Shown here piece by piece: positions 1 through 49,715 of a stretch of 49,715 bases of DNA. The translations under genes and the position numbers were made by a program. Origin of the DNA: Haloquadratum walsbyi J07HQW2 (GTDB lineage: Archaea > Halobacteriota > Halobacteria > Halobacteriales > Haloferacaceae). The notes under the pieces were generated by a model that searched no databases, was not told the origin of the DNA, and saw only the letters and a program-made list of their open reading frames with translations. The stretch spans positions 209,016 through 258,730 of the forward strand of contig NZ_KE356561.1 in NCBI RefSeq assembly GCF_000415985.1, written 5' to 3'. Each line of letters opens with the position of its first letter. Within the stretch, counting starts at the first letter, position 1.

Positions 1-70
1 TCGGAAATGAAACGCTCTCAATTGGTGGTTTTGGTGCTCAAATCCTCACTCAAGAGGGTACATTTATGCT

Positions 71-104
71 CTTGTTTCCGGTATGATACAATGCCGGAAG
101 CAAG
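71..104. repeat. Inverted repeat before the integrase
   Basis: Arms CTTGTTTCCGG (71-81) and CCGGAAGCAAG (94-104) pair at 10 of 11 positions around a 12-base loop, ending 3 bases before the recombinase start codon. It could be a terminator of an upstream gene, an operator, or a recombination-site arm. Nothing else distinguishes these. Confidence 0.5.
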
Positions 105-107
105 GTT

Positions 108-710
108 ATGAATTTACAGGAGCACGAGCAAAAAGACGGATTCAAGATTTGGTTATCTGAACAAGAGGTTAGCTCTCTGCTTGATCAAGCGATTCACCCA
201 AGAGCCTCAATCGCATTTGCACTTGGGGCAAAATGTGGGCTTCGCAGTCATGAGATTGTTGAGTTACATCCTGAGGATATTGTTGAGACGGATATCGGAC
301 CGATGCTGAGGGTTGAGCATGGAAAGGGGGACAAGTTTCGAGAGACGCCGATACCTCCTGAATTGAAGACAACAATCGAGACTGCTGTTGAGTTTCGGGA
401 GGAGGGATTGAATGAGCCTGTAATCTTGAACACAAAAGGAGAGCCGACAACGACACGCACCTTAAGGAATTGGCTTGATCAGACGCGAAAGGAGCTTGCT
501 GATCGAGAGGATGAAAAATACTGGCTTGAGGTAAATCTGCATGATTTACGCCGAACGTGGGCAACTGCTCTCGCTTCTAAGTCTGTTGACCCATTAATTT
601 GCTGTGATTGGGGAGGTTGGAGTAATCTTGAGACATTTCTTGATCACTATCGAGGCACATATTCGCCTGAGGCTCAGGCTCGCGAGAGAAATAAAGTTGA
701 GTGGTTATGA
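108..710 (+). CDS. Tyrosine recombinase/integrase (XerC/D-like), short
   Basis: This is a site-specific DNA strand-exchange enzyme of the phage-integrase family. The 200 residues cover essentially the catalytic domain: Arg46 in GLRSHEI, Lys73 in the GKGDKF hairpin, HDLRRTW with His145/Arg148, Trp171 in GGW in place of the second His, and the nucleophile Tyr181 in LDHYRG. Only about 30 residues precede the catalytic core, so the usual N-terminal core-binding (SAM-like) domain is mostly absent. The gene may be truncated or belong to the short haloarchaeal recombinase group. It is very similar in layout to the fragment at 42211-42722. No partner gene is adjacent. An inverted repeat sits directly upstream. 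The family assignment is secure; activity is uncertain. Confidence 0.85.
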   Translation: MNLQEHEQKDGFKIWLSEQEVSSLLDQAIHPRASIAFALGAKCGLRSHEIVELHPEDIVETDIGPMLRVEHGKGDKFRETPIPPELKTTIETAVEFREEGLNEPVILNTKGEPTTTRTLRNWLDQTRKELADREDEKYWLEVNLHDLRRTWATALASKSVDPLICCDWGGWSNLETFLDHYRGTYSPEAQARERNKVEWL

Positions 711-1150
711 GTTTCCTCGAGGCGAGGATACTCGAAAAATCGGGAATTGATATTGGCTCTTACCGAACTCAGTGAAACAGCGTGAGTATCATGACATCCC
801 GCTGAATGCGTCTGTGTGTGAACAATCAAACTGCCTTCGAATACGTCGTCCTGCCTGATTCCGGGATATACCGTTGTCTCGTAGATATAGTTCCACCGCC
901 GTTGGTCACCCCGAGGTCCGGGACCGTCTGTTCACACTCGCTGGTTGTCCGCTCTGGCAAAAGAGACGAGTTGCTAACACGTAGTGGTCGGAATACCTCG
1001 AGAGTCAGTCGCCTGATTCAGTCGCTGTCCGGATCACCGTATTGAACAGAGGTGGGGAATTGGGGTGAATCCTGGTCGGAAGAGTTCCCCGAGATGGGAC
1101 GAAGCAGGTATCTGAATGTTTGGTGATAAAATCGTCACTTACAGTAGCCA
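711..1150. other. Intergenic, no convincing gene
   Basis: A 79-codon open frame at 806-1045 has no recognisable motif and an implausible composition, so I do not call it. The string ACAGCGTGAGTATC near 776-790 recurs at about 2952-2965 inside the AbrB-like remnant; this may be chance or a small shared scrap. Confidence 0.4.
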
Positions 1151-1162
1151 AATTTTAAAATA
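1151..1162 (+). promoter_or_regulatory. TATA-like box for the lipoprotein gene
   Basis: AATTTTAAAATA is centred about 30 bases before the ATG at 1187. With an archaeal start site about 27 bases downstream of the box centre, transcription would begin at the start codon, giving the leaderless mRNA usual in haloarchaea. This supports the chosen start. Confidence 0.4.
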
Positions 1163-1186
1163 CCCATCCGGATATGTCTGACGTGT

Positions 1187-2407
1187 ATGTCCCCACGAAG
1201 CCCTCCACCTAGCGACTCAGCTCCCGAGGTGAGTGACGCGCCTGCTCTCCCTCGTCGCGCGTTCCTCGGTACGATCGGCGCAGGAACAGTCTCGGCCCTG
1301 TCTGGCTGCCTCGGGAGCGGCGACTCGCCCTCCCCGTCATCGCTCTTCTCGTGGCCGCCGCAGACGGACACCGACAGGGTCGTTCTCCGTTCGGTCTACG
1401 GTCGGTGGCTCGACTGGGCGCAAGGCCGATTCGAGGACGAGTACGGTATCTCCTTTCGGAACTGGGAGGACCCTGCCCTCTGGAACTACCACCCGACGGA
1501 GACGGACGCGCTGAGTCCGGTATTAAACCCCATCCACGACCACGTCCTTGACCCGGTGTCGGATCGACTCGGAAATCCGCTGAGCTCGACTCACGGTCCG
1601 ACGCGGGCTATCGATGCCGTCGACGTCAGGCCGGGGTGGCTCGAGGCGGGCGTCGAGAACGGCTCCGTTAAACCGCTTCCCGTCGAGAAGATGCCAGCCT
1701 GGGAGAACATCCCCGAACGGTTCCGTGACGGTGTCCACCGGCAGGACGGCGAGACGTACGGCGTGCCCACCGAAGCAGTCCTCACGACGCTCGCCTACAA
1801 CACCGACGCCTTCGACGAGCCCCCGGATTCGTGGGACGTGCTCTGGGATGACCGGTTCGACGGGGAGGTCGTCCTCGGCGGCGGCTACTGGGACCTCCCG
1901 CTCATCGCCGCACTCTACACCGAACAGGATCCGAAGAGTCCGGACGACTTCGAAGCCATCCGCGACGCGTTGGAACGGCTCAAAGCGCAGGACGTCACGA
2001 TGGCGTATCGGGACGAAGTCATCGAGACGTTTCAGTCGGACGAGGCTGTCGTAGGTACGATGTGGCAGTCGATGGCGTACCGTGCACGGTTCGACCGCGG
2101 CCTGGCCGTCGACTACACCGTCCCCCGGGAGGGGAGCGTCTACAAGTGCTATTACAACATAGTCCCGACCGACGCGCCGAACCCGATGGCGGCGCTCCGG
2201 CTCCTGAACTGGCTGTCCCGTCCGGAGGCAGCGGCCGAACTATTCGAACGTGAACGCGCTGTCCCGGCAGCGGGCGTCGGTGACGAACTCAGCCACGACG
2301 TTGCCTCGTACATCCGGTGGGACGACAGCTGGACGCTGTACAGGACGTTTCCGCTCTCGGATGACCTGAGCGAAGGATACGGGGAGATCATGCGGGATGT
2401 ATCCTGA
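1187..2407 (+). CDS. ABC-type extracellular substrate-binding lipoprotein (PotD-like)
   Basis: This is a 406-residue binding protein for an ABC importer, of the class that takes up polyamines, iron or other small solutes. The N-terminus has a Tat signal (RR at 23-24, then AFLG) and a lipobox ending at Cys41 (LSGC), so it should be folded before export and lipid-anchored outside the membrane. The body has class II binding-protein hallmarks: VPTEAVLTTLAYNTDAF, a WDVLWDDRFDGEVV segment, YYNIVPTDAPNP, and a C-terminal LRLLNWLSRPEAA helix as in PotD/IdiA-type proteins. No permease or ATPase gene is nearby, so the partner transporter must be elsewhere. Its GC content and codon use are much higher than the flanking AT-rich DNA, suggesting recent arrival or a core gene stranded in decayed DNA. 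The substrate is unknown. Confidence 0.88.
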   Translation: MSPRSPPPSDSAPEVSDAPALPRRAFLGTIGAGTVSALSGCLGSGDSPSPSSLFSWPPQTDTDRVVLRSVYGRWLDWAQGRFEDEYGISFRNWEDPALWNYHPTETDALSPVLNPIHDHVLDPVSDRLGNPLSSTHGPTRAIDAVDVRPGWLEAGVENGSVKPLPVEKMPAWENIPERFRDGVHRQDGETYGVPTEAVLTTLAYNTDAFDEPPDSWDVLWDDRFDGEVVLGGGYWDLPLIAALYTEQDPKSPDDFEAIRDALERLKAQDVTMAYRDEVIETFQSDEAVVGTMWQSMAYRARFDRGLAVDYTVPREGSVYKCYYNIVPTDAPNPMAALRLLNWLSRPEAAAELFERERAVPAAGVGDELSHDVASYIRWDDSWTLYRTFPLSDDLSEGYGEIMRDVS

Positions 2408-2899
2408 GCCGCATCTCGCTCATGTGGGCAGAATAGCTATTGATAGAATGATATACGGTTCAATAGATAACTGTTAATATGAATAAAAAGGAGCAGTCGT
2501 TGACCGATTGTGTTCAGATAAGCTAATTCCATGTATAATTATTGACGTGTAAAATAAATAAGTGTTCCTTAGTACGGTCTGAGTGTCTCTACCCGTAGAT
2601 TTTCATATCGCACACGGGGGTGAGGGTTCATCCTCAAGTGAAATGAATCGGTAATTAATATTTTTCTAAACCATCTTCATTATGACCCGAACCCTTTCGT
2701 GTGGGCCCAGCTAAAAATACTGCCGACTAACAAACGGTCTTGAAAAGAATTGAATACTCAAAAATTCAGACACACTCCTCATTTCCTGAGAGTCAGAACA
2801 AGAAACTGCAATTGTTGGGGCAGAAGTATATGAATAAACATCCAAGAATATCTGTTCAGCTCTTGTTCTTATTTATCGGGCTACTGCCTGCAGACCATG
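2408..2899. other. AT-rich intergenic region
   Basis: No supported gene. A 70-codon open frame at 2740-2952 lacks motifs and overlaps the AbrB-like remnant on the other strand, so it is treated as chance. Confidence 0.4.
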
Positions 2900-3057
2900 T
2901 TATTGTATCTCGTAATCTGCCTCCACGAAGTAAATTTCACATCCCGCTTTGACAGCGTGAGTATCCCAGATTTCCTTGAAAATCGTCACTTGTCCCCGAT
3001 CAACAATCTCTCGTCTGCGTATAGGCGTCTCGACGTACGCTTTCTCATGCTTGTAGA
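2900..3057 (-). pseudogene. AbrB/SpoVT-type DNA-binding domain remnant
   Basis: The minus strand between two stops reads VDRGQVTIFKEIWDTHAVKA followed by GCEIYFVEADYEIQ and a stop. This matches the swapped-hairpin AbrB/MazE-type motif, in which a run like 'rGQVTIPKeiR..hgvkaGdev.f' is typical. There is no start codon in the open frame, and the diagnostic Pro is changed to Phe, so it is a 5'-truncated relic of an antitoxin or transcription regulator. No toxin gene is recognisable next to it. Confidence 0.55.
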
Positions 3058-3493
3058 GTCAGCTAGGACCAGCATAAGAAAATTCTGAAACATACATGCC
3101 CTCTGTCGATATGATGCCTGAAGAAGTAACTTGATTATGTATGTCATTTTCACGCCAATTAGACCTTATGTAATAAATCGTCTCTTATCTTCTCTAGTTA
3201 TTACATACGGTTGATGTAGAATTATATTTGAGCAGCGACAGTAAGACTATTTTATAACCGAGCGATTTCCATCAACTATTGAGAGCGTCAACCAATTTCA
3301 TTATCTCATCTATATTAGATACATTGCTGTGATGACAGAATATATTCCTACTCTCCTTGTAAGATATATACATTCACGTGTACCAACCTAGTGAACCCGT
3401 ACTACATCTAGGTACGTACAACCAGATATAGGATCCAAAGCGCCGTTTTTGATCTCTTCGAGAATATATGATTCCTAGAGTAACACACTAATA
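3058..3493. other. AT-rich intergenic region
   Basis: No reading frame of substance on either strand and no strong repeat was seen. Confidence 0.5.
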
Positions 3494-3856
3494 CTACTTC
3501 CTATCAAGAACACAAAATCTGAAGTGATCTGCATTCCGGTCTTCACGGTCTTTAATGTGTGTCCAATCGATTCGAATCCACGGTGCTTCTGCAAGCGAAT
3601 CCCTTGCAAAAACCTGAGAGTGGTGTGAGCCGGGCAGGGTTGCTTTCGACATGTGATCTTCGCCAGAGAGTAGTTGTACTCCGACAATCGGATGCTCACA
3701 GACTCCCATTGAGTAGCTAACGAAATGACAACCACCCGAACTCGGGTAGTCGGTTGCTGGATCCGTAGCTATCACTCTTGAGAATAGAAGCTGTCCAGGA
3801 GGGCAAATATAACCTCCCAGACTGATCCTGGGTTTTCTGGCTGCAGTTATGAACAA
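3494..3856 (-). CDS. Hypothetical protein, 120 residues
   Basis: I do not recognise this family. The frame is open for 120 codons in DNA where stops are frequent, and codon choice is plausible. Visible features are a Gly/Pro-rich start (SLGGYICPPGQLLFS), several Cys and His residues without a clear zinc-binding spacing, and a basic/acidic C-terminus (IDWTHIKDREDRNADHF). No signal peptide or membrane segment is evident. It stands alone, about 170 bases downstream of the convergently read lipoprotein gene at 4029-4388 on the same strand. It may be the tail of a decayed longer gene. Confidence 0.4.
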   Translation of the reverse strand: MFITAARKPRISLGGYICPPGQLLFSRVIATDPATDYPSSGGCHFVSYSMGVCEHPIVGVQLLSGEDHMSKATLPGSHHSQVFARDSLAEAPWIRIDWTHIKDREDRNADHFRFCVLDRK

Positions 3857-4028
3857 AGAAATTATCCAGGATCACATGATAATCTGCTCACAGTTGATAT
3901 GAATGTATCGATTTGAGTTGGCACTGATCAGCGCGCTGCCTGTGGGGTAGTCTTGTGGGTTCACTGATGGAGATGTCTTCTACGAGTACGGCTTGTGCCG
4001 TGGATTAACTGTGCTCGTTTTGGCAGTC

Positions 4029-4388
4029 TCAAGTGAGAACCAGTACACGGATATCGTTTGGTTTGATTTCTATCTGGTAATCATTACTTTCGGTGAGTTC
4101 CGTCGTCTCATGTGTCGTTTCTTCTGGACGATCAACGTCAACGATAATAAAGAAGTTTCTTATAACTGGTAAATTTGCTGTAAATTCGTTTGTTTCACCA
4201 GTATTAACCGAGAATTTCCACTGGTTGATTGTACTTCCATTGCTGTATCTGAGTTGAAGCGAGCCTTCTACCACGCTGTCACGGTCATTGAAAATACTAA
4301 AGCGAGAAGGTCGCAATTCTTGCAAGTCTGACACACACCCGCTGCAGGATGCTACCCCAGCTACAACAAGGAACTTTCGCCGGATCAC
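4029..4388 (-). CDS. Small Tat-type lipoprotein
   Basis: This is a 119-residue secreted protein. It begins MIRRKFLVVAGVASC, giving a twin-arginine-like start, a short hydrophobic core and a lipobox Cys at residue 15 or 18 (SCSGC). The mature part is a compact beta-rich domain with conserved-looking turns (RDSVVEGSLQLRYSNGS, VNTGETNEF, FFIIVDVDRPEETTHETTEL) of the sort seen in many haloarchaeal surface lipoproteins of unknown function. It stands alone with no operon partner. Function is unknown; the export prediction rests on the visible signal. Confidence 0.7.
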   Translation of the reverse strand: MIRRKFLVVAGVASCSGCVSDLQELRPSRFSIFNDRDSVVEGSLQLRYSNGSTINQWKFSVNTGETNEFTANLPVIRNFFIIVDVDRPEETTHETTELTESNDYQIEIKPNDIRVLVLT

Positions 4389-5896
4389 ATGTAATCATCT
4401 CTCCCTGATAGCAAAAACGCGATTCCAATTTTCTAGACGTGAGACATGCCCTGCTAATATTGATCTTTTTTCATGATTCGAGATATCAGAGCTGAGATCT
4501 CATCTACATCGCCTGGGCGAAGACTATGCTCTATGTCACCATCTAAAACAATGTGAGAAACAAAAATACCGACTACGATCATCGTTTCAATCGGTAACTT
4601 TAGCGATTGTCGTGAAACAGACTACTCAATCGGTCTACTCTGTCAATATAATCATATTGATATGACAAAATGTGTATGTATTGCGTATAAATAGTATCCG
4701 TAGCGGGTGACAAAGACAGCTGAGAATATATACTTAAACGACTATGTATACGTCCTCAGAACAGTGATTACAGCTTCTTCCCTTGACTCTCAGGAAAAGA
4801 GGAGTGTGTGTATGTCCGTCCGAGTGTTCAAATATTTTCACAACCACTCAGCATGAAAAGCCACTTTTAATATATTTATTCGTCGATCCTCCTCAGGTGG
4901 TTCAGTAATCCCAGTGAACACTCAGGAAATGAGGAGAGGGGGCATCCAAATCCGAGTTCTTTGTAAGAAGTCATATTTTTGAGTATAGAATTATCGTGAG
5001 TAGCAAATGTTAATCAGACAAGGATCGAGGTGATGTCTCGGTATCGTAGTACCTTACGTAAAAAGTATTTTGTAATATTACATAAGAAGCTGATGTTATA
5101 GCACGGATATTCTATGCCTAATAGATGATAAATGACGAATTATTAGACAAATATGATTTATCAGTTTACCCTTAATCGGTATATTATCTCAGCATAGTCA
5201 GCCGAATAATAGTATAATGATGGTACAGATGTTATATTATTTTGCTAAATTAATCATTAATTTGATATTTTGCGTGAATCGGGAGCTGTAAAATCAGTCT
5301 CTTTTGATAATTTAGATATATCTATACTTTTATTATATCATTTAATTTTGAGTCTACAATGCCTACGGATAATTTATATTATTCATTAATGTGTGTAATT
5401 ATCAATATTCACGCAGCGAAATAAGCTATGTCTGACGATTAACTATATCGATATTGTCACTCTTGATTGATGAATTCTATGTGAAATGGATATCGCTCCT
5501 ATACTTACTCCCTGCAATATCTTGTGTAAAAATAAGTAGTATTACTGTAACTATCTCGGCTGCACAGAGTCAACGGTCAAAATAGCGAATAATATTTACG
5601 GGCTGTTCACGCAGCTGTCTTGTCATATCTCCAGCAGCAGAGGCACATTAGATACTAACTGGACGGAATTCTATGAGCATAATCAGCACCGGCGATATTC
5701 ATTATAATCCCATTCTGGATCAATATACTTATGAGTCTCATGAAGCCTGCACTTCCCTGTCAGCCACTCAACGGTACCCTCACAATTGCGACGTATTCTC
5801 CGTGATATTAATAATACGACTCAGCCTTATCCGAAGTACCCACTCGAATTTGCTCTCCTCTGGTTGTATCTCTTATACTGTAGGTAGTTTCTTCAG
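4389..5896. other. Gene-free AT-rich region of 1.5 kb
   Basis: No gene is supported over this stretch. Two near-matching blocks (CTCAGGAAAAGAGGAG near 4788 and CTCAGGAAATGAGGAG near 4921) suggest an old duplication. The 21-base string at 4507-4527 (CATCGCCTGGGC then GAAGACTAT) recurs at 43189-43214. A short minus-strand frame near 5575-5650 reads GDMTRQLREQPVNIIRYFDR and may be a gene tail. Confidence 0.45.
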
Positions 5897-6247
5897 CTAC
5901 CCTCGTTCAGCGATAGATAAGTAGAGTGCGTAATTATCGGTTAATTCTCCAGTATCTCGATCCTCAGTGCGCTGAAGATTGATTTCAACACGAGTCGAAT
6001 TGTCCTCAAAGTCAAGCAATGGTTTGAGGGAAGCTCCTACTGCTTCAATAAATTCGGGAGTGCCAGTAATTCGAACTGTAGAGATCTCTGTCGGATACTT
6101 GCTACCTGAAAAGCCAGATGGCTTCGGAATCACAGTATCTTTGAGCTCTCCATCACTCGGCTCGTCCAGTCCCTCTATCCACTTCATTGCTTGTCGCTTT
6201 CTTATGTGCCCAGACTCGGTAGTGGGCAGCTGGTCTAGTTCAACCAT
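5897..6247 (-). CDS. Conserved-looking hypothetical protein, 116 residues
   Basis: This is a soluble protein of unknown function. It starts MVELDQLPTTESGHIRKRQA and contains a well-structured alpha/beta core (STVRITGTPEFIEAVGASLK, STRVEINLQRTEDRDTGEL) ending DNYALYLSIAERG, which reads like a strand-turn-strand end of a single domain. It has no signal peptide, membrane helix or metal-binding cysteines. Composition is acidic and typical of a real haloarchaeal gene. It has no same-strand neighbour within 1.7 kb on the 5' side apart from the fragment at 6516-6681. I infer it is intact. Confidence 0.65.
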   Translation of the reverse strand: MVELDQLPTTESGHIRKRQAMKWIEGLDEPSDGELKDTVIPKPSGFSGSKYPTEISTVRITGTPEFIEAVGASLKPLLDFEDNSTRVEINLQRTEDRDTGELTDNYALYLSIAERG

Positions 6248-6515
6248 AATTATACTTGGCTCCTACGGCAATTCAGATTTTATCATAATAAAATGTCGTT
6301 TCAGTTTCCTCGCTCAAATACACTCATGAGGAGATCCGTTCTGGGAAGGGTTCGTATGTTTATGACGCAGGCAGTAGGTTTGTATATTGCTACCGATACT
6401 TTGAGTTTTTTTCTTATGGAACAATCTGCTTTTGTTCCGCTCGATTATTACATAAAGTATAGCCGGGCGGTCTCGCAGAAATCAACCTTGTTATCGTAGA
6501 GAGCGAGTATAACAA

Positions 6516-6681
6516 TTAAGTTGACCCGTCCGCCTCGTCGGTCGGAGTAGGTCTGCTGGAGGAACTTCTTATTTGATCGGATACCGTGTTCAACGACAGC
6601 GATCTCAAGCGGCTTGGATCCATCTCCTTGGTAAAATTCGTACTCATTTCCAGCTTGGTCGTAGTTCCAGGGGCGACCTGT
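6516..6681 (-). pseudogene. Fragment of a larger gene, unidentified
   Basis: Between stops the minus strand reads GRPWNYDQAGNEYEFYQGDG, then SKPLEIAVVEHGIRSNKKFL and QQTYSDRRGGST. This is clearly coding-like and has the flavour of an N-terminal segment of large haloarchaeal restriction or helicase proteins, but I cannot name it with confidence. It has no start codon and is cut at both ends, so it is a relic. Confidence 0.4.
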
Positions 6682-7410
6682 TCAGGAATTCAGGAAGGTG
6701 GATGTTATATACTAGCATGAAAAGACGCTGTCATGTATAACCTCGTGGCAATGTAAGAAGTGATAACCATTCAAATGCATCCACAGGCGTTCTACAGAAC
6801 TACCAGTCGTTCATAAACTCGACAGATAATCCAACTTTTTTAGCCGGATTTTCAACTCAATATGTTTGTTTGTCTTTATCAGTGAATTATGGAGATAACA
6901 CCCGATAGTCTAAGCGAGTCTCGTATCCTGTCAGTATCCTCTTGAATTATCATCATCAAATTGATGACATACTCATCTGAACGCCATCACGACCGGATCC
7001 ACATAAACAGAAGCCTGATTCATACAATAGAGACGCTGCGGCATTTGTGATGGTACTCAGGATATTATAATAAGTGGAATCTTGAATTATACTCACTCAC
7101 AATTTGGAATGAGTTTAGCCGTCTCAATATTAATCTCCTCCTGAAAGTGCAATTCCGTTTTTCCTACAGCATAACTCCCGTCCGTGTATGGCGTGTCATA
7201 CGTATTAGACGTGAAACAGGGTTTGAAACCCACATTCAGTACGCTCACCTTGACTTTCGAATTCGTCATGAATCCATTTCGGCAAGTTGGCTACCTTGTC
7301 GTTCCCGATCATCGCTGCTATCCGCTCACTTTCGTCTTTTTTATTATGATGGAACTTGGTTCAGCTTCTTGAAGTTCAGAACCAGACCAGATGGCGGTAT
7401 ATCATTTAAA
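6682..7410. other. AT-rich intergenic region
   Basis: No supported gene. Open frames starting at 7147 and 7184 gain meaning only from about 7411 onward, where an integrase remnant begins. Confidence 0.4.
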
Positions 7411-7660
7411 AACAATCACGAAAGCAAACGCAGCGTGACTATCTTTGACAAGTTGACAAATATATTAACTAATTACATCGACAGAGACAGGTTAGACAAG
7501 ACTGACGAGCATGGACGAGAGCCACTGTTTGCCGTGCCGGATGGTCGGATATACAGATAGCGAGCGTAAGAACGTGATGGCTATCACACGTCTTTGTGTC
7601 ACAACGGCGAAGTGTCCTCATGACCGTGTGATCGAGGACTGTATCCAGTTCTACCCCTAA
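7411..7660 (+). pseudogene. Tyrosine integrase remnant (middle segment)
   Basis: The frame reads HESKRSVTIFDKLTNILTNY, then IDRDRLDKTDEHGREPLFAV and PDGRIYR. After a frameshift near 7555 it continues NVMAITRLCVTTAKCPHDRV and IEDC. Haloarchaeal integrases carry exactly this succession: a basic-strand 'sKRtVpi.d.L', then 'tDeyGREPLftt..GRI', then a Cys/His 'CPHdr.IedC' segment. Both the catalytic start and the HxxR/Tyr end are missing. It is one of four recombinase genes or relics in the window. Confidence 0.6.
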
Positions 7661-7832
7661 CCACATTGTGCATGCACACTCCGCGATGTCATGGCATCAT
7701 GCATAAAATGTACCTGCGAATTCTCATTGAGACAACGATCAACAGGATCGTGGGGTATTCGGACAAGCACGACCCAGACCGTATTCATTCAATTAGAAGT
7801 TTATTGAATTTGTCGAAATATGCATTTACTGA

Positions 7833-8018
7833 TTATTATCACACACGTTCTTAACTAATGACCGAGTTCAACGTCAATTCCAACTTGAGAATCCAGCCTG
7901 TGTTGCTGAGGATTGCTGCAGAGAGATTCTCACCAGCATATCACAAACAACTGGGCAATCTGCAATCGAATTCCTGCACACAATCGACCGTGATTTAGAG
8001 ATGGATCCACACAATTAG
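7833..8018 (+). pseudogene. Gene-tail fragment, unidentified
   Basis: An open frame without a start codon reads RVQRQFQLENPACVAEDCCR, then EILTSISQTTGQSAIEFLHT and IDRDLEMDPHN before TAG. Its stop overlaps the stop of the rdfA-like gene on the other strand. It looks coding-like, with three closely spaced Cys, but matches no family I know. Confidence 0.3.
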
Positions 8019-8728
8019 TTCTTCAATCGGTGTGCACTTCCAGTGTCTATGGGTTTTGTCTCATCTCCATCTGCGTCTGCACCTGATAACTCAGAGTCGC
8101 TCGCACACTGACACCCGCCTGAGTCAATAAGTCTCTTTGGTGAGCGACGAGCACCACAATCCTGACATGTGACCCAGATTTCGATATTCACTTCATATGA
8201 CCCACCATCGATGACATTATGCTTGATCCACTGTGCCAAGTTGTTTTCCACAATCGCTTGGAGCCGTCCGGCGATTTTTCGCATGTGCGTGAGACTTGAG
8301 GCTGGATTATTAGTTGTTTCGCTGGAGGAGCGTGAGACGTTTCGATGGTCTTTACAGTAATTGTACACAGATTGATATGTGATGAGATCAGCTTCAAGTC
8401 GCTCAACATCGATACCGTCGTGTTTGAGACGCTGTCTGACCTCAGTCTGCATTCCGGCAGTCACGTCATCGTCATCGCCACTCAGAAGTCGATAGATATT
8501 CGCTGCTTCTCCATCAAGCAAATGTGTTGAACTGGCGACCGCAGCCTCAATGATCCGTCTATTCACATGGTCAGCCAGATCCCGCAGACTTTGTTGATCG
8601 TATCCATTCTCTCCGAGCCATCGAGCGACGACTTCATCACCGAGTTCTGAAATATCATATCGATCCGCGACTCGCTCAATTTTGGGTCCGTCCCCACCAC
8701 GGCGGGAGTATGACGATTCCGTACTCAT
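8015..8728 (-). CDS. rdfA: RdfA-family protein (rod-determining factor)
   Basis: This haloarchaeal family includes the factor needed for rod-shaped cells in Haloferax volcanii; many paralogues sit on mobile elements. Evidence is the family layout: an N-terminal KIERVADRYDISELGDEVVA, then WLGENGYDQQSLRDLADHVN with RRIIEAAV, a central DGEAANIYRLLSGDDDDVTA block, an RLKHDGIDVERLEADLITYQ block, and a C-terminal zinc-ribbon-like part with CQDCG and a CQC pair. I prefer the start at 8728 (MSTESSYSRR) over the upstream ATG at 8749, because a TATA-like box at 8755-8762 would make a leaderless mRNA starting there. It lies upstream of no same-strand gene but in the same accessory block as the ParB-like gene. 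The family call is strong; whether it shapes cells here is unknown. Confidence 0.85.
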   Translation of the reverse strand: MSTESSYSRRGGDGPKIERVADRYDISELGDEVVARWLGENGYDQQSLRDLADHVNRRIIEAAVASSTHLLDGEAANIYRLLSGDDDDVTAGMQTEVRQRLKHDGIDVERLEADLITYQSVYNYCKDHRNVSRSSSETTNNPASSLTHMRKIAGRLQAIVENNLAQWIKHNVIDGGSYEVNIEIWVTCQDCGARRSPKRLIDSGGCQCASDSELSGADADGDETKPIDTGSAHRLKN

Positions 8729-8754
8729 TGCTTTGGGTAAATAATACACATATT

Positions 8755-8762
8755 CGTATATA
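8755..8762 (-). promoter_or_regulatory. TATA-like box for the rdfA-like gene
   Basis: GTATATAG is centred about 30 bases upstream of the ATG at 8728 and fits a leaderless transcript beginning at that codon. Confidence 0.4.
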
Positions 8763-8830
8763 GACTACACGAATGTTTTCACTGACTGAAATTCTGCGTC
8801 ACAATCTAACATATGACGTATTCGCACTCG

Positions 8831-9628
8831 TTAAAAAAACTGCCGATAGCCCTCTCCCCACTTGTCTTTGAGTCGGGTTCTCGCACGATTCGTCTCAGTG
8901 CGATTGTAACTGTCAAGATGTCGGTTTGCCCAGACTCTCGTTGCAGTCTCATCGTCCAAGTACATGCCAAGAATCTCGATATCTTCGAGTCCAGCTACAT
9001 GGCTTGCCCAGACTCTTTTGTGACCGTCTAAGAGAGTCAACGAGTCGGTTTGAGTGCAAGTACAAGTGCAAGAGCGAGAATGAGCGCGGTCATGATTTGC
9101 CCACACGAGAGGAGGTCTCGGTGGTTTCTCTCTCGCTGCCACCTTCTCGACGAATCGTGTGTTTTGATCGAGGGAAAACGTCCGGGAGTGGTATGGTGAC
9201 GGATATATCCGATCAATGTCAACTGTTATTGGTCCTCTCGAGCCAGCTTTCTGAAGTCTCGGCTGTGGAAACGCATAATAATCTACTCCAGACCTCTCGA
9301 GTCGAGTCAGTTTGAGTGGTGCCACTCCGGAATAGTACTGAAATGCTGAGTCAAGATCCGGCGTGAACACAACAATTGCTATTGGTGAGTCACTCCGGTA
9401 TTGCGGATTATCTTCTGCGACAGTCACTCCACGGTCGGGTACATCCCATTCTTCAGCTGTCACAGGCGGCACATTGACGACCACTGGCTTGCGAGTGCGA
9501 GTGTCAGTGTCAGTGACATTCTCATTCTGTCTCTTCGAGTCTGGACGTTCATTATCGATTACAACGTCTCCAAACGACAGGTCGTTATCGTGTTCTGGGT
9601 CGTCAGTATCTTCTCTGAGTTGGGTCAT
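8831..9628 (-). CDS. ParB-like N-terminal-domain protein
   Basis: This 265-residue protein carries a ParB/sulfiredoxin-type fold near its C-terminal half: ITVDIDRIYPSPYHSRTF is the usual 'I..I.p..yhpR' entry, and TLLDGHKRVWASHVAGLEDI matches the 'v.DGHkRl.Aa..aGl..i' core. The N-terminal half (GDVVIDN, then VVVNVPPVTAEEWDV) is a haloarchaeal module also present, truncated, at 19179-19397. The C-terminal core alone recurs at 36867-36990. Proteins with this fold bind DNA or act as nucleotide-dependent switches, and here it probably serves an integrated plasmid or virus. A TATA-like AATAAAAAT at 9651-9659 fits a leaderless start at 9628. Inverted repeats at 9828-10036 just upstream could be its binding sites; that is inference. 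Confidence 0.8.
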   Translation of the reverse strand: MTQLREDTDDPEHDNDLSFGDVVIDNERPDSKRQNENVTDTDTRTRKPVVVNVPPVTAEEWDVPDRGVTVAEDNPQYRSDSPIAIVVFTPDLDSAFQYYSGVAPLKLTRLERSGVDYYAFPQPRLQKAGSRGPITVDIDRIYPSPYHSRTFSLDQNTRFVEKVAAREKPPRPPLVWANHDRAHSRSCTCTCTQTDSLTLLDGHKRVWASHVAGLEDIEILGMYLDDETATRVWANRHLDSYNRTETNRARTRLKDKWGEGYRQFF

Positions 9629-9650
9629 TTTGTGAGTGTGAGTGTCTGTG

Positions 9651-9659
9651 AATAAAAAT
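9651..9659 (-). promoter_or_regulatory. TATA-like box for the ParB-like gene
   Basis: AATAAAAAT is centred 27 bases from the start codon of the ParB-like gene, as expected for a leaderless haloarchaeal transcript. Confidence 0.4.
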
Positions 9660-9827
9660 GCAGTCGCTCGAATCTAGTGTATTTTATTCCTGGGAAGCTG
9701 ACACTTGTCACGATTCGATGGTGGCAGTGGCATCGCTTAGCGTCGAGAGTGAATTGCTGCGCTGTTTGCTTCAGTGTGACGCATCGTTATTTTGCAGATT
9801 ACAGACATGTGTGAACCGTTAAGATAG

Positions 9828-9859
9828 ACTTTGGATTCAAATCTCATAGAATCCAAAGT
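9828..9859. repeat. Perfect 11-bp inverted repeat
   Basis: ACTTTGGATTC (9828-9838) and GAATCCAAAGT (9849-9859) flank 10 bases. It lies about 200 bases upstream of the ParB-like gene and is a candidate operator or partition site. Confidence 0.6.
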
Positions 9860-9911
9860 TGAGAGACAATATTGAGTATCTGTTTATACGTAACCGACTC
9901 TCTGAGACTCG

Positions 9912-9937
9912 ACTTTGTCAATTCCAAAGTTGAGAGA
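9912..9937. repeat. Second palindrome sharing the same half-site
   Basis: ACTTTG and CAAAGT face each other around TCAATTC, and the right side repeats TCCAAAGTTGAGAGA, which also occurs at 9852-9866. Two copies of one half-site in the same intergenic region argue for a protein-binding array. Confidence 0.5.
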
Positions 9938-9989
9938 ATCTCATCGAGAGTGTGGGGACATGGATCGAGACGGACGGACACCTGAGTAT

Positions 9990-10036
9990 CCTTATGTAAC
10001 ATCTGCCTCTCTCACAAGACAATTTGTTACATAAGG
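9990..10036. repeat. Perfect 12-bp inverted repeat, CCTTATGTAACA arms
   Basis: CCTTATGTAACA (9990-10001) and TGTTACATAAGG (10025-10036) are exact complements separated by 23 bases. The sequence differs from the two palindromes before it, so it is either a different operator or a transcript hairpin. Confidence 0.6.
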
Positions 10037-10053
10037 CATGAATCCTGAGAGTG

Positions 10054-10165
10054 TGAGAGTAATCCCCTAGAAGGGTGTTCTTGGCACAAGTCATGGGGAA
10101 ACACACAGAGAATATCCAATCCCTAGAATTGCACATCGGATCACAATTTGAGTGTACAATTATCA
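10054..10165. repeat. Dispersed non-coding element, copy 1
   Basis: This stretch aligns with 43886-43992 on the same strand. The best shared blocks are ACACACAGAGA, TCCAATCCCT and a TTGCACA-like/TGTACAA-like arm pair. Identity is roughly two thirds by eye. No credible gene explains the match. Confidence 0.5.
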
Positions 10166-10278
10166 CAGATAATACCTACACTTGCGGCACGATCACCATC
10201 CACACCACACCCATGTTTATATACAATACCGAGTATGACCCAGTGAGTCACCGTAAAAACCAGTGAGTAGTTGCCTTA

Positions 10279-11304
10279 TCAGTATGACAAGTTCAGATCT
10301 GCTTCTCTCACCCTCGACACTTGGTGAGGTTGAAGATGTTCACGGAGTTTCCATAGTTCAATACCACAATGATAACACTCACCGCTGTCAATCAGGTGTT
10401 GTTTTGAGTCGCCGACGCAGTGCAAGTCGGTCGCTTCATCGTAAACTTGATGCTCCACACGACTGAGTTTTGCCTCTGAATGAGATGGTAGTCTCTCGTT
10501 TGCTTTCCGAAGTTTCTGGACTGCATCATGAAACTCTTCGGACAGATGGTCGGTGTCACGGAGACGTCGATCTCTGTAACTGACTGTCGCGTGATCGGCG
10601 CCATCTGACTGCTGATTCTTCGCTCGATATATCTGCAGTCCACGTTGATACCGCTGTTTGAGCTCTTCTTTGATCCACTCGAATGGCACTCGAGCAGCTG
10701 TGTCTTGATCTGCGTAATGGAAGTCGTGAAACTCACTTGACCAAACGTCGGACCTGTCAGTGACACCAGACCATTCTGATTTGTCTGGGATCTGTTTGAG
10801 CCACCCTTTTGTCAGCTCGCCACCAAGCAGATCGACAGTGTAAGCATCAAACTGCTGCTCGCGCAGCCAGAGTGTACTGTAGCCCTGTGACGCATACACG
10901 TCCTCAGTGCCCGGTATATCCTTCTGCTCATTCTTATACTGACACTCAATGCAGATGCCACCGCCGAATGGGTAGAAGACATCAGGGAATGTCACACAGA
11001 TATCAGCCTCTTTCTCACCACCGGCAATCGGGCGCTCGATCTCAACGTTCGCCATCGGGAACTTTGACTCGGCTGTTTCAGCAGCGACGGCTTTCATCTT
11101 GAGATGCATATGCGACTCGCCACAGCTACCGCCAGTCGCGGAGCGATGGACAAAGTGCGCACATACATGACTGCCCGCTCGGTCATGTGCATCTCGGATG
11201 TAACTGAACTCCTCATTGCAGTCTGGACAGTGGCACCCATCAGCAGACTCAACATCGTTCACAGAGACGAGCGACTCATCTCTATCGAATGCGACAACTG
11301 GCAT
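10279..11304 (-). CDS. CoiA-like putative nuclease (PD-(D/E)xK) with zinc motifs
   Basis: This 341-residue protein resembles the CoiA-like family, related to restriction-endonuclease folds and first known from competence. The N-terminus has a zinc-binding CPDCNEEF motif followed by CAHFVHRS and CGESHMHLKMKA, the usual 'HF.H.....E...H...K' region. The nuclease core follows: EADICVTF supplies the acidic residue and GICIECQYKN supplies the E-x-Q-x-K motif, then GYSTLWLRE as the last core strand. The rest is a helical region ending in a CYHCGIELW knuckle. Such genes in haloarchaea often accompany integrative elements. It is on the same strand as the ParB-like and RdfA genes but separated by 650 bases of repeats, so probably transcribed alone. 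Nuclease activity is inferred from motifs. Confidence 0.75.
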   Translation of the reverse strand: MPVVAFDRDESLVSVNDVESADGCHCPDCNEEFSYIRDAHDRAGSHVCAHFVHRSATGGSCGESHMHLKMKAVAAETAESKFPMANVEIERPIAGGEKEADICVTFPDVFYPFGGGICIECQYKNEQKDIPGTEDVYASQGYSTLWLREQQFDAYTVDLLGGELTKGWLKQIPDKSEWSGVTDRSDVWSSEFHDFHYADQDTAARVPFEWIKEELKQRYQRGLQIYRAKNQQSDGADHATVSYRDRRLRDTDHLSEEFHDAVQKLRKANERLPSHSEAKLSRVEHQVYDEATDLHCVGDSKQHLIDSGECYHCGIELWKLREHLQPHQVSRVREADLNLSY

Positions 11305-11395
11305 CTCAGCACTCGGTCAGTCCACTGCCGTCGCCAGTCTCTGAGGTGTCATCACTGTCGGATGTCTTGTAATCGTCGAGCGTCTGTCCTGCCCT

Positions 11396-11431
11396 GTTTC
11401 AATCCTTTGTGGGTTTTCTGTTCGTTGCAAC
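11396..11431 (-). CRISPR. Orphan CRISPR-like repeat (single unit)
   Basis: Read on the minus strand, these 36 bases begin GTTGCAACGAACAGAAAACC and end CACAAAGGATTGAAAC. The GTTGCAAC start, the internal A-rich/CCC run and the ATTGAAAC end are a classic repeat plan of type I-D/III-like arrays, where the last eight bases become the crRNA 5' handle. No second unit is found within 120 bases on either side, so this is a solitary remnant or chance look-alike. No cas gene is in the window. Confidence 0.4.
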
Positions 11432-11853
11432 GGTGGATGAGAAATCACTCGAGAAGACGTATAATTGTTCATCTGCGTCTCTTTTGACTGTCCGTCCTCA
11501 TTGACCTCTGCTATACACAGAGTATAAACAGGTCGATGAAGGTTATCATGATTTTAAACTCGATAGAGTCAGATCAATCATCACCTGAGACTCGCTAGAT
11601 CTCAACAAACGTGCTGTTAGCAAAGAAGATAGTGATCGGTTCGAGAGGATTTGACATATCTCCCGAGAATGAATTATCCTCCAGTATGGAACTCAATTCC
11701 TCAGCTCATAAGCGTGTCATGTCTGAGTGGAATTCTCGGCACTATACATTAGTATTTTAAATTATGTGTGCCACTTGATGATAACAGATGCATATCGAAG
11801 TTTTCACCCGGCGAATTTTTTGTGTGCATTTCCACCACCATATTGTACGATGA

Positions 11854-12078
11854 ATAGCTTCGCAGTCTGCCACTTTTGACACTATTTGGGAATCATATTA
11901 CTGGCGTGCTGAGCGATTGATCGTCGATGCCTCTGAGACCACCTTTTGTCAACTCTGTAATTCACGTCAATATTGGTCTTCATGGCTCCTGTTAACAGCT
12001 CAATTGCCGGGGTTCTGGCTTTATTTTGTTCGGATTCTCACCGTCTCAATTAATATTTTAACTTATCTATATCCATAG
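11854..12078 (+). pseudogene. Possible membrane-protein fragment
   Basis: An open frame of 75 codons lacking a start codon reads TIWESYYWRAERLIVDASET, then a hydrophobic C-terminus (WLLLTAQLPGFWLYFVRIL). It is coding-like and membrane-like but unidentified. The rest of 11432-12500 shows nothing. Confidence 0.25.
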
Positions 12079-12500
12079 AACAACAGCACGAGGAAAACAT
12101 TATACAAACACACAGCGGCGGAGGCTATGACGACTGTCGGTGTTTTCCCGTTCGAAAGGCAGACTGCTCCAATTTTCTTACTGTTTTGCTCTGACAAATT
12201 AACCGATAACGGCGTGTAAATCTGATACTAAATCTGATATGTTTACTTACATGAATAGAATAGGGAACGCAGTCATGCGATTATTTATCAACTAATATAT
12301 GATTATAGACATACAACTAACTCACTTCTTTGTGCAACTGCAAGTCCAATCAATTCTCAGTAAAAGATCTGTACAAGAACGGAGCAACTAATCGTTGATC
12401 AGCTGGCTCTCTGGCAAATGGGTAGAGCCTGTGCCCCACCTATCAGTGACACGACAATTCACTCAGAATAAATACTTCAAAAATCCATATTTATCAGATA

Positions 12501-12749
12501 ATGACCAACTACGAATTCTCAATTCCCAACAGCGACGAAGTCTCGCCCAGTGATATTCAACCAAACGCCGACCTCTCTAATGCTAACCTCTTGCGTGCTA
12601 CCCTCTGTAACGCCGATATCTCTGGTGCGAACCTCAGGTCCGCCGATCTCTCGAGTGTCCACCTCACGGCTGCGGTCCTCACTGACACCGACATGACAGA
12701 CGCTTAGTTGGCAGACCTTTCCGATGCCGAACTCCCAGACGACGTGTGA
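12501..12749 (+). pseudogene. Pentapeptide-repeat protein remnant
   Basis: The frame shows tandem A(D/N)LxX pentapeptides: ADLSNANLLRATLCNADISG, ANLRSADLSSVHLTAAVLTD. These fold as a right-handed four-sided beta-helix in intact proteins. A TAG at 12705-12707 interrupts it, yet the same frame continues LADLSDAELPDDV before the next stop. The haloarchaeal N-terminal domain seen at 37972 is absent. It starts at an ATG 68 codons before the nonsense codon and may still be made as a short protein. Confidence 0.6.
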
Positions 12750-12920
12750 GATTCTGAGTAACAAATTCATACTGCACCCACACAGGTTACTCGAAGAATT
12801 TGTGCAACTACAGTGGATCCGTGCCTTATATAGATCTACTGTCTCGTCAGACCGATTGTAAGCCGCCTGTGTCGATATGGGTCTCTCAAGGGTGTATTTT
12901 AACGGCTCTAGTACGGTCGC

Positions 12921-13667
12921 ATGGAGCGGTCAAAAAGAGCTAATATCGTTGGACGGGTCTGCGACGCTGATTCGATGGCGTCAAGTGACTATCGGGATGA
13001 CACTTTCGTGATGCCCTCCACACGAACTGTCGACCGACCACGGGAGGCACGCGCCGCTGCGCAGAGATATCTGAGACGTGAACGACCGCTGAGTGCGCTG
13101 ATCGTCCTGGGCGTCGTGGCTGGGTTCCTCGGTACGTACGTCGCGACGTCGCTGGTACCCGCAGTCGTCGTCGGGGGACTGCTGGTCGTCGTCATACGTG
13201 CTCCGGTCATTGAATCACGCGGGAGCGTCCGTCTTCGAACCGACGAGGACGCCGAGTCCGTCGCCGAGTCGTTCACGGGGGCGACGCCGCCGATCCTCGT
13301 GTTTCAGTGGGGAATCGCTGACGAGATCCTCACTGGAGACGGGAGAGTCACGTACCGGATCTCGTATCTGTTCGGTTTGCGGTCGGTCGAGATGACCGTC
13401 GATACCCGGACGGATCGTACGCCGGATGGCGGCCGTCGAATCGTGTTGGAAGCCACAGTGGACGGTCAGCCGTGGTCGACGTACGTCGTCACCGTCGACA
13501 CGCGAGACGACGGGACCGTCGCTGAGTACGAGTACACAGCGGATCGGCGATTCGGTCTGCGGCGGGTTCCACAACGACTCGTCGCGAACCGGTACCGGGA
13601 CGAAGCGCTCGAAGCTCAAGGGTACGCCGTCGTCGAGCGACACGAACAGTACGGCGTCGCTGTCTGA
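12921..13667 (+). CDS. GC-rich two-helix membrane protein
   Basis: This 248-residue protein has an acidic/basic N-terminus, then two closely spaced membrane helices (SALIVLGVVAGFLGTYVA and SLVPAVVVGGLLVVVI) and a C-terminal soluble domain of about 150 residues. The soluble part (AESFTGATPPILVFQWGIAD, YLFGLRSVEMTVDTRTD, STYVVTVDT) looks like an antiparallel-sheet helix-grip/SRPBCC-like domain; that fold is a guess. The same arrangement occurs in conserved haloarchaeal membrane proteins of unknown role. Possible starts are 12921, 12975 (MASSDYRDD) and 13011; 12921 is the longest. GC content is strikingly higher than in flanking DNA, as for the lipoprotein gene at 1187. No operon partner. Confidence 0.7.
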   Translation: MERSKRANIVGRVCDADSMASSDYRDDTFVMPSTRTVDRPREARAAAQRYLRRERPLSALIVLGVVAGFLGTYVATSLVPAVVVGGLLVVVIRAPVIESRGSVRLRTDEDAESVAESFTGATPPILVFQWGIADEILTGDGRVTYRISYLFGLRSVEMTVDTRTDRTPDGGRRIVLEATVDGQPWSTYVVTVDTRDDGTVAEYEYTADRRFGLRRVPQRLVANRYRDEALEAQGYAVVERHEQYGVAV

Positions 13668-13918
13668 ACGACAGACCAGCGATGTCGCGGAGGGTTGAAA
13701 CGGGAATCGCTGACCGGCTCGGGATCCCTCCCGATTACCGTTCGCAGATCAGTCTGTATCTACTGCTCACTATCTCTACTGATAGTGTGATACTGATTAC
13801 TAACACTACATCTGCAATCCTTTTGAATCGGTTCCTTTCACAACGTCGAGTGACTGTATAAAATGACTCATATCGCCGGGGTCCAAACCAATGTATCATA
13901 TATTATCATGCAATACAT

Positions 13919-14356
13919 ATGGCACCCACAGCACATCATATCGGTATCACGGTCGATGATCTTGAGGCGATGACCGCGTTCTATCGTGACACGCTCGGTT
14001 TCGATGTCGAGGCAGAAGTTTCCTCAGCGGATGACGAAATTGATGCCGAGGCTCTCACCACTTTAGTCGGGATTTCTGACACAGACCTGTCGGCGGGGTT
14101 TCTTGAAGCACCAGGTTGTGCAGTTGAACTGCTCAAATATCACGAACCACTGGGGGAGTCTGCTGTCGGTGTCGCGAATAATGATATTGGTGCGCATCAG
14201 TTTGCGTTCGAGGTTGATAATATCGACACATGGCATAATCGGGTAGTCGATGCCGGTGCCGTGGTGACGAGCGAGCCTGTTGATTTTGGTATCACGCCAC
14301 GATTTTATTGTAACGATCCCGAAGAAAATGTTGTTGAACTACTTGAAGCAGAGTAA
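13919..14356 (+). CDS. VOC-superfamily (glyoxalase/dioxygenase-like) protein
   Basis: This is a 145-residue protein of the vicinal-oxygen-chelate fold, which supports metal-dependent lyases, epimerases and dioxygenases. It opens with AHHIGITVDDLEAMTAFYRD, carrying the first metal-site His and the usual 'HvgitV.Dle....FY.d.LGf' run. The second half supplies HQFAFEVDNIDTWHNRVV (second-site His) and ends FYCNDPEENVVELLE with the last metal-ligand Glu. Both beta-alpha-beta-beta-beta modules are present, so it is likely complete. The middle contains an acidic insertion (SADDEIDAEALTTLVGI), similar to methylmalonyl-CoA epimerase-like members. Substrate cannot be read from sequence. It is monocistronic and followed by a hairpin. 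Confidence 0.85.
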   Translation: MAPTAHHIGITVDDLEAMTAFYRDTLGFDVEAEVSSADDEIDAEALTTLVGISDTDLSAGFLEAPGCAVELLKYHEPLGESAVGVANNDIGAHQFAFEVDNIDTWHNRVVDAGAVVTSEPVDFGITPRFYCNDPEENVVELLEAE

Positions 14357-14387
14357 CAGTTGATTCGGGTCACAACATAGATTCTCT

Positions 14388-14407
14388 GAGGACACAGTCA
14401 TGTCCTC
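14388..14407 (+). terminator. Hairpin downstream of the VOC gene
   Basis: GAGGACA and TGTCCTC form a perfect 7-bp stem with a 6-base loop, 31 bases after the stop codon. There is no strong T-tract after it, so termination is only a possibility. Confidence 0.35.
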
Positions 14408-14410
14408 TGA

Positions 14411-14864
14411 GGGACGGGGAAATCTTCGTGCTGTGAGACAACTGAGTGGGGAGCGTCAACGATCTAACGACCATGTTGTTGGACGAACATCAAAAGGCGT
14501 CCAGTGTCAGTGTCACCGTCGGTCTCGAAGTCTGCGTCCAGGTGCAACTCAATTACCAGATCATTCTCGAGAGTAACACTGCATTCACCGTGATTTTCCA
14601 GTGCTTGTCGGAATCCCATCGTTTCAGTGTAGCATCTGCATGGGTGATACCAGTTTTCAGCACATGTCGATGTGGTCCATCGGTATTACAGATGATACGT
14701 ATGTGACCGACCATCCAAGGACAACGACAGGTATCTGGATCCATATTGAGTGGTCACTGAACAGGAACAGAGCAGCGATGCCAATGAGATACGTGCCAAC
14801 GAATACCGCTCTCATAAATGCCAATTTAATTTGTCCACGTGACCAACTGGCTCAAAATCAGTTA
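14411..14864. other. Intergenic, no gene seen
   Basis: Open frames at 14446-14706 and 14601-14912 show no motif or consistent composition and are left out. Confidence 0.4.
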
Positions 14865-15251
14865 TCAGTATCGTACACTCTCACCGTACTCTCTGACGAG
14901 CGAGTCGGTTAACTCAGATCCATCACACCGTCTAGTAATACATCCAAGGAACCAACCATACTTGCCTGTTGCATCTTTACGACTGTCAAGAATAAATGAC
15001 CACTCACCGTCGTAATTATATTGACCCGCTTGAATCCAGGCTCTGATGAGCTCCGTCTGTTCGACACCCAGTCTGTACTCTTCAGCATCAGGATTCACAT
15101 ACTGCGTTTCAGCAGTATCGATCCCAAACAGCCTCACTCGAGCATTCTTGACCGTTTGAAATTCTTGATCGATCGTGACATCGATTGTATCATCATCAAC
15201 TACGTGAGGGACTTTTGTTCGGTAGTAGAAGGACCCATATTCTCCTGTCAT
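14865..15251 (-). CDS. SNase-like (staphylococcal nuclease family) protein
   Basis: This 128-residue protein matches the thermonuclease/SNc OB-fold. The N-terminus reads VPHVVDDDTIDVTIDQEF, the 'V..VvDGDTi.v' motif with the usual Gly changed to Asp, followed by RVRLFGIDTAE (a catalytic Arg and the Asp/Glu pair) and KDATGKYGWFLGCI, where family members have 'TGkYGR.lg.v'. The second catalytic Arg of 'GRwLg' is Trp here, so activity may be reduced. There is no signal peptide, so it acts inside the cell. It is divergent from the DUF6788 pseudogene, sharing a 115-base promoter region. The first third of this gene and the shared promoter region recur at 26921-27173. Confidence 0.75.
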   Translation of the reverse strand: MTGEYGSFYYRTKVPHVVDDDTIDVTIDQEFQTVKNARVRLFGIDTAETQYVNPDAEEYRLGVEQTELIRAWIQAGQYNYDGEWSFILDSRKDATGKYGWFLGCITRRCDGSELTDSLVREYGESVRY

Positions 15252-15318
15252 TACTCAAGATAGACATCTATCAGTCTGTACCAGTTTTCGTGGTGAGGGA
15301 GACGTATCCACTTTCCGA

Positions 15319-15365
15319 GTCTTAACTAATTTTTTCAACGTAGCTATCAGATGATTAGTTAGGAC
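15319..15365. repeat. 12-bp inverted repeat at the 5' edge of the DUF6788 gene
   Basis: GTCTTAACTAAT (15319-15330) and ATTAGTTAGGAC (15354-15365) pair at 11 of 12 positions around 23 bases. The right arm ends one base before the ATG at 15367. Confidence 0.65.
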
Positions 15366-15366
15366 A

Positions 15367-15719
15367 ATGGATTCAAAACCAGAACCTCCAGAGTCACTTC
15401 CGACGTACGTGATCATGGGGTAGAGCGCTAAGGGGCACAACAACTCGAGGATCTTGCTGAATGGGCGATTGATCTTGCTGAGTATAACCGTCAACCATCA
15501 GCAGAAGAAATTGAAACTGAAACTGAAATTCCAGACGATGCGTCTATCGAAGGATACGATGAACAGATAGGTGGCTGGGTATATACGAAGTATATCGAGT
15601 GTGGGAAAGAGACGTGTCACTGCAAGGAGGAGGGGGGACACGGTCCCTACAGGTATGGCTATTACTACGATGACTCCGGGAATCTAACGTCAGAATATCT
15701 TGGGAAGGTCGCTGAGTGA
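15367..15719 (+). pseudogene. DUF6788-family protein, disrupted
   Basis: The gene starts MDSKPEPPESLPTYVI, shifts frame near 15417, passes a nonsense codon just after (GVER then stop), and continues cleanly AQQLEDLAEWAIDLAEYNRQ to the end. The C-terminus holds the family signature: KYIECGKETCHCKEEGGHGP, then YRYGYYYDDSGNLTSEYLGK. That Cys-rich plus 'HGPY.Y.Y....g....eYlGk' motif marks a small haloarchaeal/bacterial family of unknown function often found by mobile elements. It is bracketed exactly by inverted repeats at 15319-15365 and 15723-15766. A second, severely cut copy starts at 27156. A single-base correction plus one stop would restore the frame. Confidence 0.65.
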
Positions 15720-15722
15720 TCA

Positions 15723-15766
15723 TCTTAACTAATATTTTCGATTATTATTAGAGCTATTAGTTAAGA
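15723..15766. repeat. Perfect 12-bp inverted repeat at the 3' edge of the DUF6788 gene
   Basis: TCTTAACTAATA (15723-15734) and TATTAGTTAAGA (15755-15766) are exact complements around 20 bases, starting 4 bases after the stop codon. The arms are the same motif as at the 5' edge. Confidence 0.7.
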
Positions 15767-15955
15767 CTTGTACTCACTTCACTCAACGAATATAGAGACC
15801 GACACAGGAGAACAGGACACGTCTTAGCGAACCCCGTTGTAAGTGGGGTGAGAGTTGCACCAACGCAGCTCACTCTGCTTGGGTGTAGCGTAGTGCCTTT
15901 TTATTACATTCATTACTGTTGAAGAGCGTCATCCTTGCTCGACCCTCGCGGGCAC

Positions 15956-16031
15956 GCTCCTGCTCGGATTCGAACCGGGATTGACATTGACTTCAGCGCC
16001 GTCGTCTTAGACACTATGCTATAGCAGTAGC
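15956..16031 (-). pseudogene. Decayed tRNA-like sequence
   Basis: On the minus strand the 76 bases begin GCTACTG and end CAGGAGC, pairing at 6 of 7 acceptor positions. A T-arm with GGTTCGAATCC sits at the right distance from the 3' end. The T-stem has one mismatch, the D-arm is poor and the anticodon stem (around GCGCTGAAGTC) does not pair well. It is therefore a degenerate tRNA or a former integration target copied by an element. The amino acid is not assignable. Confidence 0.45.
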
Positions 16032-17209
16032 AAGGAGTCGACCGATCAACGGTCAACGATACTTACCTATCAATATGCTGATATTACTGTATAATAAACC
16101 TATCGTGGGTGCAGATGTGTTATACGCACGTATAGGCGTATGTATACATACGTACGCGTTTTCAGAGGGGTGTCATACTCCAAAAAAAGACAGAGGATTC
16201 ATTACCACAACCAACGGCACGATATATTTCCCTCGTCGAAGCCACCTCCCGATATATCACGTGTATATCGTATCACCCAAAACCCGTTGAGAATCAATGT
16301 GATCCGGTGCTGTGAATAGGTCCTCAATATCGTCCGTCGTTTCATTGTGTGTGGTCGCACTCGGTGAGTGGTTCAAGGGTCAATATCAGTCTGTACACTG
16401 ATTGGCTCGCAACATCGAAATTAGCATGAATATACACGCAAGAAGCATCAAACTCTCATTTGCACCTAACATCATGGTCGCATGTGAACAGCGGATTACT
16501 CCCTTTCGCAGTCATTATGATCCTTGCTACCCCCCGTGTGCGATATGAATTCTCCGATGATGACGTCCGAAAGGATATACATGTCAGACCAATCGCTTAG
16601 ATGAGATGAGTGTAGCCAGTGAGCGAAAACTAATTACTTGATTGCTAGTGGACCGATAGGACTGAGCTCTTTGATTTAAATGATCGATAAGTACCATCGT
16701 GTACTGTTTTGCGTAAACTAGTCGAAACCAGAGCAGTCGATGTAACAATTGAGTACTCGAACAGTAACACAAGAGATGACCTTCGAGCACACATCAAATC
16801 GATTGAACTGAGTCGAGGCTGACGATGAAGTTGGTCCGGCGGTTATTTCAAAGTGTTAACTCACTCGTGCCGTTCTTTCCCGAGTTGAATCCAAAAACCA
16901 GTAACTTACGAGCAATCTAGTCGAAATAAACCACCGAGGAATGGTTAAGGAGAAGACTCAGTTCCAACCATCAATGTACGCGGTCTCGTGACAAGACGTC
17001 GAGAGTATGAGACTGTTGTTTCTATTTGTTTCGTCACCGACAGCGTCACACTCGTTGTGACGGGTGAACCTACTGACTGTTCGACGAACCTGTTTCATTC
17101 GGTGTAAACACTACTGAAACAAAGAGGTTCTCTCTTCAGTTGTTACTACAGAAAGGGGCTAGTACGTCCATTCTGTCGTACTATTCCTCGCCAGTGATCG
17201 TGTTATTGG
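16032..17209. other. Long non-coding region with palindromes
   Basis: No gene is supported. CGTATGTATACATACG at 16137-16152 is a perfect 16-bp palindrome within a run of alternating purine/pyrimidine. CGTCACA/TGTGACG at 17044-17062 forms a 7-bp hairpin about 150 bases downstream of the coiled-coil gene, with several TGTTTC/GAAACA words nearby. A frame on the minus strand near 16345-16522 (EFDASCVYIHANFDVASQSV) may be a broken small gene. Confidence 0.4.
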
Positions 17210-18010
17210 TCAAGTAACGCCAATCGTCACAGCGGTTTCTTCGTTTGCCGTCACAACACTCGTGACGTCATCAGCGAGTCCATCATCGAACACGACCGCT
17301 GTCTTCCCGCCACGAGTTTCTTTAATATCTACTCCCCCGTCACCGAACTGTTTCAGAAAGTCAGCGACTCGTTGGACTGTCTGTCTGTGAACGCGTTTGT
17401 CCTCTTGTGCAGTCAACACGTCTCGAATCCGGGTTGAGGTGATAGCAATCCCAGCTGGCACGGATTTTCCATAGTCTTTGATTCGACGAGCAATTGATCG
17501 AGCTCTCTTTTGATTGGACGTGAGATTCTCTACTGCAACGTTTTCTGGAAGTGCACACACTTGCTCAAGGGAAGTGGCCTTACTACTACTCGGGGTGGTC
17601 GCATCCTCATCGTTGTCCTCAGATTGGGACGATTGCTCACCAGAGGAATTAGTCGTGTCTGTTTCAACTTTATTTTCTACTTTGGTGAGCCTCTTCCTTA
17701 CTTTTGCATCACTCTCAATATGCTTTGCGAGGCTATCTTCAAGTTGCGTGATCTTTTTTCGATCTTCAGCGTTGGACTTCGCCTGCGTGGCAACTTGCTC
17801 TCGAATCTCATCAATCTCCGCTTGCTTGTTAGTAAGTGATTGTTCAATCCCCTCGACAGCTGACTTGCCAACCTGTCTAAGTGTATCAACCGTTTCTTGA
17901 TCGGTATCAGTCGTCTCCAAACAGTCTGCAAGTTCTTCGATGCATAGTGTTAATTTATCAATACAACTGACGTCGGTGCTGTTAAAACAGCGCGGGTCTT
18001 GTTTATTCAT
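17210..18010 (-). CDS. Coiled-coil plus winged-helix-like accessory protein
   Basis: This 266-residue protein has three parts. Residues 1-55 are an acidic helical module (CIEELADCLETTDTDQETVD). Residues 55-115 are a predicted coiled coil (NKQAEIDEIREQVATQAKSN onward). After a Ser/Glu-rich linker, residues 145-266 form a compact domain starting SLEQVCALPENVAVENLTSN and QKRARSIARRIKDYGKSVPA, with a helix-turn-helix-like part ending KTAVVFDD. The C-terminal domain recurs on haloarchaeal plasmids, where the function is unknown; DNA binding is likely from its shape. The N-terminal module is duplicated at 18334-18591 and again, broken, at 18816-18984. Probably a replicon or partition accessory factor, but that is inference. 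Confidence 0.75.
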   Translation of the reverse strand: MNKQDPRCFNSTDVSCIDKLTLCIEELADCLETTDTDQETVDTLRQVGKSAVEGIEQSLTNKQAEIDEIREQVATQAKSNAEDRKKITQLEDSLAKHIESDAKVRKRLTKVENKVETDTTNSSGEQSSQSEDNDEDATTPSSSKATSLEQVCALPENVAVENLTSNQKRARSIARRIKDYGKSVPAGIAITSTRIRDVLTAQEDKRVHRQTVQRVADFLKQFGDGGVDIKETRGGKTAVVFDDGLADDVTSVVTANEETAVTIGVT

Positions 18011-18333
18011 GGAGTTTGGGGCTCCTTGGTTGAGGGGTTATTCGTTCATCCCTCACCGTCATTATTTCAACGGATACTGATATGATTGTCTAGTATTCCA
18101 TATAAAACTTCGTACAAATCTTACATTATTTGTCTGATATATAAATGTAAATTAATTTGATTAAAAACAGAATAGACGTTTAGACTATTTAATTCTCAAT
18201 TCCATGCAGCATATCCAACTTATATGTTGGCATGTATTGACGTCTTCACGCTGTCAAAATACACCAAATGGAGTCAATAGCTTATGATTCTTACTGAGGA
18301 AGTAAATTCAAAAGGATATGAAATAGTTACAGG

Positions 18334-18591
18334 CTACTCTTCTGACGGTTCACTGTCCTCGACTAGCTCATTTCGAAGATCGTCGATCTCCTTTTGATGT
18401 TGTTTAAGCATCGCTTCACAAGCATCACTCACCTGTCGACCATGTTGTTCGAGATCATCGATAACTTCTTGATCAATCTCAGTGTCGGTCGACTCAGCAG
18501 CCTCCACAAATATATCAACAAATTCGTCGATCGAATCTACTCCGCTCACATCAGCAGAGGAACCATCCTCTGGATTATCAGCTTCAGACAT
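18334..18591 (-). CDS. Short paralogue of the coiled-coil protein
   Basis: This 85-residue acidic protein repeats only the N-terminal module and first coiled-coil turn of the 17210-18010 product: VDSIDEFVDIFVEAAESTDT, then EIDQEVIDDLEQHGRQVSDA and KQHQKEIDDLRNELVED. The wHTH-like domain is absent, yet it ends cleanly with its own stop, so it could be a stand-alone partner or competitor that forms mixed coiled coils. It precedes the long paralogue by 320 bases on the same strand. Function is unknown. Confidence 0.65.
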   Translation of the reverse strand: MSEADNPEDGSSADVSGVDSIDEFVDIFVEAAESTDTEIDQEVIDDLEQHGRQVSDACEAMLKQHQKEIDDLRNELVEDSEPSEE

Positions 18592-18815
18592 ACTTTCTTT
18601 GGGACAGTCTATCAGTCTTACAGTCTCTTACCCTACTCTGTTGCGACATGATATCAAAAACTAATATTTTGTGGCACTTAATCGTGGCTACTGAGTTCGT
18701 ATTCTAAATATTTAGATATTAAGATATGCAAAGCACGACTCTAGATAACGTCACGTCTAGTCATTCCAACAACTGCGTTTTGCCAAGTGGTCACTCCCAA
18801 TTAATACCACGGTGA

Positions 18816-18984
18816 TTGCTCTCGAATCTCATCAATCTCTGCTTGACTGCTCAGTTCCTTCGATAGCTGATTCACCAATCTGTCTAAGTGTATTAATTGT
18901 TTCTTGATCAACTGCAGACTCGGTTGACTTGATAATCTTCACGAACGTATCAATAAATGCATTAATCGAATCTGCTGTATCCAT
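18816..18984 (-). pseudogene. Third, broken copy of the coiled-coil module
   Basis: It starts MDTADSINAFIDTFVKIIKS and runs through DQETINTLRQIGESAIEG, closely matching the N-terminus of the gene at 17210. A frameshift follows, after which QAEIDEIREQ continues in another frame until the match ends. It shows that the module has been amplified in tandem and is decaying. Confidence 0.65.
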
Positions 18985-19178
18985 ATTAGAGGGCGGAGTA
19001 TCCCCTGGAATTACTTTCCAATATAACTCGGGTATTTGTAGTCCGATTTTGGTTTGTCTCCCGGCGCGCTCGCCGGAGTTCGTCGTTCATGACATGATGT
19101 TTATCATTATGATGAACGAGTAGTTGTGATTGATTCCGGCAATATTTCTCAAAACAAGCGTACAAACGTGATAGTCGC

Positions 19179-19397
19179 TTATGCCAACTCCGGGTATGTA
19201 TAATGAATATGATGATTTAGAAGCACACCTCTAACCACTGAGTCACGGCTGGACATGTCCCACTCTTCAGCCGTCATAGGTGGTGTATTAATTACCACGG
19301 CTCTGCCAGCGTGATTGCCACTCCGACCCTCGGAGTCTGGAGATTTCTTGTCAATTATAATATCCCCAAACGAGAAGTCGTTTCCATGACTCTTCAT
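19179..19397 (-). pseudogene. Truncated copy of the ParB-like protein N-terminus
   Basis: The 72-codon frame begins MKSHGNDFSFGDIIIDKKSP and contains AVVINTPPMTAEEWDMSSRD, the same module as residues 18-70 of the protein at 8831-9628. It then departs into unrelated sequence and stops, losing the ParB-fold core. The upstream DNA is also shared: GGGAAGCTGACAC and GATTCGAT(A/G)GTGG occur about 110-150 bases before both starts, so a segment of at least 400 bases was duplicated. Confidence 0.65.
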
Positions 19398-20458
19398 GAG
19401 TGTGTCCTACTCAAGGGCGTTTGGTGTCACTCTTTTGTTTCATTCGGGTCACCATATGAAATGTCTGTAAATTGAGATAGAGTGGCTTGTATCCAGTATC
19501 TCTCAGACCCGGGAAGCTGACACGCATTAGATTCGATAGTGGTGATAGCGTCGGCGTTACGCTAAGATCGATGGATGCCCGCAGTAAAGCCTCCAGGGTG
19601 AGAAATGGTTCTCCATCCGTGTCGTATGGAATATCAGTAGAATGTAGTTTCAGATAGTCTCAGTCTGTGTAGTAACCAATAATCTGATCGACTATACTTT
19701 ATATAATTACAAGTATATATCACTGCCACAACGAGACTGTCACTACTACCACTCTGACCCGATCAATACACCCGGTCCCACTCTCTCAAAGACAAGACCC
19801 TTGCAAAATGGGGTGTGGTTTATAAAAGAATCATAACCCATGAAACGAATAAAACGTGGTTATATAACAGACAGCTACAACTAGAAACAACTCAACAATC
19901 ACTTGTGTTATTTGACAGAGAAAGCACTAGCAAAGGAGGGAGAAGTATTCAAGGAAACCATCGATATGAAGCACTTGCAACGGTGGTTGCATAAAATAAA
20001 TCGCAACCGAGAGAGCGACTGCAGCTAGAGTTGGTCAGGATGTCGCGCGATACCTTCTGACCGGAACTCGACAGCGATCAACATCCCTCTTAGTTTCCAA
20101 ACAACAATCTCACTGAGAAACGGTGTGTATGTGATATATAAACGGACCACTCACTCGACACACTTGACAGAATAAGATACGAATGACACACATGCCAAAG
20201 TATGCATATGGGTGGTCAGAACGAAGGCAATTCCCTCCGTATGGAACTCGATACCACCGTTGGATTCATGTTATGTAATCAATCGTATGATAAAGATCAA
20301 AATCAAGAAAACATCAATCGCCAACAGTGTGTACAGTGCGAATATATAGCCAGTTCATCATGAAAGATGACCAGCCACTATTGCACTAATACAGATTGTT
20401 TATGTTAGTTGTGTGAGTGCAACAGAGTTCACTTCTGTTTCCAAGTTATATCATATCT
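19398..20458. other. Intergenic, promoter-region duplicate then nothing
   Basis: The first 180 bases resemble the region upstream of the ParB-like gene. Beyond 19580 no gene is supported; GCAACGGTGGTTGC at about 19979-19992 is a small hairpin. Confidence 0.4.
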
Positions 20459-20720
20459 TCAGGATTGAACATCGCGACCTAGGTCTGTGAAGTTCATTTT
20501 AGGCTTTTCATCCACCTCGTCGACCGGTTTTGTCTCCAATACCGTGAGTGGGATATCCTTCATTCGGACACCTAACTCGCGCTTCGCGACACGCTCACTC
20601 TCCGCATGAGACTTTGCAGACATCTCAACGGTCACCGTCAGTACGATGAGCGCAAAATCCGTCGTACAGAGAGCTGCCTCCATTTCATACCCACAGGAAG
20701 GACAACCGACATCTTGAACA
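20459..20720 (-). pseudogene. DUF555-family (UPF0212) protein, C-terminal part
   Basis: The frame contains the family's zinc-like CPSCGYEMEAAL motif, then TTDFALIVLTVTVEMSAKSH and AESERVAKRELGVRMKDIPL, matching the archaeal DUF555 pattern in which a 'mkVf.aes.eHAeriA..E.G.rL..iPL.v.e' run follows the Cys pair. The normal N-terminal half is missing. The open frame instead runs into the GC-rich integrase DNA and starts artefactually at 20785. The break marks the left border of the GC-rich island. Confidence 0.6.
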
Positions 20721-20732
20721 AGGATCTCCGAC

Positions 20733-21182
20733 GATCGAGCTTCTGTCGACCTCGAGGACGAGCTGCTCCGGATCCCGACGGCCATCCAGAAGGACTTCCC
20801 GAACGACCGGAGCCCGCCGCCGGCGACGTTCGAGCTCGACCGCAGCGAGCAGCTCGACGTCGTCGCGACGCTCCAGGCCTACCTCCAGCAGCGCGACGAC
20901 GACCACGCGGCGCTGTTCCCCTCGCAGAAGAGCCCGCGGCTGTCCGGGAAGGCGATCAACGACGCCGTGAAGCGCGCGGCCGCGGCCGCCGACGTCCGGC
21001 CCTACTCGTTCTCCGGGCGCGGCGAGCCCGACGACGTCACCGCCCACACGCTCCGCCACTCGGTCGCCTGGCGGATGCTGCGCGTCGAGGACGACAACAC
21101 GCTCTACGACGTGAGGAACAGACTGCGGCACTCGTCGATTCTGACGACCGAGCGCGAGTACGACCACTTCGAGACCATCTGA
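20733..21182 (+). pseudogene. Tyrosine integrase, C-terminal half
   Basis: GC-rich frame reading VDLEDELLRIPTAIQKDFPN at its start and ending with the catalytic tail: HTLRHSVAWRML (His-x-x-Arg), RLRHSSILTTEREYDHFETI (second His and nucleophile Tyr). The N-terminal domain and first catalytic Arg are missing because the frame joins the DUF555 relic at about 20725. An internal ATG at 20967 could give only a 71-residue stub. It is the left border of the GC-rich island and may be the integrase that delivered it. Confidence 0.7.
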
Positions 21183-21243
21183 CCGCCGACGGCCGGGGCG
21201 CACGCAATTTACTTATTCCTGCGTCTACACAGTATTATGTGAG

Positions 21244-21489
21244 ATGCCGAACGTCACCGTCTCCGTCGACGACACGCTGAAGGAACAGATGGACGACCAC
21301 CCGGAGATCAACTGGAGCGAGGTCGCCCGCCAGGCGATCCGCGAGAAGATCCACGACCTCGAGGTGATGGAGCAGCTCGTCGAGGGCAGCGAACTTACCC
21401 AGGAGGACGTCGACGAACTGGCGGCCCAGATCGACCGGGCCGCCACCGAGGAGGCGATGGCCGATCTCGATGACCAGGCCGATGCATGA
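21244..21489 (+). CDS. vapB: VapB-type antitoxin
   Basis: This 81-residue protein is the antitoxin of a type II toxin-antitoxin pair. The N-terminus MPNVTVSVDDTLKEQMDDHP plus INWSEVARQAIREKI is a ribbon-helix-helix DNA-binding domain; the acidic tail (LTQEDVDELAAQIDRAATEE) would wrap the toxin. The stop codon overlaps the vapC start by ATGA, a typical translational coupling. TTTACTTATT at about 21211-21220 is a suitable TATA-like box for a leaderless start. By family knowledge VapB represses its own operon. The GC-rich codon use matches the rest of the island, not the flanking DNA. Confidence 0.85.
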   Translation: MPNVTVSVDDTLKEQMDDHPEINWSEVARQAIREKIHDLEVMEQLVEGSELTQEDVDELAAQIDRAATEEAMADLDDQADA

Positions 21490-21991
21490 AGTACGTCGTC
21501 GACGCGAACATCATCCTCTCCGCTCTCATTTCTGACTCGATGACGCGGCGGCTCCTCGTCGAACTCGAGGACGACCTCCTCACCCCGCCTACGTCCACGA
21601 CGAGATCGGGAAGTACACCGAGATGGTCTCCGAGAAGTCCAACCTGACGCCGGCGGAGGTCGAGGAGCTCATCGAGCTGCTGTTCAAGCGGATCGACGTC
21701 GTCCCGCGCCCGGTGGTTCTCGAGTCCCTCCAGGAGGCCGCGCGGATCATGCGGGACACCGACCCCGACGACGCAGTCTACCTGGCGGCCGCCCTCGAGC
21801 GCGACGCCCAGCTGTGGAGCGACGACGTCTCCGTCCGCGTCGACGCAGGGATGGCGCACGTCGAGAGCCTCACGCCCGAGCCGCTGCTCGTCCGCAACCA
21901 GAAGGGCTCCGCGGTCCTCGAGGTGCTGACCAGCCGCCGCCCCGACCAGGACGTCGACGAGCGCCGGCGCGCGCGAGCGTCCGACCGGTGA
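21486..21991 (+). pseudogene. vapC: VapC-type PIN-domain toxin, frameshifted
   Basis: PIN-domain RNases cut tRNA or rRNA when freed from VapB. The gene starts MKYVVDANIILSALISDSMT with the first catalytic Asp. One base is missing near 21588 (CCCCGCCTACGTCC), after which the correct frame continues YVHDEIGKYTEMVSEKSN with the catalytic Glu, then DTDPDDAVYLAAALERDA and LWSDD with the remaining acidic residues. The 44 residues after that are an unusual Arg-rich tail. As read, the toxin would be truncated after 40 residues, so the antitoxin stands without an active partner unless the deletion is a sequencing error. Confidence 0.7.
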
Positions 21992-22037
21992 ACCACGTAG
22001 CAGTACCGTTTTATCAGCTCCCGACCTACGACTGACC

Positions 22038-22316
22038 ATGACCAACGGAGACGTCCGCGGCGACGTCGAGCAGGGCGAGGGCGGGAAGTTCGAGTCGAAG
22101 TACTCCGACGAGGACGTCGTCGACGCGCTCGTCGACGCCCACCCCGAGCCCCTGAAGGTCGGCGAGGTCGCCGACCGCGTCGGCTGCTCCGAAACCACCG
22201 CACACAACCGCCTCCACGGGCTTCACGACGACGCATACCCCGGGCTCGCGACGAAGAAAGTCGGCGCGAACGCCCGCGTCTGGTGGGTCGATCCCGACCA
22301 GCTCCCCGACGAGTAG
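22038..22316 (+). CDS. Small winged-helix DNA-binding protein
   Basis: This 92-residue protein starts with an acidic leader and SKYSDEDVVDALVDAHPEPL, then KVGEVADRVGCSETTAHNRL, a clear helix-turn-helix, and ends with a wing-like strand pair (ATKKVGANARVWWVDPDQL). Haloarchaea carry many such small regulators, often near toxin-antitoxin pairs or integrated elements. CGTTTTATC at 22006-22014 fits a leaderless start at 22038. It is the last gene of the GC-rich island, 46 bases after vapC. Target genes are unknown. Confidence 0.75.
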   Translation: MTNGDVRGDVEQGEGGKFESKYSDEDVVDALVDAHPEPLKVGEVADRVGCSETTAHNRLHGLHDDAYPGLATKKVGANARVWWVDPDQLPDE

Positions 22317-22826
22317 CGCCAGTTGCTCCTACTGGACCGACGGCATTGTAGGATAGAGCTGCGGGATTTTACTCGAACGTTGAAGTATAAGGATAGCGTA
22401 TCTGTCCGTTATTGTTAAAATATTTATTCAGGCCACCAAAGTCGCTTCTGTCTCGGTAGACCAGACCGCACGAAGAAGACGTTCTGACCAACGCTGCGAC
22501 CACACTGCGGACTATCCACCCTGTCTACAGCATAGGCTCGACAAATCATCAGCATTCGAGAAGTTCCACATGGCCGATTCTACACATCATTATTTCCGTT
22601 TGAAAAACTAAGTTCAAGATCGCTCAAGGGCCCAACATAATGAATTCGGAGTTTGTGGAGCGCATCGAACACCCCGAATCCAGATATCGCCAAGAGGCTC
22701 ATCAAATGAGGATATAAAACCGTGTCGCGCCATAGCACGACTCATTGAGGAGCAGCTGTCTAACGTCGGCTACACGCTGACTGCGAACTATTATTCGCAT
22801 GGAGGAGAGAATATCCTGTAAGAGCA
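22317..22826. other. Intergenic; GC content falls back here
   Basis: No gene is supported. A 24-codon frame at 22640 (MNSEFVERIEHPES) could be a relic. Confidence 0.4.
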
Positions 22827-22964
22827 ATGAGCGTAGAAAACGATGTCTCTGTGGAAGTCCATCAGAGCGAGGAGGAGTTGATCCTATATCTCTCCCGGGA
22901 GATGGATATGGAGTATGCGGATGCAAAGGAGTACTACGAGCAGCAGGCAACAGTCGTTGCCTGA
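22827..22964 (+). CDS. Small acidic protein, 45 residues
   Basis: The frame reads MSVENDVSVEVHQSEEELIL, then YLSREMDMEYADAKEYYEQQ and ATVVA. It looks like a single amphipathic helix hairpin with conserved-looking Tyr and Glu spacing. It ends 20 bases before the HEPN-type gene and is probably cotranscribed with it, so it could be a partner or an antitoxin-like inhibitor. That role is a guess based on spacing alone. Confidence 0.5.
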   Translation: MSVENDVSVEVHQSEEELILYLSREMDMEYADAKEYYEQQATVVA

Positions 22965-22984
22965 TCGTCTGACACCAGTCTCCT

Positions 22985-24445
22985 ATGCGGTGTCCAGTCT
23001 GCCAAAACCCGACAGACGAATATATCGACATTCTTGAGGAAGACTCTGGAGCGGGTGGGCTAGACACGACAATCAAAAAGATTGAAACAGGTGATGAGAG
23101 CCTATACGTTATCGAATACGGCTCGCTGAGCGTGTCGATTAAAACTTCGGAGGAGGTCAACGGGTTCGAAGATATTCTAACAGAGTTCACTCCACAATCG
23201 GCCCAAGAATCGACAGGTAGTGGAGAAAACCAGAACCAGGCGAAATTCGAGAATATCGTGTCGGAATGTCCGGTCAATATTCCGTCTGAGTACAGCGACG
23301 AGTCACTCACGTATCTACGGAGTTTTCTTAGCAATAACCGACTACAAGAACTTCAGGAGGTCAGCGATGCGCTTGAGGTCGATGAGGATCAGTTGCTAGC
23401 AGTCGCACTCGTACACAAAAACCGGTCTGAATCTTCGAGATACTCCCGTATGATCCGGTATTATGTTGACGAACGAAACCGGATCAGAGAAACAGATTAT
23501 CAAGACGGGGGTCACCATCTCTCCTCCGATCTCTTCAGTTTATTACTCCTGTTCACAGCGCTGTGCGAGGACCTTGCCAGTGACATCCTCACTTCAGAAT
23601 TACTGCGGGAGGAAGCACGACTGAAGACGGTAATCCAGAACGAAGTAGTTGGAGAAGGATCCCGGTACAGTTCACACTTGAGCCTATTACGTCGGATGGA
23701 TATCATCGCCCCAGAAGTTTATCAAACACTGGATGAGCTTCGAGAGCTACGGAACGATGCCACCCACGACGTGCTTGGAAGAAAAGAGTTCGATGTCGAA
23801 ACTGATGATCGTAAGACCGATCTCATCAATCAAATGGAAAGCGCGTTACACTGCCTTTTGATCCTCGCAGGTCGGAAAGCCCCCCATATCATCTGTAACT
23901 ACGGACCAACCGAGTACCGGAAAGAAAAGCAAGAGGAGGCTGTTAAGATTGCGAAAGAACACTGGGAGGAGACGCACACGGACGAGCTAACCAGTCTAGA
24001 AGAGAAAGAAGAGATCGGAAACTTGATGAACATTCGATGGACTCCGAGGCGATTTGATCCAAGAGGATATCGAGGAGGGGATGAGAAAGACGGAATGGGT
24101 TCTTATGGAGTCACAAACGGTGTCCACGATTTTGAGGAGCTCTCTCCCGAGGTATATGAACACTTGATGAATTTCGTGGGAACAGCATGTGGTGCAACAA
24201 GAACGGTTGTCAACCGAGATTTACACGAAGCAAACCTATCACGACAGGATTTCATGCTATTCGCACTACTTGTATCCGAAAATGACCGAGCTAGCTCAAT
24301 CACACAAGTCGCAAATCGGATATTCTCTACCGAACAATTTGTCCGACGAAAACACATCAGCTTAGACTGGCGGACCCCAGAAAGCGACAAAGACCTCCTC
24401 TGTCTCGCAGACCAAACAAGCGAAATCCTTGGACTACCCGAATGA
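22985..24445 (+). CDS. Large HEPN-motif protein, candidate ribonuclease
   Basis: I do not recognise the full 486-residue family. The N-terminus has a lone CPVC knuckle at residues 3-6, then a low-complexity linker. Residues 100-290 are helical and contain LDELRELRNDATHDVLG, in which Arg256-Asn257 and His261 form the R-x4-H motif of HEPN RNases. These enzymes are common in toxin and antiviral systems and fit the preceding helix pair (FSLLLLFTALCEDLASDIL). The C-terminal third is mixed alpha/beta without a known motif (DFEELSPEVYEHLMNFVGTA, SRQDFMLFALLVSENDR). No membrane segment is present. It follows a 45-residue ORF by 20 bases, as a two-gene unit. The nuclease assignment rests on one motif. 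Confidence 0.7.
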   Translation: MRCPVCQNPTDEYIDILEEDSGAGGLDTTIKKIETGDESLYVIEYGSLSVSIKTSEEVNGFEDILTEFTPQSAQESTGSGENQNQAKFENIVSECPVNIPSEYSDESLTYLRSFLSNNRLQELQEVSDALEVDEDQLLAVALVHKNRSESSRYSRMIRYYVDERNRIRETDYQDGGHHLSSDLFSLLLLFTALCEDLASDILTSELLREEARLKTVIQNEVVGEGSRYSSHLSLLRRMDIIAPEVYQTLDELRELRNDATHDVLGRKEFDVETDDRKTDLINQMESALHCLLILAGRKAPHIICNYGPTEYRKEKQEEAVKIAKEHWEETHTDELTSLEEKEEIGNLMNIRWTPRRFDPRGYRGGDEKDGMGSYGVTNGVHDFEELSPEVYEHLMNFVGTACGATRTVVNRDLHEANLSRQDFMLFALLVSENDRASSITQVANRIFSTEQFVRRKHISLDWRTPESDKDLLCLADQTSEILGLPE

Positions 24446-24624
24446 ACCCCAGATGAATTATCGAGCCGGTGGTGATCAAGGAGCCGCACTAAGAGGACGA
24501 GTCGCTTCTAGGCAGGTCGCCCCCTCAGCACGCACTTTCGTTTCCCCGAACAAACCGAGGTGAACGCAACCGCGCTAGCACTACCGTCACGCCGAGTACG
24601 AACACGCTCCCACAGCTCTCTGCG

Positions 24625-24740
24625 TCAGAGTGCTTCGTCAGCCGCTTCGAGCGCGTTAATCGCTGCGCGCAACTCTCGTTGCAGATCTTCATTCTGAGAT
24701 TTCTCTTCGCCTCAATCCGCCGGATGGTTTGGATAAACAG
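24625..24740 (-). pseudogene. Coiled-coil gene tail, unidentified
   Basis: The minus strand reads TIRRIEAK, shifts frame, then EEKSQNEDLQRELRAAINAL and EAADEAL before TGA. It is a helical C-terminus of a lost gene; no family can be named. The rest of 24446-24790 holds nothing else. Confidence 0.3.
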
Positions 24741-24790
24741 TTATTCGAAGGTAACGCTGTAGTGTAAATTTCGAACGTTATGATTAGTAG

Positions 24791-24973
24791 CCTTGCTGAA
24801 TACGCGCTGTGAGCCTTGTTTAGACGCGCCGGAAGACGACGGTTGATAGCTCTACTGGGTGAACTGAATTGGGCTATGGATGCTTCTCTCCCCGAATGTA
24901 TTCTTTGACCACAGGTCGTCGCGGACGATCCGCATCGCGTCTAAACAAGGCCCGCGCTGTGTATTCAGCACGG
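24791..24973. mobile_element. MITE-like element, 183 bp with long terminal inverted repeats
   Basis: The left end (24791-24828) and right end (24936-24973) are imperfect 38-base inverted repeats. The inner 16 bases, GCCTTGTTTAGACGCG and its exact complement, are perfect; the outer parts share TGCTGAATAC. Only about 107 bases lie between, too short for a transposase, though a minus-strand scrap reads MRIVRDDLWSKNTFGE. This is the layout of a non-autonomous transposon. I did not find a convincing target-site duplication. Confidence 0.6.
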
Positions 24974-25028
24974 TCGCGAAAACGGTCTTATTGACTGAGA
25001 GTTTCAACAGAACCACGAAATCGTTCTA

Positions 25029-26132
25029 CTAGAGATAGTTGTCCAGCGTTTCGTGAGTGTCCTCGGGGTACTGGTTTGGCTCGGCGACCCCCCAAAGCAC
25101 CCCCTTGACCGCGGCCTTCGGGTACACGCCGTCTTCGATGTGTTCACAGAGAATAGTGAGATTCCGTGTCGAGAGCGTGGGCCAAGACTCGTTCTGGTTC
25201 TGCCGGGTCTGGTGGGCGAACTGGACGATCTTCGTGAGCGTCGGTCGATCCACGACGGGCTCACCGCTGTTCACCTGTCTGTCGAGCGTCTCCACTTCGT
25301 CGTCGACATCCTGAATGTAGGGCTGCTCGAACGAACGGAAGCGACCCTGCGTTGCCGAGTTCATCGGCTCTGAATCCCGGTACTCGCGCGTCGGCGGGTT
25401 CATTGTGATGACGAGGCGGGCCGACGGGTGCGGCTCAACGAGCTCACCGTGACTTTTCACCAGGAGCGTTCCCTCGTTCAAGAGTCGATGTAACGCGATG
25501 GCCGCCCCCGCCTGCATGACGGGAAACTCGTTGATGACGATTGTATCGCCGTTCAGAAGCCCCTGTTTGACGGCGCCGTTGCGGGGGACGATGACGTCAC
25601 CATCGGGAACAAGCGGACCGAAGAGGTCCTCGGGTTCGGTCGCTCGGTCGACGTCAATGGACTGATAGCCTCGATTCGTCATGTGGCATAGGTACTTGAG
25701 CAGGTAGTTCTTCCCTGACCCACGCGGCCCGACCACTCGAATCGGGACGAGGCCACGGGCGAGCTTTTTCGCGATGAGTTCGTCGAGAGGCAGCTGAAAT
25801 CGTGGATCGGTGGGAACAGCTGGTGGGACGACCTCGCCGTTATCGTCGACTGGGAGCGCGTCATATGCTGCGTCCGGGTGAGTCGCCGCCTTTGGGACGC
25901 TCGGATAGTCGGGATCGTCTTCACCTTGTTGTTCGTTAATATCTTGCTCAAGATCCTCATATTCATCACTGCCTGCTTTGACGCCTTCGACCATCGTCGC
26001 CTCCCGAACCTTCGACCCGACACTGGATAGAATCGGCTGCATATCTCCAACGACATACTCAAACAGACCAATGCGATCATCCAGCCGGTCGTAAATATCT
26101 GACTCAACTGTATCCTCATAGCTATCCGACAC
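25029..26132 (-). CDS. MoxR/CbbQ-type AAA+ ATPase, orphan
   Basis: This 367-residue protein has a 110-residue acidic N-terminal extension and then an AAA+ core of the MoxR/CbbQ class. The Walker A is GPRGSGKN (135-142), with Asn in place of the usual Thr/Ser. The Walker B is TIVINEF (197-203), with Asn before the catalytic Glu instead of Asp. MNPP with Asn245 is sensor 1, and TQGRFRSF at 261-268 holds the arginine-finger region. MoxR-type ATPases remodel proteins together with a von Willebrand A partner. No such gene follows; the MITE at 24791-24973 lies 56 bases downstream, so the partner may have been lost. The odd Walker residues may weaken ATP hydrolysis or define a subfamily. Confidence 0.8.
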   Translation of the reverse strand: MSDSYEDTVESDIYDRLDDRIGLFEYVVGDMQPILSSVGSKVREATMVEGVKAGSDEYEDLEQDINEQQGEDDPDYPSVPKAATHPDAAYDALPVDDNGEVVPPAVPTDPRFQLPLDELIAKKLARGLVPIRVVGPRGSGKNYLLKYLCHMTNRGYQSIDVDRATEPEDLFGPLVPDGDVIVPRNGAVKQGLLNGDTIVINEFPVMQAGAAIALHRLLNEGTLLVKSHGELVEPHPSARLVITMNPPTREYRDSEPMNSATQGRFRSFEQPYIQDVDDEVETLDRQVNSGEPVVDRPTLTKIVQFAHQTRQNQNESWPTLSTRNLTILCEHIEDGVYPKAAVKGVLWGVAEPNQYPEDTHETLDNYL

Positions 26133-26207
26133 TCGGCGCGTGAATTTCCAAGAATTGAGATTGACGACCGTAACATAGCTGAAGTATTAAATTGACCCAA
26201 GAATGAC

Positions 26208-26530
26208 GTGTATCCGATTGAATCATACCTTCCGTGGTTCACCGACGAAGAGAGAGGATATATTTCGAAGGAGGATGTTCGAGAGTTAATAGAGAAGAGT
26301 GAAGAGAGCACTTCATTGTCGCTTCGTCCTCAACTTCAGTTGTGTCTATACAGCATCATGATCATCTCAGTATCGAATATGACACTACCTGTCAATCTTT
26401 ATGAGAGCGTAGAATTTAGACTGTGAATTTTCATACTGATGGGTATATTGATAATATAAATCTATCACATGGACTAGTTACAAAAGATGATTCTTCATAT
26501 GAACTAAATGACGAAGATATTAGTATCTAG
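26208..26530 (+). pseudogene. Frameshifted small gene, unidentified
   Basis: It begins MYPIESYLPWFTDEERGYIS, continues KEDVRELIEKSEESTSLSLR and stops at 26424-26426. In another frame it resumes FHTDGYIDNINLSHGLVTKD, then DSSYELNDEDISI. Both halves look like a soluble acidic haloarchaeal protein, so a single indel near 26420 probably broke it. It is divergent from the AAA+ gene. Confidence 0.45.
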
Positions 26531-26753
26531 AGAACGTATCATATTTCGGTTGTTGAGGGTATTCTGAATCATCCAAGACCCAATGCCCTAACGAATAGGT
26601 CTTAATGACTCAGAGAACGGGATTGGTGCCTCTGACTACTCAATCTTCCCATACCCTCCAACCGCCTTAGGATAGCACAGATAAATAAAATCTGTTTATT
26701 CCTTCGGTATACAATGTATGAAGAGTAACAATTAACAGATATACTATTCACTG

Positions 26754-26920
26754 TCACTTTTTTATCGAGGATGTTGCATATACTTGAGACACTGCAATTT
26801 GCATTTTCAGCAATATATTGTATTTTGATCCGTCCTCATACATCGTCACGACCAACTCTTGATTGATCGGTCTGTCACGACCCGATGCGCCACAAATTTC
26901 AATTCCGTGACGTAGGAGAG
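26754..26920 (-). pseudogene. Gene-tail fragment joined to the SNase copy
   Basis: The minus strand reads GDALLRHGIEICGASGRDRP, then INQELVVTMYEDGSKYNILL and KMQIAVSQVYATSSIKK with TGA. The VVTMYEDGSKY..L.MQIAVSQVY stretch resembles a helix-turn-helix of resolvase/transposase type. It begins exactly where the duplicated SNase segment ends, so a recombination event joined them. Confidence 0.35.
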
Positions 26921-27042
26921 CATCCCCAATAGCCTCACTCGAACATTCTTGACCGTTTGAAACCCTTGATCGATTGTGTCACCATCAACTATGTTAGAGA
27001 CTTTTCATCGGTAGTAGAAGAACAGATATTCTCCTGTCATTA
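26921..27042 (-). pseudogene. SNase-like gene, truncated duplicate
   Basis: It starts MTGEYLFFYYR and has an in-frame stop, then KVSNIVDGDTIDQGFQTVKN and VRVRLLG, after which the match ends. Compared with the gene at 14865-15251 it lacks four codons after DTID and everything past the first third. It keeps the canonical VDGDT motif that the longer copy has lost, so it is not simply a worn copy of it. Confidence 0.6.
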
Positions 27043-27173
27043 TTCAAAATAGACCTCTATCAGTATGTACCAACTTTCGTGGTGAAGGAAACGTATCGAC
27101 TTCCTGAGTCTTAACTAATTTTTTCAATATAGCTATCAGGTGATTAGTTAGGGCGATGGATTCAAAGCCGGAT
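26921..27173. repeat. Duplicate of the SNase/DUF6788 divergent-promoter segment
   Basis: About 250 bases match 15121-15383 at high identity, in the same orientation. They cover the start of the SNase gene, the shared promoter region, the TTAACTAAT/ATTAGTTA inverted repeat (27108-27154) and the first codons of the DUF6788 gene (MDSKP at 27156). The match ends abruptly at both sides. Confidence 0.75.
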
Positions 27174-27191
27174 CTATTATACGCCTCTTCG

Positions 27192-27536
27192 TTAATTTGA
27201 AATCTTGGGTTTGGTATTCGACTCTGAATCTGTCTCTATTGGGTTATTAGAAATAAGATTGAAAATATCGCTTACAATAATAACATCGCTTACAGACATA
27301 ATCCATCTGTACGGGAGGGTTAGCCCTTTTGCTGCTGGTTCTTGATCAATAACTGGCTGAAGATCTCGATTAACATGTGTTATTGCGAGACCATCGATCA
27401 AGCCATTTCCAAAGTCGAGCTTTGTATCCTCAACACAACCGACGTATCGACCAGTTACGGTGTACACTTCAAGATCAATATAATCTGAAATAGTATCTGG
27501 AAGAGTTGATTCAGCCGGTTCTGGGTCTGAACTCAT
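27192..27536 (-). CDS. PRC-barrel protein (CdpB-like)
   Basis: This 114-residue protein is mostly one PRC barrel. After an acidic leader it reads YIDLEVYTVTGRYVGCVEDT, KLDFGNGLIDGLAITHVNRD and KGLTLPYRWIMSVSDVIIVS, the haloarchaeal form of the barrel in which 'LPYrWv..vgDiviv' is typical. Small PRC-barrel proteins of this kind in Haloferax (CdpB1/CdpB2) assemble with SepF in the division ring, so a division or envelope role is possible; other paralogues exist. The start is supported by a TATA-like box at 27555-27566. The C-terminal 20 residues are a polar tail. It stands alone. Confidence 0.75.
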   Translation of the reverse strand: MSSDPEPAESTLPDTISDYIDLEVYTVTGRYVGCVEDTKLDFGNGLIDGLAITHVNRDLQPVIDQEPAAKGLTLPYRWIMSVSDVIIVSDIFNLISNNPIETDSESNTKPKISN

Positions 27537-27554
27537 ACTGATTATGATTATGTC

Positions 27555-27566
27555 TTTATATTTATA
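27555..27566 (-). promoter_or_regulatory. TATA-like box for the PRC-barrel gene
   Basis: TTTATATTTATA is centred about 25 bases before the ATG at 27536, consistent with a leaderless transcript. Confidence 0.4.
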
Positions 27567-27856
27567 CTCTTTCCAGTTTTTAGAATAATGCGTTTAGATC
27601 ATCAAAAAGTACAACGGAAATAATGCCAATTGTGAATATTGTTCGGGGATCGACAAGTAACGTATTTCTGGGTTCTTGATAAAAATACTGAACCAACCCT
27701 GCGTTAGACATCAGTCCATTATCACCTGACTTCGAAGATATGGCTGTGTTCATGCCTCATGATCTAATAAATATTAGCGCATCTGTATCACCTTATGTCG
27801 AAAATATCGTGAGAAGCGTTATATACAGACTAACACTAAAACAATAATGTCTATAA

Positions 27857-28201
27857 ATGAGTGTACTATCTACTCACACAAATAAATATTCAGACGATCT
27901 AACAGCACTTCCAGGCGTCGGACCAGGCACTGAGCGCATTCTACGACAAGAGGGGTTTAGTTCGTACAAAGATCTCGCAGACACAGATCCAATCATACTT
28001 CATCGAAAGTGCAATATTGGACTGGCGAACACTGTAGGTATTATTACCACAGCACTAGAATTACTTGAGGAGCCGTGTCAAAACTGTGGAGAAATGATGT
28101 TAAAACCCATCTGGGGAGGATATCCAGGACAACTCAGCGATGAAAAGAAAAGTAACAATAGAATCTTTTGTGAATCTTGTCACTGGATTGGATCCATCTA
28201 A
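27857..28201 (+). CDS. Helix-hairpin-helix plus zinc-ribbon protein
   Basis: This 114-residue protein begins with a helix-hairpin-helix: LTALPGVGPGTERILRQEGF, then SSYKDLADTDPIIL. This is the 'LpGVGp.tA..L...Gf.s..dl' motif that binds DNA backbone without sequence preference. The C-terminus carries two Cys pairs, CQNCG and FCESCHW, about 38 residues apart, forming a probable zinc ribbon. The combination suggests a small DNA-binding or repair accessory protein. It is monocistronic. The motif call is secure; the role is not. Confidence 0.75.
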   Translation: MSVLSTHTNKYSDDLTALPGVGPGTERILRQEGFSSYKDLADTDPIILHRKCNIGLANTVGIITTALELLEEPCQNCGEMMLKPIWGGYPGQLSDEKKSNNRIFCESCHWIGSI

Positions 28202-28308
28202 CTAAGCTCCTATATTTTATAATATGTTCCGTAACATGCGTTGAACTCGTTACGCTGAGAAATTATTGTTTTGATGCTTATTCTGTATTATCCAATTATG
28301 CTATAGGT

Positions 28309-28494
28309 TTACAGATACGACAACATACCCAGCACTTGATAGAATTCTAGTGTGATCCCCAAGAGTTTCGCGTTGTCATCAATATAGACATCATAATCTA
28401 ACTCGGCTTTTTTCGAAGGTGTCTGAAGTTCGTGATGCTTACTATGACGAATACTATTATGATCAACTTTCATCTTCCACTTCCCAATACTCAT
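28309..28494 (-). CDS. Hypothetical short protein, 61 residues
   Basis: The frame reads MSIGKWKMKVDHNSIRHSKH, then ELDYDVYIDDNAKLLGITLE and FYQVLGMLSYL. The middle looks coding-like with an acidic turn, but no family is recognised and the length allows chance. It may be a relic. Confidence 0.3.
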   Translation of the reverse strand: MSIGKWKMKVDHNSIRHSKHHELQTPSKKAELDYDVYIDDNAKLLGITLEFYQVLGMLSYL

Positions 28495-28581
28495 CCGATC
28501 CGGATTAGCTCATCTAGATTTACCATAACAGATTACGCTATAATATTATAGATAATAAGTACTGCAGAATCGAACTGAAGA

Positions 28582-29445
28582 TCATTCGAATACATATGTT
28601 ACTTGATTACGGGTTACTGATCCCTCGACTAGGCGAGTATTGGAAAAAGAAACTGCATGCAATCCCCCCAGAGGATCTCGAATGGTGGAGATCTGTACAG
28701 ACTCAACAATTGAAATCCTCGTCACAACTATCCCTCCAAGAGTCACAGGAATGTTGTCAGTAAAGACGTCTTCAGGATTTGTAATAGTGGCTTGTCTTAG
28801 AATGTAGCTTTCGGTGACTGTGTCAGCTGAGTTTGAGGATATTAATAATGCATCTTTGTTTGTTTCTGTCGACCGAATATTTGTAATCTGTGCTTCAGAA
28901 GATAGATTGAATAAAAACTCTCGGGAAATAAGTGGGGACTGACTCTCCACACTACCAGACTTCCTGAGTCCAGTCTGTGGATCTCGTATTTCATACAACC
29001 CATTTTGCGTTGTTACTGTCATACCCTCAGCTAAACTGATAGAATGAACTGACGTTCGAATATTTGCTGATTCAATGACTCCATAACGCCGTGAATCTGT
29101 ATCATATGTAGTCCCAGATAATTCAAACACTTGTTGACTTGTTACCACGTTATCTGCTGAAAATACACCATATTGAGTGACCAATCGATTATGATCCTCA
29201 GCCAAGCTATTTCGATTAGGAAATAAATTCGTTTCATTAATTGAGACTGGTTCAATAGCATCTGGCACGGACTCTAGTTTAGTCATTCCCTGATTTTCAG
29301 AATACTCTGTTGTGAACAGTGATGTTATTGGTATAAAGGCAAATTCAATTCCAGTATTAGAGATAGTTAGACCAACTCCAATACTCACTACACAAATCAA
29401 TACAACTATGATAAAGTATTTGGATGAGATTTTTGTAAAGTTCAT
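28582..29445 (-). CDS. Membrane-anchored extracellular protein
   Basis: This 287-residue protein has one N-terminal membrane helix (YFIIVVLICVVSIGVGLTI) after a short basic start, so it is either anchored with the body outside or exported. The large domain is Thr/Ser-rich and beta-rich, with repeated 'VVTSQQVFELSG', 'IRTSVHSISLAEGMTV', 'RISIVESVQISTIRD' strands, as in cell-surface proteins. There are no cysteines in the mature part and no lipobox. Its start codon overlaps the stop of a broken upstream membrane gene by ATGA, so the two formed an operon. Function is unknown; it is AT-rich like its surroundings. Confidence 0.7.
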   Translation of the reverse strand: MNFTKISSKYFIIVVLICVVSIGVGLTISNTGIEFAFIPITSLFTTEYSENQGMTKLESVPDAIEPVSINETNLFPNRNSLAEDHNRLVTQYGVFSADNVVTSQQVFELSGTTYDTDSRRYGVIESANIRTSVHSISLAEGMTVTTQNGLYEIRDPQTGLRKSGSVESQSPLISREFLFNLSSEAQITNIRSTETNKDALLISSNSADTVTESYILRQATITNPEDVFTDNIPVTLGGIVVTRISIVESVQISTIRDPLGGLHAVSFSNTRLVEGSVTRNQVTYVFE

Positions 29446-29625
29446 GCGCTTATTGAGTCGAGTACATACGATTTATATGCTGTGTTAATCCCCACTGCAA
29501 GCAACAATACCATTCCTGGAATAAACCACCGATAAAAAATTCAGAAATATCGAATGCAATTGCTGCGCCTATCGACAATATTGCAATAGAATATTCACGG
29601 CATCCAACAACCGTTGAAATTTAGT
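29442..29625 (-). pseudogene. Two-helix membrane gene, frameshifted, operon partner
   Basis: The minus strand reads EYSIAILSIGAAIAFDISEF, then after a frameshift WFIPGMVLLLAVGINTAYKS and YVLDSISA ending in TGA that overlaps the ATG of the next gene. Both segments are membrane helices. No start codon is clear. It was the upstream partner of the surface protein at 28582-29445. Confidence 0.5.
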
Positions 29626-29733
29626 TGAAGATACTTAGCTGGAGATCCATATGATCATTCCATATACTTGTCATTAACCATGTATAAATGATTGAATAAT
29701 AAATCATAATCGTTCTGGCATATAAACAATGTA

Positions 29734-29958
29734 ATGACTCAAAAAAGTACTAAATTCGTATATGCAAAGCAAGACGTTGCAATAATTTCTAATCCAAGTA
29801 GTCATCCAGCGTATGGAGCCGATGAATTCCGTCGGCAATCATTCGACCAATTAGAAACACAACCAGAACCTACTATATTTTTATCTAAATCTGAGGGCAA
29901 GACTCCTTCCTCAAGGAAGCTATCTTTGACAACTGAGTGGGTTGGGGTAGTTCACTAA
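29734..29958 (+). CDS. Hypothetical small protein, 74 residues
   Basis: The frame starts MTQKSTKFVYAKQDVAIISN and contains AYGADEFRRQSFDQLETQPE. Composition is consistent with a real soluble protein, but there is no recognised motif. It is divergent from the surface-protein operon and convergent with the large zinc-finger gene. Moderate to low confidence. Confidence 0.4.
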   Translation: MTQKSTKFVYAKQDVAIISNPSSHPAYGADEFRRQSFDQLETQPEPTIFLSKSEGKTPSSRKLSLTTEWVGVVH

Positions 29959-30010
29959 TACTCTTCTAATAGTACGTAAGTGATCGTAAAATATTATGCT
30001 CTACTCTCTA

Positions 30011-31864
30011 TTAGTTCTCGACAATCTCTTCAAGATCTTCTTTAATCGTTTTAGCTACAGCGTTTTTAGCGACAACTGAAGCATTGGTATTGCCGTTCTC
30101 AATCTCAGCTTCTGTTGTCTTATACATCATTTGTATCTGATTATACACGCTCTCAAGTTTTTCTTGAGACTGACTAGATGGAGATGATTCATCTGCTACA
30201 GTTGATTCAGTAGATGTCCTAGAGTCTGTTTGTGTAGCTTCCTGTCCAGTAACGGTGTCTTGTGTGCTTGCTTGAATAGACTCTTGTTCAGTAGTATCTT
30301 GAGCACTTGCCTCTGAAGTTTTTTGCTCAGTAGTCGTCTCCTGTGTGTTCGCCTGTACAGTCTCCTGAGTCTCCTGTTCAGTAGCAGTCTCTTGAGTGCT
30401 TACTTCTGTAGTTTCTTCTTGTGTGGATTCTTCTGTACTAATTCTTTCAAGACGGTCTTGATACGAACTTAGCGCTGTTTTTCGATCATCTTGTTCTATC
30501 GCCTGTTCAATGACAGATGCAGAATCTACTTTTGTAATGTTAGATCGAATATCTCGAACTTGAATTGCCTTCACGTCATTAGCCTTTACAGCTTCAGCAA
30601 GTCGTTCTGGGAACGTTTCATCAGAGATTTCATCTCCTTCAGGTTCAGCGTATGACGGCTTAGGACTTGGTGTGTCTTTTATTGTTTCTACCTTTGTTCC
30701 AGATTGAATATCTTTTATCAAATCTATATACTCGTCCTTCACCATATACACATATGTTTCATGTGTTCCAGCGTGTTCTGATAATACATCATGAGTTCGG
30801 TCAGGTGATTCTGGATCTTGCTCTGCAGCTAACTCATTAACTACAGCCTCTTGTTTCGGCGTGAGATCATTATATTCTTCTGCGACTGAACTTGGCACTT
30901 CATATCGTGCATATTCTGCATTAATCACCTCTGTGTCATCGTCTTGAGTATTCCTCTCTACTTCTGGTTCTGGTTCTGACTCTACGTTGTCACCAGTCTC
31001 ATCGTCCGGTTCCTCAAGTCCAATATCAACTCGACGATTATGAATTGCGTCTTGATATTGTTCTCTTACTTTCTTCGGATATCGTGAGTCACAGTCTACT
31101 TGCTCTGCGACTTCCTCATTGCTTTTTGTTGGATCCCGTGCAATTGTGTCTAAGACTTCGAATTGAAGCTCTGTTAAGTTACTATACTCTCTATCTTCTG
31201 GGATATCGTATTGTTGTGACATGAGTTTCCTCTTGTATGATTGTGCTATGTGACCGTAATCATCTAGCACTTGTTGAGGGTACGTATTACTAACGCCCGC
31301 TTTTTCTGCAATCGACTTGTTATCTTGATCTGGATCTTCAGCGTATACTTCAATAACTGACTGTTGTTTCTCTGTCAGGTCTTCAAACATTTTAGATTTA
31401 TCTTTACTAGAGTCACGTTCATGTGATTTTCGCTGAATATCCAACGCTTCAACGATTATACTATATACCGTATTGTAATCGAGTTTTGAAGAAGAATATC
31501 CGTACGTTCCTGTTGCGATTTCCTCATTAACCTGTTCTTTGATTTCTGAAAATGACTTATGAGGGTTTTTTACCGCCGTTTGAACAATAAATTCATCTTG
31601 ATCAGACGTGACTGACGAAAGATTCGATACATCAATTTCGTCAAGACGTTGTAACTGTGAACGACCACCAATTCTCTCAATAATCTCTCCAGAATCAGAC
31701 AATCCATTTACCTTAGTTTCAGGCATGTAAATATACTCTAATTGATGATCTGAGTCTGTAGAATGGCTCATATGTGCTCTGACAATACCCTCTTTAGTCG
31801 CCTCAAATTCGCAAATAGGACACTGATATTTAGCTATGTTGGAACTTTCCTGTGTAACTGTCAT
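30011..31864 (-). CDS. Zinc finger plus triple helix-turn-helix protein with Thr/Gln/Glu-rich tail
   Basis: This 617-residue acidic protein has an unusual build. Residues 14-40 are a C2H2-type finger (CPIC then HMSH). Three homologous 40-residue HTH units follow at about 162-203, 229-270 and 333-379; each starts LT-x-K/L-Q and reaches a Y-P or Y-V ... V/L-x-x-x-Y end, for example LTEKQQSVIEVYAEDPDQDN and LTELQFEVLDTIARDPTKSN. Residues 473-560 are a low-complexity TQE(T/A)TTEQ-type tract, and the end is helical. The build suggests a multi-site DNA-binding or recruiting protein. A TATA-like TATATAAAT at 31907-31915 would leave a leader of about 20 bases. I know no characterised counterpart. Confidence 0.8.
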   Translation of the reverse strand: MTVTQESSNIAKYQCPICEFEATKEGIVRAHMSHSTDSDHQLEYIYMPETKVNGLSDSGEIIERIGGRSQLQRLDEIDVSNLSSVTSDQDEFIVQTAVKNPHKSFSEIKEQVNEEIATGTYGYSSSKLDYNTVYSIIVEALDIQRKSHERDSSKDKSKMFEDLTEKQQSVIEVYAEDPDQDNKSIAEKAGVSNTYPQQVLDDYGHIAQSYKRKLMSQQYDIPEDREYSNLTELQFEVLDTIARDPTKSNEEVAEQVDCDSRYPKKVREQYQDAIHNRRVDIGLEEPDDETGDNVESEPEPEVERNTQDDDTEVINAEYARYEVPSSVAEEYNDLTPKQEAVVNELAAEQDPESPDRTHDVLSEHAGTHETYVYMVKDEYIDLIKDIQSGTKVETIKDTPSPKPSYAEPEGDEISDETFPERLAEAVKANDVKAIQVRDIRSNITKVDSASVIEQAIEQDDRKTALSSYQDRLERISTEESTQEETTEVSTQETATEQETQETVQANTQETTTEQKTSEASAQDTTEQESIQASTQDTVTGQEATQTDSRTSTESTVADESSPSSQSQEKLESVYNQIQMMYKTTEAEIENGNTNASVVAKNAVAKTIKEDLEEIVEN

Positions 31865-32485
31865 ACTGTCTGGCTCATCTAGTTACGTGTGAATGAAATT
31901 GTTGTCTATATAAATCTTTTGAAATGTATTTAAAATACTGTACTATATTCACAATATTTGATATCATGAAGGCGTCAGAGGGCTAATTATTGTTTTCTTC
32001 ATACTGTTAATTATGCAAATTAAATTTTCTGTTCAAAATATACTATTCAATAATATTATGTGTGTTTTCCCGCATCTTGAAATTTCAAATTCTTTATTTT
32101 CTCATACCAAATCTCGATCCTCACAGGTATTAAAATTATTATATAATCGTTTCACAAAACAAGCCACAATCTTCTTATTGAAACGTCCTATAAGACTGCT
32201 CAATATGCTGAATAGTACTAGGTAATGTGATATAAAATATCTATGCACAGAATATCAATAGAAGGAATTGTGAATTCCGGCATAATTATAATGTGAGGAT
32301 CCGGGTGTTTTTCATACTGCTGAAACGGGGGATATCGTGACAATGGATAGTCTCAATATGACTGTAATTTTCCGTTGTCCTGAACTGCTGCGGTGATATA
32401 TGAGTGAATGCTCGAACGACTGTTCTGTGACGACATAATCAAAAGAAATTATATATGACGATACACCTCGGTTAAATATATTGAG
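31865..32485. other. AT-rich intergenic region
   Basis: Only a promoter-like element near 31907 is supported. The 70-codon frame at 32013-32225 is Phe/Leu/Asn-rich as expected by chance in AT-rich DNA and is not called. Confidence 0.4.
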
Positions 32486-33187
32486 TTATTGTTCAATCCA
32501 CGTTTGCTCAGGAATGGAACTTTCACCAATTCCTGAAATGTCCAGTGAAAGCACTACGTCTTGAGCGACATCATCTTCTGACTGTTCAAATTCAACGGCA
32601 AATTGTGTGATTCGTTGCTCGTCATCAACTGTAATTGTTGATTCATAATTTGTGACGTTTCCATTGTCAATCTCTGATTCAAGTGGAGTACCCTCAGATG
32701 CCTGAGAAAACGTGTACGTATTAGATTCTCCAGTTTGGATATAATCCCCATTGGCGATATAATATTCAAGCGTTGGTGCATATACAACGGTTGCTAGTGC
32801 ATATTGATTATCATACTCCTGAATATCGTACGTACTATTCTCATTGATCTCTCCGAAATACGTAATCTCACTCGTTTGATATACTCGTTGCCTAACTCTT
32901 CCTGATTCTCCCGCAATTTGTGTCTCTAATTCGTTAGTAACATCATCAAAGACACGTTTCTCAAGCACAACAACCGAGCCATCTACCTCAGCTGTATATG
33001 TTATTGTCGCTGATGTATCTTCATATCCTGTAACATGGTTCGCAATAACCGTCGAATTGTCGCCGAGTTCGTCTGTCAACTGTTCTGTTGCCATTGGAAC
33101 TCCTCCTGAGAATAATAGCATCAATAATCCTAGGAGTCCAAGAGTCGCTCCTAAAACAACTACTGATCGCTTCATGTCATTATCCAT
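32486..33187 (-). CDS. Signal-anchored extracellular protein
   Basis: This 233-residue protein begins MDNDMKRSVVVLGATLGLLG, with LLMLLFSGG completing one membrane helix, and has a Ser/Thr/Tyr-rich beta domain outside (DTSATITYTAEVDGSVVVLE, SEITYFGEINENSTYDI, TYTFSQASEGTPLE). There is no lipobox Cys, so it is a membrane-anchored surface protein. The pattern resembles small haloarchaeal lipoprotein-like families that bind no known ligand. TTTATTATTT at 33211-33220 fits a leaderless start at 33187. It has no operon partner. Function unknown. Confidence 0.7.
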   Translation of the reverse strand: MDNDMKRSVVVLGATLGLLGLLMLLFSGGVPMATEQLTDELGDNSTVIANHVTGYEDTSATITYTAEVDGSVVVLEKRVFDDVTNELETQIAGESGRVRQRVYQTSEITYFGEINENSTYDIQEYDNQYALATVVYAPTLEYYIANGDYIQTGESNTYTFSQASEGTPLESEIDNGNVTNYESTITVDDEQRITQFAVEFEQSEDDVAQDVVLSLDISGIGESSIPEQTWIEQ

Positions 33188-33462
33188 ACGATTGAGATAT
33201 TGTGTATGCGTTTATTATTTTCGACGTTTAATTCACATATTATCGAATCTCTAATGCAATATACTACACAATGCACTAATATAGTCTTATCTCACAACAA
33301 TATTATTTTTACCTACTGCTAGAATTCCTCATGCTTTCTTGAGACGCATATCTTAACGCAGATATTCATATATGATGAGTCTTACCTCAAATTGATGCAA
33401 TATTAAATCGGATTTGTCGGTGGTCACAGTGCAATAACTATCAGGCATCATTGATTGATCAG

Positions 33463-34273
33463 TCATAACCTGATGAGATCATATGATTGTCTCCGACTGT
33501 CTCGTATGAGATTACTCAGAAACCACTCAATGTGTTTTCTTACCGTTGCAACGGACAGTGCATATGGAGTAATAAGGTTAGCTGGCTCGTAGTTGGTGTT
33601 CCCGCTGCAACGGTGAATAGAACTGCTATTAGAAGACGTATAACGGTACTTCTCATCTTCTGAGTCTGAAATCGGCGAGAAAGGGAGGTATCTCTCCGCT
33701 TGTCCTGTAACGATCCTGATACCGATGTTCTCGATTGGATCAAATCTTCTGTCGCGTCATGGGGAGGCATTGTTACAAGAAAAAACAGAGAAGATTGATC
33801 ATCCTCATCATACCCGTAATTTGTCGAACTCAATGATCCGAATTCCAGTCTCATTGATCCAGTCCGTCGAGAGCTCATATCCAATTCGATCCCCGAGAGT
33901 TCAATTCACTCGTAGTGCTTGCACCAGATACCTCTCGTCGGCTGATATACCTCGCCCCTCCGATGCAGCTCAGTAAAGACGTCATCAACAATCGGTCGTG
34001 GCGAGTTGTCTCGTCTGTCAATTCTTTCCGCGTATATTCATCATCTAACTCCAACTCCAACTCATCAAGCGCTGCTTTGACTTCCTAGTGCATCTCATCA
34101 ATTATATCGTCAACAATTGTTCGCGGTCCATTCGTGCGATTTCTCAGTTCTTCTCGCGTGAGCTCAGTATTAATTTCATCAACTGCTTTTCTCACTCTTT
34201 GGTGATACATTGGGTAATTCGTGACAATACACTCATCAAATGTGACTGTTGTTGTTATCGTCCGATGAACCAA
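33463..34273 (-). pseudogene. Heavily decayed gene with tandem helical repeats
   Basis: The minus strand starts MVHRTITTTVTFDECIVTNY and shows two repeat-like units: RKAVDEINTELTREELRNRT, and after a TAG, EVKAALDELELELDDEYTRK followed by ELTDETTRHDRLLMTSLL. Then come RYLVQALRVN, a stop, TLGDRIGYELSTDWINETGI and, in the same frame beyond more stops, ENIGIRIVTGQAERYLPFSP and ITPYALSVATVRKHIEWFLS. At least four stops or shifts break it. The original was perhaps 260 residues and soluble. I do not recognise the family. Confidence 0.45.
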
Positions 34274-34288
34274 TTACTCATCAGGTGA

Positions 34289-34881
34289 CTACTCGTTCCG
34301 ATCAACCGGCACACCGGTCAGTTTCCGTACCAACCTCTGAGTAACCGGTCCTTGATGAGGCTTCTTCTGCCGACGATCTTGATATGAGCGTTCATCATAA
34401 TCCTGTCCGGCAGATTCTCGATTTTCTCTTCAAGTTGAAAGCGTTCAGTCAGCTGTGCTTCCAGCTCATCAATTCAATTTTGCTTTCGTTCGACCCGTTT
34501 TGTTTTTGCTTCGGAATACACCACAATTGGGCATGAAACCCGCTCTGTTATGTCTGCTTCACATTCATGATCAATCCCCTCTTCTATCCCAAGAGGTCAT
34601 CAGAGCCTTTTGTGCCGACTTGAGGGTTGTTCATATTCGCGGGTAATTGTCTGTTAGTGTGTATATCTTGCACGTATCTTCTCCAATGTTCCCAGCTCCT
34701 GATCCACATCCACAGCAGCTGTCATCCAAATATTGCAGGCAGTCCTTAGCCAAATCTTTTCCATGGCATGTTCGGGTTTTACCCCTAGAGAATACGGTCG
34801 ATCACTCCAGTTCAATTGCTCCAGATCACAAATCTGGCAATAGCAGCCAAAACTCTCCAGTTCTCGACAGTAGAAGATCAC
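34289..34881 (-). pseudogene. Decayed gene with Cys motif and coiled coil
   Basis: One frame carries MIFYCRELESFGCYCQICDL, QELGTLEKIRARYTH, a stop, QTITREYEQPSSRHKRL, two stops, then LGIEEGIDHECEADITERVS, SEAKTKRVERKQN, a stop and IDELEAQLTERFQLEEKIEN. A frameshift then leads to GQDYDERSYQDRRQKKPHQG and VTQRLVRKLTGVPVDRNE. The reading stays coding-like across every stop, so this is a recent pseudogene of about 190 codons. Family unknown; the CYCQIC cluster hints at metal binding. Confidence 0.4.
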
Positions 34882-35026
34882 TAAATATTTCTATACATCA
34901 TCATATATCGGCAGATTAGCAAGAATCCACCTTCTGACTCCCGGCAAACCGGTCCCGTTCATGATAAACAACAACTAACCAGACTCAAACAGTGTCTATT
35001 TTTAGATATCATCACGTATCGCTGAT

Positions 35027-35377
35027 ATGGGCTCCCCGAGTGTAGATGAGCTTAGCAGATGGGATTATGCTTTTGTGCTATTCTTCGGGGTTGTGACAAT
35101 CGGATGTATACTACTCATCACTCGTGATATCATGACCGGAAGCAGTCCTTTTCAAATCACCTTTCTCGGTGGAGTCATGCTCGGTGGTCTTACACTGACA
35201 CTCGACGCACATCCCAAAGTGGGCGATCTTACAGGTATCTCGGTAATTCCACTCGTAATTGTTGGAGTGATCGCATTTCTAAGCGGACATGCTAGTGATT
35301 TACCAATATTCTTCGTCATATTAACCGTTGGTATGCTTCTTAATCTCGCCTGGAATCGGTTTGACGGCTTCGAGTGA
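35027..35377 (+). CDS. Small four-helix membrane protein
   Basis: This 116-residue protein has four predicted membrane helices: YAFVLFFGVVTIGCILLIT, FLGGVMLGGLTLTL, ISVIPLVIVGVIAFLS and LPIFFVILTVGMLLNLAW, joined by short loops with a conserved-looking RDIMTG and DAHPKVGDL. The ends are in the same compartment. It is a typical uncharacterised haloarchaeal membrane protein. The start at 35027 (MGSPSVDELSRWD) gives an acidic leader. No partner gene is adjacent. Confidence 0.7.
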   Translation: MGSPSVDELSRWDYAFVLFFGVVTIGCILLITRDIMTGSSPFQITFLGGVMLGGLTLTLDAHPKVGDLTGISVIPLVIVGVIAFLSGHASDLPIFFVILTVGMLLNLAWNRFDGFE

Positions 35378-35784
35378 CAGCAGATGATAATACCCTCTAC
35401 TCCCGATGAGATGATTGTCACTGTGGAGTTTGCACAGTCGAGTCTAGTCTCAGAGAGTCGGAATCTCGTACCTAATGGCTTCAGTTGCCCCGGCTCAGAG
35501 ACAAGACACCCCCTTCTCCCGTGTCGACCACGCTCCCCCTATTCCAGAGACAATTGCATTACCGATTGAGTTTATACAGACCGAATCCCAAGCTCGGCTT
35601 AACAGTTCCTCGATTGGCATAGCTTGGTGCAAGACGAAGACGATTCAAGCGAGGTGAATGGGCGGCAGGTGACACGACACGACACTATTACACGGAATCC
35701 GTTCTGGAAGCTCTGTTGAGATCCCTCTCATCTGAGACAAACGGCGTGCTGAATACAGGGCACATATCTTGCACGGACAACTGA
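35378..35784. other. Intergenic, no supported gene
   Basis: Frames at 35384 and 35475 overlap each other in two phases and lack motifs. Confidence 0.4.
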
Positions 35785-35985
35785 GAGACATGCAAAAACG
35801 AGCGGCTCAACCCGCTCGGGAGAGATAGAGCCCTTAAGAGTTCGATAGCGAGTGATGCATCCATCAGTCATGAAAACTACCTCGATGAAGGCGGCGACGC
35901 TATTATTACTGAGGATGCAGTCTCTCGATACTTCTACGAGCCCAAAGGAGATGCCGCCTATCATAAAAAGAAGCACATCCAGTGA
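35785..35985 (+). pseudogene. Gene-tail fragment, unidentified
   Basis: The frame without a start codon reads KNERLNPLGRDRALKSSIAS, then HENYLDEGGDAIITEDAVSR and YFYEPKGDAAYHKKKHIQ before TGA. It is convincingly coding-like, acidic then basic, and lacks its 5' part. Family not recognised. Confidence 0.35.
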
Positions 35986-36009
35986 AGAGATAACAGGAAC
36001 TACTGCTGG

Positions 36010-36834
36010 ATGGAGGTATTAATAATTGAGATGATCGAACCTAGTCTTGTCTTGTACGGATTCGGAACTCTGTTCGGAATTTTAGCTATTCTATACTTCG
36101 CAAAAGACGTACTACTATCCCTATCAGTGAGTGTTAAACTGCTCATCATGTACTCGTTCTGCCTGGCGATGTTTCTCCTTGGAATATCAGCAGAAAACTC
36201 TGGTCTTTCCGCAACTCTGCTAGTAATTGGAGGAGGAGGCTACGCCACCTCATCCTTCTATTTGATAAAATGGTATAATTTTCAGAAGATGGGACGGTTC
36301 ATCATATTTGCTGTGTCTTCTGTAATTTTCATAGGATTTGGTTCATTGTTTACAAGAGGAGCTTTTGAAGATATTGGACTTCAGTTTCTTAGAGTAATAA
36401 TAGTTACACAGGCGTTTGGTATACTGGTATCTTCGATTATTGATTGGAGAGAACCAAAGATAGAATACAGAGTCAGCCCTAGAGAGACAATTTCAGACAA
36501 CGGTGAAATTGGAAAGATTAGAATCAGAAATGAGAGCAGGATGTTTAGAAGACAATTTACTGTACCAAGCGTTGAGGTCACTGTCGAAATTGAGGACATT
36601 GAACTAATGGCGCCTGTTAAGCTGCAAAAAAATCGCCAGAACATGTCATCACAGACAATTGGTTCAGGTCAGGAGAGAGAAATTGAAATACAGATAATTG
36701 AAGAAGCGGTTTACTCTGAACTGGGAGAGAAAGATGTGTCTGTGCCAACCGACTTTCAGGTGTCTGTCGCAAGCAGAGACACAGACGATTTTACGTCCCA
36801 AATCGACGACCCTGTTAAGCTAAAACTTCAATAG
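36010..36834 (+). CDS. Membrane protein with cytosolic beta domain
   Basis: This 274-residue protein has four membrane helices in its first 145 residues (LVLYGFGTLFGILAILYFA; LLIMYSFCLAMFLLGI; FIIFAVSSVIFIGFGSLF; VIIVTQAFGILVSSII) and then a soluble domain of about 125 residues. The soluble part is a beta sandwich-like region (PKIEYRVSPRETISDNGEIG; PSVEVTVEIEDIELMAPVKL; GQEREIEIQIIEEAVYSELG). The first ATG is at 36010; MIEPSLVLYG at 36031 is an equally good start. It resembles haloarchaeal DUF membrane proteins without known role. No operon partner. Confidence 0.7.
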   Translation: MEVLIIEMIEPSLVLYGFGTLFGILAILYFAKDVLLSLSVSVKLLIMYSFCLAMFLLGISAENSGLSATLLVIGGGGYATSSFYLIKWYNFQKMGRFIIFAVSSVIFIGFGSLFTRGAFEDIGLQFLRVIIVTQAFGILVSSIIDWREPKIEYRVSPRETISDNGEIGKIRIRNESRMFRRQFTVPSVEVTVEIEDIELMAPVKLQKNRQNMSSQTIGSGQEREIEIQIIEEAVYSELGEKDVSVPTDFQVSVASRDTDDFTSQIDDPVKLKLQ

Positions 36835-36866
36835 TTATTTCATGCGAACACCTTCGAGATTAGACC

Positions 36867-36990
36867 GTGGTTCGGGAGGACGGAACGATCTTGAACGGTC
36901 ACAAGCGAGTCGCTGCGGTACGGGTCGCAGGACTAGACTCTCATGCTGTGGAGGTCGTGTCGGTGTCTGACGAGCTGCTCGCGCTCGCCC
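36867..36990 (+). pseudogene. ParB-like core fragment
   Basis: The frame contains REDGTILNGHKRVAAVRVAG, then LDSHAVEVVSVSDE, the 'v.dG..lnGHkR..A.r.aGl..veV' core of the ParB fold seen intact at 8831-9628. Everything before and after is missing. Beyond 36980 the other strand carries a hydrophobic frame (GGLLLGIIGAVAVRLVLATG), suggesting a second, unrelated gene scrap joined here. Confidence 0.5.
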
Positions 36991-37323
36991 ACCCACAACG
37001 CGCTGCCGGTGGCGAGGACGAGGCGGACGGCAACAGCGCCGATGATCCCGAGGAGCAATCCCCCTGTATGCAGGGGCGGACCGACGCTTCCGTTCCTGCT
37101 ATTCTCTCGTGAATATAGATATGCGGTGATCGTGTGAACCGTGTGACGACTGTGTATTTTCAGCCGTTCAGTAACCGTTTCACACGGTCCGAACACGGTT
37201 TAGAACAACCATAGAACCGAATGGTGTCGATGTCCGTGTCTATACAGGTTATACATATCTGTGCACAGACAGTGGGTTGTCGCCAATCCTGTGGCTGTCA
37301 CCGATCAGCCTGAACTGAACTGA

Positions 37324-37780
37324 TCATGTCGAGACCCGGTAAGCAGTCAGCAGAATGGCTAATCCGGCTATGAACGGTGTTGAAATACCGAATCCAGGGG
37401 AATCGGTAGCTGTCACTGTAGGCGTGAGTGTAGCTGTTGCGGTTGCCGTCGGTGTTTGTGTTTGTTTGTGTTTGTGTTTCCGTTTCCGTTTCCGTTTCCG
37501 TTGGGTATCGAGTTGTGAGAGTCGCCGTGGCAGGCAGTGTGGGTTGATATTCTTGAATATCTCTAAATGGAGTTGATGTTCCTGTTGGTTCTACAGCTGT
37601 CGGCACTGTAGCTGGTGAGTGAGATCCTTGCAGATCGGCTGATGGAGGTGGTGTTGCTGTCGTATTGTTCTGCTGGGCAGTCACGGTTCCACCCGAACTG
37701 AAACCTGAAATGCTCGCAATGATCAGAACTGTGAGTACCAGTCCTGCCGTGAGAGCTGAGTTCAGTCGGTTCAGTGTCAC
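37324..37780 (-). pseudogene. Secreted PGF-CTERM-like protein, frameshifted in a simple repeat
   Basis: The gene begins with a signal peptide (MTLNRLNSALTAGLVLTVLI, then IASISGFSSGGTVTAQQ), followed by a Thr/Pro-rich linker and a TETETETETQTQTNT tract coded by short repeats. The open frame then reads into nonsense, but in the next frame the tail is TATATATLTPTVTATDSPGF followed by GISTPFIAGLAILLTAYRVS and a stop. That tail is a PGF-CTERM sorting signal (PGF, then a membrane helix and Arg), which haloarchaea use for archaeosortase-linked surface anchoring. A loss of two bases (or gain of four) in the repeat explains the shift, so the locus may switch phase. Confidence 0.65.
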
Positions 37781-37971
37781 GTTTGGACCGTCCTTCGTCT
37801 ATTTCATTATTTATGTTTCGCAATAAGCACAGCTGAAACAATCGCCTCAGTGCTGCACTGACACAGATTCTTGGGGTTATCTGTGTAGATGTAATTCTCT
37901 ATTCATTATACCACATTCTCATAAACATTGACGACAGTCTCTCAAAAGGGAGAAATTATCAGCGTGGTGTT

Positions 37972-38716
37972 ATGAATAGCAACTATTGTGCGGCTCCCGT
38001 CCTATACCAAATTCTGAGTGAATCGCCCGGAGAGTTCGACAGCGAAGTGCCAGAAGACTACTGTGGATACACATTCCCAGGATTCTACGAGTATTGTAAT
38101 TGATTATCGAGGAAATATTGCCCAGCAGCTTAGTTGTATTTGGAACTCTTTATGTGACAGTGACCGATATGTATTCCATGCTGACCCCGGTAAAACTGAA
38201 TGCAAGGGTCAACTGCTGAAAAATAATGACTGGGTCGGTGGGTCGTTAGATGGCGCTATTCTACCGGGTCAGTTTGCAGACCATCTAGACCTTTCATCGA
38301 TTTCCCTGTTGAGAGATACTGACCTCCCAGGGGCTAGCCTGGATGAGACCGACTTCTCGGAGGCTAGTCTGTTTGGTGCCAACTCAAAGAGGCTGACCTG
38401 CTCAATGCCAACCCCTCTGAGGTATGCTCAACAAACACTGAGTTTCATGAGACGAAGTTGCGCGAAGCCGACCTGAAAGAGGCGGATTTAGAGGGCGCAG
38501 AGTTCGATGACGCGGAGTTGACAGAGGTTAGGCTAGCGAGAAGCGATTGTGAGAGCACGGTGTTTGTCCGAGCGAATTTAACGAGCGACACTAGAGAATG
38601 CTGATCTAACTGGAGCCAACTTTTCACAGCCATACCTGTATCAGACGAGACTGGATGGCGCGCAGATCAGTAACCATACACAGTTTTTTACAGGTGGGAT
38701 ATCGGCGATACAGTGA
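37972..38716 (+). pseudogene. Pentapeptide-repeat protein, multiply frameshifted
   Basis: It begins MNSNYCAAPVLYQILSESPG with a CGYTFPGFYEYC segment, shifts frame near 38098, and continues CIWNSLCDSDRYVFHADPGK, the Cys/His-rich N-terminal domain of haloarchaeal pentapeptide proteins. The repeats follow: LPGASLDETDFSEASLFGAN; after a second shift EADLKEADLEGAEFDDAELT; and after a third shift LENADLTGANFSQPYLYQTR. An intact protein would be a membrane-independent beta-helix of about 245 residues. Compare the smaller relic at 12501-12749. Confidence 0.65.
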
Positions 38717-38788
38717 GAGCCAATCCTCAGAGATCTGTTTCCCCGCCACAGCGAACAAGTGATAAGCTCATCAGACGAACGTGTCCCC

Positions 38789-39652
38789 ATGATGCCAAAC
38801 GAAGCCGGAATCGAAGACGACGATTGGCTCGGCATCGAGTGGTCCCCGTGGTACCGACTCCACCCCGAGAGTGATGACCTGACGAAGCCATCGACCGGTC
38901 CGGGTCTCTACCGCGTCCGCCACGATGTCTACGACGGGCTCATCTACATTGGGGAGAGCGGTCGAAGCGTTCGCGGTCGGATTCGGGCGCTTATTCGTGG
39001 TGCCTTCGACGAGGAGATGCCCTACAGTGATCCACATACAGCCTCGCCGAGCTTGTGGGCGATCGCGAATGAGTACGGGCTCGGTTTCGAAGTCTCCGTG
39101 GCAACACCGCCGGCTGCGGAGAACGACTACCAGCGGAAGGCGATCGAGGATGCACTCATCGCTGTCCATCGGCGCGAGACGGAAACGAACCTTGTCGGTA
39201 ATTTTGGTCGGATGCCACCAGGGTATGAGAAATCGACACAGCGGAGTGGCGGCGCTCGTGGTGGGCAGAGTGACGAGGCCGAACGGAATTATCGCGAGGG
39301 GATTAATCCACTCCCGTGGGAGAATCCGGAAGCGGTTATTGCAGACGACTGGATGGGGTTGTCGTGGTCGGAGCCACTCGAGCTTGAATCAACCGTCGGC
39401 GAAATACCCAATTACGGGGGCGTGTATCGACTCTGGGAGCCGGAGACAGCGTCGCCATTGCGGTATCTTGGCGAAACGGTCCATCTGAGCAACCGGTTGG
39501 AGAGCCATCGGCGAGCCTATGAGGAGGAACTATTCGTCTCGTATGCGCCACTGACGGAGTACGTACAGAAGTTTCAGCTCCAACAAGTGGAAACGGAACT
39601 TCTGGGTGCTCACTGGCTGGCGTGCCAACAGGCACCGCAGGATCAATATTAG
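38789..39652 (+). CDS. Tandem GIY-YIG-type nuclease-like protein
   Basis: This 287-residue protein carries two GIY-YIG-like domains. The first has GLYRV (about residue 39), IYIGESGRSVRGRIRALIRG with the catalytic-type Arg, and a later Glu in AIEDALIAVHRRETETNL with an Asn. The second has GGVYRLWEP, RYLGETVHLSNRLESHRRAY, and VETELLGAHWLACQQ. GIY-YIG enzymes cut DNA in repair, homing and restriction. In the second copy Tyr of YIG remains, but the I-G spacing is slightly changed. I start at 38789 (MMPNEAGIED) rather than the GTG at 38759. It converges with the McrC-like gene 88 bases away and may belong to the same defence unit; that link is inferred. Confidence 0.75.
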   Translation: MMPNEAGIEDDDWLGIEWSPWYRLHPESDDLTKPSTGPGLYRVRHDVYDGLIYIGESGRSVRGRIRALIRGAFDEEMPYSDPHTASPSLWAIANEYGLGFEVSVATPPAAENDYQRKAIEDALIAVHRRETETNLVGNFGRMPPGYEKSTQRSGGARGGQSDEAERNYREGINPLPWENPEAVIADDWMGLSWSEPLELESTVGEIPNYGGVYRLWEPETASPLRYLGETVHLSNRLESHRRAYEEELFVSYAPLTEYVQKFQLQQVETELLGAHWLACQQAPQDQY

Positions 39653-39739
39653 TGCTGCAGTAGTGAGGTACCACCGCAATTGCTGCAGAATGCACACATA
39701 TCATCGTCCCTCCTCAGGGATCGAACTCATCCAGACCGG

Positions 39740-41104
39740 CTATCGGGTGTCCTGAGGGTTGCTCCGGGACTTCTCAAATTCCGCTTGCATCCTGTCGGTT
39801 GAAACGTGTTGAATATTACCTGCCTCATTGACGTCGCCTTGGACGCCATCAGTACACAGGATGCCTCGTACTGACTCCTCGTCCAGTGTTTCACCGAACA
39901 GGAATTCTCCCGCGGATTCTGCAAACTGAATGTATTCAATCAGCTCTCTGAGACCTGTGGAAAACGTACTCGGTGACCTAGTATACTTTATTTCGCCAAT
40001 AATCACCTCACGAAGCGATTCCTCTGGCTGGGTATTCCAGTCCAACACGAGAAAATCAGGTCGTCCACTGTAGAAGCTATGTTGGCTTCCTCGCGAGAGG
40101 AACTGGTCAACGAGTTCTGAATGTGTTTCCAGTGCCTGTGATTGCCGGTAGAGTTTTTGATAGAACTCATCCGCGCCGGTTGGGTCCGGTAGGTCTGCGG
40201 GTCTTGGATAGTCGCTGTAGAACGACAATGGTCCGCCCGTATCATAGTAGATCCGAAGTCGTCGATCAGGACTCTCCAATGATGCAATCGCATCGGTTCC
40301 CGATTGTACTCGCGTGAGCGTCAGATTATCCTGGATACTCCGCTGGACCGAGTGTCCGATCGCAAACAGGCAGAATAACTCGAACATCTTGTGATCCTCC
40401 AGCGGAGCGATAATAGTGGACTCGAGAAGCTCTTGAACACTCTCGAGATCGAATCGATCGTTCATCAGATCACGATAGAGTTGGTACAGCCGGGCAGCGT
40501 CATAGTACAGTGGCTGTCGAGCACGTCGTGCGACCGTCAGCTCGCGGTCAGTAAGCGAAATCTTGGCTGCGGAGGGAAGAGCGTCAAGATGGACATTCTG
40601 GGTCAACATCCGGCGTAAGCGGATAATGTCGCCATCATCCCAAATCTCGCGCCACGCCTGATCAAGACCCTGTATCTCTTGTCGCAACGGTTCGCTAATC
40701 ACCGCGAGTAACTTCTTGAAAACTCGATTTTCAGGGATATTGATCTCGATTTCCGGGTTGTCCGTCATAAATAGCGTTCGATCAGCGTATCCCGATTTGG
40801 CTCGCTGTTGGAGGGTCTTACTCCAGTTAATTTGTCCTCGAACTTCTCCACGAGACTGGGTCGTCATCCGCCGCTGTTCTGTCTTGATCCGACGGAGACG
40901 CTCCGGCAGCCGTTCGATATACTCGACGACATCAGCATACATTACAAAATGGAGTCGTTTGAGACTCTGGAAATTCTCGATCTCTACCGCTGAGTAATCA
41001 AATGCTCCCGCGATTAGGTTAGGGTTGGGTGCCCCTGCCTGTAGGTAGGTGATAAGCTCGGAGGTGACAATGTCCCGTAGTTCAGCCGGCGGTGTCTTGC
41101 TCAT
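39740..41104 (-). CDS. McrC-like nuclease subunit (system 1)
   Basis: This 454-residue protein resembles McrC, the nuclease partner of the McrB motor in modification-dependent restriction. It has the McrC-type middle block (VRGQINWSKTLQQRAKSG, then ENRVFKKLLAVISEPL around 86-140), the FELFCLFAIG helix with Glu242, and a PD-(D/E)xK core late in the chain: RPDFLVLD supplies Asp350 and GEIKYTRSP supplies Glu371 and Lys373. The N-terminal 80 residues are helical. It lies 6 bases downstream of the McrB-like gene, so the two are cotranscribed. It is more distant from classical McrC than the second copy at 48253. Cleavage is inferred from the motif. Confidence 0.8.
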   Translation of the reverse strand: MSKTPPAELRDIVTSELITYLQAGAPNPNLIAGAFDYSAVEIENFQSLKRLHFVMYADVVEYIERLPERLRRIKTEQRRMTTQSRGEVRGQINWSKTLQQRAKSGYADRTLFMTDNPEIEINIPENRVFKKLLAVISEPLRQEIQGLDQAWREIWDDGDIIRLRRMLTQNVHLDALPSAAKISLTDRELTVARRARQPLYYDAARLYQLYRDLMNDRFDLESVQELLESTIIAPLEDHKMFELFCLFAIGHSVQRSIQDNLTLTRVQSGTDAIASLESPDRRLRIYYDTGGPLSFYSDYPRPADLPDPTGADEFYQKLYRQSQALETHSELVDQFLSRGSQHSFYSGRPDFLVLDWNTQPEESLREVIIGEIKYTRSPSTFSTGLRELIEYIQFAESAGEFLFGETLDEESVRGILCTDGVQGDVNEAGNIQHVSTDRMQAEFEKSRSNPQDTR

Positions 41105-41110
41105 CCGAAC

Positions 41111-42229
41111 TCACTCGGTGAAGTCGATGTCGAACATATCTTCAGCTTTACTCCGGAGGTAATCGACGTTGACCGGTTCTGTCCCCCCGTCTGCAGTCGT
41201 GATCTCGAAGTCGGTTTCAAGATCGTTGATCAGCGTCTTCTGGTCCCGTTCTCGCATCCCTTCGAGTTGCGGGAAGACTAGGCTAATGAGTGACGATGTC
41301 ATCTGTGACGTCCGTTCGCCACCTTCGTAGGCTGCGATGTGGTGGAACATATCCAACACGATCGACGGCCCGATTGAGCGGTATTTGTTGATGATTGCCC
41401 AGACAACTGCCATCGGCCTGTGGTACTCTCGAATCGTGTTGTCCAACTCATCGAAGGCGTCCATCCATACCGTCGCATAATTTGGACCGGCCGTCGGGTC
41501 AAGCAGCGAGTGATCAACTACCTCTGGTGAATTTAATAGATCAGGTGCCCCCACGTGAATGAAGCTGAATCGCCGCATAAACGCAAAAGAGAGCTCATAA
41601 AGTGAGGTTTTATCGAACGTGTTCATCGTTCCGATGATCCGCCACGCGGGAGTGACAGGATACCTATCGGCTGAATTCATGATTTCCGCTCGAACACTCT
41701 CAGGTGTCTCCTCATCTACCCAATCGATCCGAATCTGCTCGTCACGTTCGTATGGGAGTGTGACAGAGTCTTCGGACAGAACCGAAAAAAGCGGTCCGAG
41801 CGCCTTGTCAATGTTCGCGCGATTCAATTCGTCGATGATGAGCCACTGATTCTTGACGGCGCCAGCATCGGTGCGGAAGCACTGGAGAAAGAGACGCGGA
41901 TCGAATTCTAATCGGTCTGATTCTGTCGCAGGGACGTACCCACCGATCGTATCGAATGTCGTCCACTCAGCTGTAGCCGTGGTGAACGTGTATCCATCCA
42001 CTTCGTCCAATGACTGCGCGATCTTAGCGAGATGCTTTGCAAGAACGCTCTTGCCGGTCCCTGGGGGACCAGTGAGGATGATATGCTTCCCCGAGTTGAG
42101 AGCGGCACTAATCTGGCGCTTGAGCCGCGCATCCTCCCCGCCGTGGAAATACAGTCCAGAGGGTATCTCAACAGAAATGTGAGAAAGCGAAAGCCGATTC
42201 GCTATATCAGATCGCGATAAGATCATCAT
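41111..42229 (-). CDS. McrB-like AAA+ GTPase/ATPase (system 1)
   Basis: This 372-residue motor has the McrB signature. Walker A is GPPGTGKS at 54-61, Walker B is WLIIDELNRANIDKALGPLF from 129, and TMNTFDKTSLYELSFAFMRR (201-220) contains the McrB-type MNTxD motif, sensor and arginine finger. It lacks the N-terminal DNA-binding domain of classical McrB, so target recognition must come from another subunit or be absent. It is followed by the McrC-like gene (6-base gap). The 5' end overlaps an integrase fragment on the other strand, which may have cut an N-terminal domain off; the ATG at 42229 is a reasonable start with only about 30 residues before the AAA+ core. Confidence 0.85.
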   Translation of the reverse strand: MMILSRSDIANRLSLSHISVEIPSGLYFHGGEDARLKRQISAALNSGKHIILTGPPGTGKSVLAKHLAKIAQSLDEVDGYTFTTATAEWTTFDTIGGYVPATESDRLEFDPRLFLQCFRTDAGAVKNQWLIIDELNRANIDKALGPLFSVLSEDSVTLPYERDEQIRIDWVDEETPESVRAEIMNSADRYPVTPAWRIIGTMNTFDKTSLYELSFAFMRRFSFIHVGAPDLLNSPEVVDHSLLDPTAGPNYATVWMDAFDELDNTIREYHRPMAVVWAIINKYRSIGPSIVLDMFHHIAAYEGGERTSQMTSSLISLVFPQLEGMRERDQKTLINDLETDFEITTADGGTEPVNVDYLRSKAEDMFDIDFTE

Positions 42230-42722
42230 CGATCTAGGGGCTAAAGTCGGGCTTCGATCATTCGAGATTCCCCAGGTGAAACCCAGCGGTATCAGCCGAA
42301 CCGCTGATGGCGAACACTACCGAATCCATGTTCCCAAAGGAAAAGATACAGCTGGCGGCGATGGGAAGCCCCGCGATGCGTATCTTCCAGCCGATCTGGA
42401 AATGTTATTATATCAGTATCAGCGGGATAACCAGATCGCGAATGATGAACCCTTCATCGATATCCAGCCCCGTAGTGTTCGGGAAGTCGTAAAACGACTA
42501 ACCGAAACGGCGGCTGAAGAATATGATAATGATGATTGGAAAGCCGTATCATCGCATGATCTACGTCGCCATTACGCCCAGCGAATGCTAGTGAATGAAC
42601 GGATTAACCCGCGTGTGTTGATGGCGGTCGGGGGATGGAATTCATTCGATGCGATTGAACCATACCTGAACGAACCTACTGATACCGTCATCAATGATGC
42701 GTTTTCACGGATTGATTTCTAA
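42211..42722 (+). pseudogene. Tyrosine integrase lacking its N-terminus
   Basis: The frame begins inside the McrB-like gene's start region: RDKIIIDLGAKVGLRSFEIP holds the first catalytic Arg. It continues with HVPKGKDTAGGDGKPRDAYL (Lys hairpin), SSHDLRRHYAQRMLVNERIN (His-x-x-Arg), VGGWNSFDAIEPYL (Trp and nucleophile Tyr). Everything before the catalytic core is missing and the only starts are GTG at 42276 or later, after the Arg. The catalytic set is complete if translation can begin upstream, but most likely it is a relic of the element that brought or split the McrBC-like pair. Confidence 0.7.
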
Positions 42723-42939
42723 TCGGTATACTGTAGCCGCCCAGATTATACAGATTAGTTGTGAGGCTACAATCTATTCCCTGGAATTGCACAGGGCATA
42801 GTCCTAGCCAAAATTAGGTCTTTCATCATGCCTCGGGAATCCCTGATTCTAACCTATTAAATTAATATGTAGAGAATTGATCAGTCTATTTGCTCAATCC
42901 CTCATGATTCTATAGATTCGATATGAGGTTATGAGGAAA

Positions 42940-43125
42940 CACAAAGGATGACAAATAGACCTCTATTTATGTCGATGAGTGAGATTTGACCGTTGAAAAC
43001 CGTTGAAAGATTCAACGTTGAACCAACGTTGAGAAACGTTTAAAATTGACTCAAAGAAGGGAAATATCACTCTAATTATGTCGATAGCTGCAGTTTGAAC
43101 GTTTGAATACGTTCACTATACGTTT
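42940..43125. repeat. Iteron-like region with two related units
   Basis: CTCTATTTATGTCGAT (42961) and CTCTAATTATGTCGAT (43070) head two similar units 109 bases apart. Each is followed by TTTGA and a palindrome: CGTTGAA-AGA-TTCAACG at 43001-43017 and GAACGT-TTGAAT-ACGTTC at 43097-43114. Further AACGTTGA/AAACGTTT words fill the gap. It could be a replication origin, partition site or tandem operator. Nothing else is seen in 42723-43334. Confidence 0.55.
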
Positions 43126-43334
43126 AATTTTACACGGTCATTATACGATTCTACACGTTCAGCTGTGTTCTTGACCTGCTGATCAGCGCATCGCCTGGGC
43201 TGGGCGAAGACTATAGATATCGCACAGGTGGAAGCTAGACTGGGCGAAAGTATCTTTAATTTATGTTTCACTCCTTGAGAGTTAGCTGGGGAATTAAATG
43301 TATTTGAGTCAACTGAGATAATAATTATATCTGT

Positions 43335-43514
43335 ATGCGCAATCGGTTTCTTTCAGTCTCAACGATTGTGTTCGGCGGGTTGGGTGTTCTGATTGTGAAC
43401 CTGCTCCCATTGATCGGGATTGCCGCCGGTGAGTTGAATCTTCGGGCAATTTTACTTATTTATTGGGTTGAAGCAGTGATGACCGTTCTCATCGCTGCAC
43501 GGAACTGTTTTTAA
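43335..43514 (+). pseudogene. DUF6498-type membrane protein, N-terminal fragment
   Basis: The 59-codon frame starts MRNRFLSVSTIVFGGLGVLI and contains NLLPLIGIAAGELNLRAILL then IYWVEAVMTVLIAARNCF. The 'NL.P..G.....n...il.lYW.E...t.....rk' plan is the N-terminus of DUF6498-like haloarchaeal membrane proteins, which normally continue for over 150 more residues. Here it stops after two helices, so it is truncated. Confidence 0.5.
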
Positions 43515-43673
43515 TCTATAATCAAAGAATACTATACTCCGAAGTCAGGTATCAGACAGTCCGCTGGTTCTTGACATTACTGACTTCGGAGTTATTCTTT
43601 GCCGACCGGCGACGTGGAACACGTGACAGTGTTAGTGTTTTACTTGGATCTCCTTACTGACTAACTAATCATA

Positions 43674-43889
43674 GTGACAGAACTGTGTATCACACTGAAT
43701 AATGAACGTATTGAGGATGCCGGCTCAGTGAAAGAAGCCCATGATCTGACTTGGACGGAGTTTCTCTCAGCAGCAGCAGATGCATTAGGAAGTGCAGATG
43801 ACCCAGAGTATGAGACAGATCAACTCAAGATGGACACAGTCACTCGGGCTCAGGAACTGTCGGGGCAGACTGGTGGTGCCGGTGCGTAG
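43674..43889 (+). CDS. Small conserved-looking acidic protein
   Basis: This 71-residue protein starts at a GTG (TELCITLNNERIEDAGSVKE) and continues AHDLTWTEFLSAAADALGSA, then EYETDQLKMDTVTRAQELSG. It looks like a single alpha/beta or helical fold, acidic, without Cys motif. Such small genes accompany haloarchaeal integrated elements. The non-coding element copy 2 begins right at its stop codon. Function unknown. Confidence 0.6.
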   Translation: MTELCITLNNERIEDAGSVKEAHDLTWTEFLSAAADALGSADDPEYETDQLKMDTVTRAQELSGQTGGAGA

Positions 43890-43992
43890 TCCGCTGGAGT
43901 GGTGGTCTTGATGTGAGTGGGCGATTACACACAGAGATTTTCCAATCCCTGTTTTTGCACACTGAGAATCCAGTTCGATGTGCAATTTTCCC
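43886..43992. repeat. Dispersed non-coding element, copy 2
   Basis: It aligns with 10054-10165. The core is ACACACAGAGATTTTCCAAT, CCCTGTTTTTGCACA and TGTGCAATTTTCC; TTGCACA (43955-43961) and TGTGCAA (43979-43985) are exact complements, so this copy forms the clearer hairpin. It starts at the stop codon of the preceding small gene. Confidence 0.5.
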
Positions 43993-44112
43993 CGTCCTTC
44001 GTGAATTATGTATTGTGATCACTGCGGAATCACACATCCGTTTATTACTCACCCCTGAGAATCGATATTAACTATCCGTGGAAGCACCCCAAATCGGAAG
44101 GATTGTGCAAAA

Positions 44113-44409
44113 ATGAGAATCAAAACAACCGAAAACCGTGATCGACTGTGGGAGAATCTGTGTGAAGCCACCGACGAGCATGCCCGCTCGAAGGCACTAT
44201 ACCGAGCGGCACGATACTATCTGCGGATGTGCGGTGGTGTTGCTGCATACGGGCGTGGGAATATACAGACACTGCTTGATGAAGCCGAAGCACAGGGAAG
44301 TCTCACGGCGCCCGAGATTGCTGCGACTCTCGATGAGCGTGAGTTGCCAGTCACATACAAGACCGCTCTTTGGAAGCAGATTGTTGGTCGGGTAGAGCTG
44401 GCGCTGTGA
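44113..44409 (+). CDS. Conserved haloarchaeal small protein
   Basis: This 98-residue protein reads MRIKTTENRDRLWENLCEAT, DEHARSKALYRAARYYLRMC, EAQGSLTAPEIAATLDEREL and ends VTYKTALWKQIVGRVEL. The plan (a KTT start, 'W..LceAt.e......al..Aa.yYl.m', then 'GslTa.eIa..Ld..eLPv.y') recurs on haloarchaeal plasmids and proviruses, with no assigned function. The all-helical second half resembles a small DNA-binding domain. It lies 210 bases upstream of the EVE-McrB operon on the same strand but is probably transcribed separately. Confidence 0.7.
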   Translation: MRIKTTENRDRLWENLCEATDEHARSKALYRAARYYLRMCGGVAAYGRGNIQTLLDEAEAQGSLTAPEIAATLDERELPVTYKTALWKQIVGRVELAL

Positions 44410-44619
44410 AAGCGTAGCAGGCAAGGGTGACGCGTCGCGTCACCTGAATGCAATGTAGTTTATGACCGTACTGTTTTATTTTGATAACATCTGTCGGGAG
44501 TTCCGCCGACGGCGTGGATGGCTGTGGTTGGACCGAGAATCCTATTTCTCTTATGATGAACCGAAACGTCCGACGGACCACGCGAACTTTCATATTCCGA
44601 CAGTTTCACATTCAGTCTA

Positions 44620-46872
44620 ATGGTCGAATCCGAGGGCGAATCGCACTATCGGGTGCGGTTTCTAGTCGATCGATATAGGGAGCGAGAAGAGCATCGCTGG
44701 GAGGAACTTGAGGCGTCTGCCAAGCAGACCTCCAAGGTAGTTCGCGACGTGGTCGAGAGCTTGGTCGATCACTACGACCGAATTGGTGACGCGGAACTCA
44801 AGACGCTGTTTCGGTTATGTCAGCACCCATCCGCTGGCGAATCACCAGAGGAGAGACGGAACCGAGTACGTGACCTAGACCTTCCACCGGTCGATATCGA
44901 GCGCATCACCGCAGAGATCGACGACTCGATTGGGAGTGTTGGAGCCTCGGTTGAAAAGTTGCGAATCCGGGTTGGGAGCGACGACAAGGAGGATTCCGCC
45001 GAACGAACACTACACGACTGTTTCCGACGAATCGTTCGGAGTGAGGACCCCGAATCGATGATTGCGGCGGTTCGGGAGATGGGGGATATCGACTTCTATC
45101 GTGTCCAATCCGGCCGCATGTCCCCGATTCTCCACTATCTGGCACCGAAAGTTTTCCCCGTGGTCAACGGACGGTCGGCCAACGGAATGGAACTCGTCTT
45201 TGGGGAGTCCGTGAGTACGGATCTCGATGACTATCTGGAGGTGCGCAAGCGGTACCTGACGATTCACGCGGAATTCGATTTCCGCCCGCACTTGCGGGAT
45301 CTGGATTACTTTTTTCACTGGGCTAGCGAATCGGTCTGGACCGAGGCGAGGCGTGGAGATATTAATCGGGATGTCTGGCAAATCAAATACAGTTCGTCTA
45401 ATTTTCAGAGTCTGTGGAAAGTATGGAAGAAAGAGGGCATCGCCGTTATGGGTGACTGGGTAGGAAACTGGGGGGACTCGGAGGGTATGGCTAGGAGGTT
45501 CTTATTCGATATGTCTCCCGGAGACATAGTCATTGCTCACGATGGATACCACAAGTTGCTGGGTATTGGGGTGGTATCCCCCGAGAAGATCGACTACGTC
45601 GGAGAGACGGATGAGGCGATCATACTCTCAGATAGCTCATTCACCGGTGAGCACATCAGATATGTCGACTGGGTCTTCACGAGGGAATTCACCGATTCGA
45701 TAGATACCAGAGATTGGAACCAGGAGGGAAACGAAGATGCTGAACTCTCGAAGAATTTCCATGCGAGCTTTTTAGTAGGGTACTACCATCTCAAGGAACT
45801 CCGGTGGAAACTCGCGTCGAACCATCGCGAGGAGGTGCTGCCAGCGCTCGAGAACGTCGAAATGAAGAGTGTGGAGTATGCTACGACATCGGTTCGATTT
45901 TTCGTACTACAGACTGACGACCGACGGGGCGGAGACGACCCCATAGAGCAGTATCACTTCACGCTGGATACGACGGGGGCGAAAGAACTACCGGATACAG
46001 ACCGAGCGTGGGTCATCTTCCTCGAGGACGACCACTTCTATGCGATGGCTCGTATTGACAGTATCGAGAAAGACGGGAGGGGGGAAGAGACTGAATACAT
46101 CGCCTCGATGGTCAAGTACGAGGAGATGCACCCCGTGAGTCTCAATGCAGCCCGTGGCGAGCTCGGAGATACGACCACCTTCGATACTCCGATCACTCAA
46201 ATTGGGAGCGATGCGTATCTACGAATCGAAATGGGGGGTGTTTGCTCGCGGCATTTCTGGCTTGACGTCCACAGTGCAGACTGGCATCGGGTCGACGGCG
46301 AGTGGCTGGAATCGACAGGTTCGAACTGGGACCAAGATGCCGCTGAGCAATTCTATCCGGTCCCCGGCGAAGAAAAACAGGTGTTTGAACGGGCGACTGC
46401 GGGGGACAAGATTCTCGTGCATAATTCGTCAGTGGAGCAAATCGTCGGACGAGCGTATGTCGCCGCCGGTCCACACTATGAAGCCGTATCGGACGACGAT
46501 CCCGTAATGGAGCAAGAAGAGACCGAATTCTTATTCGCCAGTAACGAAAGTTTGATCAAGGGAATCACAGTCAGGTGGCACGAATCAGTAGATGGAATCG
46601 ATTGGAACGAGGCAGCAGAGGTTTTGCACTCGGATTCGAGTACTGTAGACGAACTGAAAGATGAGTCTGTACTCACCGAACTCTCAGAGCATTTTTTTGA
46701 GAAGGTTGTGTCTCGAATCTTCCCTCCCGAAGAAACCCGACAGAGGGAACGAAATAGTCCGCCAATTAAAAAAGAAGAATCAGGTCGTATTCTATGGACC
46801 GCCGGGGACGGGAAAGACCTATACTGCCGATCAATTCGCAAAATGGTGGCTCGGACAGCAGGTGGACGGTAA
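44620..46872 (+). CDS. McrB-type protein, N-terminal EVE-like part (system 2, frameshifted)
   Basis: This frame encodes the DNA-recognition half of a McrB-type protein. Residues 1-245 are a helical region with TLHDCFRRIVRSEDPESMIA and a hydrophobic RMSPILHYLAPKVFPVVNG block as in other McrB-linked proteins. Two EVE/PUA-like modules follow: DVWQIKYSSSNFQSLWKVWK with MGDWVGNWGD and PGDIVIAHDGYHKLLGIGVV, then VCSRHFWLDVHSADWHRVDG with GDKILVHNSSVEQIVGRAYV. EVE domains read modified bases. The true protein shifts frame at the GGG near 46743: EETRQR should run into NEIVRQLKKKNQVVFYGPPG of the ATPase frame. The 40 residues after the shift (to 46872) are meaningless. One extra G explains it. Confidence 0.75.
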   Translation: MVESEGESHYRVRFLVDRYREREEHRWEELEASAKQTSKVVRDVVESLVDHYDRIGDAELKTLFRLCQHPSAGESPEERRNRVRDLDLPPVDIERITAEIDDSIGSVGASVEKLRIRVGSDDKEDSAERTLHDCFRRIVRSEDPESMIAAVREMGDIDFYRVQSGRMSPILHYLAPKVFPVVNGRSANGMELVFGESVSTDLDDYLEVRKRYLTIHAEFDFRPHLRDLDYFFHWASESVWTEARRGDINRDVWQIKYSSSNFQSLWKVWKKEGIAVMGDWVGNWGDSEGMARRFLFDMSPGDIVIAHDGYHKLLGIGVVSPEKIDYVGETDEAIILSDSSFTGEHIRYVDWVFTREFTDSIDTRDWNQEGNEDAELSKNFHASFLVGYYHLKELRWKLASNHREEVLPALENVEMKSVEYATTSVRFFVLQTDDRRGGDDPIEQYHFTLDTTGAKELPDTDRAWVIFLEDDHFYAMARIDSIEKDGRGEETEYIASMVKYEEMHPVSLNAARGELGDTTTFDTPITQIGSDAYLRIEMGGVCSRHFWLDVHSADWHRVDGEWLESTGSNWDQDAAEQFYPVPGEEKQVFERATAGDKILVHNSSVEQIVGRAYVAAGPHYEAVSDDDPVMEQEETEFLFASNESLIKGITVRWHESVDGIDWNEAAEVLHSDSSTVDELKDESVLTELSEHFFEKVVSRIFPPEETRQRERNSPPIKKEESGRILWTAGDGKDLYCRSIRKMVARTAGGR

Positions 46873-47758
46873 TCTGCCTGATGACCGAATCGAGAGGGTC
46901 ACCTTCCACCCCTCGTTCACCTACGAGGATTTCGTTGAGGGGTTGAGCGCGAAGACGGATGCCGACGACCAAGTGGCATACGAGATTGAGGACGGTGTGC
47001 TGAAACGAATTCGTGAATCGGCAATGAGAGCCTTCAGAGACACACCTGAGGGACAGGACCCGCCACGATACGTCCTCATCGTCGATGAGATTAACCGAGG
47101 GAATCTCGCTCAGATCTTCGGCGAACTCATCACGCTCCTCGAGGCGGACAAGCGCGGTGACTTCGAGGTCGATCTGGCTCACTCCGGAGAGACGGTGACT
47201 CTCCCGCCGAACCTCTACCTCGTCGGAACGATGAACACGGCCGACCAGTCGATCGCATTAGTCGACACGGCGCTTCGGCGCCGGTTCCGATTCGTCGACT
47301 TTCCGCCTGACCTCGACGTCGTGTGGAGTGAAGACGACGAAATGAGTGCTCCCGACCCGACAGCTGCTATCACGGAGCCTATCGATGGAACCTCGGCAGG
47401 CGAACAGCTCCTCGGTGCCAGCGTCCTCGCGGTTCGTGAGTTGAACGACCGGATTCTCCAGGCCCCGGAACTCGGGAAGGGCAAGCAACTCGGTCACACC
47501 TACTTGCTCGGACACGCCTCGATGACGGAAATCGTCGACGCGTGGCGGTACGACATCCTTCCTCAACTCGAGGAGTACTACTTCGGGCAGTTCGAGCGAC
47601 TCCGAGACGACTTACTCAACGAGACGGGTGAGCGACTAATCGGGTGGGATGAGGAGCGAATTCGGTCTTTCGGGGCGAACGACCTGTACGAGGCGCTGTG
47701 TGACCTGGCTGGCATCGATGATCCTCTCCCTCTGAATACAGCTGTGGAGACGGGTTGA
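46661..47758 (+). CDS. McrB-type GTPase domain (system 2, second part of split gene)
   Basis: This frame encodes the motor of McrB-type restriction. The genuine part starts about residue 30 (EIVRQLKKKN) and carries FYGPPGTGKT (Walker A, 46-53), HPSFTYEDFVEGL (the McrB 'Fhps.tYedFveG' motif), VLIVDEINRGNLAQIFGELI (Walker B), GTMNTADQSIALVDTALRRR (MNTAD motif, sensor and Arg finger), and the helical lid to VETG. These are textbook McrB features and much closer to classical McrB than system 1. The ATG at 46661 is internal to the upstream frame and probably not a natural start. If translated separately it would be a motor without recognition domain, as in the short McrB form of E. coli. Confidence 0.85.
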   Translation: MSLYSPNSQSIFLRRLCLESSLPKKPDRGNEIVRQLKKKNQVVFYGPPGTGKTYTADQFAKWWLGQQVDGNLPDDRIERVTFHPSFTYEDFVEGLSAKTDADDQVAYEIEDGVLKRIRESAMRAFRDTPEGQDPPRYVLIVDEINRGNLAQIFGELITLLEADKRGDFEVDLAHSGETVTLPPNLYLVGTMNTADQSIALVDTALRRRFRFVDFPPDLDVVWSEDDEMSAPDPTAAITEPIDGTSAGEQLLGASVLAVRELNDRILQAPELGKGKQLGHTYLLGHASMTEIVDAWRYDILPQLEEYYFGQFERLRDDLLNETGERLIGWDEERIRSFGANDLYEALCDLAGIDDPLPLNTAVETG

Positions 47759-47861
47759 CTCGGGTGGCGAAGGAAGTAAACCCGACGCGGCTGTCGACGA
47801 GAATATTGATACGTTCCGCCTTCGAGTTAACCGGACTCTCGGACCGGACGCGTACCGGCGT

Positions 47862-48260
47862 GTGGAACGGTTGCTGGAACTGGGTGAAGAGCCCGAAGTT
47901 TTATTCTTAGATACTGAACCCGGAGATGTGCGGACCATGGTACAGTTGAAATCCGAAGCAGTCGATCCCGATGTTGGACCGTTACAGATCGACGACAGCG
48001 GTACGATCCAATTCGAATGGGGCCGGGTCACATCGAGAGAGAAGAACGACCTGACGCTCGAATTTGTCACCGAGGCTGCACTACGGTTCGAGGATGTCGA
48101 GAGGTACGAATTTGAACAGCAATTAGAAGCTGTCGAGGAGGAGGGCGACTTTGACGACCCGACACTCCAGATAGCCGACCTCTCCGAGGAAGAGATGGGG
48201 AAACTCGTCGACGGTGTCCGGACGTTCCTCCGGCAGGCTCGCGAACTCCACGATGGCTGA
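47862..48260 (+). CDS. Uncharacterised protein between mcrB and mcrC
   Basis: I do not recognise this family. From a GTG at 47862 the 132 residues read VERLLELGEEPEVLFLDTEP, then TIQFEWGRVTSREKNDLTLE and FEQQLEAVEEEGDFDDPTLQ, ending in a helical LVDGVRTFLRQARELHDG. The same frame extends upstream with coding-like sequence (IDTFRLRVNRTLGPDAYRRV) to 47770 but has no start there. So either an unusual start or a second frameshift joins it to the McrB motor's C-terminus. Its end overlaps the mcrC start by 8 bases, proving a shared operon. It may be a specificity or coupling part of the complex. Confidence 0.65.
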   Translation: MERLLELGEEPEVLFLDTEPGDVRTMVQLKSEAVDPDVGPLQIDDSGTIQFEWGRVTSREKNDLTLEFVTEAALRFEDVERYEFEQQLEAVEEEGDFDDPTLQIADLSEEEMGKLVDGVRTFLRQARELHDG

Positions 48261-49542
48261 CCTCACACAGTTCGGGCAACTCGGCCCGGCAGTCGACTCC
48301 GAAGCCTCGGATGGCACGGTCCCGCCGAGCGACCCGATCGAACTACAAGAACACGACTCGACCGATCCCTTCGAGATTAGTTCGGAGGACGCAGAGTTCC
48401 TCGATCGGGTGACTGCCGACGGCTCAGCTCCGTTCGAGGTGACCTACACAAGCGACGGTCGTGTTCGTATTCACACCGGGTCCAACGTGGGCGTGCTAAC
48501 GCTCCCGAGCGGGACTCAGGTCGAGGTGACACCGAAAGCGTCGGTAACGAGTCTGCTCTGGACGCTGCAGTATGCCTTCGACACGCCAGTCGACTCGATG
48601 GGGTACAAAACCAAGTTCTCGACGGACTCATCCTTTTTTGATGCCATCGGTGTCCTGTTCTGGAACGAGCTCACGACGGTACTCGACCAGGGACTCCATC
48701 GCGACTACGTCCGAACCCAGGCGGTCGAGGACCACGTCCGGGGTCAAATCGACGTACAGAGACAGCTCCAGCGGCCAGGACCGCAACCGACTGACTTCGC
48801 TGTCGAGTACGACGAGTTCACGACCGATACCATACTGAATCGAGCGGTTCTCTCGGCCACTCGCGCTCTCGTGCGGCTGGTCCGTGATCCGACTCTAGCG
48901 GGGCGTTTGCGACATGAGGAGCAACGCCTTCGCCAGTTCACCTCCGTCCGTCCAGTGTCGCTGGAGGCAGTCAACCGGATCGAACTTTCGCGGTTGAACG
49001 AGCACTACGAGATGCTACTGGACCTGACAAGGACGGTCCTCTCTAGAGAGTTCTTTGAGGATATCACAGCCGGCGAAAATCGTGCGCTGGCGCTTTTTGT
49101 CGATATGAACAATGTCTACGAGCGCATCGTCGAACGAGCATGCCGTGCGGCGGCGTCGGAACTGGGCGAACTTGACGTTGAGGGACAGGGCTCGATTCCG
49201 ACCGTCGTCGAGGGCCCGCACGCGAGATCGATGCGCCCGGATGTCATTGTCAGAGGCCCCGACGAACAGGCAGTCGCCGTCCTTGACGCGAAGTGGAAAC
49301 CTGGCGTGTCAGCTAGTGATGTCTACCAGCTCACGTCATACATATTCGCACTAGAGACCGATGGGGCGCTCGTGTATCACGGCGGTTATGAACATGACGG
49401 CGAGGAGTCCGTGGTCGACAGCGAGTATTCACTTCGGTCGGTCGCTCTAAACACTAACCCCTCTGTCGACTCCTATGGAGATTACGTTGACGCACTCGAA
49501 CGAAGCGCTCGGGGGTATCTGTCGAGTGTGATTCGAGAGTAG
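48253..49542 (+). CDS. mcrC: McrC-type nuclease subunit (system 2)
   Basis: This 429-residue protein is a McrC. From the chosen ATG (MADLTQFGQLGPAVDSEA) it has an N-terminal beta domain ending GVLTLPSGTQVEVTPKAS, the McrC 'l.WTLQYAFdtp' region, VRGQIDVQRQLQRPG, RLNEHYEMLLDLTRTVLS and DMNNVYERIVERACR (the 'fDMn.LfE..v' motif). The PD-(D/E)xK centre is RPDVIV at about 328-333 and LDAKWKPG at about 344-351, followed by DVYQLTSYIFAL as in McrC. McrC activates McrB GTPase and cuts DNA at modified sites. The start overlaps the preceding gene by 8 bases. A GTG at 48214 would add 13 residues but is less likely. It appears intact. Confidence 0.87.
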   Translation: MADLTQFGQLGPAVDSEASDGTVPPSDPIELQEHDSTDPFEISSEDAEFLDRVTADGSAPFEVTYTSDGRVRIHTGSNVGVLTLPSGTQVEVTPKASVTSLLWTLQYAFDTPVDSMGYKTKFSTDSSFFDAIGVLFWNELTTVLDQGLHRDYVRTQAVEDHVRGQIDVQRQLQRPGPQPTDFAVEYDEFTTDTILNRAVLSATRALVRLVRDPTLAGRLRHEEQRLRQFTSVRPVSLEAVNRIELSRLNEHYEMLLDLTRTVLSREFFEDITAGENRALALFVDMNNVYERIVERACRAAASELGELDVEGQGSIPTVVEGPHARSMRPDVIVRGPDEQAVAVLDAKWKPGVSASDVYQLTSYIFALETDGALVYHGGYEHDGEESVVDSEYSLRSVALNTNPSVDSYGDYVDALERSARGYLSSVIRE

Positions 49543-49715
49543 ACAGACATGGTGTAGCCTCAAAAAAAGAGTACCCCCCACCCGTCTATATTAATTGGCG
49601 ATTTGACACAAACAAGGAAGTCTTGCGTTACTTGAATTGAATACAGACAGAATGAGACAATCCAATTATTGCACATGGGGGACCAATCGACGTGTCTATT
49701 CGGTGACTCAACGGG
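49543..49715. other. End of window, AT-rich
   Basis: No gene seen. AAAAAAAG followed by CCCCCCACCC just after mcrC does not make a convincing terminator. Confidence 0.4.

Follow-up and report, generated by a model that had tools for sequence, protein, structure and literature searches.

The window, a 49,715-nucleotide stretch of the Haloquadratum walsbyi J07HQW2 genome, contains a gene of the DUF6788 family (PF20586; 15367..15719, + strand) lying between two inverted repeats, or dyads, to which no strand is assigned. The left dyad (15319..15365) pairs GTCTTAACTAATT with GATTAGTTAGGAC, has CTTAACTAAT arms at 15321-15330 and 15354-15363, and stops one base short of the ATG at 15367; its position, which matches that of the dyads of 83/85 superfamily genes, marks it as a putative operator or binding site at the start codon. 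The right dyad (15723..15766) pairs TCTTAACTAATA with TATTAGTTAAGA, again with CTTAACTAAT arms, and its core begins 4 nt after the TGA stop codon at 15717-15719. An earlier note on this DNA had described just such a bracketing, which our analysis confirms, but the bracketed gene, although its PF20586 match is in place, is broken. The ATG frame ends at a TAG (15421-15423), the homologous frame picks up after a shift, and a TAA sits ahead of GAQQLEDL in the resumed frame; with one frameshift and one internal stop, this is not an intact DUF6788 gene. The reading-frame remnant scores 29.7 bits against a PF20586 gathering score of 27.2 (E 7.7e-7) and matches the A2 profile at E 1.9e-31, with one TAA inside the match. 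The arm 8-mer TAACTAAT recurs in three window dyads, whereas Markov-shuffled windows never held more than one dyad per arm.

A further dyad (27110..27152, no strand) lies inside an imperfect duplicate of window positions ~15121-15384 (83% identity over 263 columns) in which only the gene start is left. The second copy of the left repeat with the gene start that the earlier note placed at 27108-27170 is present, but as one end of a decayed duplication of ~260 bp, which takes in upstream DNA and only the first codons of DUF6788 and ends off the dyad. A lone CTTAACTAAT half-site without a partner arm (7850..7859, + strand) is possibly due to chance or decay. The earlier note did not mention a dyad that stands alone at 9991..10035 and belongs to a different arm class (CTTATGTA..TACATAAG; no strand; G000:C1:219006-219050 in the window genome, G000). 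The window also carries tyrosine integrase, RdfA (rod-determining factor A) and McrBC restriction genes (108-710, 8015-8749 and 48214-49542), because of which it looks like a mobile or plasmid-derived island. ParA was absent among the 20 window ORFs scanned, so a ParA linkage is unsupported for this island itself, and the window DNA had no match in PLSDB. The locus is a dead remnant, a broken gene with its sites retained, and the part of the chromosome around it has genes of plasmid and virus type.

Elsewhere in the window genome, a further CTTAACTAAT-class dyad stands without a DUF6788 gene (G000:C1:298740-298780), and a broad-profile search found no intact clade-A DUF6788 gene despite the seven CTTATGTA dyads of this genome, the one at 9991..10035 among them. 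Two of these seven (G000:C1:171791-171835 and 193849-193893; L136 and L137) are 98% identical, spacer included, over the 47-bp site only, and their flanks are otherwise unrelated; it looks as though the site could be copied by itself. A second broken DUF6788-like gene (G000:C1:574737-575068; L198, L219) has no dyad that we could see at its start.

The earlier note had proposed a scan for its inverted pair, and among 99 related genomes exact CTTAACTAAT dyads occur in the window genome only. We dropped the reading of the window dyad as a one-off once other arm classes were seen upstream of DUF6788 relatives. Relatives were missed by a pattern search that started from the window protein alone and were found with an alignment of relatives; the same pattern method returned none from Viral_contigs, though phages phiH and phiCh1 do carry DUF6788. 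The family is present in 29/148 genomes of the host family and at 48 loci in a second collection, and in all but incomplete copies a dyad (39-52 bp, with two inverted arms of 8-13 bp and a spacer of 20-30 bp) lies right at the start codon, with arms CCTTATGTA, CTTACCAAAC or CTTACCTAAC. A broader profile extended the set to cysteine-less subfamilies, which lie outside every Pfam and NCBIfam model, and start dyads occur there too, with arms AGTTACCCCAC and TTAACCAACA. Altogether 83 of the 85 superfamily genes have a dyad at the start codon of the gene or its operon, against ~1.3 expected from shuffles, a count inflated by related members and in which phiH and Tunicatimonas enter through a dyad ahead of a short operon whose last gene is DUF6788. 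The DUF6788 gene of Rhodothermus pRMAR01, which adjoins a replication initiator gene, has no clear dyad. At the level of genomes, CTTATGTA or CTTACCAA dyads occur in 26/29 genomes with PF20586 compared with 15/119 of the others (Fisher 2.5e-15), and 13 of these 15 have broader-profile superfamily matches, several directly adjoining a dyad. DUF6788 genes lacking the repeats, which the earlier note had named as the contrary finding, were not what the relatives presented, although its arm sequence is not universal and each lineage has its own.

The arms vary with DUF6788 lineage (CTTATGTA, CTTACCAA, CTTATCAA, CTTGTGTA, TTACCCCAC, TTAACCAAC and CTTAACTA). Mapped on the protein tree, arm class requires 16 changes, compared with a mean of 35.7 after shuffling and with none of 200 shuffles as low; because the alignment has few columns and related rows, the tree shows clustering of arm classes rather than each event. 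The core-to-core span is nearly fixed within a class (46 bp in 29/39 CTTATG genes, 44 in 17/21 CTTACC genes and 41 in 8/8 TTAACCAAC genes), while the spacers within one replicon differ in sequence and often in length. The CTTATGTA or CTTGTGTA arms of archaeal carriers are also those of the DUF6788 genes in the bacteria Leptolyngbya and Tunicatimonas, and DUF6788 is the only visible factor common to the archaeal and bacterial replicons with dyads. Leptolyngbya plasmid1 has 10 half-sites in 16 kb against 0.23 expected, several of them just ahead of DUF6788-parA-parB, and on the Tunicatimonas plasmid a 44-bp dyad lies 9 nt before a two-gene DUF6788 operon that is followed by repL and parA.

The fitting of the gene between two dyads also recurs in unrelated replicons. 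Dyads flank it on both sides in Halorubrum (L067-L069), Halovenus (L073), a Halobacteriales archaeon (L074), G127, Halocatena (CP109786 and CP110250) and Halococcus (CP095010), and in Cyanobacteria on Leptolyngbya plasmid2 and L. boryana pLBX; downstream dyads were seen, among others, in L069, L073, L166, L170, L176, L227 and L229. In Halorubrum (L067:110-1156, L068 and L069) a small zinc-ribbon ORF, DUF6788 and both dyads form a repeat unit of ~1.05 kb with sharp ends and differing surroundings.

Many further copies stand alone. We counted 10 dyads on H. walsbyi PL100, four on phiCh1, four on phiH (with one mismatch allowed), four on CP109786, three on CP034146 and two on CP087725, and shuffles of PL100, phiCh1 and CP109786 gave at most 1-2. 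In CP095010, exact 8-mer arms gave no recurrent cognate sites, which the other replicons do have. By the annotation of six replicons, 27/27 dyads are intergenic, and at least six of the 27 lie between convergent genes (PL100 43627 and 50059, phiH 38206, phiCh1 37643, CP109786 15936 and 34830). Some dyads are near repH, and one on PL100 is 11 nt before a gene. All four dyad positions match between phiH and phiCh1, with arms exactly 37 bp apart in 8/8 although the spacers differ; in both phages one dyad is ahead of parA and one ahead of the DUF6788 gene or its operon. The annotated phiH T8 start (31672), upstream of gp50-gp51 (DUF6788), falls within a dyad right arm (31668-31678), and the dyad near parA is at least 49 bp upstream of the annotated T7 start. 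Inversion 2, by which phiH and phiCh1 differ (reported in PMC6210493), has ParA and DUF6788 inside, is bounded on both sides by dyads and lies near int2; the bounding dyads are 31631-31678 and 34078-34125 in record L156, and 31809-31856 and 33589-33636 in record L157. The plasmid NZ_CP034942.1 (L168/L169) has TTAACCAAC-class dyads at 2074-2114, 37992-38030 and 56590-56630 and no subfamily-D gene, and their cognate protein may act from another replicon.

ParA was a recurrent companion, with a family match in 15/15 DUF6788 records, but because ParA is common on plasmids this is only moderate evidence of a link. ParA occurs on 216 plasmids against 61 with a DUF6788 match, and haloarchaeal ParA has a conserved small downstream gene of its own; DUF6788 therefore cannot be its only partner. 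The haloarchaeal DUF6788 gene is usually not adjacent to parA. On the sole control plasmid, Natrinema CP084477, which has ParA and an integrase and lacks DUF6788, no recurrent dyad was found in the first 50 kb. Two features of a ParA-linked partition system, ParA on the same replicon and recurrent cognate cis sites, are present.

Judged by sequence, there is a widespread pairing of a small plasmid protein, DUF6788, with its own matching DNA site in haloarchaea, their viruses and some bacteria. The dyads and gene of the window are a real observation, yet one decayed example of this general pairing. The sequence evidence covers the dyads, their recurrence, the lineage-specific arms, the intergenic position and the co-occurrence with ParA. 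We propose that DUF6788 and its cysteine-less relatives would be small proteins, encoded by plasmids and plasmid-like viruses, that bind DNA at specific sites, with one dyad type per lineage. DUF6788 very likely binds its dyad, in which two inverted half-sites would be separated by ~3 to 3.5 helical turns. The dyad at the start codon of its own gene would overlap the core promoter, and we consider autorepression through this copy likely; the earlier note's suggestion of a self-regulated unit gains support from the dyads at start codons, the lineage-linked arms and the phiH T8 start inside a right arm. T8 is annotated as constitutive, so in phiH the repression would have to be incomplete or depend on conditions. 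The additional intergenic dyads of the replicon would then work with its ParA as centromere-like sites of partition or maintenance, for which we see about an even chance. DUF6788 and its dyads probably assist the upkeep of plasmids and viral genomes and their distribution to daughter cells, and we lean slightly towards the combined reading of dyad binding, autorepression and partition or maintenance through scattered copies.

The strongest competitor is that DUF6788 is a replicon-wide transcriptional regulator and the dyads are operators only, with partition uninvolved. The dyads at the start codons of DUF6788 genes, those upstream of parA in both phages, the copy just before a PL100 gene and the T8 start within a dyad arm would all fit such a regulator. 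Most of the extra dyads, however, are away from gene starts, those between convergent ends have no annotated gene beginning there, and the phiH parA dyad is well upstream of the T7 start, so that we regard this explanation as rather unlikely.

That the dyads serve recombination, so that a gene flanked by two of them could move or invert as a cassette, is improbable; a cassette or mobile unit was what the earlier note had supposed. The phage inversion reported in PMC6210493, whose ends coincide with dyads next to int2, is a real hint in this direction. The dyad-bracketed gene of several lineages, the two window-genome dyads that are alike over the site only, and the similarity of DUF6788 copies, whose limits are often the left dyad's outer edge on one side and the stop codon on the other, point the same way. 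Overlap regions of tyrosine recombinases, however, do not typically vary as the spacers within one replicon do. A tyrosine recombinase has no match in 4/15 DUF6788 records and only a sub-threshold one in a fifth record, and most dyads are stand-alone, intergenic and far from DUF6788 genes, in positions kept between phiH and phiCh1. A search for empty sites bounded by a dyad found none, and both the window duplication and the homology with the related genome G010 break off away from the dyads. A likeness to integron attC sites was also set aside, as the spacers vary and there is no integron-type organisation.

Slightly less probable still is that the dyads bind another protein of the replicon (a ParA partner, Orc1 or RepH), with DUF6788 as a passenger. 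ParA does always co-occur in the records and some dyads are near repH, but archaea, Cyanobacteria and Bacteroidota differ in their replication genes and yet have the dyad where the DUF6788 gene or operon starts, arm class tracks the DUF6788 tree, and the Natrinema plasmid with ParA and integrase shows no recurrent dyad. That the dyads are RNA hairpins, leaders or terminators of the DUF6788 transcript, is very improbable: four of them fold as RNA with z-scores of -2.9, -4.75, -1.5 and -5.0, as any perfect dyad would, but the loops are 20-30 nt, sites also occur at positions outside transcripts, and the left arm of the phiH dyad is not transcribed, because the annotated T8 start is inside the right arm.

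Possible homology to the AspA or SegB family was looked for in sequence and fold. The AlphaFold model of the L042 protein (36.4 bits against the PF20586 gathering score of 27.2; pLDDT 80.4, pTM 0.62) predicts two N-terminal helices followed by a C-terminal antiparallel sheet with a C-x4-C-x-C..HGPY motif. Structure comparison of the model with Foldseek and VIA gave no usable or confident fold match and no convincing solved DNA-binding fold (best Z 3.4); weak matches to integrase arm-binding domains (3jtz and 3rmp, Z 2.5) were discounted as evidence. A PDB profile search returned designed proteins only (E 1e-5 and worse), and none of six members scanned has a Pfam domain of the ParB-CTPase family. 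These comparisons gave no support for membership in a known partition family, and DUF6788 probably works like an autoregulated, replicon-specific site-binding module, probably in partition. More tentatively, it could stand for a class of small centromere-binding proteins, many of them with Cys/His, that is new, spans both domains and is unrelated to ParB, AspA and SegB; such proteins would act with ParA in Cyanobacteria, Bacteroidota, haloarchaea and haloarchaeal viruses, and their dyad specificities would diversify between co-resident replicons as incompatibility groups do.

Our literature search found no paper that names DUF6788, neither an experiment nor a paper on its dyad binding or a partition role, and only unrelated papers for the arm sequences. 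Nor did we find an account of how plasmids and megaplasmids of haloarchaea, or plasmid-like viruses of the phiH and phiCh1 kind, are partitioned. The present analysis offers a candidate protein, the precise DNA site that goes with it in several specificity classes, and viruses long established as models for testing. It also puts forward a hypothesis of function for a family of unknown function found in both archaea and bacteria, and supplies a natural series of protein and DNA-site specificities that co-evolve.

Bacterial ParABS systems combine a cognate binder, scattered parS copies, autoregulation and replicon-specific specificity, all of which DUF6788 would share. It differs in that no ParB-CTPase match was seen and in that Leptolyngbya plasmid1 encodes DUF6788 on top of parA and parB. 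The L-region of phiH and phiCh1 holds DUF6788 (PhiH1_250, PhiCh1_230, ChaoS9_240) together with ParA, Int2 and RepH, and the passages of PMC6210493 and PMC6471424 that treat it call the DUF6788 protein uncharacterised, do not mention the dyads, and present the region as one of replication, partition and maintenance. SegAB of Sulfolobus likewise has an archaeal DNA-binding protein, palindromic sites by the gene and a ParA-type ATPase, but segB always adjoins segA (reviewed in PMC5120986), whereas DUF6788 is often far from parA. A close parallel in layout comes from AspA-ParB-ParA of Sulfolobus pNOB8, with a small site-specific DNA-binding protein, a palindrome upstream of its own gene that is a putative centromere, and ParA on the replicon; AspA and SegB both have their palindromes upstream of the gene or operon (PMC5120986). 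A winged-HTH protein, AspA recognises a 23-bp palindrome and spreads on DNA (PMC5120986), whereas DUF6788 has a predicted alpha plus beta fold with a Cys/His motif, and its dyad, of 39-52 bp with 20-30 bp between the arms, is present in copies across the replicon.
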